The notes below the pieces were generated by a model. It was not told the DNA's origin, did no database searches, and was given only the letters and a program-made list of their open reading frames with translations. Source: Asterias amurensis (Eukaryota > Echinodermata > Asteroidea > Forcipulatida > Asteriidae). From it: DNA of 64,000 nt. Position numbers and translations under genes: made by a program. Where the stretch lies: assembly GCF_032118995.1 (NCBI RefSeq), contig NC_092667.1:418931-482930 (forward strand), given 5' to 3'. Below, one piece after another: positions 1 to 64,000 of this stretch (positions are counted from its first letter, which is position 1; each line of letters starts with the position of its first letter).

Positions 1-194
1 TGGCCATCTTGATTTTACTCCATTCCAACCCATTGTAACCAAACTGAGTCACGACGAAATAATATTATGGTGCCATGCGCGTTATGGAAACAGGGAACAT
101 CACGAACACTGTTCCCGCATGGCTGCTCGTCTTTGAACTTGTTTACTGCTGAGTTTTACAAAGAGTGGTTGCATTTGAATAAAGGATTTGGCAA

Positions 195-347
195 TAGACC
201 TTATGCACATGACGTCATTTTAGTACGGCGCCCTCGCCTTGAGGTCAAAAGGAGGTTGTTCATTGGCCAATCTATGTGCGTTTCGATTGTTTCGTCACCG
301 TTTGACCTCAAAGATGGCGGCTGGATGACGTCAATGCATAAGGTCTA
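195..347. repeat. Foldback element, family G (TAGACC ends)
   Basis: Imperfect inverted repeat with termini TAGACCTTATGCA and TGCATAAGGTCTA enclosing a CRE-like TGACGTCA on each arm. The same terminal hexamer TAGACC/GGTCTA occurs at 2910-3060 and, more diverged, at 53819-54046, so this is a dispersed MITE-like family. Confidence 0.6.
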
Positions 348-811
348 GAGCTGAAGAAGTGTCATTATACCCCAACGGTCCTATTGAATTTGCAGGTTTT
401 GCAGACTGGATCGGTTCAAGTTCAGTGTTGCACATACAAACTGTTTCCGCAAGGCTGACTTTCTTTCAACTTGTTACTGCTGAGTCTTACTATGGTTGCA
501 GAGAGCACATTTTTATAGTCTGTTTAAAACCAAGGGAGATCGGGCTGACATGTCATTCTTTTACGGAATTGCATTTTATTTTGCAATTTTTGTTGTTTAT
601 AGTTCATTTTTCGTTCTGACGTTCATACCACATTATCAGGAGCAAAACAACTTACCTGACCTTTAATTGTACTAGGATTTGTGCGATAATAATAATTATT
701 GTTTAACAAATTTAGAAATCAAATGGACATCTTTGAAAGTGGCATGGGTTTGAGATATTTTGCGAAAAAGTTCATGTAACTTGATGATGAATTTGCTCAT
801 TCGATTTTCAG

Positions 812-1136
812 AATATTGAGCATTGATCAGTCTTCACTAATAACATCCCAAAGCAACACCAACATGTATCAGCCATCTCTAAAACAGTGGTATGAAGACC
901 GGAAGAGGTTAAGGGTCGTATATGATCATTCCCGGGCAAAACCAGTTGAGAGGAAGAACAAAATCAAGAAGAGTAGACAGGCGGCTTTCAAATCTGCATT
1001 AGCAGAGAGGACAACGCCATCGAGACAGTATCAAGACACCAAGACGAACACGTCAGATTCATCATTGGGCATAGAACAATGCAGAGCACAAGCGAAAAGG
1101 TACCGTAGCTTTGGTACATTCACTCAAACAGAATAA
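812..1136 (+). CDS. Possible terminal coding exon of an unidentified upstream gene
   Basis: The reading frame is open from a good acceptor (a T-rich stretch then CAG ending at 811) to a TAA at 1134-1136. It encodes about 108 hydrophilic residues, rich in Lys, Arg, Ser, Thr and Gln, with a strongly basic middle (KNKIKKSRQ) and no membrane segment. The stop codon lies inside an AATAAA hexamer at 1131-1136, which could double as the poly(A) signal. I recognise no family. If real, it is the last exon of a gene that begins to the left of the window. The alternatives are a chance open frame or a 5' exon of something else. It is not part of the NLR downstream because it ends in a stop. Confidence 0.35.
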
Positions 1137-1193
1137 AGAGGAAATTAAGACTGTATAATTAAGGCTACTTTGAAGTTTTCAATGAGTCATGGA

Positions 1194-1321
1194 GTGCGTT
1201 TTGGCGACCCCAACCAAAGCCCAACCGAGTCCACAAGTCGGTTACTGGTTGGTCTGAACAGCATCGTCACCGCGCTCAACCGAACACCAATGTTTCTAGT
1301 TGGGGTCGCCAAAACGCACTC
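1194..1321. repeat. Short foldback element (family Q)
   Basis: The left arm GGAGTGCGTTTTGGCGACCC is matched by its reverse complement at 1302-1321. The arms are nearly perfect over about 25 bp and the loop is about 80 bp. There is no coding content. Confidence 0.6.
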
Positions 1322-1499
1322 CTATGCTTTTGCCGTGATGGTCAGCTGAAGCTAAAAGGCAGTCACTCTGTGTATGACATGAGCTCCAGCTGATTCCTAA
1401 CTATAACCCTATATAGTTTCTCACGGGAACTGGTACTATGATTAGCCCTACATTCAATGCTGGTTTCCCGGATACATGCAGTAGTTTTTACTCAATAAT

Positions 1500-1859
1500 T
1501 TAAAGCCATTGGACACTTTCGGTAAACAAAATTGTCCAAAGGGCACACTTCGCGTATCACAACTGATATAAAAAATAACAAACCTGTGAAAATTTGGGCT
1601 CAATCGGTCATCGGAGTCGGGAGAAAATAACGGGGAAAACCCACCCTTGTTTCCGCACGTTTCGCCGTGTCATGACGTGTGTTTAAAATAAATCTGTAAT
1701 TCTCGACAACGAGAATTGATAATTGTTTTAATGTGTTCTCGAAAAGTACAGCGTTGCACAATGCATGGAATAATATTTCAACAGAAGTCTTTCACCAAGT
1801 TATTTGTAAATCTGTGAGCTTTTTTTTTGTTTCTGTGCCGAAAGTGTATTATGGCTTTA
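1500..1859. mobile_element. TTAA-ended MITE, family B
   Basis: Begins TTTAAAGCCATTGGACACTT and ends in CGAAAGTG...GGCTTTAA. The central part contains a short inverted repeat around CTCGACAACGAG. A second copy in the opposite orientation lies at 28648-29020 and shares the CCGTGTCATGACGTG and CGGAGTCGGGAGAAAA segments. The ends match a TTAA target duplication, as in piggyBac-type nonautonomous elements. That class is an inference from the ends. Confidence 0.6.
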
Positions 1860-1969
1860 AGTCAATGAAACACAAAATCATTTTGCTAAAATAATAAAAT
1901 AGTACCATTGGCAAATACTAATGCTACTAGCTTAATTGATCTAGGAATGCTTGTTTAACCTTCTACTTA

Positions 1970-2316
1970 TTAAAGACATTGGACACTATTGGTAATTACT
2001 CAAAATAATTATTATTATAAATACTTACTTGGTAACAAGCAATGGGGAGCTGTTGAGTATACATTGTGAGAAACGGCTCCCTCTACCCCCTGAAGAAACG
2101 TAGTTTTCGAAGTAATTTTCCACTAAAATATTTGAAATCGAATTTCTAGACCCCCAGAAGTATATTTTGAGGTCATGAAATCAAGCATCTGGAAGCACAC
2201 AACTTCGTGCGACCAATTGAGTTAAAATGTTCACAGTTGTTTGTGTGTGCATGTTGAGATACACCAAGTGAGAAGACTGGTCTTTGACAATTACCAAAAG
2301 TGTCCAGTGTCTTTAA
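1970..2316. mobile_element. TTAA-ended MITE, family A
   Basis: Starts TTAAAGACATTGGACACTAT and ends AAGTGTCCAGTGTCTTTAA. This is the most frequent element of the window. The consensus is about 375-390 bp, palindromic at both ends (ACACTATTGGTAATT / AATTACCAATAGTGT) and with a central GAGACCTCA / TGAGGTCTC hairpin. Confidence 0.7.
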
Positions 2317-2402
2317 GTTTCGACCAAAGTATGTTTTGTCTACTGGCAGAAATAATAGAGGTATTGTAAATTGTTAAAACATAAAAATTCTTATCTCTAC
2401 AG

Positions 2403-5400
2403 AGACGAAGCCTTATCCAATAAATTCAAGGAAACTCATCACATGATACAGATCTTTATCAAGACGCCCATCAACCCCAAAACCCTCTGTTTACGACTCA
2501 ATCATAAAACAACCGTCTCCGACCTAAAAGACATCATTCACAGGAAGTTGGGCATTCGTCCTGCATTGCAAAATCTGTACACGAACAACAAAAGGTTCAA
2601 GGTAGGGTCTACATAACACGAATTTGATGTACCTGAAAGGAATATTACATAATAGGGGACTTTCGGGACGCTTGGTGGCAGCAGACTTACCAGGTAAAAT
2701 CCATATTGGGTGCGTTCGTTTAGCTTCCCTGGGCCGACCCCGGTGTGTGGCGTTTTTTTTTTCACAGGACGAACGTGTGCAGATAATTACCCACGTTCGT
2801 CCGGAAAAAAAAACCCGCCACACACCGGGGTCGACCCAGGGAAGCTAAACGAACGCACCCAATGTTTTCGGTAATGCGCGCATGCTCAGAACAACATAAA
2901 CAATGACAATAGACCTTTTCGCAAATACTGGGGCGCGCGCGTAAAGCTTGGAATTAGGTGCATTGTGGTCTAGCTGATTACAAATTTGATTCATATATAT
3001 CCCACAATGCACCTCATTCAACAGTCTGCGCTTGCGCATTGGTATTTGCGATAAGGTCTATTCACCTGGTAAGTCTGCTGCCACCTAGCGTTCCAAAGTC
3101 TCCCATTGATTTTTGCACAAAAAAAGGTGCTGGCAGTGTAAGCGCTTCATGGTATCCACCATATACATGTACATAAACTTCGTCGCCTACAATCTGTCCA
3201 AAATGCCGCCGCGAGATTACTTACAGGTACCAAAATATCTTCACACATCTCTCCTATTCTACATAATCCCCACTGAGTTCAATACAAGATCATCCTTCTG
3301 ACATTCAAGGCTCTCCATGGACTAGCCCTTACCTACATACAGAGCATGCTTCAACCCCGTAGTGTCAAGGGCCGGGAGGTCATCGGGCAGCACGCTCTAT
3401 CAGCTATGGGGATAGGGCATTAATTAGTAAAACGCTCACCGAGCGGTAAACTCAACAAGGGAAATTAGTTTTTCCATCAAAAGGACATTCAGACAATATT
3501 TCAAGGGATATTTTTTCCATCATCATCATATGATTAGACCGTGTAAGTTTTATGTAAATCTGTGATCTAAGCAGATTTTTTTTTACCAATTCTGTAATGT
3601 TCCTTCATAAATTTACTTTTGCATTTAGCATTCTCTCTTGATGAATCACAGTGGTTTGTTTTGTATCTATTCGGGGGAAAGGGACAAGATGGGACCAAGA
3701 GTTATATTTTCACGAAGGTTACTAAATAGACGAACAAATGTTGGCTGTACAACAATTGATGACGGCTCGTATTCTATCTTAAAATTGTATGCAAAGACAA
3801 GTAAGCCTGGTTTATCCGAAGTTAAGCGCAGTTTCGAATGTTTCCCAAGAGTCTGTTGCAAATTTTTCGGAGCAAATTAGCAAAATCGTATCGCATTCGC
3901 AATGTCAGGAAGTATCATGGACCAGGATTTTGTTCTATTTGAGAAGAAAAAGAACAAAGATGAAAACCCGTTACAAAAACAACAGTTAATAAACCAAACA
4001 GAATTGCGAGGATTCATTGAACATCGTTCTAAAAAAAAGTAAAACAAAGGTTTCTTTCCCCTTTATTTTCCAGTTGTGTGACGCTTTGACTCTTCTTGAT
4101 CTTGGCATTAAACCGGAGACAAACATTGATTTAACACTAGCAGAAGGATTGCTTGGTGGCGCCCCAACACGTGAGTAACTAATGCATGTTCATGACGTGT
4201 CAGTCTTTGTGTTACATTGTGTTTTGCTCCACATCCCCACACAGTCAATTGAAATGGGTCTTTTGTTACAGTTTATAATTCATTGATCATCAATAAACCA
4301 AACCAAGAAATAATTCAGCAATATTAACCTCTGAATTTGATTCAGTGACATGTCTTCAAGCCGCGTTTGATTCTTCATATTATTATTTTATTATCTTTTG
4401 TATTAACAAATATTGTGCAAAATAGCTATCATTATAATAGGATTAATTTTGTTGTGTTATGATAATTTTTCTTGGCTGGTGTGTCACTTTGTAAGTTATA
4501 TCAGAAATTCATACACTTGAGTTAATTGAGGCGAGTTCTGGTAAAAATAAGTTCAACCAAAACATACCTGAACAAATGCTTAAAACTAAAACTTACCTAG
4601 ACGACTGCTAACGGCTTTAGCAGGTACATTTTTGTGCAAGGAAGTTGGAGGAACTGTACAGATGACATTCTAGAACCAGGGTCCATACGATGGAAATCGA
4701 AGCATTTGGAATTCCAATCATTCCCCCCCCCCCGAAAGTATACAGCAGATCTGGTTAGTATTTGAGAAGGACATTTTAATAAAATCTCATTACGAAGATC
4801 TTGATAAAGAGGAAGCTTCCAAGTATGAGATTGTTCATTAGTGTTTTACTCTCTTAATGTTTGGCTGGAAGCAGTAGACGAGACATTCCTACGGACTTTA
4901 GCAGTAAACCTCTGCAAGGACTGGCAGCAACTCGCAGTCAAGCTTAAGTTCAGACCAGCAGAGATTGGCAAGTTTGAACGCCTCGCTGAGAGCAACCCAG
5001 AAGAACAGGCTCGTCAGATGTTAGTTTCTTGGTTGAGTGAGCAGCAACCTAATGACAGAGAAGCAGGGGAATGGTTGAGAAGTGCATTAGTTCAAATAGA
5101 TCGTCGGGATTTAGCTGCAAGGATCCCAGGTTAGAATACGGTTGGATTGTTTTGTTTCAACTAATATTGAAACAAACAAACAAACAAACAAACAAACAAA
5201 CAAACAAACAAACAAACAAACAAAACAAACAAACAAACAAACAAACAAACAAACAAACGGACGGACGGACGGACGGACGGACGGACGGACGGACGGACGG
5301 ACGGACGGACGGACGGACGGACGGACGGACGGACGGACGGACGGACGGACGGACGGACGGACGGACGGACGGACGGACGGACGGACGGACGGACGGACGG

Positions 5401-8400
5401 ACGGACGGACGGACGGACGGACGGACGGTCGGACGGACGGACGGACGGACGGACGGACGGACGGACGGTCGAACAAACGATCAAACAAACGATCAAACAA
5501 ACGATCAAACAAACGATCAATCGATCAATCGATCAATCGATCAATCGATCAATCGATCAATCGATCAATCGATCAATCGATCATTCGATCAATCGATCAA
5601 TCGATCAATCGATCAATCGATCAATCGATCAATCGATCAATCGACCAATCGATCAATCGATCAATCGATCAATCGATCAATCAATCAATGGATTTTGCTA
5701 CATACAGACAGGACTGATTTAACTCTGACATTTACATGTGTACCTTCCAAGTAAGGTAACATGAACTATGCAAGTAACGTTTGGGACCAAAATAAATCGC
5801 AGCAGTATTTTATTATATACTACAATATATTTGTCAGATTCCTTTATACTAATATGTGGTTGTCATTCTTCTTGCAGGTTATGCACCCACATCCCCAAGA
5901 GCAGGTACCAAGAGGCAGTCACCGGAACATCAGTCTGATGCTTCAGGTATTGATGGGAACAAGTTACGTGTCCCTGAGGCAGACAAGACTGATTTGAAAC
6001 AAACCTCAGGTATACCTGCCAATCCCATGAACTGTCAGCAATACGCTGAAACACGTAAAACGCCGCGACAGGCATATGACATGTATTTTGTTACAAATCT
6101 TTTACGATAAAACCCTTTTTGTTGTTGTCATTCTTCTTGCAGGTTATGTACCCACATCCCCAAGAGCAGGTAGCAAGAGGCAGTCACCGGAACATCAGTC
6201 AACATCCAATGCATCAGGCATTAATGAGATGTTTGGAGTCGTAGCTGAGAATATTGGCAAAAATTGGACGCAACTCGGCAATTTTTTAGGCATTAAAGCT
6301 GCAAACATTGACACATATCCAATTGACCATCCAAATGACGTAAGAGAACAGGTGTATCAAATGCTACTTGATTGGGTCAGGACACAAACAAGCCAAAAGG
6401 AGGCTGAAGACGGGCTGATCGAGACGCTCGTCAAACTCGGCCGTGCTGACATTGTCCAAAAATTACCAGGTAAGTGAACCACACCTTTTGTTGCTCCTGT
6501 TTGTCCCCATGGAACATACGTTGGTGCCCATTGGCTACCTTGCTAGTAAAAATTGCTAGCGACACGTACGTCTTTGCCTCACTACGAATTATGTCAGCAT
6601 AAAATGAATAAAATGCAGACGAGATATATTAATAAATAGGCTATATATAGGATTTTGAAAGGTTTGCGGTAACACCATAAATGACTATCTATATGATGAG
6701 TTGTGGTTCTGAAAGAGCCGTTGGTTTCAACTCGACGTTGATTAGTATGCTCTGATCATTTTCTGGAGAGAGCTGGGATCGAATATAAGATTGAATAAAA
6801 CGCAACTTCTGGTTGTTTTTCTCCCTTACAAGGTTATGCACGTACATCCCAAGGAGCAAGTAAGATAGACGGAGTTCACAGCAGGAAGCTTAAGGAGCAT
6901 CAGACAATAACTGATGTACCAGATATCGATGAGAAGAAGTTAGGGGACATAGCTAAGCATATTGGAAAAGATTGGAAGAAACTTGCCAATTCTTTAGGTG
7001 TTAAAGTTGCACAGATTGACACATATCAAAGCGACTACCCAAATGACCTAAATGAACAAGTCTTCCGGATGCTACTGGACTGGTGTAGACATGACCAAGA
7101 GGCGGCTGAAGACGGGTTGAAGGAGGCGCTTACAGTAATCGACCGTGCTGACATTGTCAACAAAATATCAGGTACGTAAATCACATCCACGGTTCTAAAT
7201 GTCCCTAAGGGGACCACAATTGATTGTATTTGTAACAGTTTTCTGGGATACCATTTACACAAATCTCAAACTGAGAAAAACCCCAACACCACTTGGCCAT
7301 TAGGATTAATACATGTCTTAAAGACATTGGTAATTGTCACAGACCAGTCTTCTCACTTAGTGTATCTCAACATGCATAGCATAACAAACCTGTGAAAATT
7401 TGAGCTCAATTTGTTGTCGAAGTTGCGAGAAAATAATGAAAGAAAAAACACCCTTGACACACAAAGTTGTGTGCTTTCAGATGCTTGATTTCGTGACCTC
7501 AAAATCTAATTTTGAGGTCTCAAAATCAAATTTGTAGAAAATCACTTCTTTCTCAAAAACTATATACGTCACTTCAGAGGGAGCCGTTTATCACAATGTG
7601 TTATACTATCAACCTCTCCCCATAACTCATAACCAAGTAAGGTTTTATGTTTTTTTTTGGAGTAATTGCCAATAGTGTCCACTGCCTTTAAAGTGATCCC
7701 CTGGAAGTGCAACCTTTGTGAAAGCGACCTCTCTTGACTAATCCTCCTTTAGTCCATGTTTGTTCCCCATAGTATGAGACAGAATCCCCGGCGGACAGAT
7801 TTCCCTGTGATACCTGGTTGAAGTCCCGAACCAGGAGATTTGTCTTTGTTTAACGCAGAATAATTATATTTGGGTACAGGTTTGATGGGGCTACCATTCA
7901 ACAATGAGGCATGCACTCAGACTTTGGTGAGTCATTACAAGGAGACGCTGAAAGTGAACACACACCCCACACGTAAGGATCTAGCTGTTGATATGGATCA
8001 ACTTTATGTTTCTTTAGAACTTCTGCAAGAAACAAACAAACCTGATCAGCCCCTCACATTGCAGTCAGGTTCAATTAAAGGACAACATAAAACAGACCAC
8101 ACAGTGCACCTTGACATTGAAGGCGCACCCGAGACCGATCAAACCCAAACAGAGTATAAGAAAATTCCCCTTAAGTCACACGAAGACATGTTAAGCTTTG
8201 ACAAGAACAGAATCTTAATCACTGCTGAAAGTGGGTATGGTAAATCAACGCTTCTAAAGAAGATAGCTTATGACTGGGCTGTTATACAGAGTAATACTGA
8301 TCAATCGACTCTCCAAAAACAAGAATCGCCCCTGTCAAAGTATAAGCTCGTCTTTTTGTTGGAAATAAACAAAATGGAGGTCAATTTCAACGTTATGGAT

Positions 8401-11400
8401 GAGATATTTCATCAAATATTGCCTCCAAACGAATTTGGGAAAAAGACTCTCAAAAGTTATATGACGAAACACCCAGAGAAAGTTCTCATCCTTCTTGATG
8501 GAGCGGACGAAATCTCCTTTCAGACACTACAAAATGCAAACGAAGAATTCAGTGTTAACAATGTCCTTTCATTCAAGTCGCTAAAACGCTGTAAGGTAAT
8601 TGTAACAAGCCGACAGTCAACGGCGCTAAAGTTACTGACTTGCAATTCCAATTTCACAAGAGTGAACATAGTTGGGTTCGATGACAATAATAAGAAAGAA
8701 TATATCCGTAAATACTTCAGCAATTACAACTCCCAACACCATGATCATGTTCTTTCTGAAATAAATAAGTCTGAAACACTCAGCAGTTTAGGGGAGATCC
8801 CTCTGTTTCTTTGGTTGATGTGTTCATCATTGACACAGGCTGGAAGTCGACTACCTGGCAGGATTACAGAACTGCTTCATCTCGCAATCAGGGTATTCTA
8901 TGACCAAAAGATTGGCAAAGATTGTAAATCCAACTCCTCCGAGAAAATAACCATAAAGAGTTTTAATGAGCTGATGGCCAAACTTGGGAAGGTTGCTCTT
9001 GAATGTTCGACGTTACAAGGGCACGGAAAAAATGCCTTCGCAGTTTCAGAGTTTGATTCAGAGGACCTTGTCAATTTGGGATGTGAAGTCGGCTTGCTGA
9101 CCCGAGTGCAATCCACGCACGGTTTAGACAAGGTTCATCAAGTCCGATTCCACCACATAATATTAATGGAGTTTTGTTGTTCCGTTTACCTGTCTGATAT
9201 GACAGAGTCCAATCCTAATAAATTTAAAGAGTACATGTCAAAATTGTTAGACGGAGACGTGAAAAGAAATGAATACTTAATCCGTTTCTGCAGCGGGGGA
9301 AACAAAAAAGCTGCAAATTTCGTTATAGAACTGACCGAAAAACACCTATCAGTTTACAATAAAAACACTCCCGTTGAATGCGAAAGGTATGTCTGTTTAC
9401 ATAGGATAATGATGTTGGTTTTGTTTGAAGCCAAGCTTGGTGTGACTGTAAAAACCCTCGCGATGGATGAGTGGGTAAGATTCCCATATGAGCTGAAAGG
9501 AGAAGACCTCTTGGCTGCATATTATTTCATTCAAAACCTACCAGAACGATCCAGTCTTCATCATGTTTCTGATATAACGATATCGTGTCAAGGAACAACC
9601 GAGTTAGATCTCCTAGAACAAATAATGGCCAGAACAAGGTGTGATTTAGCATTAGAAATAGTTGGTGTCAATATGAACGACAAGATTCATCAACTCAAAA
9701 ACATTTCTAAAAGTTTAACATCGCTTAAGTTAAGAGATTGTCAGTTAAACTGCATCTCTGTCCCTCAACTTTTCAGGTCATTTCAATCAGCTACAAAATT
9801 GAAGAAAGTGTATTTGGTGGGAAACAACTTGCACGGTTTGAAATCAGACCAGATACCTCGTATCCCTTCCCTGTGGTTCTTAATGCTAGACGGATGTAAG
9901 CTGACGAAGGATGACATTGGGTCAGTTTTCTCCAGCGTGGCTGCTGCAGGTAGTGTGACGAGACTTGTTCTAGAGGATAACGATCTCCGTGGTATTAAGG
10001 GGGACCAGATAACTCCCGTTTCTTCATTGAAGTCATTGTATATACACTCATGTGGCATACAGAGTGATGATATTGGGTCAGTTTTCTCCATCGTGGCTGC
10101 TGCTGGTAGTGTAACGACACTTGTTCTAGAGGATAACGATCTCCGTGGTATTAAGGGGGACCAGATAACTCCCGTTTCTTCATTGAAGTCATTGTATATA
10201 CACTCATGTGGCAATACACTCATGTGGCATAAAGAGTGATGATATTGGGTCGGTTTTCTCCATCGTGGCTGCTGCAGGTAGTGTAACGACACTTGTGCTA
10301 AAGGATAACAATCTCCATGGCATTAAAGGGGAACAGATAACTCCTGTTTCTTCCTTGAAGGAATTGCGTCTGAACACATGTGGTATACAGAGGGATGATA
10401 TTGGTTCAGTTTTCTCCATCGTGGCTGCTGCAGGTAGTTTAACGACACTTGTTCTAAAGGATAACAATCTCCATGGCATTAAAGGGGAACAGATAACTCC
10501 TGTTTCTTCCTTGAAGTTATTGCATCTATACGCGTGTGGTTTACGGAGTGATGATATTGGTTCAGTTTTCTCCATCGTGGCTGCTGCAGGTAGTGTAACG
10601 ACACTCGTTCTAAATGAAAATGACCTTCATGGTGTTAAAGGGGAACAGATAACTCCTGTTTCTTCCTTAAAGGAATTGCATCTCTCTATGTGTTGTTTAC
10701 AGAGTGATGATATAAGTTCAGTTTTCTCCATCGTGGCTGCTGCAGGTAGTGTAACGGGTCTTGCTCTATTTGAAAACGATCTCCATGGTATCAAGGGGGA
10801 CCAGATAGCTCCTGTATCTTCCTTGAAGATATTGCATCTGTACGAGTGTGGTTTACGAAGTGATGATATTGGTTCAGTTTTCTCCATCGTCGCTGCTGCA
10901 GGCTGTGTAACGAAACTTGTTTTAATAAAAAACGATCTCCATGGTATTAGGGGAGACCAGATTACTCCTGTTTCTTCCTTGAAGGAACTGAATCTCTACG
11001 TGTGTGGTTTACAGAGTGATGATATAGGTTCAGTTTTCTCCATCGTCGCTGCCGCAGGAAGTGTAATAACACTTGTTCTACATGGAGATAATCTCAATGG
11101 CATTAGAGGGGTCCAGATAACTCCAGTTTCTTCCTTGAATGAATTGCATCTTGACTCGTGTTGTATACAGAGTGATGATATTGGGTCAGTTTTCTCCATC
11201 GTGGCTGCTGCAGGTAGTGTAATGACACTTGTGCTAAAGGATAACAATCTCCATGGCATTAAAGGGGAACAGATAACTCCTGTTTCTTCCTTGAAGGATT
11301 TGCGTCTGAACGCATGTGGTTTACAGAGTGATGATATTTGTTCAGTTTTCTCCATCGTTGCTGCTGCAGGTAGTGTAACGGCACTTTTTCTTATAGATAA

Positions 11401-11899
11401 CAATCTCCATGGCATTAAAGGGGAACAGATAACCCCTGTTTCTTCCTTGAAGGAACTGCATCTCTACTTATGTGGTATACAGAGTGATGATATTGGTTCA
11501 GTTTTCTCATTCATGGCTGCTGCAGGTAGTGTAACGACACTTGTTCTAATAAAAAACGATCTCCATGGTATTCAGGGGAACCAGATAACTCCTGTTTCTT
11601 CCTTGAAGGAATTGCATCTCTACGCATGTGGTTTACAGAATGATGATATGGAGCCAATTTTCTCCATCGCTGCTGCTGCAGGTAGTGTAATGAGACTTGC
11701 TATAAAGGATTTCGATCTCCATGGTTTTCAAGGGGACCAGATAGTTTCTTTCGAGGAGTACTTTAGCTTGACCGATCGTGGTCTGCAGAAGGTAGACTTT
11801 GAGACACTTTTTCTGGCCAGGAATACGCAAATCCAGGAGTCCGTTCCTTTGAGGTCAACGGCCAGCTTTACTTTATTACAGAGGTGTAACATTTTGTAA
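2403..11899 (+). CDS. NLR family immune receptor: ubiquitin-like, three DEATH domains, NACHT, LRRs; frame broken in the LRRs
   Basis: Exons: 2403-2601, 4074-4170, 4875-5129, 5878-6009, 6143-6469, 6833-7171 and 7880 onward. All have GT-AG borders and the phases join without a stop. ATG 2443 is the chosen start because the ubiquitin-like fold begins exactly there. Domain order from that Met: ubiquitin-like ~1-85, DEATH ~86-170, linker, DEATH ~235-323, DEATH ~350-436, NACHT with Walker A AESGYGKST (~552-560) and Walker B LLDGADE, then LRRs of 52-residue modules. Known NLRs are cytosolic sensors that oligomerise through NACHT and signal through DEATH partners; this role is inferred. A 16-bp duplication at 10198-10229 puts a TGA at 10237-10239, giving about 1,222 aa. 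The LRR frame resumes at 10208 and runs to TAA at 11897-11899. It may be a pseudogene, a null allele or an assembly error. Upstream noncoding exons may be missing. Confidence 0.82.
2706..2862. mobile_element. Foldback element family E (nested)
   Basis: Almost perfect palindrome: TTGGGTGCGTTCGTTTAGCT at the left, its reverse complement at the right, with T/A homopolymers flanking a GACGAACGTG hairpin centre. A longer copy lies at 49935-50308 and a fragment at 13141-13330. Confidence 0.75.
2910..3060. mobile_element. Foldback element family G (nested)
   Basis: Ends TAGACCTTTTCGCAAATAC and GTATTTGCGATAAGGTCTA, with inner arms around GGTGCATTGTGG / CCACAATGCACC. Inserted in family F. Confidence 0.65.
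3105..4073. other. Remainder of NLR intron; no gene supported
   Basis: Contains a degenerate repeat fragment (3480-3605) resembling 47405-47525. Short open frames at 3638-3989 have no homologous look and lack a consistent splice structure. Nothing else is supported. Confidence 0.4.
4875..5129 (+). other. First DEATH-like domain exon of the NLR
   Basis: Phase-1 exon encoding about 85 residues. It has the DEATH-domain signature: LAVNLCKDWQQLAVKL (helix 1-2 with the conserved Trp), FERLAESNPEEQARQML, then W of VSWLSEQ and a final helix ending RDLAARIPG. DEATH domains mediate homotypic assembly. This copy is the most diverged of the three. Confidence 0.8.
5170..5690. repeat. Compound tetranucleotide microsatellite in NLR intron
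   Basis: Consecutive arrays: (AAAC)n about 5170-5256, (GGAC)n about 5257-5468, a 12-bp AAC-AAA-CGA-TCA unit about 5470-5519, then (GATCAATC)n about 5520-5690. It lies in the intron after the first DEATH exon. The long open frames across it are artefacts of a 4-bp (12-bp) periodicity. Confidence 0.95.
5878..6469 (+). other. Linker exon and second DEATH-domain exon of the NLR
   Basis: Exon 5878-6009 is a hydrophilic linker. Exon 6143-6469 begins with almost the same 20 residues (GYVPTSPRAGSKRQSPEHQS) and then a DEATH domain with NIGKNWTQLGNFLGI and MLLDWVRTQ. The acceptor-side intron sequence is also shared, so the linker exon looks like a partial tandem copy 265 bp upstream. Confidence 0.8.
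6655..6780. repeat. Half copy of foldback family J
   Basis: AAAGGTTTGCGGTAACACCA through TGCTCTGATCATTTTCTGG matches one arm of the complete copy at 31724-31953. It is in the intron before the third DEATH exon. Confidence 0.5.
6833..7171 (+). other. Third DEATH-domain exon of the NLR
   Basis: Starts GYARTSQGASK, related to the starts of the two preceding exons. It then carries a DEATH domain with HIGKDWKKLANSLGVKVAQI, MLLDWCRHDQ and an end DRADIVNKISG. It is closely related to the second domain (the IDTY motif and RADIV end are shared), so exon duplication is likely. Confidence 0.82.
7318..7691. mobile_element. TTAA-ended MITE, family A
   Basis: Starts CTTAAAGACATTGGTAATTG and ends CAATAGTGTCCACTGCCTTTAA (split here as CAATAGTG + TCCACTGCCTTTAA). 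It is in the intron before the NACHT exon. The left end lacks a few bases of the consensus (GACACTA). Confidence 0.7.
7880..9700 (+). other. NACHT NTPase and winged-helix region of the NLR
   Basis: One exon. The pre-NACHT segment LVSHYKETLKV and DLAVDMDQLYVSLEL is typical of invertebrate NLRs. Walker A (8224-8250) reads AESGYGKST, Walker B LILLDGADE starts near 8485, the sensor-1 strand CKVIVTSRQ is at 8592-8618, and the motif IPLFLWLMCSSL is at 8800-8835. The key Lys, Ser/Thr and Asp residues are present, so NTP binding should be possible. Confidence 0.85.
9910..11797 (+). repeat. Twelve tandem 156-bp LRR modules
   Basis: The motif GATGATATT (GATGACATT in the first) recurs at 9910, 10066, 10238, 10394, 10550, 10706, 10862, 11018, 11174, 11330, 11486 and 11642. 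The spacing is 156 bp except for one gap of 172. Each unit codes 52 residues, two ribonuclease-inhibitor-like LRRs (LVLxxNxLHGI and LxLxxCGIQSDDI). Units are very similar; the stretches 9964-10057 and 10120-10213 are virtually identical. The last unit decays after about 11745. Confidence 0.9.
10198..10229 (+). repeat. 16-bp tandem duplication causing a frameshift in the LRR array
   Basis: ATACACTCATGTGGCA occurs twice in direct succession (10198-10213 and 10214-10229), while the neighbouring module has it once at 10042-10057. The extra 16 bp shift the frame by one and create a stop at 10237. The open LRR frame continues downstream without another stop for about 1.65 kb. Confidence 0.9.
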
Positions 11900-12479
11900 C
11901 ATACTGCTGTGTTGATCTACGGTACAACTTTTGTGAAATCGAAAATTTTGGTTTTTGCCCCTTACCTAGGGGTATATTATGTTGCTAGAATACGCTGCTA
12001 TGGCATTTCTCAAATTTATATAAACATTATCAATTTTTATGATACGAAGAAGGTTTGGAATGGTATGGGGCTGATGAGTGGGTTCGCTTATGGGAAGAAT
12101 CAATCATGTAATTTACCAGATATATCGTCCTTTCATGCTAACGATCTTAATATATTCATTAATCGGTTTGATGAACAGGTAAATATATATACCACCAACG
12201 AAGATTAAGTACGGTCAAATTTTAAACGTCTTAACTCTTGTAAAGCTTTTGGTCCATATAAATTAATGCCTCGTATTTTGAAAACATGTGCTGACCAGTT
12301 GAGTTATATCTTCGTGACAATTTTTAATATGTGTTTAAGCTTACAGAAATTACCAGATATCTGGAAGACTTCATGAATTGTTCCTATTCCAAAGAAGCCT
12401 GTTATTGCATGTATGAATTTGGGTTTTAACTGCGCCTTGAACACCCAACCCAGCAGGGTGGATATGTGTGCATTACAAG

Positions 12480-12481
12480 TC

Positions 12482-12519
<38 letters not shown>

Positions 12520-12905
12520 TACTATTACTATTACTATTACTATTACTATTACTGTTACTGTTACTGTTACTGTTACTGTTACTGTTACTGTTACTGTTAC
12601 TGTTACTGTTACTGTTACTGTTACTGTTACTGTTACTGTTACTGTTACTGTTACTGTTACTGTTACTGTTACTGTTACTGTTACTGTTACTGTTACTGTT
12701 ACTGTTACTGTTACTGTTACTGTTACTGTTACTGTTACTGTTACTGTTACTGTTACTGTTACTGTTACTGTTACTGTTACTGTTACTGTTACTGTTACTG
12801 TTACTGTTACTGTTACTGTTACTGTTACTGTTACTGTTACTGTTACTGTTACTGTTATTGTTATTGTTATTGTTATTGTTATTATTATTATTATTATTAT
12901 TATTA
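12480..12905. repeat. Compound TTA / GTTACT microsatellite
   Basis: (TTA)n, then (ATTACT)n, then about 300 bp of (GTTACT)n, then (GTTATT)n, then (ATT)n. It interrupts the retrotransposon remnant between RT blocks. The apparent TVTVTV and YCYCYC frames are artefacts. Confidence 0.95.
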
Positions 12906-13140
12906 GTTCCTCATCAACTGGTTAAATTTATTCTTCATTTTCTCACTAATCGCAGTCAATTTATAAAACTAAATGAACATTTTCAGTCGGAGTCCTTAAT
13001 CACAAACACAGATGCTCAGGTACAGTGTTAGCTCCATTCCTTTTCACTGTGTATATCGTCCGACTTTTGATCCTGTCGTCACTGACTGTCCAGTAAAATT
13101 TGTTGATGATGCTGCTTTGCTAGGTTTTACAAAACATGAT

Positions 13141-13330
13141 GGGTGCATTCGTTTAGGTTCCCTGGGTCGAACCACGTCTACCCCCGGAGCTTTGACGTTA
13201 TTCCACGGGCTCACCCGGGTTAGCCCCCAGTGCCCTGCTTGTGGAGTGGGTCACAATTGGGGTGACTTCGCCAGGAGAGGGCGAGCGTGATCGTTCGATT
13301 AGCTAATAAAAATATAATAATGTATCCATG
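13141..13330. repeat. Foldback family E fragment
   Basis: GGTGCATTCGTTTAGGTTCC then CTGGGTCGA matches the family E arm, followed by a diverged GC-rich core. It sits between RT blocks of the LINE remnant. Confidence 0.45.
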
Positions 13331-13948
13331 TACACAAGCGCATAACAAAATAATTATAAAAATATTAAAATGTTACAACAGGAAAATATACTCTCTATAA
13401 AGATGAAATTGAACGTTTTGTTGGGTACTGCAAAGATAATTACCTTATATTCAATGCTACTAAGACTAAAGAACTTGTCATCGACTTTCGTAAAAATAAG
13501 CCTGAGCCTTGTAATATTGTGATCGATAACAACTGTGTTGAAAGGGTTAATACATATAAATACTTTGGAGTTATGTTCGATGGAAAAGCTTAACTCTCGT
13601 ATTGTCTTCGTAAAATGAATGCTTTTGGGGTCAGTAATGAAATTCTTGTTACATTATATTTATCAGTGATCTAGCTGTGGGGTATGGTGTTATTGTGTGA
13701 CGGGCTGGGGTGGGAACGCTTTGAAAAGGGATAAAGATATGATTGATCATCTGGTGAGGAAAGTAGTGAGAATGACGGGGTGTTTGCAGTTGGTGGACTC
13801 TCTTCACCAAGAGCGGGTGGCAAGTCTGTTTCATCGTATTTTAGACGATAATATAGCCACCCGCTTCATGGTGAACTCACTGATCATATTATTTCAAGAG
13901 GTTGTAGGATGAGACTGCCGGCTGCTCGCACTAACCGTCATCTTCGCT

Positions 13949-14275
13949 CTTTTGTCCCCATGGGTATTACGTTTTTTAACGCTTTGTACAAAAGATAAGT
14001 GCTTGTTCACATTTTTTTCATATTTTTAAAAACAAATTATTCTATATATTTTTATAATGTTGTATATACATGGCCTGTATATATGTTTTGTATTCTTAAA
14101 TCCCTGTGCGTTGTATCTTTTGTCCCCATGGGTAGTACGTTTTTTTTACGCTTTGTATAAAAGATAAGTACTGGTTCACATTTTTTGCATATTTTTAAAA
14201 ATAAATGATTCTCTATATTTTTATATTGTTGTTTATACATGGCCTGTATATATGTTTTTTTTATTCTAAAATATT
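13949..14275. repeat. Direct tandem repeat of the LINE 3' end (168-bp spacing)
   Basis: CTTTTGTCCCCATGGGTA starts at 13949 and 14117. Both copies continue through ACGCTTTGTA, AAAAGATAAGT and ACATGGCCTGTATATATG. Tandem duplication of the 3' tail of the retrotransposon is the simplest reading. Confidence 0.75.
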
Positions 14276-14279
14276 TTCT

Positions 14280-15230
14280 GTGATCAAGCCACAGCCACCA
14301 CTTAATCGGAAACGGCTTAAATCTGATGAGCGCTGTCTCAAAATGTGCTAAGCAAAAACAGGTTACCAGCCAAAAACCACAAGCTCAGATGTGTGTTATT
14401 GACTGGTATCCCGTTTTTGTACCGCTCAAAAAAGTTTGTGTAGGCTTATAATGAAATTGTAGAAATAGTGTAAGCAGCTTCACGAAGCTTCGAGTTGAAT
14501 TATTACGAAGTATCGATAATGAATGTGTAAAAAGATGAACACCATGTATACATATTGGCATAACTGACATTGATGGAATAAATGAATCATGAAACAAATT
14601 GCAATAATGTGGCCGTGTCTGAATGATTCAGCTGCGGCTGTGGCTGCGGCCGCTGGCAGCGCGCGCCATTTTGAAGTCGTGTCCGAATGTTTTTTGCTTT
14701 TGGCTGCGGTATTGGCTACGGCCGCGACGTCACAAATCAAGCGGAGCTGACTTACTGAATGGCCGGGGATGCCAGTTTGTTGATATTGTGTGTGTGGTGT
14801 GTGGTATGTCGTCTGCTGCTAGCGCTACATATGGGACTAGAAACTGTACCACATAATTCTGCTAAAACTTCTACAGGTGAAACCTTCAAGTGTAAGTGAT
14901 GTTTAGATAACGAAGAAGACGACCTGTGATAATTATGATACTTTTTCGTGTTGTAAATTAGTTGAAAACCAACGTTTAAATTAAACAGTACGAAAAATAA
15001 TAAAAGAACACTTTACCTTATAAAAAAGCTATAGCCTCCCCGTTTAGTTCGATACCAAATTATCATCATCCTGGGATTTCTTTCATCTGTTAATTACAAT
15101 CACGAGCAGACAGTCATGACTAAACGATTGCATTTTTAGTATGAATAATTTACTTTAAGTTTTACTTATTGCATGTTTTCATGATCTACCTCGCTCCATG
15201 GTATTTTACTATAATTAGTAATTATATACA
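14280..15230. other. Intergenic stretch, no gene seen
   Basis: Contains a GC-rich imperfect inverted repeat at about 14610-14730 (GTGTCTGAATGATTCAGCTG and GGCTACGGCCGCGACG), related to the hairpin at 48530-48657. No supported coding exon. Confidence 0.5.
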
Positions 15231-15239
15231 CTCAGTAAT

Positions 15240-15562
15240 CGTACTACCACACTAAAGAGCTGAATCCAAAACTTGCATGAGTTCGGTGTGTGACTCAATT
15301 TTGAAAGTGTTGGATCCAGCGTTTTGTTTGTTAAATCTAGCATTTTAAATTTTTGATCCAACGCAAAAGGGTTAGTTCATCAATTTGTGTTATAAATTCC
15401 TTTGAATTGGTGGATCAAACGTTAAACTGGCACTTAAATTGTTGACCGAATACTTTAAAATGCTGGATTTAACATATAAAATGCTGGATCCAACACTTTC
15501 AAAGAGTAGTCACTCACCGAACTCATGCAAGTGTTGGATTTAACTCTTTAGTTTTTAGAGTG
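15240..15562. mobile_element. Foldback element family K
   Basis: The arms ACTAAAGAGCTGAATCCAA plus CTTGCATGAGTTCGGTG are mirrored by CACCGAACTCATGCAAG plus TTGGATTTAACTCTTTAG. The inside is filled with variants of GCTGGATCCAACA. MITE-like, no coding. Confidence 0.65.
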
Positions 15563-16049
15563 TAGTGTTCATAGGTTTTGGAGGTACATCTGCCGGTCGA
15601 CTACGTCAGAGCCAATGAACAGCTCTCACTGGGTCTAAAGCTACACCCACAATTTACATGTACATACACGACGAACGTTGTACAAGGTTCCTTTGCAAGT
15701 CATTTACGGGGTGAATATTCATGCATCGGCCTCTGCGATGATGAAACACCTGGTATCAAGCTTCCCGCGCTATTCAAAGGCGAATGAATAGTCTGTGTGC
15801 ATGTGATATACCGACACACAACGAGTTCCAAATGTTAAAAACAGTGCAGGACTGTCTCCACTCAGGTTGGCTGTTTTTGAACTCTTTGTTAAAAGTGGGC
15901 TTTAACTTGTGTTGGATGTTGACTTATAAAAGGCGAGAATAAACCTCACTTCTTCATCAGGTGTGGGACCCCAAAATCTCCTGTGTCTTAATTAATTGCT
16001 GATTGTGTGATTATTGGTAGCCTAGTGCAGGGGTGTTGCCCAACAGTGA

Positions 16050-16665
16050 TCCACACCAAATCCCCAACTAATCCACCCAATTGCCCCATCCACTACGATT
16101 TCATACACCCAATCCGTCATCCACCGAATCCACTACAGTACATCCGACCAATCCGCCCCATCCACCCAATCCACTAGAGTTCATCCACCCAATCCACCCC
16201 ATCCGCCCAATCCACTAGAGTTCATCCTCCCAATCCACCCCATCCGCCCAATCCACTAGAGTTCAGTCACCTAATCCACTAGAGTTTATCCACCCAATCC
16301 ACCCCATCCACCCAATCCACTAGAATCCAGCCACCCAATCCATTAGAGTTCATCCTCCCAATCCACCCCATCCACCCAATCCACTAGAGTTCATCATTCC
16401 AATCCACCCCATCCACCCAATCCACTAGAGTTCATCCACCCAATCCAACCCATCCACCCAATCCACTAGAGTTCAGTCACCCAATCCACTAGAGTTTATC
16501 CACCCAATCCACCCCATCCACCCAATCCACTAGAATCCAGCCACCCAATCCATTAGAGTCCATCCACCCAATCCACACCATCCACCCAATCAACTAGAGT
16601 TTATCCACCCAATCCACTAGAGTCTAGCCACCCAATCCACTAGAGTTCATCCACCCCACCCACCC
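16050..16665. repeat. Minisatellite of CCACCCAATCCACTAGAGTTCAT-type units
   Basis: Degenerate tandem units built from ATCCACCCAATCCA and CTAGAGTTCATCC with nested higher-order repeats (for example 16261-16340 resembles 16469-16550). C-rich on the plus strand. No coding role seen. Confidence 0.85.
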
Positions 16666-17111
16666 AATATGACCGGGTTGGTGCCTTCGGCCTCGGGAAA
16701 AAGGTCCCTCTTCTGGTCACTCAAAGTCCCTCGAGGGAATAGACGTACACTAGTTTACCTAATTACAGGGGTTATGTGTATATTAGTCCCACGTGACCGT
16801 GTTTCAGCTAACCAGAATACAGAACAAGCAAGAGGTGTGTTTAAAAACAAGATAAACGGGACAAAATGCACAGTTCCAGATATTTACAACCATCCTACAA
16901 AATATTTACAAATCTATATAAAGAAATAATGATAAGCAGGAAAAGAAACTGAAATATTTTGTTATCTCAAAAGATTACTCCCATATCAAGGGGTCCGACT
17001 CAGTATAGACTTCAGCTATTAAAATTACTTCAAAGAAATGACATTATTCTACGAATTAATTTCGTTTCATCAAAACAATATTTTCGAAGGGGACGATTAT
17101 TTTGTATGTTT

Positions 17112-17401
17112 GTTAGGCAGTGGACACTTATTGGTAACTATTCAAAATAATTATTTGCATAAAATCTTACTTGCTAACGAGTAATGGGGAGAGATTGATA
17201 GTATAAAACATTGCGAGAAACGGTTCCCCCTGAAGTGACGTAGTTTTCGAGAAAGAAGTAATTTTCCAGAACTTGATTTTCGAGACCTTAGAACTTCGAC
17301 GACTGAAATTACTGATTTAACCTAAAATGTTTACAATTTTTTTAAAGGTTTGTTTTATTATGCGTATGTTAAAATACACCAATAGTGTTCAGTGCCGTTA
17401 A
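17112..17401. mobile_element. TTAA-ended MITE, family A, internally deleted
   Basis: Left end GTTAGGCAGTGGACACTTA, right end ACCAATAGTGTTCAGTGCCG then TTAA. About 290 bp instead of ~380. Confidence 0.65.
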
Positions 17402-17687
17402 GTATCACTTTTTTTGTTTGTTTTTGTTTCACCAACAGCTGCGTAGAGGCATGGGGTGTAATTTAGTTCTAACCCAAACAAGAATGCTGGCTAAAATGTC
17501 TGTGCTGCCCTCTGCTGCCATCTATTGTCTGTGTTGTAAACTGTACTAACAGTCTGTGTGTATATTCACCCAAACCTTTTCAGCTCATCACAGTGCTCAT
17601 TGCAGTGTCTTGTCATAAACGGGTGTGGATCTACTGCGCGGTTCGATCTACTTTGCTATTGTACCGGTACCAAAATCTGCTTCTAAA

Positions 17688-20600
17688 ATGGTAAGTTCGG
17701 GTTCCTGTGATTTTACAATTTTATTTTTATTTTGATTTAATACGGCTGATACATAGTTGGTTTCAGGGTTGGTTCATGTGTATTAGTTTATGTTTACTGC
17801 ATCAAAGGTCGTATAGCGCCGAGGTACATAGTCAGAGGCTTTCGTGGGAGAGTGCTCGTGGGGGCCAGCGGCCCCACGAGCCTGCAGTTAAGACACGACC
17901 GAAGCGGCTGGAGGGGCTCTTGCCCGGCTGCATTTTATTTTTCGTACCACACGCTGGCCATCGCATACACGCATAAGGTATGGGCGCTTTCCCGGATCCC
18001 TTCACTGTTGACCCCGTGGCCAGCGTGTGGTACAAAAAAAAAACATGCTGCCCGGCTGCCTTTGGGGCCTGCACGGTCTTCTGGGAATACTGCAAAGCCG
18101 AGCACTCTCCCATTCCACAAGCTTCCGACTATGTACTAATTAATACAGATAAGAAGCTGGTGGTGTACGGCTACACAACACAACGCGGAAGTTGTGAGGT
18201 ACATGTACATGCTATAGATGTGTATGTAAATTATGTCAACCTACGCATCCATCGGCTGAACACACAACAAAGGCGTAAAATGGGGAGTGGCAACAACTTA
18301 CCATATCATGTTTTTAAACATTTTAAAAGACTCTTTCTCCTGCACGGGGTGCATTATATCCCCCCACCTGGATGTCTTGAAACAGTATTCATACTATAAA
18401 TCTATCCCGCCCATAATAATGTGTTTGTTTTGCTCCTGACAATATTGACAAAATATTGATTAGATTCATGTCGCAGTTGCATATGTGAAGTTGCATGTTT
18501 TTAAAACGTAGGACCAAACACAGTTTGCGACTAAGAAATGAGGGGCGGGTCGGGGGGGGGGGTGAGTGAGATATATACCAGTAGGCATATTATTACTGTA
18601 CTCATGTACATGTACATACCGATGTATACACATGTAGATGTATACCCATATAGCAAATGCTCTATAATATAGACGTTGTGCTGTGAAATCACATGTTTAC
18701 AATTACCAAGCCTGGACAAGTCCTGCAGGCACGAATTGTACACAGCCTATGGGAAGAAAACATCTAGGCACAAACTCTGATATTTTATGGGGATTGCACT
18801 GTCCAATTTTTTTATCAACTTTTGATATGTTGAAAGGGGCACATCTCAAAACTTGTCAAGCTTTTACTGTTTTACTTTTATATGGAAATTATGACGCATA
18901 ATGTAAACTTATATAACCATGCTGCAGTATCTTGCCTGCCAGACTATAGCCAATGTACAAGGTCACACTTATTGTAAACAAAGTTCACATGGTATATTAT
19001 ATACAGTTGCCTATCTAATGGAGAGGATAAGGTAAAATTATTTATTTATTTAAAGACAGTGGACACATTTGGCAATTGTCAAAGACCAGTCCTCTCACTT
19101 GGTGTATCTCAACATATGCATAACATAATAAACCTGTGAAAATTTGAGCACAATTGGTCGTCAAAGTTGCGAGATATTCTAGGAAAGAAAAACCACCCTT
19201 GTGCTTATGTGCTTTCAGATGCTTGATTTCAAGACCTCAAATTCTAAATCTGAGGTCTCAAAATAAAATTCGTGGAAAATTACATTTTTCTCGAAAACTA
19301 CGTTACTTAAGAGGGAGCCGTTTCTCACAATGTTTTATACTATCAACCTCTCCCCATTACTCGTTACCAAGTAAGGTTTTATGCTAATAATTATTTTGAG
19401 TATTACCAATAGTGTCCACTGCCTTTAAAAAGATGGCATGACTAAAAAGGCAGATCCACAGTAATTTGCATTCACGTACACAATACTCACTGTTGGCCCC
19501 CTACAGTATAATAATAACATGTCCTTGCAGGAAGGAAGTGTCAATGGCCGTCATTTCCTGTCTAAAGGGAAGTATACGTGTAATAATCACTCTTTAAATT
19601 AATGGCCATAAAACATTTTTGCTTAGAAGCTTATAGCAGCTTTCGATAGTAAAACTTTTGAGAAACCTTTCACTTGGAAGTAATGTAAACAGATTTCAGT
19701 TTTATATTCGTTTGACACAATACATCAAAAAGCCATACATAGTTTTATAAAAATTTTGTTAAATGTTGAATTTTTTTTATTTTTTATTGTGAACATTTAA
19801 TTACTTTAAAGATTATTATTCTATAGATTGTTGATAATTTGCACTTGTTAAAACAGAAAATTGGAAAAGGTTGTTAGAACTTGGCAAAGAGTGAGCAAAG
19901 TGAATTATGTTATATGTAGCTCTATTGCTGATAAGCCTTTTACGGCAACCCGGCAACGGTGAATTGGTGATTTAGTACTATTAAATCAATCATTCATCTT
20001 CAATTAAACAAGTAATCAGAGGCGTAACCATATAGGGGAGGGGTGGGGGAGCTCGTCGCTCATCATTCCCCGCCCCATTAAAAACAAAATGAACGGCTTA
20101 ATTCACACATCAAATTTTTTATAGCCCCCAAAGTGTGCGTGTGTTATTTTTTTCATTTATAAAATCTTTCTGCTAAGGCCATTGTTTTAGTGAATTCAAA
20201 ATTAAACAATGTATTAAATTAAAAAATTGTAAGACATTATGAATTAAATGAAGAGGTTGATGTCGATACTAGTACAATAACTTCTACCTAAGCCTATAAG
20301 AACTTTGTTTGATTTATTATTTCGAGCAAAAGTGGCTTTAAATATTGATCAAGGGTTAGAATCACAATTGATTAATGCGTCTTTGGTTTGATTCCTGTTT
20401 GATTATTTATGTGTTTTAACAATTCAATCGATTGTTGTGCTCTTTAGATGATCAGCTGGAGAAGAGAGCCTATAGACAGGAACTGTGTTTCTTTAGGCAA
20501 TCCCTCGGTCTCTCGCTGTTCTTTTCCCTTCTCTATTGTTATTGATCATTGCTTGTACTTTCAAAATGTTTCACCTTATTAATGTGCTTTGTTGATTATT

Positions 20601-23600
20601 TTAAAATCTATACTTGCCCGAGAAATGAAATTAATATTAATGTAAAATACAAAATGGGGACTTTGTAACAAAGCAGTGAGTCTGGAATAAATATGTATAT
20701 TTCCACATCACATCTCATTCTGTGTGATGAGCAGAAACAAATCATACTCTATGTTGATAATTAAACAAAACAACATAGGCTTAATTCAAATTATTAAACT
20801 GACAATGTTTCTTTGATTCAGGCAAGTGTAAAACCAGCACACAACTTTGACAAGGACCATGATTGTCAGGCTCTCAGGAAGGCCATGAAAGGATTGGGTA
20901 AGCTTCATTCTCAGAGGGGAAAAATTAACAACCCAATAAAGGCACTGGACACCTGTCATACATGTAGATGTCATATCCCAACATAATTATGCTTAAAATA
21001 ACAAATCTTTGAATATGTTAACTCAATATTGTTCAACAAACATTTGCAAGAGAACATTGAATGAAAAAAAAAGACTTGTTGCAGATTCGGATTTTTGTGT
21101 GCTTTCAGATGCCTATAAAAGGCTTCAAACCTCAATATTTGAGTGAGAGATTACTACATTTTCAAAAAAAAATATGTAATGAGAGGGAGCCGTTACTCAC
21201 AATGTTTTATACTATCAACCGCTCTCAATTGCTCGTTACCTAAGAAGTTTTTTATGCTAACAACTATTTTGAATACATACCAAAAGTGTCCAGTGCCTTT
21301 AATCATGAATATCTTGCTGTCGTTAAAATGTTTTTGACGAATGTGAAACAAAATCAGGAAAGGTTTCACCCACTGTACAGTCTTGTCAAGGTATTCATCA
21401 TACAACTAAGAAGTAAACAAACTCCAACACAACATCAACAAAATCAGTTTTTCAAAACAGGACATCAAATTCAAAACAATGAAAAAGTGGTAAATCTTGA
21501 ATATTTCTCCCGTATTTCCGAAGAATTAAGACAATCTTGCAGGACAGCTTCTAACAACTTATAGTTAATACTGTTCAATCATTCTTAATTAACTTTTTAA
21601 ACGGCAATGTTAACTGCAAACTTAAGAGAATCTCGGAATGGCTCTGAAAGTTTTAATAAAGTCGACGACTCGACATGGATGTCACATCAATGTTTGTTAG
21701 GGAAGTCGGTTCATTTCAATCACCAGTTTGTTTTCTTCCCCCAACCAACCTGTAAACAATTCTGCTTAGATTAAAACTACACATTATTGTGTAACAGTTT
21801 TTTTTTACACATGTATTATAATGCCTAATTGTTTCGGTAGCAGCAATCGAAATCACTTAAAAATACACGTTTTGTAAATTTTTGAATAATTTATTTTAAC
21901 GGTATTTCAGATGGATTGTTATCTATAATCTATGATATTTCCGATTGAAAGTAAATTTTTATTTCCATAGTAAGCAATTTTTAAGCCTTTAAATTGTTTT
22001 AAAGTTCTTAAACGAGCGTCTTAGTAAAAACTACAACCTGGAAACAAAGCAAAACATATGCATTAATGTTTCGATCAGACGAAGAAAAATTATCCAGTTA
22101 AAAGTGTTAAATCCTTTCAACATTGTTTAATTTTGTTTTATAACGAGATTTTAAATGTTTATGGGCTTTGTGGCATTGTGTGGTGAGTGTGCCAAGTAGA
22201 TTTTGTTCTTGAGAGAACTGTCTTGCCTTCAGAACTGAGAAGTCCCCCGAATTCTAAAAATCTACTCCGCGGTGTAGAATAAGACAGCAAGAACAAGCTC
22301 TCTGGAAAGTAGATACACACATGGAATTACCGCAAACCAATATAGTTCGATGTCTGCCGCCAACATTTCTAGCATCGTTTCTCTTGTCTTGGTAGCAATA
22401 ACAATAAAAAATGAACTATTTTTGTAATTTGGATTCCATGGGACGCACAACAAGCTGTCAATAGAGTCAAGAGGCGGTAAGAAATATAAATATATCTATA
22501 CAAATATTGTGTATACACATGTACTATTATGACAGGTACGGATGAACAGGCGATTGTTGACGTACTGGCTGCCCGCTCGAATGCTCAGCGACAAGAACTA
22601 TTGCTGCATTACAAGGCTGCATATGGCAGGGTTAGTATTTTCTCAACTGTTTAGTAGAACTTGAACACTGTCAATACGAATCGATCCGCAATTACAATGT
22701 ACATGTATGGTATACGGTAGAGCATAGCAAGCAGTGAGTGGTTAAAGGCCCTGAAGCCGATTTCACGAAACGCTTGGATTAATCCTAACTCGAGTTAGGA
22801 CAAGTAACCCGTCCTAACTTAGGATGGGTTCAATGCGTCCTACGCATTTGGATACGGAACTGAACCCGTCCTAAGTCCTAAGATTAATCCTAAGTTAGGA
22901 AGAGTTTGGTGAAATCGACGGCTGGATACCAGTGGTAATTGTCAAAGACCAGTTTCCTCACTTGATGTATCTCAACATAATTATGCATACAAATAACAAA
23001 CCTGTGAAAATTTGGACGCAATTGGTAATCGCAGTTGCAAGAAAATAATGAAAGAAAAAAACACCATTGTTGCACAAATTTGCGTGCTTTAAGATGACCC
23101 CAAAAAGGCTTCAGGACTGAAGTCTAATATTATTTGAATGAGAATTTACTTCTATATCAAAAACTACGTTACTTCAGATAAAGCCGTTTCTCACAAGGTG
23201 TTATAAAATAAAGTCCTCTCCACTGCTCATTACTAAGAATGTTTTTATGCTAACAATTATTTTTTTAATAATTACCAATAGTGTACAGTGCCTTTAAGCA
23301 GTAATGACTATTATAATGCCATGTCAATACTCAATGACACGTGAACTGAGGGATAATTTTATTCGTGCGATCCCAGACATGCTGTGTATTCACGTATAGT
23401 TTATCGTATATAGACTGACATAGTCTGAAGTTCAGCTATTACGACTATATAACAACAATTTACTTTGCCTGTATATCCGTCCATTTAAAACCAGCAGACC
23501 CTAACCACAGCACCAAAACATCTGCTATTAATAACCGTCCATTAATATAGAATGTAAGTCGAAAGCAGAGTTGCCCTAAAAAATACCCCCATATAAAGGC

Positions 23601-26600
23601 ATAAGAATGAAAATGTCTATTTATTATTGTGCGACAGTAAAACCTCGGAATGCTTGTTTTTGCTTCTTTTTATCAACAATTATAACAAAATTAATATTAG
23701 CTTTTTTTAATAGAAATAAATAAAATACCGTCGCAACAACATATGTATTTGAGTATAGAGTTATTTTGAACTGTTTTTTTATCCACTTGTAGAAGCCATG
23801 TCCAGGATTACTTTGCTTGTAGGAACATTGTGTGTTTCTATATTTGCCAGGTAGATTATGTTATTTTTAGAACTTGATAATATTCTAATACCACGGAGTA
23901 GATTTTCTGAATTAAGTAGACTTCTCGTTGAACTGTCCTGCGTATAAACCAAATTGGCGGAAGGTAGAAAATATGTCGTTAAAGTTAAGGAGAATGGACG
24001 AAAAAGTGTTGATTCGTGAATAGAATGTACGAGCCAAAGACGAGTACATTGTATCCACGAATCTACAGTTAAGAGTCTATTCTCTGACTTACACTATTTC
24101 CCCCATTGGTTATATAACAGTTTCAATGAGTTGGGTTTCTCAATAGTAACAATTAACACTAGTTAGTCTATCTAATTTCGTATACGTTAACAAACGACGG
24201 TTGGTCACATTTTATAATTATTTTACAAAATAATGCATTATTTAGTGCTTGCAACATTATCGAGTACAACGTCAGTTTGCTCAGCTAACAATAAATTTGG
24301 TTACTAAAGTGATTTTCCTAAACTGGAAAATGTTTTTGTAAAATTGAAAGATAACATATTCAGCTAGCCAATGTTTGGTTGCACTTCATTATATCTTTCA
24401 GTTTGGAAAGACAGTAATTTTCAAGTTGAACTATTACACTAAACTGTAGATTATGTTACGAATCTACACTTAACGAATCTACAGTTAATTGTAGATTCGT
24501 AAAAATAATCTACACTTGTCAACAATAGAGTGACGTCACAGAAAGAGTTTAATAAGCAGTAGTTGATAAGCAGGGAAGAAGTCTCCCGAATTCCGAAAAG
24601 ATTTACTCCACGGTAGAATATCAAGCAAGACGAAACGTCAAAGAACATAATCTACCTTTTAAAGGCAGTGGACACTATTGGTAATTACTCAAAATAGTTA
24701 TTAGCATAAAACCTTACTTGGTAAAGAGTAATGGGGAGCTGTTGATAGTATAAAACATTGTGAGAAAAAGCTCCCTCTGAAGTAACGTAGTTTTCGAGAA
24801 AGAAGTAATTTTCCACGAATTCGATTTCGAGACCTCAGAATTAGATTTTGAGGTCTCGAAATGAAGCATCGGAAAGCACACAACTTCGTGTGACAAGAGT
24901 GTTTTTTCTTTCATTATTATCTCGCAACTTCGACGACCAATTGGGCTCAAATTTTCACAGGTTTGTTATTATGCATATGTTGAGATACACCAAGTGAGAA
25001 GACTGCATGGTCTTTGACAGTTACCAATAGTGTCCATTGCTTCAAGTAGATACACGGTGTTTGATACCTCTCACCATGCAATGCTTCATATCCCATTTAC
25101 ATTTCCATGATGTTATCCATTTATAGGATCTTATGAAAGACTTGAAGAGTGAGCTGGGAGGTAATTTTGAGGATGCTGTTCTTGCTTTGATGAGCCTACC
25201 ACCGGTGTATGATGCAAAGTGCCTTAAGAAAGCAATGAAGGTATGGAATGAGTGAACAACTGACCTTTTTGCCCGATCCAAGGCAACATATCCCATTAAA
25301 TCACGCATCACTCAGTGATTCTTTTCGTTGATACAGTGATTTCATTTTCACTACCTTATGGAGACCGGGAACAAAACAGAAAAGGGGAAATAGAAGGACC
25401 CCATAGGGAAATAGAAGGACCCTATAGGGAAATAGAAGGACCCCATAGGGAAATAGAAGGACCCCATAGGGAAATAGAAGGACCCCATAGGGAAATAGAA
25501 GGACCCCATAGGGAAATAGAAGGACCCTATAGGGAAATAGAAGGACCCCATAGGGAAATAGAAGGACCCTATAGGGAAATAGAAGGACCCCATAGGGAAA
25601 TAGAAGGACCCCATAGGGAAATAGAAGGACCCTATAGGGAAATAGAAGGACCCCATAGGGAAATAGAAGGACCCCATAGGGAAATTCTTAAGACCTGGGT
25701 GCTCCACAAGGAATGTTGTATACAAAGTTTAAGAGAAAATCTACAGGGACAATGGAAAGGACAAAAGATGTCTCCACAGGGATGCAAAAAAGGGAAAGTG
25801 TGTAGTAATAACTTTACACCGGACATGAATCAGCAGATTTCAAGTCGGCAATGGGGGACAGAAAGGCTTGGGGAACCATTGTGATTCGAGGACATCACTT
25901 TAAGCAAGCAGGCAAGCAGTAGGTGTAGTAATAAAAGAGTAAATATCACATCCACACAATGCATTAAGGTCAAGTTTAAACAGGATTTATCGCCTAGTCA
26001 AAAAACCTATCGCACAACGGCTGTCTAAAAATACCAATACACTTTTGAATGCTGCCAAATAAATAACTGAAACGGTTCTGTGGAAAAGGTTGACTTGTAT
26101 GGATAGCGTATGGACCCAACTTTCATATGACACCAATAAGTCTGAAAATAATTAATGCTAGGGTGAGCACCGCTCACTTTTGTAAACGGTATTGGAAGTA
26201 AGTTGCGCATCAAGAAATAGCCTTCCAATTTGTGAGAGGAAGTCCTTGGGAGCTTACAAAAATGAGGGTGATATGGCAAATTCATGATCAATTGCGATCA
26301 GTTTGGGGTTGCTGAGTGATTTTTATGGTTTATTAAACTAAACTTATGCATGAGTGAACAGGAATGTAATTTTTTTATTGTAGCGTTGTAACTTTCCCTG
26401 GTAGACTCAGTGGTGTGTTCATGGGAGTCAGGATGGGGTGATGGTACATGTTGCAAATTCCATATTACAAAGGTTTTTTTTTTACATCTGTGATTTTGAA
26501 TGAAACTTTCACCCCACATTTCAGTTATTGTAAGATTAGTTGAACATCTCATTGATTTACTTCAATAATCATCTGGGGATTATGTCAATTGATTACACAT

Positions 26601-29600
26601 ATAAACCCCTTCCCCAGAATCATATGTTTTTTTTATTCGGCAGTGACCAAAGAGTTAAAGAAAAAGTACGTAAATAAACGCATTGCTCACAATGAAACGA
26701 GGTTCGAAATGCCTATACTTAATAATAATAATAATAGCCAGTTTTTATATCGCGCTTATCCGTAGTTGGTTGTTTTTACAATTGATGTTCATTTATTCGT
26801 TGAACCATTTACGCTTAATGAGTAGAAGGGGGAGAGACTGCACTAATATAGTGTGAGTCAAGCTGCTACCAGGTTGTGGAATTCCCTTCCTCGTATTATC
26901 GTATGGCGTATGATCGCCGTTAAAATCTAGCAATTTACACCTAACACCTACATCTAAATGTTGTCGTTAAGTTACTGCTCATTGTTGTTTTTTAAACAGC
27001 TACCTGAGCGGAATGTTTTCAACAGAAATGGTATTTTTACTTGTTTATAATGTACTTAATAAATGTTAAATTTGCATCGGCTTTATCCCCGATGCAAATT
27101 TAACATCTATTAAATCGTTTGCAGTACCCGCTGCTAAAACATAGGATTCGAACTGCCTCTAGCTACCGGGCAATCTCGGTGGTCTAGTTGGTATGACACT
27201 GCTCTAGAATTGCAAAGGTCGTTGGCTCGAATCCCACCCGGGAAAGTACTGAGTATACAGTGCTACACACATCGGTGTATATGGGTAAAAACCATATAAT
27301 GAACTTGTTCACCATTTTAATGTAATTTTGAAATGTGTACACTTCTGAACTTTTTTCGTAATTATCGATTAAAAAATCAGGCCCCTCCCTAAAGATTTTT
27401 TGAAAAACTAAAAACACTTCTGCCGTTGAGACCGGGCGTCAAAGGACAATGCCGCTGACGTCATTTGTGGGAGTTTGCTTTGTTATACATCCACGCTGCA
27501 ACAAAGCGGCTTTATCTACTTATGACGTTTTGAGAGTGATTACGTAACGGGGATTTTCGCAAATCTCACAGAAAAGCTCTGGACAAGGGCATACACAATT
27601 TTTTTTTTTTTTTTACACAATTGAAACCTATTCATAATCATATGACTCGATTTCCTTATTCATCGAAAACATTTTAAGTGGAATTCAGCAAAGTTCACGA
27701 CTTGACATTTTCGTTCAAGCAGGTCTTTAAGTATTGTTTACCTAATCATACCTCATACGATATTGCTTGTTTTAAATTTGACATAAATGTACGCTATTGT
27801 TTTATTGTTTTGTATTGAAAAAAATGTACTGAATGCATACGATTCTACCATGCCACTTGTACGATAATGGCGTCCCCACTAGACTTTGGTCCACTATTGC
27901 TGGTCACGACCCGGCTACGGATAAACGTGGGCAGAACTTCCAGATTCCCGACCTAGGAGATCCCACCCCGATCAAACCACGCTCATTGAGATCCTTCCAC
28001 GTTTGGCCCACGATTGGTCCGGATTGGTCCGGATTGGTCACGCTCTCGGCCACTTTTCCATCGTAAGCGGCGTCTATGTGTGAACGGGGTATAACACACT
28101 CCATCTCTTCAAAAATAGACTTTAAATAGACTTTAAATCAGGCCATGATGTTATTAATTTTGCTTGTACATTTTGTGCTGTATCTGCATCATTACATTGT
28201 TTGTTTGTATCGTTCATTTTTCGTCAGTTTTTTGTATTAATAGCGTTCCGATCTTTGTGGGCGCTATCAAAATGTCTATGTAGGTATAAAGTCATCTTGA
28301 AACACTTAATCATGGACAGGGACATTAGTTATCGTCAAATTGTTTCATCTGCAGGGTTTAGGAACAGATGAAGATGTTCTGGTTGAGATTATGTGTGCCA
28401 GAACAAACGAGGTAAGAATAGCTCTTAAACTTCACATGAAACGCCATACGCAATCATCGACTACATTGCATTATTTACCTCATTCCGTTTCTCACAATGT
28501 TTTATACTATCAATAGCGCCCCATTACTCGTTACCAAGTAAGGTTTTATGCTAATAATTAATTTGAGTAATTACCATCAGTGTCCACTACCTTTAATGTT
28601 TATGAATGACGAACATATGCAGCAAACAGTTTGAAGAATCTAGCCTTTAAAGCCATGATTGAACCCTTTCGGTTCAGAAAAAAAAAAGTTCACAGATTTA
28701 CAAATAACTTACAGGGTTTACAGAAGGCAATGGTGAAAGACTTCTCTTGAAATATTATTCCATGAAATGCTTTAGTTTTTGAGAAAACAGCAAAACGAAA
28801 TTCTCGTTGACGAGAATTACGGATTTATTTTAAACACATGTCATGACACGGCGAAACGCGCGGAAACAAGGGGGGGGGGGGGTTTCCGTTGTTTTCTCCC
28901 GACTCCGATGACCGATTGAGCCTAAATTTTCACAGGATTGTTATTTGATATAGAAGTTGTGATACACAAAGTTTGGGCCTTGGACAACACTGTTTACCGA
29001 AAGGGTCCAATGGCTTTAAAGATGTGTGTAACCGTAAGTGCACTGTAAGTTACAGGCATATTATTTTAAAGTTGATCGCACACTCTAAAATCACCGGGTC
29101 ACGACTTTGTTTCCAACAAAATTGCAAGAGAATAATGAAACAAAAAACACCGTTGCTGCAAAAACGTGAGTGCTTTCAGATGCCAATTAAAAGGGTTCGG
29201 GCCTGAAGTTTTTTTTTTTATTTGAGTGAGAAATTACTTCTTTCTAAAAAGCTACGTCACTTCAGAACGAAACCGTTCTCAGTCAGTTTTATACTAACAG
29301 CCAGTTCTCGTTACCAAGTACATTTGTTATGCTCAGAAACAATTATTTGGAATAATTAGCAATAAAGCAATACACGTTGTATTATCTATTCTTATTCCTG
29401 GAATCGATTTGATATGTGTCACCTACATTGGAACCTTAAAAAATTCTCTCCCGCCATTTATTTTCTCACATGTATATTCAACTTTCATTTCGCTTTTGCT
29501 GCAATTCATGCGTGACTATAGCTGAAACAGCACATCTGTTTTAATTTTCGCTTTTGGTACATACTCAAATAGCTGTTAGCATAATTAACATAGTTAATAA

Positions 29601-32600
29601 CGAGCAATGGGTAGTTGTTGATATAAGTCATAAAATGATACGATGTGTACTTATTATGAGATACAGTCCATAATATTATGACTTGTACTAAAGTCATTGT
29701 TACTGAAGATTTCTCTACGAATGTCACGTCAACACTTCTGTAGATCCCACTTGTCCATCGAAGACAATTAATCTCCTTCTGCCAAAAAGATTACCAATGA
29801 CTAATGTTGCTTGCAATATGGTTTTGATTTCCTGCAATCTGTTTTGTTTTTTGTTTCTATAGCAACTGAAAGCCATCAAGGCTGCTTATAAAACTGGTGA
29901 GTGTTCCCTGTAGACTGCGGCTTTTGACACAATGAAAAGGAAATGAGTATTTTGTACATTTGTAATAAACCATGATGAATTGAACCGAATCGAATTTTTG
30001 TGTGTATCCTTATGCTCTATTTTTATTAAACAGGACAACATTTACCTTCTGACTCGGCAATAACAGATACTTGTGTAGAAAAGCAAAATAATCAATACAA
30101 ACACATATCACACTAATTGATTTCCTGAAAATTAATCTACTCGACGTGAGTCAATATGTAGGAACACGTGAAGCAAGCAATGTTAACATTGTTATAATAC
30201 ATAATTCATGTGTACATGTATATAGGTCAGTTTTGCACTAAATAAAAATATTTCAACTTTATTTTCAAAAAATAAATATCAAAGTCTTGTATAGCGAACG
30301 TATCTACCAAACAAGGTACTCAAGTGATTAATTCTGAGACCCAATTATTTAGCAGCTTGTAAGGGTTTACAAGGTGCTACGGCGCATACAGCAGCCACAG
30401 CCAGGAACATCGGGGCATACCCCTTCTATTTTCGACAATATAACAAATAAATATAACACATGGGACCAACGGCTTTATGTCCCATCCAAAGGACGAATCA
30501 ATGGTTAAGTGTTTTGCTTAAGGACACAGTGTCACGGCTGGGGTTTCGAACCCACACTTCGTTGATTAGAAACACCAGAGTTTGAATTCGGTGCTCTTAC
30601 ACGCTCAGCCTCGACACTTCCATGCCTGTATTCATAAAGAGAATGAGATTGACCGGTGTTCTTGTACATACAAGCTATAAAGCTACAGACAATGCTATCG
30701 ATTCGATACTTTAGAGAATGATTTTTATTGTGTGTGATGTTCAGAATGCAAAAGTGACTTGGAGAAAGATCTTTCGGGAGAAACAAGCGGAGATTTCAAG
30801 CGTGTTCTGATCGGTCTAAGCACAGTAAGTTTAAGTTGACAAAGTCATGTACATGTATCCTTAATCTTTGTAGACTTGTGGACAAGTTAAACTCCATTCA
30901 GTTGCTCTGATGAATGACAGACGATCTGCCCAGTGCACATTGCATGCATTGTCCGCTTTAAACCGGCGATTCCGCAATTACATTGTTTTGTATTATTCTA
31001 CTTAAAGGGCAATTTGGGCCCCAGAATGCGGGCTTTTTAAATTATTTAACATGTGGTTAACCTACACGTTAGGAGCATTTGGAGAAAATGGCTAAGAAGG
31101 TCTTTATACGTCATAAGTCGTACGTTCGCTTAGGTAGCGTTCCATGCTAGATACCTACTAGAACCCTTTTAAGTGTTCAATCCTCAAGACGCCAAACACT
31201 TAATCAAAATGAAACTTCCAGGTTAGCACCCCAAATAATAAAAGTTCACTAATCAATGTATATTTGTTATTAGGCTGCACGTGATGAGAACCCCAATGTT
31301 GATGCTGGTAAAGTTGAAGAAGACGCACAAGCTCTGCAAAAGGTACGATCCCATACATCAAAAGTAATTCACATGTATAGTCCTATATCACAGAGCTCGG
31401 GGAAGTACTGAGTTAAGCCCGGTTCATACTTCTTGCGAATGCGAATGCGAATGCGAAGCAAATTTGACGTCACAACCCTCCTTTCGCAGCGATATTCGCA
31501 AGTGAGTTGAGCAAGTTGAACTACTGCGGATTATTCGTTTGTGACGTCAACATTCGTATCGCATTTGCATTTGCATGAAGTATGAACCGGGCTAACACTG
31601 CTAACACATCGTTGTACATGTATATGGGTAAAACCAGAATTGATATTCTTTATCCCCGATGCAAATTTAACATCTATATGAAATCATTAGGATTTTAAAC
31701 TTTGCATAGTGGAAATACGACATAGAAAGGTTTGCGGTGACACCATGTAATGACTATCTCTAATGAGTTGGCAGGGGTGGTTCTGAAAAGAACGGTTGGT
31801 TTCAACTCGACGTTTCGATCAGTATGCTCTGATCGTCTTCTGCAGAAAGCTTTCTCCAGAAGACGATCAGAAGACGATCAGAGCATAGTGATCGAAACGG
31901 CGAGTTGAGACTCATTAGAGATAGTCATTTCATGGTGTTACTGCAACCTTTCTATATCTATTAAATCGTTTGCTGTACCCGCTTCTAAAACATAGGATTC
32001 AAACTGCCCTAGCTTTATTGGGAAATCTCGGTGGTCTAGTGGTAAGACACTGCTCGAGGTTCGTTGGCTCCGATCCCTGCGTTATATGCCATTGAGCTTT
32101 TTTCCACTATACAGTTCTCACACATCGGTTTATACGGTTGAAACCAAAAATTATAAATCAAAAATCGTTCTGTGAAATAAAAATCAACATTTGAAACAAA
32201 GGTTCTATTATGCCTATGATGTGTTCATATCATTGTTCATGAAAACGTTTTTTTTCTTTTCTTTTTTTAAATTAAAATTGGCATTATATACTTTTAAGTT
32301 TTATTTTGGTTTGTTATTGTTTTGACAACTCCTTAATTCTCAACAGGCAGCAAAAGGTCTTGGTACGGATGAGTCTGAGTTTCAACGAATCCTTGTAGCT
32401 AGAAGCAAAGAGCATCTGAGAGCAGTCTTTGATCAATACGAAAAGGTTTGCTTAGACTCATTAAAGACACTGGACACTGTTGGTAATTGGTCAAACTAAT
32501 CATCATAAAACCTCACTTGGTGGGGAGAGGTTGACAATATAAAACATTGTGAGAAACGGCTCCTTCTGAAGTATCACATATTTCGAAAAAAGTTAATTTT

Positions 32601-35600
32601 CCACGAATTTGATTTCGAGACCTCATAATCAGATTGGAAGTCTCAAAAATCAAGCATCTGAAAGCACACAACTTCGTGTGACAAGGGTGTTTTTTCTTTC
32701 AGTCATATCTCGCAACTTCGATGACCGATTGAGCTCAAACTTTCACAGGTTTGTTACTTTATGCATATGTTGAGAAACACCAAGTGAGAAGACTGGTCTT
32801 TAACAATTACCAATAGTGTCCAGTATCTTTATTAATGTAACGATACCAAGGTTATTAATAATTATTATTAAAGCATACATTTGACTTGGTCGTTATTTGT
32901 TTTCATCCGATAGTCGATAGGATATTGCTTGAAATAGCGCCCTGTTTGATGCCTTCGATCCGAACAAAATGAAATCAAATGTGTTTTCAATAAAACACAA
33001 AAGTTGGTTAGCATAGCACATTCAGCAGCTCTTGAAATATTTCTTTATACAAGTTCCTTATGGGTGCCGTAAATCCATGCCGCATGTATGCTACATTGAT
33101 CCGTTTTACTATAATAAATCGTTAAGTGGTTGATATCCAACTTATGTGAAGGTTGCTTCACACCATTTAATGGTCGAAAAGAAATGGTCCGTGGAACATA
33201 ATGGTCAGAAGTGGGTCAGACGTTTGTCGGACTTAACAGGTCTGAATGGTTTGTCCACCGTCGAACAAAATGGCGCATTGCGCACAATGGGTCGGACATT
33301 ATGATTTGTCGGACATAATGGTCGGACGTGGGTCGGACGTTTTGGTTTGTATGACATGATGGTTTCTCACTGTCGGACATTATGGTGCGTTGCGCACAAT
33401 GTGTAGGACACATGATTGTCGGACATAATGGTCAGACGCGGGTCGGACGTTTGTCGGACAAAATGGGTTTGACAATAGTTTGTCCACTGTCGGACAAAAT
33501 GGGTTTGACGATAGTTTGTCCAACCATGGAGGAAGGAATAGAAGGAGCTCGAACGAAGGGACATCAAAAGTCGAACTTGCGGTACCGCGGTCGTTTAACA
33601 ACACCTTGTAATCACCGACATACCTTACACAGACAATGGGCGAACTGGCGTATGTGAGTTTGCGCGTGCGCACTTGGTTCTTCACTCAACCATGTGTCGT
33701 ATGTCGTATGGATATAATACAGAAAAACAACTTTTTTGAGACCTGATAAAAATTTTGTACACTTGTGCTCACCAAATCGAAAAAAACACAATTGAATACC
33801 AACAACCCTCGTGTGCTATTACCCAAATTTTGAACCACCGCTAGTGACTGGAAAGTAAAAAGAAATGAAAAAATATGCCATGATGTTTCAGTGAAACACC
33901 ACAAATGGTAGATGAAAACGTGTGTATTCACAATTCTTGTCTCCAATGGTTCAACTTTACACGAAGGCAACGGTGCAGAGCGGCGGTACCGCACGCTCTG
34001 TACAAAGAAATCTAATCCTGCTCGTTAATCGGCCGTCCAGCTGGAGGTCTCCTATCTTTTTCCACTGGTTAGAAGAGGGCATTGTCAGGGTATTCTTTTG
34101 TTACTCTGCGGTTTTGCAGTCCGTTTGAGCTCCTTCTATTCCTTCCTCCATGGTCCAACGTTGGACATAATGGTGCGTTGCGTACAAGGGATTTTACGTA
34201 ATTGTTTGTCGGACATACTGTGGGGACAAACGATTTATGACCATTTACTTTTATTTGTATGTTTATTTTTAGCTCACAGGCAAGTCGGTTGGGTCTACCG
34301 TCAAAAGTGAAATGTCAGGCAATCTGAAAAACGCCTACCTGTCCATTGGTAAATATTGATCAAGTATCTTAGCCTAAAAGTTCATAATGATAAAGTCCTT
34401 GTTCAACTCGGGTCTTATACCTTCTTGACAGTGTGAGACTTGAACTATCTCAATAATATCAACATCGAAGTTTATAACATACCTTTTTCTATATTAAATT
34501 TGGTTTTTACCCATACATCACATCTATACACCTCTTTCTAGTTCTGTATCCGGGTTGGGCAAAGGAAATGTTGACTGGTTACAGCGCCCTCTAACGATGT
34601 GAACTGTGAACAGCCTCTAAAAAACTGAATCCGGTGAAACTAAATGCGTTCCTTTAGTTATTTATTCCCTTCTGATTTAGAAATTGTTGACTAAAACAGT
34701 TGAGTAAAAACCCTGAAAAGTTTCTTTTCTTATAAAATATTGCAGACCAAGGTGTGTTATAAAAAATATGGACTGGCGTAAATCGGCCACTACAAAACGT
34801 CTATCCCTCTTTCAGAAATAGATCTCTTCTTTGGTCACTCAAAGTCCCTTGGTGGAATAGATGTGCACCATTGACCTCATTGCCATGTGTATAATTTGGT
34901 CCCTACACTTTGAACAACCTACTTCCAACTTGATTGATCGCATTTGACCCGAAAAGGAAATTTTTAACAAACTTGAAATTTTTAACCGTTGACGATATGA
35001 AGTAACACCGACTCATACACGATATAAGGCATGCCTTTTACCATGGAGTACATAAGAGCTGTAGCACCAGTAATAGACCAATCAGTTGAATTAGGTCCTA
35101 CTCAAATACAAAAAACCACATCCAACGAAGTAAGGAGAGAACTACTTTATTTCATGTCAATTAGCCGGGTGTAAGTTATTATTTCACGCACCGCTTGTGT
35201 ACAAAAATAACAGAAGCCCGTAAGACTTAAAGCAGCTGTTAAATTAATGTTAACATTTATTGTTTGACTCTTTTTCTTTGTTAAACTCAAGTGTCTTACT
35301 TCCATAACCCACACGAGTTCTTTGCTGATCAACTTAACAAAGCAATGAAGGGAGCTGGAACGGACGAGAAGCAACTTATCCGGATAGTCGTATCCCGAAG
35401 TGAGGTAAACAACAAAACTTTTAATATTAATTTTGCAGTCTTTCATAAAATGATGGTGCTGTCCATTGGGGACTTTTGGGACGCTTGGTGGCAGCAGACT
35501 TAACAGGTTAAACTCACTACTCTCGGTAATGTGCGAATGCTCAGAACTACGTAAGCAATGGAAATTTATCTGGCAAGTCTGCTGCCACCTTGCGTTCAAA

Positions 35601-36330
35601 AGTTTTCCATTCAGTAACGCTCCAACACTGTTGACTTGAATTAAACATAAAATCGTTAAAGGACCACGTTGCCTTGGATCGGACGAGTTGGTCTATAAAA
35701 ATCGTTTGTAACCGTTTGTTATAAAATGCATATGGTTAGAAAGATATTGTAAAAGTATAATACAATGATCTACACAAATATGCCTCGAAATTGCGTGGTT
35801 TTCCTTTTACCTCGTCGACTAACACGGTCGGCCATTTATTTCTGACTCCCATAAATGGCCGACCGTGTTTCTTCGCGACGTAAAAGGAATACTATGAAAT
35901 TCCGAGGCATGTTCGTGTGGATCATTATATTTTACTTTTAAGTTATCTTTCTAACCATATATGCATTTTGTAACAAACGGTTTCAAGCACTTTTCAAAGA
36001 CCAACTCGACCGATCCAAGGCAACGTGTTCCTTTAAGGTTCTTTTAAAAGTGTTATGGGTAGGTAAGGTTTATGCTAATTTTGAGTGTTTTGAGTAATTA
36101 CCAAACGTGTACAGCGCCTTTAAGTATTATTTATTAATTATTTTGTATCATTTCCTTCATTGCACAGACACCAAAGATTCATTATTACATTTTGTTTTTT
36201 ACAGATGGACTTGGAGCACATCAAGGTGGTATACTTGGGAAAATACAACAAGACGTTGTCTGAAGCTGTCAAAAGTGAGACGAGTGGAGACTTCCGTAAA
36301 ATTCTGCTGGCTATCATTGATGGAGAATAG
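17688..36330 (+). CDS. Annexin, four repeats, complete 12-exon gene (annexin 1 of this window)
   Basis: Exons: 17688-17690 (ATG only), 20822-20897, 22536-22630, 25127-25240, 28355-28411, 29863-29896, 30745-30824, 31274-31342, 32347-32445, 34273-34348, 35292-35404 and 36205-36330 (stop TAG). They join in phase into 313 residues, the usual size for a core annexin with a short N-terminus. Four annexin repeats are seen. Each has the type-II calcium loop: GLGTDE at residues 25-30, 97-102 and 180-185, and GAGTDE at 255-260. Helix-end signatures include [11 protein letters not shown] at the C-terminus. The protein should bind acidic phospholipid membranes in a calcium-dependent way in the cytoplasm; there is no signal peptide. 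The first exon rests on an ATG followed at once by GTAAGT and in-phase continuation ASVKP, so it is less certain than the rest. The orthologous subfamily is not decided. Confidence 0.93.
17846..18112. mobile_element. Foldback element family L in annexin 1 intron 1
   Basis: Ends TGGGAGAGTGCTCG and CGAGCACTCTCCCA, with inner arms TTTTCGTACCACACGCTGGCC / GGCCAGCGTGTGGTAC (shortened here). GC-richer than the surroundings. The ORFs across it on both strands are palindrome artefacts. Confidence 0.7.
18113..19049. other. Annexin 1 intron 1, no further gene seen
   Basis: Unique-looking AT-rich sequence with a G run at 18547-18561 and a palindrome-rich TACATGTACAT stretch near 18601-18650. Confidence 0.4.
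19050..19428. mobile_element. TTAA-ended MITE, family A (complete)
   Basis: TTAAAGACAGTGGACACATT at the left and ACCAATAGTGTCCACTGCC then TTTAA at the right. The central hairpin GAGACCTCA ... TGAGGTCTC is intact. One of the cleanest copies. Confidence 0.8.
19430..20820. other. Annexin 1 intron 1, no gene seen
   Basis: AT-rich, no supported exon or clear repeat. Confidence 0.4.
20937..21302. mobile_element. MITE family A, diverged
   Basis: AAAGGCACTGGACACCTG at the left, CAAAAGTGTCCAGTGCCTTT then AA at the right. In annexin 1 intron 2. Confidence 0.65.
22742..23297. mobile_element. MITE family A carrying a nested family C foldback
   Basis: Family A starts TTAAAGGCCCTG and ends AATAGTGTACAGTGCCTTTA then A. 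Its left arm is split by the foldback at 22758-22917, after which AGTGGTAATTGTCAAAGACC resumes. Confidence 0.65.
22758..22917. mobile_element. Foldback element family C (nested)
   Basis: Ends CGATTTCACGAAAC and GTTTGGTGAAATCG, inner arms rich in CCTAACTTAGGA motifs. Related copies at 39523-39645 and 53577-53719. Confidence 0.7.
23850..24656. mobile_element. Element with ~80-bp terminal inverted repeats (family S)
   Basis: GGTAGATTATGTT at the left and AACATAATCTACC at the right. The match extends inward (CACGGAGTAGATTTTCTGAA opposite TTCCGAAAAGATTTACTCC) for about 80 bp. A fragment at about 22190-22315 shares the CGAATTCTAAAAATCTACTC segment. No transposase frame inside, so nonautonomous. 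Confidence 0.6.
24659..25046. mobile_element. MITE family A
   Basis: TTAAAGGCAGTGGACACTAT at the left. The right end ACCAATAGTGTCCATTGC then TTCAAG has lost the TTAA. It abuts the family S element directly and ends 80 bp before annexin 1 exon 4. Confidence 0.75.
25386..25685. repeat. 21-bp minisatellite in annexin 1 intron 4
   Basis: About 14 copies of GGGAAATAGAAGGACCCCATA (some with CCTATA). Because 21 is a multiple of three, all frames can stay open, giving an REIEGPH/Y ORF and an antisense FYFPMGS ORF. It lies within an intron and is not expected to be coding. Confidence 0.9.
27070..27310 (+). mobile_element. tRNA-derived SINE
   Basis: A-box-like TGGTCTAGTTGG at 27180-27191 and B-box-like GGCTCGAATCC at 27224-27234 give Pol III promoter spacing. 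It is flanked by the shared body ATGCAAATTTAACATCTATT and AGTACTGAGTATACAGTGC. Other copies are at 31640-32160, 45455-45690 (minus) and 48010-48310. It is not a functional tRNA: the acceptor stem does not close. Confidence 0.7.
28484..28596. mobile_element. MITE family A, right-end fragment
   Basis: TTCTCACAATGTTTTATACT to CAGTGTCCACTACCTTTAA. Only the right third is present, in annexin 1 intron 5. Confidence 0.6.
28648..29020. mobile_element. TTAA-ended MITE, family B (reverse orientation)
   Basis: CTTTAAAGCCATGATTGAAC at the left, CGAAAGGGTCCAATGGCTTT then AA at the right. The inner CGAGAATT / AATTCTCG hairpin and a G run at 28869-28883 are present. Confidence 0.65.
29085..29370. repeat. 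Diverged MITE family A remnant
   Basis: Carries the family A core (GCAAGAGAATAATGAAACAA, GTGCTTTCAGATGCC) but no intact ends. Confidence 0.4.
30283..30620. mobile_element. SINE-like element family T
   Basis: Shares CACAGCCAGGAACA, GGGACCAACGGCTTTA and AACACCAGAGTTTGAATTCG with 43917-44245. An antisense B-box-like GGTTTCGAACCC suggests a tRNA-derived head on the minus strand. Confidence 0.55.
31413..31595. mobile_element. Foldback element family H
   Basis: TTAAGCCCGGTTCATACTTC mirrored by GAAGTATGAACCGGGCTAA, with tandem GCGAAT hexamers in the arms. A second copy is at 48331-48529. Confidence 0.75.
31640..32160 (+). mobile_element. SINE copy interrupted by a family J foldback
   Basis: The SINE body GATGCAAATTTAACATCTAT is at the left and TCTATTAAATCGTTTGCTGT at the right, then A-box GGTCTAGTGGTAAGACAC. 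The insertion at 31724-31953 has ends AGAAAGGTTTGCGGTGACAC and GTTACTGCAACCTTTCT. Confidence 0.6.
31724..31953. mobile_element. Foldback element family J (nested in SINE)
   Basis: Inverted arms include CTCGACGTTTCGATCA / TGATCGAAACGGCGAG and CAGTATGCTCTGATCG on both sides. The centre has a short duplicated AGAAGACGATCAG. Confidence 0.65.
32461..32833. mobile_element. MITE family A
   Basis: TTAAAGACACTGGACACTGT at the left, CAATAGTGTCCAGTATCTTTA at the right (shortened). It starts 16 bp after annexin 1 exon 9. Confidence 0.75.
33180..34230. mobile_element. Large foldback element with CGGACATAATGG satellite arms
   Basis: CCATGGAGGAAGGAATAGAA (33524 onward) is mirrored at 34121-34152. Outside the arms lie degenerate tandem GTCGGACATAATGGTCGGAC units (33180-33520), with a few at the far side (34160-34215). 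The inner ~560 bp has no credible gene. Located in annexin 1 intron 9. Confidence 0.6.
35468..35608. mobile_element. Foldback family F, uninterrupted copy
   Basis: GGGGACTTTTGGGACGCTTG at the left, CTTGCGTTCAAAAGTTTTCC at the right. It serves as the empty-site reference for the composite at 2655-3104. Confidence 0.65.
35656..36036. mobile_element. TTAA-ended palindromic MITE, family D
   Basis: TTAAAGGACCACGTTGCCTT at the left, GGCAACGTGTTCCTTTAA at the right, palindromic over nearly its full 381 bp. Arms include ACGGTCGGCCATTTAT. In the last intron of annexin 1. Confidence 0.85.
36050..36122. repeat. MITE family A right-end fragment
   Basis: TAGGTAAGGTTTATGCTAAT to ACGTGTACAGCGCCTTTAA, between the family D element and annexin 1 exon 12. 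Confidence 0.5.
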
Positions 36331-39159
36331 AGGTCTCTATAGTTACGGAGAATATTTTAAAACAACCTTAAAAACTATTTAAAAATAGCACATATATTTA
36401 CTTAACAAATGCTTTGGTGAGGTTTATTCGCACGCATGGATCATTAATAATCAATCATTTACTTTGGTGTCATATTGTCTTTTAAAAACTTAATTAATTC
36501 TAATCGAGCCCGTTATTTTTAGCAACCTGTATATACAGGTTGTAGGTGGATGTAAAACTGCAATATTCTATAGGAACTAAGTACAAGGTGTTAAAACATG
36601 CAGTTTTGATAAAAGGTGTGACAAAGAAATTGCAAAGTTTATCATTTTTTTAAACATCCGTTTAATGTGAGGATGAAATGTATGAAATAAGCATCCTTTT
36701 AGAAATGTACCCAGACTAAGTAGTGAATACACTTACATCGTCTTTTATTTAGGCACGACTTACGCTCTATCAGATAGTCTTTAACCAGGCATACATATCC
36801 ATGTAATTTGATTGGTTGCACACACGTCACGTCACGTGTAATCCTTTGTTTTGTCACGTGTACTGCTGCGGAACAAAATTTAGTATTGTATACCTTTCTA
36901 ACGCAACGTCACAGCCAAAGTTTTTTTGCCAACCGAGTATTGGAAAACTATGGAAAGCCATAATAGTTGCAATACAAAAACAGGTAGCTACACATACAGT
37001 TTGTAAAAATGTCACACAAGTATTACAAAATAGTGATGGATTTGTTGGAAATGTTTGCAGCGGTGGTTCAAAAATAATAGTTTTCCCGCCCGATAGTCCT
37101 AAACGAGGCAATGTTGGGTCAAGGCGGTCAAGGTTGGTGTATGGGCCTACATGGAGTCACTCTCGTTGTTTAGAAGGCGCCTTTTTATTTTTAATTCTTA
37201 TTTATTTATAAATATACATAAAATAGACTGGCAAACTCGTCCACAATTTTTAGCAACCTATATGTATTTTTTAAGCACTTTGTTGGACGAGTTCGCGATT
37301 CTGTCATGAACCACACCCAGCTTCGCCTCGTAAAATGGAAAAGTTTCGAAGTGACCTCGTGGTTATATTTTTTCCACCACGCACTAAAAAATTGAATCGA
37401 ATTGAATTGAAAAAATGCATCCAATTGTATACTTTATTTGAAGAAATGGTATAATTAACTCTCCTTTGTTCGTAACTGCTGGAGTAGACATGTACATTAC
37501 CATCAGTGTCTGTCTCTCAAAGGGTTTGGGGAAATTTTTGATGGACACAAAACACAATGTCCACAGATTTATATTAAACTTGTATGGTTTACAGACAATG
37601 ATGGTTGAAAGCTTCCCTTAAAATATTACTTTTTAAGGTGGTGTATAGTTTTTGGAGAAATTAGTAAAACAATTTCAAGAATTTCTTTTGCACGTACACG
37701 GCATTATGCGACTCTTCTGAAAACATTGCTCTGTTATTCACATTGCTCTGTGATTAAAAAAACTTGACGACTAGTGAAGCTCCAACTTCTACAGATAAAT
37801 TATATTACATACATCTTCATTCACTGTGAGTACAGGGATTCATGTCATCGCCAAAAACCTGATCTACAAAAGGTATCGGCACCCTTTTAAAAACACACTT
37901 GTGTCGATATTCTCCCGTTGGATACAGTGGGTTAAAAGTTTGTTAGTAACGGTTCACCTGGCCTATCTAGCCATAAGTGGCAGTTCAAAGCAAATACACT
38001 TTTTTTTTAAATGGTTCGATGTAGATTGATATTTGTTATACATTCTGAAATTAGTTGTCAATATCAATACTTGGATTGGTTAATATTAAAATAATATTTG
38101 TCTTCACTAATATAAAGAATGTAATCAGGAATAATAACAATAAGTTATGCAATCTTTTTTGCATTATGTTTCAGATACAGCAGCATTGAAATAATGTTAA
38201 TTTTAATCCTTACTATAAACGATGTGACCTTTGACGTCACTCGAATACCATAACATGATTCGCGCGCATACCGCCGGGCAAAACGTGTTTTGGCAGCCAG
38301 CTAGAAGTGTGCAATCTACCATGACTACGTGTCTTTTTGCCCGGCGAAACATGACGTATACAGTGTTGTGTCAACAAAGGACGGTTTGCATGTAAACATA
38401 GGTCACATCGTGTATACTACAATATATAATTAAATAATAATTAAAATAATATTGATACATATTAATGCTAATAAACATATACTGACAAGAATTTGAGTTG
38501 GTTTGTTGGTGTACACCAGTTAATCACGTACCATCAGGTTTTACGAACCAGTTCATCACGCCCTCTATACAGTTGCCTCTAATTAACCTACAAGGAGAAG
38601 ACCACGGCCCAGTTTTATGGCTCTGCTTACCATAAGCATAGAGTCAGTGCTTACGGAAGCAGGGAATTATGTGCTTACGGCAACCGTATTTCACGGGAAA
38701 GCGGCGAATTTTTGCTTCAGTGCTTGTGCGTTATGCATTACACGAACAATGCAAGCGCAGAAATTCGGCGCTTGCACGGTAAGCGGGGAATCGTGATCGT
38801 AAGCGCAGATTTCGGCGGTAAGAAGAGCCATGAGCTTTGGCCCAGATGTGGTGAGTTGCCAGTCTGAAGAAGCCACTAGTGTAGTGGTGAAACGTCACTG
38901 AACAATTCAGGAGTTTGTTCTCCATCTGTTTTCATCCACATACTGGAACTGGTAAAATAAACATCTTTACTGAAATTCTTGACACAGTGTAAAATATGTT
39001 GACGTTTTTATTTTATTTTTGACACCAATCTTATGTCTCTGGACCACGGTGTCAGGGACAACAAATCTATTCTTGGAACAAACTTGTGTCATCATTAAGG
39101 ATATAAAACAGTTCACTCTTTGTTCAACCATTCATAAAATATGTGAATGTTTTGTCATC
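36331..39159. other. Region between the 3' ends of the two annexin genes
   Basis: Holds the 3' UTRs and intergenic DNA. No clear AATAAA for annexin 1 was found in the first ~450 bp. AATAAA on the minus strand at 39007-39017 (read as TTTATT on plus) fits annexin 2. A foldback lies at 38221-38410 (GATGTGACCTTTGACGTCA / AGGTCACATC) and another at about 38590-38840 with TTACGG / CCGTAA arms. A family B-like fragment is at about 37500-37700. Small ORFs here lack support. Confidence 0.5.
39007..39017 (-). terminator. Poly(A) signals of annexin 2
   Basis: Two overlapping AATAAA hexamers on the minus strand, about 145-155 bp past the stop codon. Confidence 0.55.
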
Positions 39160-42100
39160 TTAGTTTTCACCGTCGACGATTCTGAGCAGTAAATCTCTGT
39201 AGGCACCACTGGTGTCATCTTTAATATAATCACCAAGAGTCATTCCATATTGGGTCAAGAACATCTCCTTAATCTCCACTAGATCGATCTGGAAATAAGC
39301 AAGAAATTGAGAAATTATATAAACTTTGTCATTATTCACGGTGGTGTCTTGCAAGTGACGAGGTGTGCTCATGTGATCGGGGGGACACCGGCACAGTTAA
39401 AGTTGGTGCCTACATGTACAGGTTCAAGGTGCCCTATGCTGCACTGGATGGACAATGTGACAAAGTTGAGTGGTAGAAGTGTATGAGAGCTGAGAAAAGC
39501 AGCGATTGAAAGAGACCAGCTGTCGATTTCACCAAACTCTTCCAAACTTAGGATTAATCTTAGGACTTAGTACGACTTAAGTTCCGTATCCATAGACGTA
39601 GGATGCATTGAACCGATCCTACGTTAGGACGGGTTACTCGTACACGTTTGGTTGTCAAAGACCAGTCTTCTCACTTGGTGTATTCCAACGCAAGCATAAA
39701 ATAACAAGCCTGTGAAAATTTGAGCTACAAAGGTCATCAACGTTGCGAGCAAATGATACAAGAAAAAACACCACTGCTAGCCGAATTTAGTGTGCTTTCA
39801 GATAGGAATAAAAGACTTTTGTCTGGAAGTATTTTATTATATTAGTGAGAAATTACCGCTTTCTCAAAAACTACGCTACTTCAGAAGGAGCCGTTCCTAA
39901 CAATGTTGTATACTATCAACAGTTTTCCTATGCTCATTACCAAGTCAGTTTTAAGTTGAGTAATTACAAAACGTGTGCATTCCCTTTAATCATAGCGTTT
40001 CATGAAATCGCCTGCAGGTGATGGCAGCAACTCTATGAGTGCGCCCCATTACAATTTGAGGCTGAGGCTGTCGGGGACACAATTAAGTCTTTGCCAAATT
40101 ATGATGATGATCACCAATAGTTTCAAGTGCCTTTAAAAAGCATTCCCGATAAAAAAAAATGGTCAAAGCTGATTTAAGATAAAAAAATAAAATAAAAAGT
40201 TTGTTAATAAAGATGCTATGTCAGATTTTTGGTTGATTTGACCAACATTTTTTGATTCAAAATTCAATAGGTATTTTGATGGGGGTCGAGAAAGTTACAA
40301 GCTTTCATTTGAGCCATTGCTCAAAAAAGTCAGCCAATTACTATTAGCAGTGAAATAAAGTGCTCAAAATCTCGACAATATGTCACGTGACCAATTCTTA
40401 TGTGTTTTATAAGAAACGTTTTAAATTTTTGTTATGGTTCCTGACCACTAAAAGTAAAAGTTTAACTTTTTTTCGTTAGAGCGGGTGATACTCTTTGAAA
40501 TACCATTCACTCAAAAAATTAATGTTTGGGGCCAAAAATTTGACATAGCATCTTTAAATAGTTATTGGTTTTTGCCCAATAATTAACCAATGTGGTGTGA
40601 CATGGTTGATGAAAACACAGTATTTGAAGCTGATACCAATAAGCCAACTGAATGTAGGCCTGCTGCTGTGATTGTTTGTGCCCACAGAGAATAAATTAAG
40701 AATAAAACAGCAATCTCGAAAATGACAGTTTCTAACTGGACATTTACCTCTGCCCTTGAGACCACGCATCTTATAAGCATCTGGTCGTTCGTGCCCAGGC
40801 CTTTCATCGATTTGTGAAGTCGCCCAGCAAAGAAGGAGCATGGATCACGTACACTCTTCACTGTTATGTAAAAAACATATTATGGTTAAAACGTTTTGTT
40901 AATCTAGCGATATCGCATGCGCTCGATACCCTGAACTAAAAACAGTTTCTCAATACAATTTTTTTTTGAAATAAATTAGAAATACTCAATCCTTAAACGA
41001 GCCGAGCTTGGCAGTAATGTATGTTTAAATCTTGTTGTTTAGTTATATTAAAAGGCAATCTATATGACGAGACGAAATTTCGCCCATTTCTATTACGAGA
41101 TAATAAGCTGTAATTGCGAGACAATAGTAGACAACATGTAGACCTACTTCTGAATTGTAAAATGAGTAGGGTAGATCATATGGCCTTAGCTTTCGATCCA
41201 AATTGGACCTTCTTCAGAAGCATAAACAAGAAGAAGCATAAACACATCCATTTATAGCAAAAAGAGGAGCAAGGATTAAGGGAAGGGATCCAGAAAAAGC
41301 GGGAAATTATAGCCATTCAAAGTTACCAATTTATAAACAATTGGGTGGATAAGAACCAATAGGAGTAAAGTGGTGAGAACAAAGGCAGGTCAGTACGAAA
41401 AGGTTGATTACTGTCCAGTTACATTTACACTTTACACTTTAAAGTTACTTTACACGGCGAAATTAGGTTTCCTAGGAAAGAAAGTCAATGTAATGATTAA
41501 CAATAAACGCAACGTCTTACCGAGTGAGAGGAATCCGTCTCGTAAATCCCCGGATGTCTCACTTGCAATAGCGCCCTCTATGCCCTTTTCAGATATCTAT
41601 GATGATGGAATTAAAACAGTTCATTTCCTAAGTAAATTATGAGTCGTCTGCAATGTTGTGATTATTGTTTAAGTTATAAAAAGGAAGGTTAATGGACGAC
41701 AAAATATGTTTTAGATGATGGGCTGGCCTTTAAGAAGTAAATATAAATACAAGCAGCATCACTACCAGCAGTCAAGCATTCTCCTGAAGACAAGCAGAGT
41801 ATGCTGTTCGAAACGTCGATACCAAATCGGATCGTTTAAAACAAATCTAAATTAATTATAAACCAGAATATAAATAAACTGTTTTGTTTAATGTTCTTCT
41901 TAAACATTTAGGTATTCTGACGACAAGAACACTAATTTCATAAATTTGACATTGTTGTGATTGAGTGAAATGAATTTGGACATTTGTCAGAGTACCTTAC
42001 TGTATTCTTCAAACATTGTCCGTAGTTGTGCGTAGCTTCTTGTTGCTAAGATACGATTAAACACGGCCTCGTCCGTGCCCCAGCGTGCCTCGCCGGCCTA

Positions 42101-45100
42101 GTAAAGCAACCACAATAGAAATGAAAATCATTCAAATTTATTTGTTTTTAATAATAATAATACAAACTTACTTGGTAACGAGCAATGAAGAGCTGTTTAT
42201 GATATAAACCATTGTGAGAAACGGCTCCCTCAGAAATAAACGTAGTTTTTGAGAAAGAGGTGATTTTTCACTCAGTTAATATTAAGAATTAAGGGCTGAC
42301 ACCTTTCTTTTATTAGGCATCTGCTGAAAGCACACAAATTGTGCAACAGTGTGTTCTACTTTCAATATTCAGTAACTTCAGTTACCAAATTGTGTCAAAA
42401 TTGTCACAGATTTGTTAATGTATGCATGTTGGATACACCAAGTGAGAATACTGTGTTTAGACAAAGGTGTCCATTGCCTTTATTGTGAAATGACATCTAG
42501 TCGTAGTGATACCGTCAGTGTATAATGCATGGTGTTGGAATTGATTTGAATTGCTTTCGTTGGTCAGTGAGTGAATTATACTATTGAAGGCGTACTGTGT
42601 ACAGCGAATGGTTACTTTGCTGTATCATTTGACACGGACTTTCACATAGGTTTGTACAGCGAACGTCTGATTTGCTATTTCGTTATTGGACACTGGACTT
42701 TCACTTGTTTATAACATTGGAATAAGAATGTCTGTCAACTTTCCATTATCATATTGGACATTAGATATTCAAATAGGTTCGTAAAGCGAATGTCTGATTT
42801 GCTACGACGATGTTGGACATGACATTCACATATAGGTTTGTAATGTTTATCAAAACTATACTTTACTATCCTACAAAATGCAGAAGTATGCCATTGGGTT
42901 ACCTGTCAGAAGCCGAATTAACACGGACAAAACGAGAGTAGTCTTTAATTGAATGTAGACTTGTTTTAATTGACATAGTGAAACTTACTTGATTAGGCTA
43001 TGTTGTTTTCCCCAATTCTGCCATCGAAAATAAGTACAATCGACACTGCACTATAAATCTTTCCTGCATACCCCATTACCAATCGCTCAAAACATAAAAT
43101 GCAAGTTTTATTTGTACTCGTTGTGAGGACAGCTGAAAATGATCAAGTAATACTTACTTTGAAGATTTCTTGAGCATCTACCTTTGCTTGATCTACGTCC
43201 ACTAAAGTACCTTCTTCTCGTCCAGCCTATACATAACAAAGGTGTCATACCCAACGTTAACATTATTATTATGTTCAGAAAAAACATCTTGATGTACAGA
43301 TCTGTGTATAGACCTTTCTTTTGCCCAAGTTTTTGCCAACCCAATTCGGAAAACTATGGAAAGCCGTAAATGCAAATCAAAAACAGATGGCCACAGTTTT
43401 TAACAATGTTGTAAAATTAATGTTCGAAAATTTTGTTGATTTTGTTGAAAACAAAACAACTAATCACGAATTTTTACAGTGAACTTAAGTGAGATGACAA
43501 CTCTAAAACCATGAGCTGAGTCTTCCACAATGTCTCAGTGCGGTGAAATCCAATAGGTTTTATTCTGAATCAAATGATAATATTCTTACCGAGCACATGG
43601 ATACGAGAAGACGCCTGAAATCCCCGCTAGTGTCACCAACAATATCTGCTTTCAGATCGCACAGATAATCTTTGAAAAGTAAACAATGACAATAATGAGT
43701 AATAAAGTGGAGTTATGTAACATCATGAAGCATTTGAAACAAACTTTGAAGTATGGAAACATTCCGTTGTTTGTCGCTTCTTTGATTGACTCCTCTGGTA
43801 GGTGTTCGGGTTTTTATTTTTTATTTTTTGGTCTGTATTTTTTTGTGTGCATCACTTAACATGCACGGGTCCTCATAATTATTGTGTTCCATCCGAAGGT
43901 CACACAATTAAATAATATCGAAGTCTTTTATATAGCGCATGAATCTGAAGGTACTCAAGGCGCTCATTATACAAACTTTCAGAATTCTGAGACACAATTA
44001 TGTAGCACCTTACAAGGTGCTATTACACACATCAGCCACAGCCAGGAACACCGGGCGAACCCCTCCTCTTTTCGATAAGTGCACTGGGCTCTTTTACATG
44101 TGTTACACAACACACGGGACCAACGGCTTTAAGTCCCTTCCGAAGGACGAAGCAATGGTTAAGTGTCACAGCTGGGATTTGAACCCACACTCTGCTGATC
44201 AGAAACACCAGAGTTTGAATTCGGTGCTCTTAACCGAGGTATCATGATAAGAGAGGTCTAAGTTGCTCGCCGAGACTTTTATCCGAACCCACCGATCTGA
44301 CAGCACACTCGTACACCAAACAACAGGGCCCAGTTTCAAAGAGCTGCTTAAGCAAAACATTATGCTTAACCAATTTCTGCTTAGCCTATATGAGAAGGAA
44401 ACCAGCCACAGATTGTACAGGTGACCATTGTAGAAGCGTACTCTGGTAAGCATAATTTTGTTGTGCTGAGCTTTTTTTGTGCTGAAAGGCAGTGGACACT
44501 ATTGGCAATTACTCGACAAAATATATGTTGGCATAAGACCTTTCTTGAATACGAGTAATGAGGAGAGAAGTAAGTTTTCATGAGTTTGATTTCGAGACCT
44601 CAGATTTAGAATTTTGAGGTCTCGAAATCGTGCATCTGAAAGCACACAACTTTAAAGGAACACGTTGCCTTGGATCGGTCGAGTTGGTCTTTGAAAAGCG
44701 TTTGTAACCGTTTTTTTTATAAAATGCATATGGGTAGAAAGATGTTGTAAAAGTAGAATACAATGATCCACACAAACATGCCTCGAAATTGCGTGGTTTT
44801 CCTTTTACCTCGTCGACTAACACGTCGGCCATTTATGGGGGTCAAAATTTTGACTCCCATAAATGGCCGACCATGTTAGTTCGCACAGTAGAAGGAAAAC
44901 CACGCAATTTCGAGGCAAACTTTTGTGGATCATTGTATTCTACTTTTAAAACATCTTTCCAACCATATGCATTTTATAAAAAACGGTTACAAACGCTTTT
45001 GTTTTGACCAACTCGTCCGATCCAAGGCAACGTGTTCCTTTAATAGTGTGACCATGGTGCGACAAGGGTGTTTTTTCTTTCATTAATATCTCGCAACTTC

Positions 45101-46623
45101 GACGACCGATTGAGCTCACATTTTCACAGGTTTGTTATTGTATGCTTATGTTGAGATACACCAAGTGAGAAGACTAGTCTTTGACAACCACCAATAGTGT
45201 CCAGTGTTTTTAAGCAGCTCTATGAATTTGGACCCAGATGGATTGTGAATCTACTGAGGCGCCTCAAGGGCAAAGCAGTCTTACCTTTTTTGTATTGCGC
45301 TTTGATTTCTCTTATCTCCTGTGTAAAAAAAGGAAATGAAAAAAGCCCCAAGTAAGTAGTTAGATTATTTAATGCAGTATTACCCATATATATACACCAC
45401 ATGTTAGCACTGAATACTCTCAACTTTCTGATCACTACGAAAAAAAACACCCAGGCACATTACTCTGGTGGGATTCGAACCCATGACCTATGCAATTCTA
45501 GAGCAGTGTCTTACCAACTAGACCACTGAGTTTGCCCAGTAGTAAGAGGCAGTTCGAATCCTATATTTAGCACCGTTTGCCGCAACGATTCAATAGATGT
45601 AAATTTGCATCGGGATAAAGAATAAATATTTTATTCGGTTTTACCCATACACCTATGGATATAAGCATTGTATACTCAGTTCTTACCAGCGCTCTGTGAA
45701 AAAAAACAAAAAAAACAAAACACGCGCATAGTTAGATCATTGGAATAATACATTTTCGATGTATCCTTATTCGCTGTGTCATCAGCGCTTTTTGTGGACA
45801 TCCCAGTGTTAAACCTACCCACACCGGGTTTACACTATGGTATTGGCAAGTTGGGCCCAATACCCTAAAGCTGCTAAACAGAAAATACTGCTTAGACAAT
45901 GTCAACGCTAACCGAAAAAGGGTGGGGCAGGAGTCACAACTATGTAAAGTGAACGTAATGTTGGCTAGTAATCTTTTTTTCTGTTTGCTAAGGTAGTTTT
46001 CGTGCTTCTAGGCTTTATGATTAAAGGGACACACCGGCTGACCGTTTACCGTTTAAGGGGTGTAGAATCATAAATAATGTTTTTATAGATGGTTCCTATA
46101 AAAAAAAATCATCAAAATGTCACGTATTTAGCGAAAAATGATTTTTAAAAACCAAAGCGGCCATACAACAAGCTTCCGTTACACGGACTCTTTGAATGCG
46201 AATCTTACGTTAGATTTTTCACCATTATTTACATTTTGTAGCGATAATTTGAATACATGGTCTTTTACGTAAATTATTCGTAATAATTTTGTAAAAGAAA
46301 GATTTAAATTTGGTTAAGTAAGTTACTTTTAGACGGCTGAAAGTAAAACTAGCCCGGAAGGTCACGTGATTGTTTGTACCACTTTTTGGTTAGAACAATC
46401 ACGCGACCTGCGTTTTTGTCTTAAAATGCTCAAAAACGGCTAAATTTGATGATTGTTTTTAAGGACTGTTCTTCTTCATTCCTGGAAGACCGTTGAAGTC
46501 ATATCTTAGTCTATTTTTGTAGCCCAAAAAGCCCAATTAGGCCAGTGTCTCCCTTTAAGCCCTGAATATTTCACAATGGTTGAGGAGCGATATTAGGGTA
46601 ATATTGGACTTCATATAGCGAGA

Positions 46624-46665
<42 letters not shown>

Positions 46666-49600
46666 AGGGGGAGAGCGAGACGGGAGGGGAGAGGAGGAGG
46701 GTGGGGGTTCAAATTCTACATTACCTGATTAGTCTTCGTGCAGAGAATTTCTACAAGTGCTTCTTCGTCCGTTCCAAGACCCTTAACGAGGGAAAAAGTG
46801 AAATGATGAAATTTACACTTATCAGGTTATCAACCAAATCATGAAATAACAGTACAGGTTTATTGCCAATGGTTACACGGTGTGCTTTTAAATGCTTAAC
46901 ATAAAACTAACTTTAAATGAACATTACAGAATTGGTTTTTGCTAACAAAACAGTTGCTGACAGTGTAAGCACTTCATGTAATGCACCATATTGTAGCGGC
47001 GATGCAGATCGACCGGTAGGGGGCGCCAGCACGAATCCCCTTCGGAGCAACGCTTGCGGCCCAGACCAGCCGATCGTGTCTGCTCGCTGGAGAGGGCGCT
47101 CTCTGGCTTAGGTTTCAGCTTCGTGTAATTTTATGACTTGTTGTGTGATTAAAGCTCCAAAGAAACGGACAGAAAAGGCAGTTAATTGTTCCTTCAATTG
47201 TGTCATTAAACTGTGTACAACGCAACCCACGGTCAACGCTACAATATACATAAACTGACAAACCTGTCGAAGTTTGAGATTAATCTGCCATCTGGGTCAC
47301 GAGAGAATAGTGAAAAACTGAATACAAATTTTCCATTGCATCGATGCCAAAATAAAAAATAATAAAGCGCTAGTTAGATTATTTGTTTCTCATCAAATAT
47401 AACATTTCAGACAGAAATATTTCAAGGGATGTTTTCTACTATCATCATCATTAGAGCCTGTAAGTTTTGTAAATCTGTGATCTTCAAGATTTTTGTTTCT
47501 TACCAATTCTGTAACGTTCCTTTAAAAATTGAATTATGCTATACAATAACTGTTTATGTCCATAAACAAATGTCTTTACTGTTACTGATGATGTCATATT
47601 GAATTGAAACCGAACCGTCAAAATGATAGAAACATTACCTTTGTTGCTTCGTAGAGGCACCGTGCGTAGTATTCAACAGGTCGATCCATCAAAGCTCGTA
47701 CTGTCCGCCGAAAATTACCACTTAGTTTACTTTGGAAATGTCCAATCAGATCCTGTCATTATTTAGTAAATAATAATGATTGAATAGTTTAATTATCAAA
47801 ATTATGGGTCCGGTTTACCGTCCAGACTAAACCGGGCCAATTTAAGGGCCCCATTGTTTTTGCATTATTGTGTCTCTTGTACAGTCTTTTGTGTATATTA
47901 CTTGTTGCAACAGCACAAACAATTGTGAAATTTAACTGAACTACTGATAATTCAGTATGAGTATAGAGTTCTAACACATATCGGCGCGAATGGGTAAAAA
48001 CAAAAATGAATTTTCAATAAATACAAATTTAACATTTTTAAAATCGTTTGCAGTAACAGATGCTTAAACACAGGATTCGGACTGCCTCTGGCAATCTCAG
48101 TGGTCTAGTTGGTAAGACACTGCTCTAGAATTGACTAAGGTATTGGGTTTGAATACCACCCGAGTAACATGTCTGTGATTTTTTATAATATGTTTTTACC
48201 GAACTCGGGAAAGTACTGAGTATACAGTGCTAACATACATCGGTATATATGGGTAAAAACAAAATTAGCTCTTACTTTATTCCAGATGCAAGTTTAACAT
48301 CAATTAAAAAAGATCGATAATTACTGATGGTTAAGCCCGGTTCATACTTCAGCTGCGAATGCGAATGCGAAGCGAATTTGACGTGAATGTGACGTCACAA
48401 CCCTCATTTCGCAGCGATATTCGCAAGTGAGCCGAGCAGAGGGCAACTGCTGCGAATTATTCGTTGCGAATTTATGACGTAAACATTCGCTTCGCATTCA
48501 AATTCGCAGGAAATATGAACAAGGCTTACGGCCGTGTCCGAAACGGCGACTTCTGGTTCAGCTACGACTAGATCGCGCGCGTCTGTCTATTCCTCAACAC
48601 TGGAAGGTGCGCTGACTAGCCGTAGCTCAGTAGCCAAAGTCGCTGTTTCGGAGACTTAAAAACACTGGACACTATTGGTAATTGTCAAAGACCAGTCTTC
48701 TCTCTTGGTGTATCTCAACATATACACAAAATAACAAACCTGTGAAAATTTGAGCTCAACCTTGTCACATCACACGAAGTGTGCTTTCAGATGCTTGATT
48801 TCGAGACTTCAAATTCTAAATCTGAGGTCTCGAAATTAAAGGCAGTGGTTGGTAATTGCTCAAAATAATTATTAGCATTAAAACCTTTCTTGGTAACGAG
48901 TAATGGGGAGAGGGTGATAGTATAAACATTATGAGAAAAGGCTCCCTCTGACGTAAATGTAGTTTTCGAGTTGAAGTAGTTTTCCACGAATTTGATTGTA
49001 AGACCTCAGATTTAAAGTTTTTTGAGGTCTCGAAATCAAGCATCTGAAAGCATCTTCGTGTGACGAGCTGTTTTTCTTTTCTTTTATTATTATCTTGCAA
49101 CTTCGACGACCGATTGATCTCAAATGTTCACAGGTTTTTATTTTATGCATTTGTTGAGATACACCAACTGCGAAGGCTAGTCTTTGACAACAACCAATTT
49201 GTTTTTATAGTGTCAAGATTCTTTAAACTCGTGGAAAAATATTTCTCTCTCAAAAACTACTTCACTTCAGAGGGAGCCGTTTCCCACAATGTTTTATACC
49301 ATCAACAGCTCCAAATTACTGGTTACCAAGTAAGGTTTTATGTTAATAATTATTTTGAGTAATTACCAATAGTGTCCACTGCCTTTAAAGCGACTTACCC
49401 GACCGAAGGCCGTGACGTAATAGGCTCGTAATTGCTGTCTTTGCGCATTGGAGCGGTGTGCAAGGATGTCAATGATAGCCTTCTCATCATTACCTGTTAT
49501 AATCAGAGTGAGCGGTGGTAACAAAAGAATAATGGTACTTTGTATTTATTTTACTCTTACCTGGAATGTGCACTGGCCGATAACCCTACCTGTTTAGCAG

Positions 49601-51454
49601 GGTTATTTATTCCCTAGGTAAAAGTCATTTCCCGGGAAAATCCCGGCAATTTTTTCGTAGTGTGGAAAGATCGACCAAAAGTCCCGGGAATTTACCGGGA
49701 AACAAATATGGTGTGAAAAGGTCAATTGACTGGACCTTTCCGCATAAGAGGGGGATCAGGTTAAAGTGACCGAACAGTATGTTTTACTCGTTATACTTCG
49801 TGCACACAGACCTATCGACCTACTTGTGACGAAGTGGAGACCTTGGTTCTTTCTGGCAGGTTGGTGCCTTGCCGACAGCCAGTGCTGGGTTTTGTTGTTG
49901 CCCCCCCCCCCCCACACACACAAACAAGAATCACTGGGTGCGTTCGTTTAGCTTCCCTGGGTCGACCCCGATGTGGCGTTTTTTTTTGTCAGAACAAACG
50001 TGGGCACACAATTACTCCACGTTCGTCCTCGAACCTGGACCCCCCCCCCAGACACATCATCACGTGAGCCTTCCCGTGGTGACGTCAGTGCACATCGGGC
50101 CAGCCCCAAGTGACACAATCTACATGCGGGGCTCTTGGGGCTGGCCCGAGGTGCACTGACGTCACCACGGGAAGGCTCACGTGATGATGTGTCTGGGTTT
50201 TTTCCAGGTTCGAGGACAAACGTGGGTAATTGTGTGCCCACGTTTGTCCTTGAAAAAATAAAATACGCCACATCGGGGTCGACCCAGGGAAGCTAAACGA
50301 ACGCACCCTGGACACAGCGCCCTCTCATGATGTGAACAGTGAAAAACACGTTTTAACGTGTTTTTAAAATTACTGAGACAGATTTTGGATATGCCTTCGA
50401 AATAAACTGCTCCAGTTGGTCGTTATCAACTGTATAAACACCCCATGTGACGCGCTTTCCTCCAATAGGAATAGAGAAACTGTCTGCGGTATTTATGAAA
50501 CATGAATAAATTGTTGAGTTAAAACATTTCAGTGCATTGGTGTAATTGTTTATATATTTTTACATTTTGCATTGAGGCTTGTTATTATGGACTGGCATGA
50601 TTCGGTCACTAGGGCACACATATCCCCCCTTGGACCAAAGAGTGGCCAGAAGTGGGTCATTTATTTTCAATTACAGCCCCCTTGTGGTCACTCACAGTAA
50701 CTCGAGTAGAATGCACGTGCACTATGGCCTCATTTCCTGTCCATAAGTCTACTATATTTACCTATACCCTGCATCGCCTTATGCAGTATCAGTGAATCTT
50801 TCACCTTGTCAAATTCTGTGCATGCCTTTATTGTCCCCTGGACACAAACAACATTATAAACACGAACATTATTGTTTTGGTATTCTTGACAACAATACAA
50901 AATAAATCTCAAACAATTACCGGTATTAAGGGAGATGTTCTATTTTACTTCAGTTTGGCGGTTTGCCTGTCTTTGTTTATGGGTATAAACTTAAAAGTAC
51001 AAAACAAAGTAACAATCTACGGCGTGTTGACCACATAGCCACTGGACACCTCTGGTGTGTGTCAAAGACCCTTATTCCCACAAGGTGTATCCGAACATAA
51101 ACATTAACATAATTGGTCATCAAGTTGCAATGGAGAATAATGAAAGAAGAAAAAAACACTTGTTGCACACAAAAAATTCAGATGCCAATAAGGCTTCAGG
51201 CCTGAAGTATTTTATACTATCAACAGCTCTCCATTGCTCGAAACCAACAAGTTGTGTTATTAGCAATTAAAGGCAGTAGACACTATTGGTAATTGTCAAA
51301 GACTAGCCTTCACAGTTGGTGTATCTCAACATATGCATAAAATAAATAACCTGTGAAAATTTGAGCTCAATCGGTCATCAAAGTTCCGAGATAATAATGA
51401 AAGAAGAAAACATGGGAAGAGGTTGATGGTAATACTTACTTTATAATCATCCAT
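39160..51454 (-). CDS. Annexin, four repeats, complete 12-exon gene (annexin 2 of this window)
   Basis: Exons in transcript order: 51454-51440, 50837-50762, 49493-49399, 47752-47639, 46781-46725, 45318-45285, 43669-43590, 43226-43158, 42097-41996, 41596-41521, 40860-40748 and 39288-39160 (stop TAA). All introns are GT-AG and the phases join to 319 residues. Four annexin repeats are seen. Calcium loops read GIGNDE (29-34), GLGTDE (101-106), RWGTDE (185-190) and GLGTND (260-265); the first and last deviate from GxGTDE. The repeat-3 start, [10 protein letters not shown], resembles the vertebrate A4/A5 type. The protein starts MDDYKG with no signal peptide, so it should be cytosolic and bind phospholipid with calcium. 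Exon lengths equal those of the plus-strand annexin in nearly every case. Subfamily not decided. Confidence 0.93.
39523..39990. mobile_element. Family C foldback joined to a family A MITE
   Basis: TCGATTTCACCAAACTCTTC starts the foldback (39523 to about 39645). Then family A sequence (GGTTGTCAAAGACCAGTCTT) runs to GTGTGCATTCCCTTTAA. The same pairing is seen at 22742-23297. Confidence 0.5.
40204..40557. mobile_element. TTAA-ended element, family P
   Basis: TTAATAAAGATGCTATGTCA at the left, TGACATAGCATCTTTAA at the right. About 354 bp, no ORF, in the last intron of annexin 2. Confidence 0.6.
42157..42482. repeat. MITE family A, left end lost
   Basis: ACTTACTTGGTAACGAGCAA through GGTGTCCATTGCCTTTA. 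Core recognisable, termini degraded. In annexin 2 intron 8. Confidence 0.55.
42595..42850. repeat. Degenerate ~100-bp tandem repeat
   Basis: Three diverged copies of TAGGTTTGTACAGCGAACGT followed by CTGATTTGCTA and TTGGACA. Confidence 0.55.
43917..44245. mobile_element. SINE-like element family T
   Basis: TATATAGCGCATGAATCTGA start, then CACAGCCAGGAACACC, GGGACCAACGGCTTTAAG and AACACCAGAGTTTGAATTCG. It has the antisense box GGGATTTGAACCC. Located between annexin 2 exons 6 and 7. Confidence 0.6.
44483..45213. mobile_element. MITE family A, nested in N and split by D
   Basis: GAAAGGCAGTGGACACTATT at the left, ACCAATAGTGTCCAGTGT then TTTTAA at the right. Interrupted at 44652-45043. Confidence 0.75.
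44652..45043. mobile_element. TTAA-ended palindromic MITE, family D (innermost)
   Basis: TTAAAGGAACACGTTGCCTT to GGCAACGTGTTCCTTTAA, 392 bp, near-perfect palindrome centred on CAAAATTTTG. TTAA flanks both sides inside family A. Confidence 0.88.
45455..45690 (-). mobile_element. tRNA-derived SINE, minus strand
   Basis: Reverse complement carries A-box-like TGGTCTAGTTGGTAAGACAC and B-box-like GGGTTCGAATCC. Lies in annexin 2 intron 5. Confidence 0.65.
46021..46558. mobile_element. TTAA-ended element, family O (~538 bp)
   Basis: TTAAAGGGACACACCGGCTG at the left, GGCCAGTGTCTCCCTTTAA at the right. Inner arms GGTCACGTGATTGTTTG / CAATCACGCGACC. No transposase frame. Confidence 0.65.
46619..46710. 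repeat. GA-rich microsatellite
   Basis: (GA)n followed by an impure G/A purine tract, just before annexin 2 exon 5 on the plus strand. Confidence 0.9.
48010..48310 (+). mobile_element. tRNA-derived SINE
   Basis: TGGTCTAGTTGGTAAGACAC plus B-box-like GGGTTTGAATACC, with the same body sequences as the other three copies. Confidence 0.6.
48331..48529. mobile_element. Foldback element family H
   Basis: TTAAGCCCGGTTCATACTTC to GAAATATGAACAAGGCTTA; less perfect than the copy at 31413-31595. Confidence 0.65.
48530..48657. repeat. Short hairpin element (family I)
   Basis: GTGTCCGAAACGGCGACTTC mirrored by AAGTCGCTGTTTCGGAGAC, inner CAGCTACG / CGTAGCTC. Confidence 0.55.
48655..49389. mobile_element. 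MITE family A with another family A copy inside
   Basis: Outer copy: CTTAAAAACACTGGACACTA to ATAGTGTCCACTGCCTTTAA. Inner copy at 48836-49226 starts TTAAAGGCAGTGGTTGGTAA and ends AAGATTCTTTAA. After it the outer arm resumes with ACTCGTGGAAAAATATTTCT. Confidence 0.75.
49935..50308. mobile_element. Foldback element family E, long copy
   Basis: GGGTGCGTTCGTTTAGCTTC at the left, reverse complement at the right, ~370 bp. Inner arms GCCTTCCCGTGGTGACGTCA / TGACGTCACCACGGGAAGGC. The ORFs across it are palindrome artefacts. Confidence 0.8.
51035..51415. repeat. Two truncated family A MITE pieces
   Basis: 51035-51260 is a diverged copy. A second left end, TTAAAGGCAGTAGACACTAT, starts at 51270 and breaks off near 51410, just downstream (plus sense) of which lies annexin 2 exon 1. 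Confidence 0.5.
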
Positions 51455-52214
51455 GATTTCTAACAATACGGAACAAGCAGTCGTTGTACTATTATGGGAT
51501 GTTCAGGTCATCAAGTCTAGTCAATTCTCCAGGTGTAGACGCAAGTATAGTATGATTATCAATAGTACGGGTAATTGAAAACCATGAATTTGTATGGTCG
51601 TAAAAAGTCTCGCGCCACTATTAATATTTATGTCTTGAGATTAAAAAAAAAAAAATTTGCTTCTGGAGTTCAGCCAAGAGTGAAATATGCAGGTTGAATT
51701 TCCGTTGTTATCTAAATTAGTTGACTTGATTCTGCGCACTCGACGTGTGGTAGGCCTTCCATGTAGTTTATTTATGTATCTGCACGACCGTAGATTGAAG
51801 TTCTACCTACTTGCGACTACCGACAATTTCTCTAATTCAAAACAGATATTATCGGTTTATTAAATTTCCTGTAAGACTGTTCCATTTTTTACAAAGGTGG
51901 AGTACAAGTAATCTTGAATTTGTAAAACGATCTTTTAAAGCTTGCCGCTTTATGCCGCAATCGAAGCTTAAATGCAGTATTTTGTATTGGAATGTTCTCT
52001 AAGATACTTCCAGATTGATTTCTTTTTTTTTGCAAAATTTTAGACAACAGGACAGCGATTGCATATATGCATGCAATGGTCCCTTCCCGCTCAAATGCAG
52101 CACAAGTAAAACTATTTTTTTTTAATTAAAAGACATTCAACATGTTCATGCATTTTCTCTAATTCGATTAAATTATTGTTTCATTTGAACTATTTGCATT
52201 ACTTGAACACATGG
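51455..52214. other. Upstream region of annexin 2
   Basis: Should hold the 5' UTR and promoter of the minus-strand annexin. No TATA box or repeat is obvious. Confidence 0.35.
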
Positions 52215-52604
52215 TTAAAGGCACTGGACACTTTTGGTAATAATATGCAAAGTAATTGTAAGCATAAAAACTTACTTAGTAACAAGCAATGGAGAGCTGT
52301 TCAATGGTATAAAACATTGTGAGAAACGCCTCCTTCTGAAGTAACGTAGTTTTTGAGAAGAAGTCGTTTCTGACTAAAATATCTGAATTGAATTGACTTG
52401 AGACCTGAGCTGAAGTCCTGAATTCAAGGCATCTGAAAGCACACAACTTGTGCGACAAGGGTGTTTTTTTCTTTCATTATTCTCTCGCAACTTCGTCGAC
52501 CACTTGAGTTCAAGTTTTCACAGGCTTGTTATATGTTGAGATACACCAAGTTAGAAGACTAGTCTTAGACAATATGACCAATAGTGTCCAATGTCTTTTT
52601 TTAA
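52215..52604. mobile_element. TTAA-ended MITE, family A
   Basis: TTAAAGGCACTGGACACTTT at the left, ACCAATAGTGTCCAATGTC then T-run and TTAA at the right. Confidence 0.75.
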
Positions 52605-52870
52605 GCTCTTTTGTCAGGGTTTGTTTCAGTCCTGTTTTGTTCAACAAAACCCAAGACTACATTTTCACCATTCTTTAATAATTGAATTTCTATGACCGAT
52701 TTACAATATTTGATGAAATTGAATGGGTGACCAACAGCCTCTTGCTGTTGGCTTGAAAGGGCTTTAATGTACGAAACAAAACATAGATTTACATTAAACT
52801 ACGGTTTGAAGATAATGATGGTAGAAAGCTTCTCCTTATATTGCTGAGGTGCTTGGTTTTTGAGAAATGA

Positions 52871-53182
52871 TTAAAGACAGTGGACAGTATTGGTAACTGT
52901 CAAAGACCAGTCCCTTCACTTGGCTAACTCAACATATACATAAAACAACACACCTGTGAAAATTTAAGCTCAATCAGTCGTCGAAGTTGCGAGATAATAA
53001 TGAAAGAAAAAACACCCTTTTCACACGAAGTTGTGTGCTTTCATAATAATTATGCTTGGTTCCGAGACCTCAAATTCTAAATCTGAAAATTATTTCTCTC
53101 TCGAAAACTACGTCACTTCTGAGGAAGCCGTTTCTCTCAATGTTTTATAATATCAACCTCTCCACATTACTTATTACCAACA
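52871..53182. mobile_element. MITE family A, right end truncated
   Basis: ATTAAAGACAGTGGACAGTA at the left, core intact, ends abruptly after TTACTTATTACCAA. Confidence 0.6.
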
Positions 53183-53576
53183 GTATAGCGAAGTCGTGAG
53201 TTTGGTTGCACAGTCGTGTCTTTCTACTTTCAACCTCGTACGAGTGGGTAGAAAGTACTCATTCTGAGTACGTGTATCGAACAGATGGTACGCATGTACA
53301 TGTAGGTATTTGTACATGCGCTATACACGTATTGTATGCATGCTTTGTGTTACGTGGGGGCATGTGCGCTGGCGGAATTTCAGTGGGGACTCGGATTTAT
53401 GCAGGTCGCGGGCTGGCTGGAGCACCTTGATCAAGGGTACCCACCTTCAACAGCCTGGGGCCAAACCATCACGTCCAGCCTTGGCGGTCAAGACCACGCA
53501 ACAAAAGGATTACCTCACACGGCGCCACACCCACAAAATGGAGCAGCTCATCTACAGGCTCTGTGTCCTGCAGTGG
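53183..53576. other. Intergenic, no gene supported
   Basis: GC-richer stretch with overlapping ORFs in two frames (53310-53638) that look like chance; no splice context or family. Confidence 0.4.
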
Positions 53577-53719
53577 ATTTCACAAAGAGTTTAAATAGAC
53601 TAGTCTTATCTCGCGGTAGAACGAGTTACTCGTCCTAACTTAGGACAAGCCTTGAGTTTTTAATATCTCCAAAAGAGTAAATAGGACTAGTCGTAAGTTA
53701 GGACCATCTTTGTGAAATA
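53577..53719. mobile_element. Foldback element family C
   Basis: ATTTCACAAAGA and TCTTTGTGAAAT ends; inner GACTAGTC and CCTAACTTAGGA motifs. Confidence 0.6.
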
Positions 53720-53818
53720 AAACTCAGGGTACATAAGCTGACGAAGTCAACTGAACACAGCTTAATCAGGGTATCAGTTAAATTCCTGGCGATATTAGCA
53801 AAAACATTATTAAACTTA

Positions 53819-54046
53819 ATGGACCCTCCCATGAAACATGCTAATTACTTTCACGCATGCGTACAGACCCTGTTGGTTGGCAAACGCCATAAAGTTGTGC
53901 ACTAAGCAGACGCGCAATCGCGTCTGCTTCACGCACCCATTAGCCGTGTACAAAACCGCGCGATGTTCCCTCATTTTGCCAACGAAAACGTTAGTGCGCA
54001 TGCGCTATGTTCAATTTACATATTTCATGGGAAGGGTCTATTGCAA
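53819..54046. mobile_element. Foldback element, TAGACC-like ends (family G relative)
   Basis: TGGACCCTCCCATGAAAC mirrored by TTTCATGGGAAGGGTCTA; centre AGACGCGCAATCGCGTCT is a perfect hairpin. Confidence 0.65.
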
Positions 54047-54383
54047 TGGCATATCCTTTATTCATAAATACCCCAGACAGTTTCGCTATTCCTATTGGTG
54101 GAGAGCGCGTCGCGTGGGTGTGTATAAACCTTTGTTTTTAACCAGTAAAAAGTGTTGAAACATGGGCGTGACACGCGAGCTTGCACCTGTGCTGATAAGA
54201 CAGTTTCTTCATTCCTATTGGTTGAGAGCAACGGCTGAAACAGTTGTGCCAAATAATCAAGAACCAGGCCTCGTTGGGTTTAAACCACTAGTTGGAAACC
54301 TCTTCATAAAATTCACGACTCATAAAATTCACGTTTCAATGTACGTTTATAGGCATTTGCTGTAATAAGGCAGTGGCGTTTGA

Positions 54384-54390
54384 TATAAAG
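54384..54390 (+). promoter_or_regulatory. TATA box of secreted-protein gene A
   Basis: TATAAAG 85 bp before the last base preceding the ATG region. The same box in the same context (TTGATATAAAG) precedes gene B. Confidence 0.6.
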
Positions 54391-54474
54391 GCACAACTCG
54401 TAGCAGACATCTGCACAAACTTTGTTCAAGTATTAACACCATCATCAGAAGTGTAACATTTAAATTTGACAAGC

Positions 54475-55317
54475 ATGTTCACCGCACTGTTGATTGTGAC
54501 CATCTTGGTCAATACTGTTCCGTCGTCGTATTGCGTCTACTCAGGTTGTTCAACCGAATCAATTGACAACATTGATGACCTTCAAATACAACAAATCATG
54601 TCCCAGAGATCTGTTATTGAAGAAATTGAACGAAATCCGCAACTCTTGTCCAATGCCACACACCATAAATCATTTGTGACACTCACTCCTCGGCAGAACC
54701 AGCAGATTCTGAGAAAGTACCCCGCGATATTCAGGGATAATAAGTCAGTCCTAACCTCTTCATCGACAATGGGGACTGAAACGACGGCTCAGATATGCCC
54801 GCCTGAACCAATACATAGACGTCTTGTCTTGGCATTTACTCCGGAAGGACAACTGGTTCAACTCTTGCAGGTAAGTAACGGGTTTCCTTCTATTGCGAAA
54901 TAGGTGTTGGGATTGTTTTGCTGGGTTGTGGAGTAAATCAGCAGGAAACCGGTCCCATTCAGTGAACATATACTCCGATTTTCAAAAATCTATAAATGAG
55001 CTTCCCGAATTTTCAAAAACTTTGTTTCACGTCGTTCAATACCATCAGTGTAGGCTACCAATCGTGATCATAAACTACCATATTATGCCACACTTTACTA
55101 TTGTTTGTTATAGATGCCTGAACAAAATGATAACCAGTTGATTTTGGAAGAAACCTGCAAGGACGAGGTTTCATTCGGCAAGATATGCCGTGTAGTTGAG
55201 CGCGTTGTGATTGCACTCTTTGTTAATTTAAGCCGTATAGTGGAGACGGGTGGTACTAACGAGGACTTCGACCTCTCCCATGTGATCGTACAGTACTGTG
55301 CAGCTTTTGAGCCATAA
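54475..55317 (+). CDS. Small secreted cysteine-containing protein, copy A
   Basis: Two exons, 54475-54870 and 55114-55317 (stop TAA), joined in phase 0 into 199 residues. The N-terminus MFTALLIVTILVNTVPSSYC is a clear signal peptide. A polar middle follows with a glycosylation site (SNAT) and a basic segment near RKYPAIFRD that could be processed. The C-terminal part has four spaced cysteines: ICPP, ETCKDE, KICRVV and a final QYCAAFEP. The block GQLVQLLQ, then QLIL, then C, then C, then a hydrophobic strand, then VIVQYC faintly follows the spaetzle/trunk cystine-knot pattern, but the cysteine count is low. The function is unknown, and a secreted ligand is only a guess. A TATA box lies 85 bp upstream. 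An ATTAAA in the duplicated 3' flank may serve for polyadenylation. Confidence 0.75.
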
Positions 55318-55685
55318 GGTCCCTAGACCTGGAGCTCGAGTAGGTCCCAGCTGGCCAACCACCGGGTTTAGCTGAGCCGTTATAGCGTACTTTAATACAT
55401 TCTATACACGATATTAAACATAATAGAGATGTATGTAGCTGCACATTGAGCGAGCAAAATACGTTAACGTGAATGTCAAAAATTCAGTTGTTTCTGAGTG
55501 ACGTCGACACGTTTGGCTTATTGCATGCTCACGTATGACGTCTGCGCGCACGTACGTACCTGACGCGAAAAATGGTAACTTCGCGTATGCTTGAAACGTG
55601 ATATTTTAACGACGCACTTTTACGACGTTCACGTTCACGTGGAATGTGCAGCTAAACTTCAATATTACCAAAATACTTTCCATAT

Positions 55686-56076
55686 TTAAAAGGTATTTTA
55701 CCTTGGATCGGTCGATTGGATCGGTCTTTGAAAAGCGCTTGAAACCGTTTGTTATAAAATGCAACGATCAGAAAGATGTTTTAAAAGTAGAGTGCAATTA
55801 TCAACACACTCCAACGGTTTTCCTTGTACGTCGTGAACTAATAAGGTATGCTTTCTTTTTGAGTCAAAGTTTTGACTCAAGAAAATGGCCGACCGTGTTA
55901 GTTTGCAAAGTAAGGGGAAAACTATGCAATAGTTATATGCAATCTAGTCATATCTGTGTGGATCATTGTATTATACTATAAAACACCTTCCAATACCATA
56001 ATGCATTTCATAATGAACAGTTTCAAAGGATTTTCATAGACCAACCCTTTCGATCGAAGGCAACGTGTCACTTTAA
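55686..56076. mobile_element. TTAA-ended MITE, family D, diverged
   Basis: TTAAAAGGTATTTTACCTTG at the left, GGCAACGTGTCACTTTAA at the right. Lies about 370 bp after gene A. Confidence 0.65.
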
Positions 56077-56590
56077 TAATATTATTTTAAATGGTTCAAG
56101 GACGTTTTTCCGGTCGTTCCCCAATGTATAATGAGTTCTGGTGTGTTACGAAGTTGCTACTACTTTATGGTTTAATAGTAACTATTGGCTGATCAATTAC
56201 CTGGTTTAGCTGAGCCAGCGAAAAATGGTCACAGGTACCAGAAGTGGATCTGGCAATTTTTGAGTCTTATATTAGTCTTCTACAGACAATGTCACAGCCG
56301 TTTACATTATGTCGGCTTAGTTATAAATCATTTAAAATGTTTACTTCATAACGGTGTTATGGTTTTTAGTCTATATACAGCTATAGAAAATCTCTGTGAC
56401 TATTTCGTTCATTGTAAACACCCGTATTTAATGGTATTTACGTTCATATTGATAACGTTTGCTGCCTTTACTTTATTTAAATGTTTACTTTCTATCCACC
56501 CGAACACCATGTATTTGTTATTAAAACAACTCTGCACAGAACGTAATAAATTACAGTGTTTTATTTCATTCTTGAGTGCACGTGGTAAAT

Positions 56591-56971
56591 TTAAAGGAAC
56601 ACCTTGCCTTTGATTGGTCAAGTTGGTCTTTAAAAAGCGTTACTTTGTAACCGTTTTTAACAAAATGCATATCGGTAGAAAGATGTTCTAAAAGTAGAAT
56701 ACAATGATCCACACAAAAACGCCTCGAAATTGCACGGTTTTCCTTTTTACCTCGTCGACTATCACATTTATGGGAGTCAAATTTTTAACTCCTATAAATG
56801 GCCGACCGTGTTAGTTAGCAAAGGAAAACCACGCAATTTCGAGGCAAATTTGTGTGGATCATTATATTCTACTTTTAAAACATTTTACCAACCATATGCA
56901 CTTCATAACAAACGGTTATAAACGCTTTTTATAGACCAACTCGTCCGATCCAAGGCAATGTGTTCCTTTAA
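56591..56971. mobile_element. TTAA-ended palindromic MITE, family D
   Basis: TTAAAGGAACACCTTGCCTT to GGCAATGTGTTCCTTTAA. Confidence 0.8.
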
Positions 56972-57074
56972 CTGCTCGCATGACATGGTGTTTTATTTCA
57001 GTTCTGTATGGTAATCAGTTATAGTTAATAGCAGGAACCACACAGCGTGGCGCAACGGGCCCTATGTACTGTGC

Positions 57075-57260
57075 TTCAAGGGACACGTTGCTTTGGATCG
57101 GGCGAGTTGGTTTAACAAAGCGTTTGAAACCGTTTGTTATGAAATGCGTAATGGTTAAAAGTATAATCAAATGATCAACACATATGCTTCATACTTGCGC
57201 GGTATTAATTTGCTACTGGCTGGCCATTTTGTGGTAGTTCACGACGTATAAAAGGTAAAC
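57075..57260. repeat. MITE family D, left half
   Basis: GGGACACGTTGCTTTGGATC through GGCCATTTTGTGGTAGTTCA. The right arm is missing. Confidence 0.55.
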
Positions 57261-58285
57261 CTTCTGCATCCGTCGATTATGCTTCCATAATTGCCTCAGT
57301 CTCATTGCGTTTTATATAAGTATTTGTCTTGTAGTTCTTTACATAAATTTGTGCTCAATTGAACTTCTCTATTATGTACGTTTCTTCATACTTGCAATAT
57401 GGAAAATATTGAGTTGAATTAAACAGAAACGCGCACTCAGTCCCAAAACCGTGGATTTGCACACTTTGCCTTTTTTGGCTTTAGTTTTCATAGGGTTTTG
57501 TATAAACAGTTGAAAAGAAGAGAACAACGCCGATTAATTACTCGGTTCACCAATCACAACGACAAGTTTTATTTAGTCTGTTCATACGTACAAGTACTTA
57601 GTGAATAAAACAACATCACAAGATGTACATCAATTATGCATACGCTGCACGCAGACTATCAAAAGTGCAAGCTACAAACTACTACCTGTTTCAGACAGGC
57701 GCGCCATAGTCGCGCCGAACCAAATAGATAAGGAGCGACTCAAGTCGTTCAACTGCAACAGTCGATCTTTCGACTTCTTCACGCATCCAGTCGCTCCTAA
57801 CTGTTTCGGATGTCGAATATTTCTTGTTTTCAATTCCGAATTTGGTTCGGAGAGACTCCGGCCCTGTGGGACGTGTTTTGTTCTTTCTTTTGTCCCTGTA
57901 GTAGCCTTGCTCAAGGCAGTTGCATTATTCGCTCCGAAAAGACGCCGCTGTAAACCCACCCGTATACACTGTGCGCGCGGTAGGTGCAATCACACCGCAC
58001 GACCCACCCGTATTCACAATGTCAAATCGTACGACTACTGTGCACACAAGTCATCCGTACTCGTACCACTAACCGCATGCGGAGGCCGTCAGGCCGACAT
58101 GCGGATAGTGTACGGGGGCATCGTGTTGGGCGATGTGGTTACAAAACAATTCACGCACAGTGAATACGTTTTTTTTTTAATACAGCAGCGGTCTTTTTTT
58201 TCGGATGAATAATACGACTGCCGTTAGCAAGGCTATCCCAGGGCGTTGGTGTATAGTCCTTTGCTGTTAACGCAGTGGTGGTTGA
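57261..58285. other. Between gene A and gene B; no gene supported
   Basis: Contains a 203-codon open frame (57601-58212) without signal peptide, splice support or recognisable motif; its inner part has mirrored GCGCCGAACCAAAT / GAATTTGGTTCGGAG pieces, so it is probably a repeat artefact. Confidence 0.4.
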
Positions 58286-58292
58286 TATAAAG
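58286..58292 (+). promoter_or_regulatory. TATA box of secreted-protein gene B
   Basis: TATAAAG about 94 bp upstream of the ATG at 58386, preceded by GCAGTGGTGGTTGA, which matches the gene A promoter (GCAGTGGCGTTTGA). Confidence 0.6.
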
Positions 58293-58385
58293 ACATAACA
58301 ACTATCTCGGATCAGACCACTTGTAAAAAACTTTGTTCGAGTTTTACCATTATTATCAGAAGTGTGACAACTAAAAAATACAACC

Positions 58386-59230
58386 ATGTTCACCGCACTG
58401 ATAATTGTGACCATCTTTGTTAACACTGTTCCGTCGTCGTATTGCGTCTACTCAAGTTGTTCTAATTGTCCAACCGAACCAATTGACAAATTGAATGACC
58501 TTCAAATACAACAGATCGTGTCCCAGAGATCTGTTATTAAAGAAATTGAACAAAATCCGCAACTCTTGTCCAATGCCACATACCACAGATCATTTGTGAC
58601 ACTCGCTCCGCGGCAGAACCAGCAGATTCTGAGAAAGTACCCTAAGATATTCAGGGACAAGAAGTCAGTCCTTACCTCTTCATCGACAATGGGGACTGAA
58701 ACGGCATTGTGGCAGATATGCCCGCCAAAAGGAGGATCTGATCCTCTTGTCATGGTATATACGGAAGGACAATTGGTTGAACTCGTGCAGGTAGGTAACG
58801 GGTTTCCTGGAATGGGTGTTTGGATTGGTTGGGTGGGTTGTGGAGTCATTAACTTGCTAAACAGGAAACTGGTCCCATTCAGTGAACATTATATTCGGAA
58901 AATCTATTTAAGCTTCCAGAAGAAAACAAAAACAAAAAACCATTGTTTAACACCGTTCCATCCCCATCTATGTAGGCTAGATGATAAACTACCCTTTTGG
59001 GCCACAATTTACTATTGTTTTTATAGATGCCTGAACAAAATGATAACCAGTTGATTTTGGATGAAAGCTGCCAGGACGAGTTTTCGTTCGGCAAGATATG
59101 CCGTGTAGTTGATCGCATTGTGCCCGGACTCTTCATTAATTTAAGCCGTATAGTGGAGACGGGTGGTGGTAGCGAGGACTTCGACTACTCCTATGTAGTC
59201 GTACAGTACTGTGCAGCTTTTGAGCCCTAA
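58386..59230 (+). CDS. Small secreted cysteine-containing protein, copy B (paralog of A)
   Basis: Two exons, 58386-58790 and 59027-59230 (stop TAA), phase-0 intron at the same place as in copy A, 202 residues. The signal peptide MFTALIIVTIFVNTVPSSYC is nearly that of A. The N-terminal mature part has an extra cysteine pair (SSCSNCP where A has SGCSTE). The C-terminal cysteines ICPP, ESCQDE, KICRVV and QYC are all kept. Exon 2 is the better conserved half, ending in EDFDYSYVVVQYCAAFEP. Homology with A runs from the TATA box through roughly 260 bp of 3' flank, so the two arose by tandem duplication about 3.9 kb apart. Family unknown; a spaetzle/trunk-like fold is a tentative idea. Confidence 0.75.
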
Positions 59231-59496
59231 GGTCCTTGGTCTGACTCCTGGAGCTCGAGTAGGTCCCAGCTGGTCCACCACCAGGTTTAGCTGAGCCGTT
59301 ATAGAGTACTTTAATACATTCATACACGATATTAAACATAATAGAGATGTATGTAGCTGCACATTGAGCGAGCAAATACGTTAACGTGAACGTCAAAAAT
59401 TCAGTTGTTTCTGAGTGACGTCGACACGTTTGGCTTATTTCATGCTCACGTATGACGTCTGCGCACACGTACGTACCTGACGTGAAAAATGGTAAC
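59231..59496 (+). repeat. Duplicated 3' flank of gene B
   Basis: CTGGAGCTCGAGTAGGTCCC, GGTTTAGCTGAGCCGTTATA and TGACGTCGACACGTTTGGCT match 55318-55585 after gene A with few changes. Includes ATTAAA near 59330 as possible poly(A) signal. Confidence 0.75.
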
Positions 59497-59597
59497 TTCG
59501 GGGCCCAATTTCATAGCTTTGCTTAACGGTAAGCAATTTTTTTGCTTACTATAGCAGAAAAATTTGCTTAATTCATTCTTGATTGCACATGGTTAAC

Positions 59598-59683
59598 TTA
59601 AAGGAACACGTTGCCTTTGATTGGTCGAGTCGGTCTTTGAAAAGCGTTATACTTTGTAACCGTTTTTAATAAAATGCATATCC
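59598..59683. repeat. MITE family D left-end fragment in a family N fragment
   Basis: TTAAAGGAACACGTTGCCTT begins here, inside sequence starting GGGCCCAATTTCATAGCT at 59501. Confidence 0.6.
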
Positions 59684-60069
59684 GATATGAGTCCATGCCC
59701 GCTATTGTTATACTATTTATAGAGATTTGAGCATAATTATGCTCATGCCCGGTCTTTTCCTTATCGACCTTTTGCTAATGCTGGCCTTTACGGCCCAGTA
59801 TCTTGTAAAACCACAAGTAAAAGCTACAGGACAATAGTAAAAGGTCGGTTTTATTTACATCTCAATAAGAAGAGTCCCTCAAGCACTTGCTTTTACTTAC
59901 TAGTTCGACCAATTAAGGCTTACTTTTATTTATGAGGATTTAAGTAAAAGGCTAGTAAAAGCAAATGCTAGTTTTATTTATACGGCCCATATTTGTACTT
60001 GCACAGTGTTTCCACCTGTGTTGTACAACAGGGACAAAATGTGCGGCACCTGTTTTATGTAACCCAATC

Positions 60070-60620
60070 CGTAAATGTCACCCAAAATAAAATGTAGCCC
60101 CGAAGTTGTACCTAAATGTAGCCTCGACCTAAATGTAGCCCGAAGTTGTACCTGAATATTGACCAGTAGCGCTGGCCTAAATGTAGTCACAAAGTTGTAC
60201 CTAAATGGAGCCCCGAAGTTGTACCCAGGTGTCGCCCCGACCTTAATGTAGTCCCGACGTTGTACCGAGTTGTCGCCCGACCTAAATGTAGTCTTGAAGT
60301 TGTACCCAGATTTCGCCCGACCTTAATGGAGCCCCGAAGTTGTACCAAGATGTCGCCCCGACCTAAATGGAGCCCGAAGTTGTACCCAGATTTCGCCCGA
60401 CCTCAATTGAGCCCCGAAGTTGTACCCAGATGTCGCCCGACCTAAATGTAGTCCCGAAGTTGTAGCCAGCTGCGCCCCGACCTAAATGGAGCCCCGAAAT
60501 TGTACCCAGATGTTGCTCAAACCTAAAATGGAGCCCCGAAGTTGTACCCAGGTGTCGCCCGATGTTGCCCGACCTAAATCTATAACCACAAAGCTGTAAA
60601 CTAGATGTCGGTCAAAGTTG
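60070..60620. repeat. ~41-bp satellite, array 1
   Basis: Tandem units of GACCTAAATGTAGCCCCGAA plus GTTGTACCCAGATGTCGCCC, 38-41 bp each, moderately diverged. Confidence 0.9.
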
Positions 60621-60648
60621 AACCTAAAAGTAAGGGGTGGCTTTTAGG

Positions 60649-62490
60649 TGTCGCACAGACGGCCCAAAACTGTTGTCAGACTTTATGGCCCATGTCAGAC
60701 ACACCCACTTCGTAAAAATGGTAAATTTAATGTATACTTTGATTAAAAACAAATTATGAGACCCATTGAATTTTTATTATTGTATGCACTCAGATCTTCA
60801 CGAGGATTAGTTCCAGACCGTATCATTTTATTGTTCTGCAAAATTGAATTTGTTAAAATAAAAAAGTATACCCGGATAAATGGAAAGTCGGAGCAAAATG
60901 GAGGATTTCAGATGCAATTTTCTTAGCAACCGTATTTATTAAACGCACCTTTTGACAAATGATACAAAGCGTCAGGTATTTATTGCAAGGTGAGTGGGAC
61001 GAAGTTTGAATTATGAGACCTAATCCTTAGCACCATAAAATGATTTACAATGTGCTGTGGCGCAACATGCTGCCAATCTAGGCAGGAACACTCGGGCGAA
61101 CCCCTTCCTTTTTTTGATTAGTGCATTGGGCTATTTTACAATAGTAAAGGGTCGGTTTTATTTACATCTCAATAAGAAGAGTCCCTCAAGCAACTGCTTT
61201 TACTTACTAGTTCCACCAATTACTAGCAAATTAGGGCTTACTTTTATTTATGAGGATTTAAGTAAAGGCTAGTAAAAGCAAATACTAGTTTTTTTTATAC
61301 GTCCCATAATTTGCACAGTGTTTCCACCTGTCTTGTAAAATAGGGACAGAATGTGCGGCACCTATATGTAGCACGTGCTCTAAATGTCACCCAAAATAAA
61401 ATGTATCCCCAAAGCTGAACCTAAATGTCGCCCGCCCAAAATGTAGCCCCGAAGTTGTACCTTAGTGTCGCCAAGACCTGAGTGTCAGCCGAAGTTGTTC
61501 CTGAATGTCGCCCAACCTAAATGTAGTCCAAAAGTTGTACCAAGATGTCGCCCGACCTAAATGTAGCCCCAAAGTTGTACCTCAATGTCGTCTGACCTAA
61601 ATGTAGCCCTCCAAAAATGTACCTGTTAGATTTCGCTCCTACCTAAATGTAACCCCAAAGTTGTACCCAGATTTCGCTCCGACCTAAATGGAGCCCCAAA
61701 GTTGTACCCAGATTTCGCTCCTACCTAAATGTAGCCTCAAAGTTGTACCCAGATTTCGCCCCGACCTAAATGTAGCCCCAAAGTTGTACCCAGATTTCGC
61801 CCGACCTAAATGTAGCCCCAAAGTTGTACCTCATGTCGCCCCGACCTTAATGTAGTCCAAAAGTTGTACCAAGATGTCGCCCCGACCTAAATGTAGCCCC
61901 AAAGTTGTACCTCAATGTCTTCTGACCTAAATGTAGCCCAACAAAAATGTACCTGTTAGATTTCGCTCCTACCTAAATATAGCCCCAAAGTTGTACCCAG
62001 ATTTCGCCCCGACCTAAATGTAGCCCCAAAGTTGTACCCAGATTTCGCCCGACCTATAAATGGAGCCCCAAAGTTGTACCCAGATTTCGCCCCGACCTAA
62101 ATTTAGTCCCAAAGTTGTACCCAGATTTCGCCCCGACCTAAATTTAGCCCCAAAGTTGTACCAAGATTTCGCCCGACCTAAATGGAGCCCCAAAGTTGTA
62201 CCCAGATGTCGCCCGACCTAAATGGAGCCCCGAAGTTGTACCCAGATGTCGCCCTGACCTAAATGGAGCCCCGAAGTTGTACCCAGATGTCGCCCTGACC
62301 TAAACGGAGCCCGAAGTTGTACCCAGATGTCGCCCTGACCTAAATGGAGCCCCAAAGTTGTACCCAGACGTCGCCCTGACCTAAATGGAGCCCCAAAGTT
62401 GTACCCAGATGTCGCCCCGACCTAAAATCTTAAGCCCAAGCTGTACCTAAATGTCGGTCAAAGTTGAACCTAAAAGTTCGGGGTGCCGCA
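60649..62490. repeat. Higher-order repeat unit 1 (~1.84 kb) with satellite array 2
   Basis: A unique-like segment (60649-61375), starting CACAGACGGCCCAAAACTG, is followed by a 41-bp satellite array at 61390-62470. The same order repeats from about 62490. The marker AACTGTTGTCAGACTTTATG occurs 1838 bp apart. A family T SINE remnant (GGCAGGAACACTCGGGCGAA) lies at 61081-61140. Confidence 0.85.
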
Positions 62491-64000
62491 CAAAAGCCCA
62501 AAACTGTTGTCAGACTTTATGGCCCATGTCAGACACACCCACTTCGTAAAAATGGTAAATTTAATGCATACTTTGATTAAAAACAAATTATGAGACCCAT
62601 TGAATTTTTATTATTGTATGCACTCAGATCTTCACGAGGATTAGTTCCAGACCGTATCATTTTATTGTTCTGCAAAATTGAATTTGTTAAAATAAAAAAG
62701 TATACCCGGATAAAAGGAAAGTCGGAGCAAAATGGAGGATTTCAGATGCATTTTTCTTAGCAACCGTATTTATTAAACGCACCTTTTGACAAATGATACA
62801 AAGCGTCATGTATTTATTGCAAGGTGAGTGGGACGACGTTTGAATTATGAGACCTAATCCTTAACACCATAAAATGATTTACAATGTGCTGTGGCGCAAC
62901 ATGCTGCCAAATTAGGCAGGAACACTCGGGCGAACCCCTTCCTTTTTTTGATTAGTGCATTGGGCTATTTTACAATAGTAAAGGGTCGGTTTTATTTACA
63001 TCTCAATAAGAAGAGTCCCTCAAGCAACTGCTTTTACTTACTAGTTCCACCAATTACTAGCAAATTAGGGCTTACTACATTTATGAGGATTTAAGTAAAG
63101 GCTAGTAAAAGCAGATACTAGTTTTTTTATACGTCCCATAATTTGCACAGTGTTTCCACCTGTCTTGTAAAATAGGGACAAAATGTGCGGCACCTATATG
63201 TAGCACGTGCTCTAAATGTCACCCAAAATAAAATGTATCCCCAAAGCTGAACCTAAATGTCGCCCGCCCAAAATGTAGCCCCGAAGTTGTACCTTAGTGT
63301 CGCCAAGACCTGAATGTCACCCGAAGTTGTTCCTGAATGTCGCCCCGACCTAAATGTAGTCCAAAAGTTGTACCCAGATTTCGCCCCGACCTAAATGTAG
63401 CCCCAAAGTTGTACCCAGATTTCGCCCCGACCTAAATGTAGCCCCAATGTTGTACCCAGATTTCGCCCCGACCTAAATGGAGCCCCAAAGTTGTACCCAT
63501 ATTTCGCCCGACCTAAATGTAGCCCCAAAGTTGTACCAAGATTTCGCCCCGACCTAAATGTAGCCCCAAAGTTGTACCCAGATGTCGCCCGACCTAAATG
63601 GAGCCCCGAAGTTGTACCCAGATGTCGCCCTGACCTAAATGGAGCCCCGAAGTTGTCCCCAGATGTCGCCCTGACCTAAATGTAGCCCCAAAGTTGTACC
63701 CAGATGTCGCCCGACCTAAATGGAGCCCCGAAGTTGTACCCAGATGTCGCCCTGACCTAAATGGAGCCCCGAAGTTGTACCCAGATGTCGCCCTGACCTA
63801 AATGGAGTCCCGAAGTTGTACCCAGATGTCGCCCTGACCTAAATGGAGCCCCAAAGTTGTACCCAGATGCCGCCCTGACCTAAATGGAGCCCCAAAGTTG
63901 TACCCAGATGTCGCCCCGACCTAAAATCTTAAGCCCAAGCTGTACCTAAATGTCGGTCAAAGTTGAACCTAAAAGTTCGGGGTGCCGCACAGACGGCCCA
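62490..64000. repeat. Higher-order repeat unit 2 with satellite array 3, running off the window
   Basis: Repeats the unit at 60649-62490 almost base for base over the non-satellite part, with a shorter satellite array (about 63240-63960). The last bases GCACAGACGGCCCA start the next unit. Confidence 0.85.

Follow-up and report, generated by a model that had tools for sequence, protein, structure and literature searches.

A ubiquitin-like domain with a diglycine tail encoded ahead of DEATH-NACHT-LRR and other STAND genes in a sea star

The window, a 64,000-nucleotide stretch of the Asterias amurensis genome, carries on its forward (+) strand, to which all positions below refer, a gene for a ubiquitin-like (Ubl) domain, three DEATH domains, a NACHT domain and leucine-rich repeats (LRRs). 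Two exons encode the Ubl: 2403..2601 (entry phase 2, exit phase 0), in which the Ubl proper begins at an ATG at 2443 (MIQIFIKT...NNKRFK), and 4074..4170 (LCDALTLL...AEGLLGGAPT; exit phase 1). They are followed by DEATH domain 1 (4875..5129), a 44-amino-acid linker exon (5878..6009, phase 1-1), DEATH domains 2 (6143..6469) and 3 (6833..7171), both recognized by Pfam and by paralogue comparison, and an exon for NACHT and the start of the LRR array (7880..10239), which ends at a TGA (10237-10239). The NACHT domain itself (8212..8724; residues 548-718 by Pfam) corresponds to genome place C20:427142-427654. Counted from the ATG at 2443, the seven exons have GT-AG junctions throughout and entry phases of 0, 0, 1, 1, 1, 1 and 1, and the spliced model from the Ubl methionine is a single frame of 1222 amino acids. 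The earlier note on this DNA had proposed that exon phases join the Ubl, the three DEATH domains and NACHT in one frame, as they do, and its order of Ubl-DEATH-DEATH-DEATH-NACHT-LRR agrees with Pfam, phases and paralogues, except that it omits the linker between DEATH 1 and DEATH 2. Elsewhere in the window, at 54-59 kb, a pair of ORFs looked secreted and, by eye, cytokine-like, but Pfam gave no support. In the same assembly, COX1 on the 16-kb contig reads STNHKDIG, the conserved form, under genetic code table 9 and STKHKDIG under table 5 (tables 9, 2 and 5 were compared), which agrees with an echinoderm, and the ND1/ND2 orientation agrees with an asteroid.

A further coding exon, U (864..1099), lies upstream. 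It consists of an ATG plus 78 codons, encodes a basic sequence and ends at a phase-2 donor (AG/GTACCG). Positions 812..863, behind an acceptor AG at 810-811, are probably its 5' UTR, and similarity to three paralogues starts at window positions 791, 800 and 818. Because exon U splices in frame onto the Ubl exon at 2403, the Ubl is internal, which rules out the proposal that it forms the extreme N-terminus of the protein. U precedes the Ubl in all 12 copies of the gene family to which the window gene belongs (family A, below), one of them frameshifted. Its conserved part is a basic module of ~45 residues that matched no Pfam family, and a comparison of U and of one family-C frame (L039) with NCBIfam returned nothing informative.

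Searches with HMMs for Ubl, DEATH and NACHT domains all scored above Pfam cut-offs. The 85-amino-acid Ubl piece matches the Pfam ubiquitin family PF00240 (E 8.4e-8, 32.3 bits), and the same match within the whole 1222-amino-acid model scores 26.5 bits, the curated cut-off being 25.4 bits. Pfam Death matches the window model in three stretches (E 5.1e-39, 132.7 bits together), of which DEATH 1 alone reaches 43.2 bits (cut-off 22.6), and NACHT scores 71 bits (E 1.4e-19; cut-off 26.7). A DEATH 1 profile built from 10 family-A and 2 C16 sequences matches the death domains of PIDD, RIPK1 and FADD. DEATH 2 and DEATH 3 are 47% identical to each other, and the copy number of the linker exon differs between paralogues.

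The two Ubl exons recur in 26 places of this one genome: 12 in family A, which is like the window gene (Ubl-DEATH-NACHT), 12 in a second NLR family (family B) and 2 ahead of TRADD-N/SAMD9-like frames (family C). These counts leave out the C9 polyubiquitin repeats, the RPS27A exon at C1:14724077, weak single-exon matches on C4, C6 and C19, and DEATH-only matches. Exon U lies ahead of 23 of the 26 Ubl pairs and was not found before 3 of the 12 family-B copies. In every copy checked (12 from family A and 2 each from families B and C), the Ubl intron falls at the same residue in phase 0 and the cassette exits in phase 1; the U donor is in phase 2 in all 7 copies read. Assigned to a cassette by strand and distance, a NACHT domain lies at most 9 kb downstream on the same strand in 9/12 A and 11/12 B copies. 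In family C, long, mutually similar frames follow both Ubl copies: in L039 the frame contains a TRADD-N match, and for L040 the matches are to structures of SAMD9 (E 9.8e-92). Neither a NACHT nor a SAMD9-like frame was found near 4 of the 26 pairs, and in one of these (B_5024) the Ubl exons are 8.4 kb apart and their pairing is assumed. In the two family-B copies scanned, Pfam found no DEATH domain in the long middle ORF, to which that scan was confined. Since the domain order recurs in paralogues, it is more than chance. Domain order, exon phases, conservation and the reuse of the cassette before three STAND classes are thereby established as features of the genomic sequence. Beyond what the earlier note covered, the locus and its relatives thus present exon U, a break in the LRR frame, a gene family, a second NLR family, a SAMD9-like family and possible protease cutting.

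All 26 Ubl copies keep the tail G-L-[L/M]-G-G, which in the window copy is GLLGG (codons at 4146..4160). The domain ends in the LxGG found in processed ubiquitin and Ubl precursors, and this motif is a candidate site for a ubiquitin or Ubl protease. The codons of this motif differ synonymously among copies, and the residues around it are variable (TLAE, RQVA, QLVP or SIGP before; APT, TRK, CRK or GIK after). A hinge or gene conversion could also account for retention of the Gly-Gly. The exon pair recurs 26 times, always with this tail, which rules out a chance match of short exons. The Ubl is 35-39% identical to the genome's own ubiquitin. An origin from FUBI, whose gene lies at C1:18118-18119 kb, is not favored: in genome searches with the Ubl, which score best candidates only, FUBI exons are absent among the matches listed, whereas polyubiquitin and the RPS27A exon are present.

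Purifying selection acts on the Ubl, with a dN/dS of 0.29. In comparisons between family-A paralogues, which may carry a gene-conversion bias, dN/dS is 0.197 for U (7/12 copies, without five whose U is frameshifted or incomplete in the stretch covered), 0.288 for the Ubl and 0.283 for NACHT. The DEATH domains give 0.411 for DEATH 3 (without L024), 0.567 for DEATH 1 and 0.925 for DEATH 2 (without L024, where it is split, and L027, where it is partial); the single second DEATH domain of L025 and L031 was also left out.

The LRR array, which Pfam also matches, had been described as long and as running to 11899. The repeats are present, but only the first of them share the NACHT frame: a 16-bp unit present twice in tandem (10198..10229) shifts the frame, the TGA follows, and the remaining array (10187..11899; 570 amino acids, 10 repeat motifs) is in another frame. 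Because the frame breaks at 10239 after the duplication, the end at 11899 is out of frame. The window copy is probably either failing or the source of a protein whose LRR array is cut short. That it is a pseudogene or a haplotype-specific broken copy, its paralogues alone being functional, is a substantial possibility, although we lean against it. The interrupted LRR frame points that way, as does an open NACHT frame of 791 amino acids compared with 1224-2404 in 7/9 NACHT-bearing family-A places. However, every exon from U to NACHT is open with good junctions, and dN/dS of the window Ubl against its paralogues is 0.13-0.30. Moreover, truncated LRR products can work, and the duplication may be a matter of assembly or allele.

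We tentatively read the window gene, with slightly less than even confidence, as a cytosolic STAND receptor of the DEATH-NACHT-LRR type with an N-terminal regulatory U-Ubl cassette that a protease might cut after the Gly-Gly. In such a receptor, the LRRs would sense, NACHT would oligomerize and the DEATH array would bring in death-fold partners, while the U-Ubl head might restrain the receptor or mark it for partners from the ubiquitin system. A ubiquitin- or Ubl-specific protease could then cleave behind the Gly-Gly and free the head from the receptor, in the manner of ubiquitin-ribosomal or FUBI fusions. Compared with ubiquitin, the Ubl has a tail that is extended by two residues and devoid of the ubiquitin arginines, and any particular deubiquitinase might therefore reject it. 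Similarly, ubiquitin readers need not bind the Ubl, because at the position of ubiquitin Ile44 the copies carry Tyr or Val, with Ser in a single one.

The head might instead remain uncut and, along the lines of the earlier note, act as a permanent dock for ubiquitin readers, E3 or deubiquitinase partners or the proteasome that controls receptor stability or assembly, with the Gly-Gly serving as a flexible hinge. Many permanently fused Ubls exist, and both the Pfam ubiquitin match and the purifying selection on the Ubl suit such a role. We nevertheless consider it rather unlikely, since a motif invariant in all copies, set in a variable tail and followed by very different exons, exceeds what a hinge needs. 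Alternatively, the Ubl might be a bait or tripwire: pathogen ubiquitin or Ubl proteases would attack the look-alike tail, and a receptor that lost its head would become active, much as NLRP1 is tripped by viral proteases. The conserved LxGG and the use of one head type before both NLRs and SAMD9-like STAND proteins are consistent with this idea; NLRP1 tripwire sites, however, change fast whereas the site here is invariant, and we consider the idea improbable. That the U-Ubl exons form a separate gene and the DEATH-NLR begins at DEATH 1, as one family-A copy (L022) with U and Ubl and no later exons within the 9.2 kb examined might suggest, is very hard to reconcile with DEATH 1 on the same strand and in the same order in 11/12 A copies, the shared phase-1 exit, and a second Ubl exon without a stop before its conserved donor.

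Returning to a cuttable cassette, we can extend the idea speculatively to the whole set. U and a diglycine-ending Ubl may form a shuffled sea star cassette that has come to precede DEATH-NLRs, NLRs of other kinds and SAMD9-like STAND proteins. A host or pathogen Ubl protease would remove it, and several receptor classes might share head loss, or the released Ubl modifier, as a signal of activation or warning; we regard this extension as doubtful. Whereas ubiquitin is known to regulate innate immunity in trans, a Ubl encoded within the receptor gene, and perhaps cuttable, would place the link between ubiquitin and immunity in cis, and U-Ubl-headed receptors could be a new way to wire innate immunity to the ubiquitin system. 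The Ubl head reaches beyond this gene: three STAND immune classes in one genome are preceded by related exons that share the Gly-Gly tail and, where checked, the phases.

Receptors of the DEATH-NACHT-LRR kind are already known. Passages on echinoderm and cephalochordate DEATH-NACHT(-LRR) receptors, namely NLRD (PMC11508797) and the C. heheva NLRs (PMC8913654), describe the same placement of DEATH domain(s) before NACHT and LRRs, and lineage-specific expansion, but do not mention the U-Ubl head of the window gene. The listed matches of a full-text literature search included no described form with such a head or cassette; the earlier suggestion of an undescribed form therefore stands to that extent, although it concerns a multigene family rather than a single gene. 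TRADD-N multidomain proteins of marine invertebrates, expanded in starfish, are reported to join death-fold, TRADD-N and effector domains in lineage-specific fusions, with polyubiquitin in the list of fusions (PMC8195603); family C shares the TRADD-N match, whereas the relevant passages there describe neither NLRs nor SAMD9-like proteins with a U-Ubl cassette. Family C also resembles SAMD9/SAMD9L through the L040 frame, and differs in having U-Ubl and TRADD-N exons in front. In bacterial FtsH-ternary conflict systems, parts of one study describe Ubl-EAD1 fusions from which its authors propose that a JAB peptidase releases the Ubl (PMC7159879). There too a Ubl is joined to a death-like adaptor in NTPase-centered immunity with proposed proteolytic release, but those systems are bacterial, with a dedicated E1/E2/E3/JAB set, and offer an analogy only. 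Ubiquitin-eS31 (RPS27A) and FUBI-eS30 fusions likewise consist of an N-terminal ubiquitin fold ending in GG and a second protein, and in eS31 fusions, as in family-B and family-C tails, basic residues come after the motif; here, unlike in these fusions, the U module lies upstream, the partner is an immune receptor and the Ubl has diverged from ubiquitin to the extent given above. In favor of cutting, a profile of the Ubl scores ubiquitin-eS31 fusions at up to 52.5 bits compared with ~48 for single natural ubiquitins, but an engineered ubiquitin variant, at 52.4 bits, is level with the fusions.

The cassette that heads the DEATH-NACHT-LRR receptor gene of the window consists of a basic exon, U, and a ubiquitin-like domain (Ubl) encoded by two exons and ending in Gly-Gly. 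This cassette is shared among receptor families of Asterias amurensis, and is of more interest than the single window gene, whose LRR frame is broken. The gene lies in the window, C20:418931-482930, of a genome of 491.5 Mb in 23 contigs. From the Ubl onward, seven exons set by GT-AG borders form a single frame of 1222 residues that starts at a methionine at 2443. The earlier note had placed a ubiquitin-like domain, three DEATH domains, NACHT and LRRs at 2403..11899, and these domains are borne out by the in-frame exons and by Pfam. The HMM searches it had proposed for Ubl, DEATH and NACHT match all three: ubiquitin at 32.3 bits in an 85-residue piece and 26.5 bits in the whole model (cut-off 25.4), Death in three stretches summing to 132.7 bits (DEATH1 by itself, 43.2 bits), and NACHT at 71 bits; LRRs are matched too. 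Against solved structures, phmmer relates the window Ubl to ubiquitin, with single ubiquitins at E ~2e-5 to 1.4e-4 among the matches listed; the scores of polyubiquitin chains are inflated by repetition. A DEATH1 profile of twelve sequences (ten of family A, which comprises genes like that of the window, and two from contig C16) matches the death domains of PIDD, RIPK1 and FADD.

The ends of the proposed span did not hold. Coding begins upstream, in exon U (ATG 864), and the NACHT-LRR exon frame stops at a TGA (10237-10239) located 3' of a tandemly duplicated 16-bp unit; the LRRs continue in a different frame and reach 11899. Open NACHT frames are 1224 to 2404 amino acids long at seven of the nine family-A places with NACHT, the short ones being the window (791) and C18:11138915 (507). 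Also overlooked was a linker exon between DEATH1 and DEATH2 (5878-6009; phase 1-1, ~40-44 residues, GYAPTSPRAG...). Its copy number among paralogous loci ranges from none (L025, L028, L031) to six (L027, L030), and copies are likewise noted in L024, L026, L027 and L030. By eye, a compound tetranucleotide repeat of ~530 bp (5161-5690; CAAA, ACGG and ATCA units) sits in the intron that separates DEATH1 from the linker, and the intron within the Ubl holds a long, MITE-like inverted repeat (~2700-2870; GGGTGCGTTCGTTTAGCTTCCCTGG... and its reverse complement). A non-LTR retrotransposon-like stretch, whose ORFs resemble endonuclease and reverse transcriptase by eye, lies ~3 kb 5' of the ATG (L009:4543-7976, which is C20:413473-416906).

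Exon U was recognized as a stretch (791-1140) with 88-90% identity to sequence 5' of the Ubl in three paralogues. Twelve aligned copies, some partial, have in common a donor AG|GTA at 1099, past which weaker, gapped similarity continues for ~35 bases. The frame from ATG 864 is spliced in phase 2 onto the Ubl exon (...AQAK-R-DEALSNKFKETHH-MIQIF).

Searching the genome with Ubl and DEATH1 (E up to 10) returned 114 matches. Both Ubl exons occur at twelve family-A places (the window, ten on C18 and one on C3), with 83-100% identity to the window Ubl in exon 1 and 94-100% in exon 2. Exon U precedes all twelve, frameshifted in L024. DEATH1 is present at 11 of the 12, the exception being L022, where U and Ubl stand alone and no DEATH1 was found within the 9.2 kb fetched. 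NACHT lies downstream on the same strand at nine; none was found within the 9.2-9.6 kb fetched at L022, L027 and L030. DEATH exons number two (L025, L031), three (window, L021, L023, L026, L028) or three plus a partial fourth (L029); the set is more complex and partly broken in L024 and incomplete in L027 and L030. Two DEATH-NACHT genes at C16:13485421 and C16:13494629 (L032, L033), possibly a headless outgroup, have DEATH1-like exons at 47-48% identity and no Ubl match.

Genome searches with the Ubls of families B and C brought the Ubl pairs to 26: 12 in A, 12 in B and 2 in C. Family B, a second NLR family, resides on C2, where ten copies fall within 4.77-5.03 Mb and the other two at 9.68 and 19.11 Mb; one pair (C2:5024953 with 5016499) is assumed, since its exons are 8.4 kb apart. 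Of the 12 copies, 11 have a same-strand NACHT no more than 9 kb away. Pfam scans of two B loci match NACHT and LRR; their long middle ORF gave no Death match. Among the B-like Ubls, the one that diverges most (C2:9675243-9682682) lies 7 kb ahead of NACHT, retains a GLLGG tail, has Arg for the Cys of LCD, and has no U match before it. Both family-C copies are on C14 (15.89-15.93 Mb; L039, on the minus strand, and L040), where similar TRADD-N-like and SAMD9-like frames follow U and Ubl. TRADD-like_N matches in L039 at 27.4 bits (cut-off 23.7). The long frames (1606 amino acids in L039; 1574 in L040, running to the end of the sequence fetched) have no significant Pfam family, and that of L040 matches SAMD9 structures at E 9.8e-92. 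By coordinates, a Ubl pair lies upstream of 21 of the at least 58 NACHT matches found by a search that scored the best candidates.

Exon U also extends beyond family A. Queried with the family-A exon, the genome yields weak matches (E 1.4e-4 to 6.6) in front of both C Ubls and nine of the 12 B Ubls; a further match, on C4 at E 0.15, is unrelated. For control, 6,261 ORFs from the window and loci were scored against a profile built from four A sequences; the six fetched B and C exons scored E 3.9e-9 to 8.4e-4, and the next best ORF 0.16. Reciprocally, a B/C profile recovers the A copies, with no further match at an E of 1 or less. P4, L6, H22, K31, I34, S37, A41, F42 and S44 (window numbering) are identical in all ten aligned sequences. 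Splicing is equally uniform: the seven U copies read all exit at AG|GT in phase 2. Across 12 copies of A and two each of B and C, the Ubl intron is in phase 0 at an identical residue and the cassette exits in phase 1. The cassette could therefore be joined to any phase-1 module, such as the DEATH and linker exons.

The Ubl ends in G-L-[L/M]-G-G in all 26 copies, which were extracted with a pattern that did not demand Gly-Gly. Of 89 alignment columns (the final two run past the donor in family A), 17 are invariant, four of them the tail's G, L, G and G; flanking residues differ between copies, and the tail codons differ synonymously. Nei-Gojobori dN/dS among family-A copies free of stop codons is 0.197 for U (7 copies, five incomplete or frameshifted ones being left out), 0.288 for Ubl (12) and 0.283 for NACHT (9). 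It is 0.567 for DEATH1 (11), 0.925 for DEATH2 (7; split in L024 and partial in L027, both omitted) and 0.411 for DEATH3 (6; L024 omitted), the single second DEATH of L025 and L031 also being set aside. These values indicate that constraint on the Ubl is close to that on NACHT and stronger than that on the DEATH domains. An origin from an eS31-type fusion is weakly hinted at: ubiquitin-eS31 fusions reach 52.5 bits (positions 2-87) against a five-Ubl profile and single natural ubiquitins ~48, but an engineered ubiquitin variant also scores 52.4.

Judged from sequence, the architecture and the family are very probably as described. In the favoured reading, the gene encodes a DEATH-NACHT-LRR receptor with a regulatory U-Ubl head that a ubiquitin or Ubl protease could remove after Gly-Gly. 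The Ubl probably serves contacts with the ubiquitin system; the cutting is slightly less probable than not, and could activate, stabilize or merely mature the receptor.

Known relatives include DD-NACHT proteins of amphioxus and urchin (excerpts of PMC2575513) and sea cucumber NLRs, 24 of 53 with death/DED domains and, in the available portion of that report, no mention of Ubl (PMC8913654). The earlier note knew of no described form with a ubiquitin-like head and three DEATH domains. No Ubl-headed NLR was recognizable among the matches listed in a full-text search, judged by titles, abstract openings and term counts; subscription literature (mostly), annotated proteomes and the 2006 sea urchin immune gene survey (cited in PMC8913654) fall outside its scope. 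TRADD-N is reported to be expanded in starfish, and the fusions reported alongside include polyubiquitin (PMC8195603); thus ubiquitin-domain fusions in invertebrate immunity are as such already known. The literature covered also includes PMC11508797, PMC13133943 and PMC7159879. The cassette is a real and conserved N-terminal variation on known STAND receptors, undescribed as far as the literature searched shows.

Elsewhere in the window, two similar ORFs (54472-54900 and 58383-59051) that start MFTAL(L/I)IVTI(L/F)VNTVPSSYCVYS appear to be secreted duplicates, and have no significant Pfam family. Contig C23 (16,427 bases) carries mitochondrial genes. Among the code tables tried (9, 2 and 5), echinoderm table 9 renders its COX1 as STNHKDIG, table 5 gives STKHKDIG, and table 2 breaks the frame. 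The ND1 and ND2 frames are on the opposite strand, which is the sea star mitochondrial arrangement.
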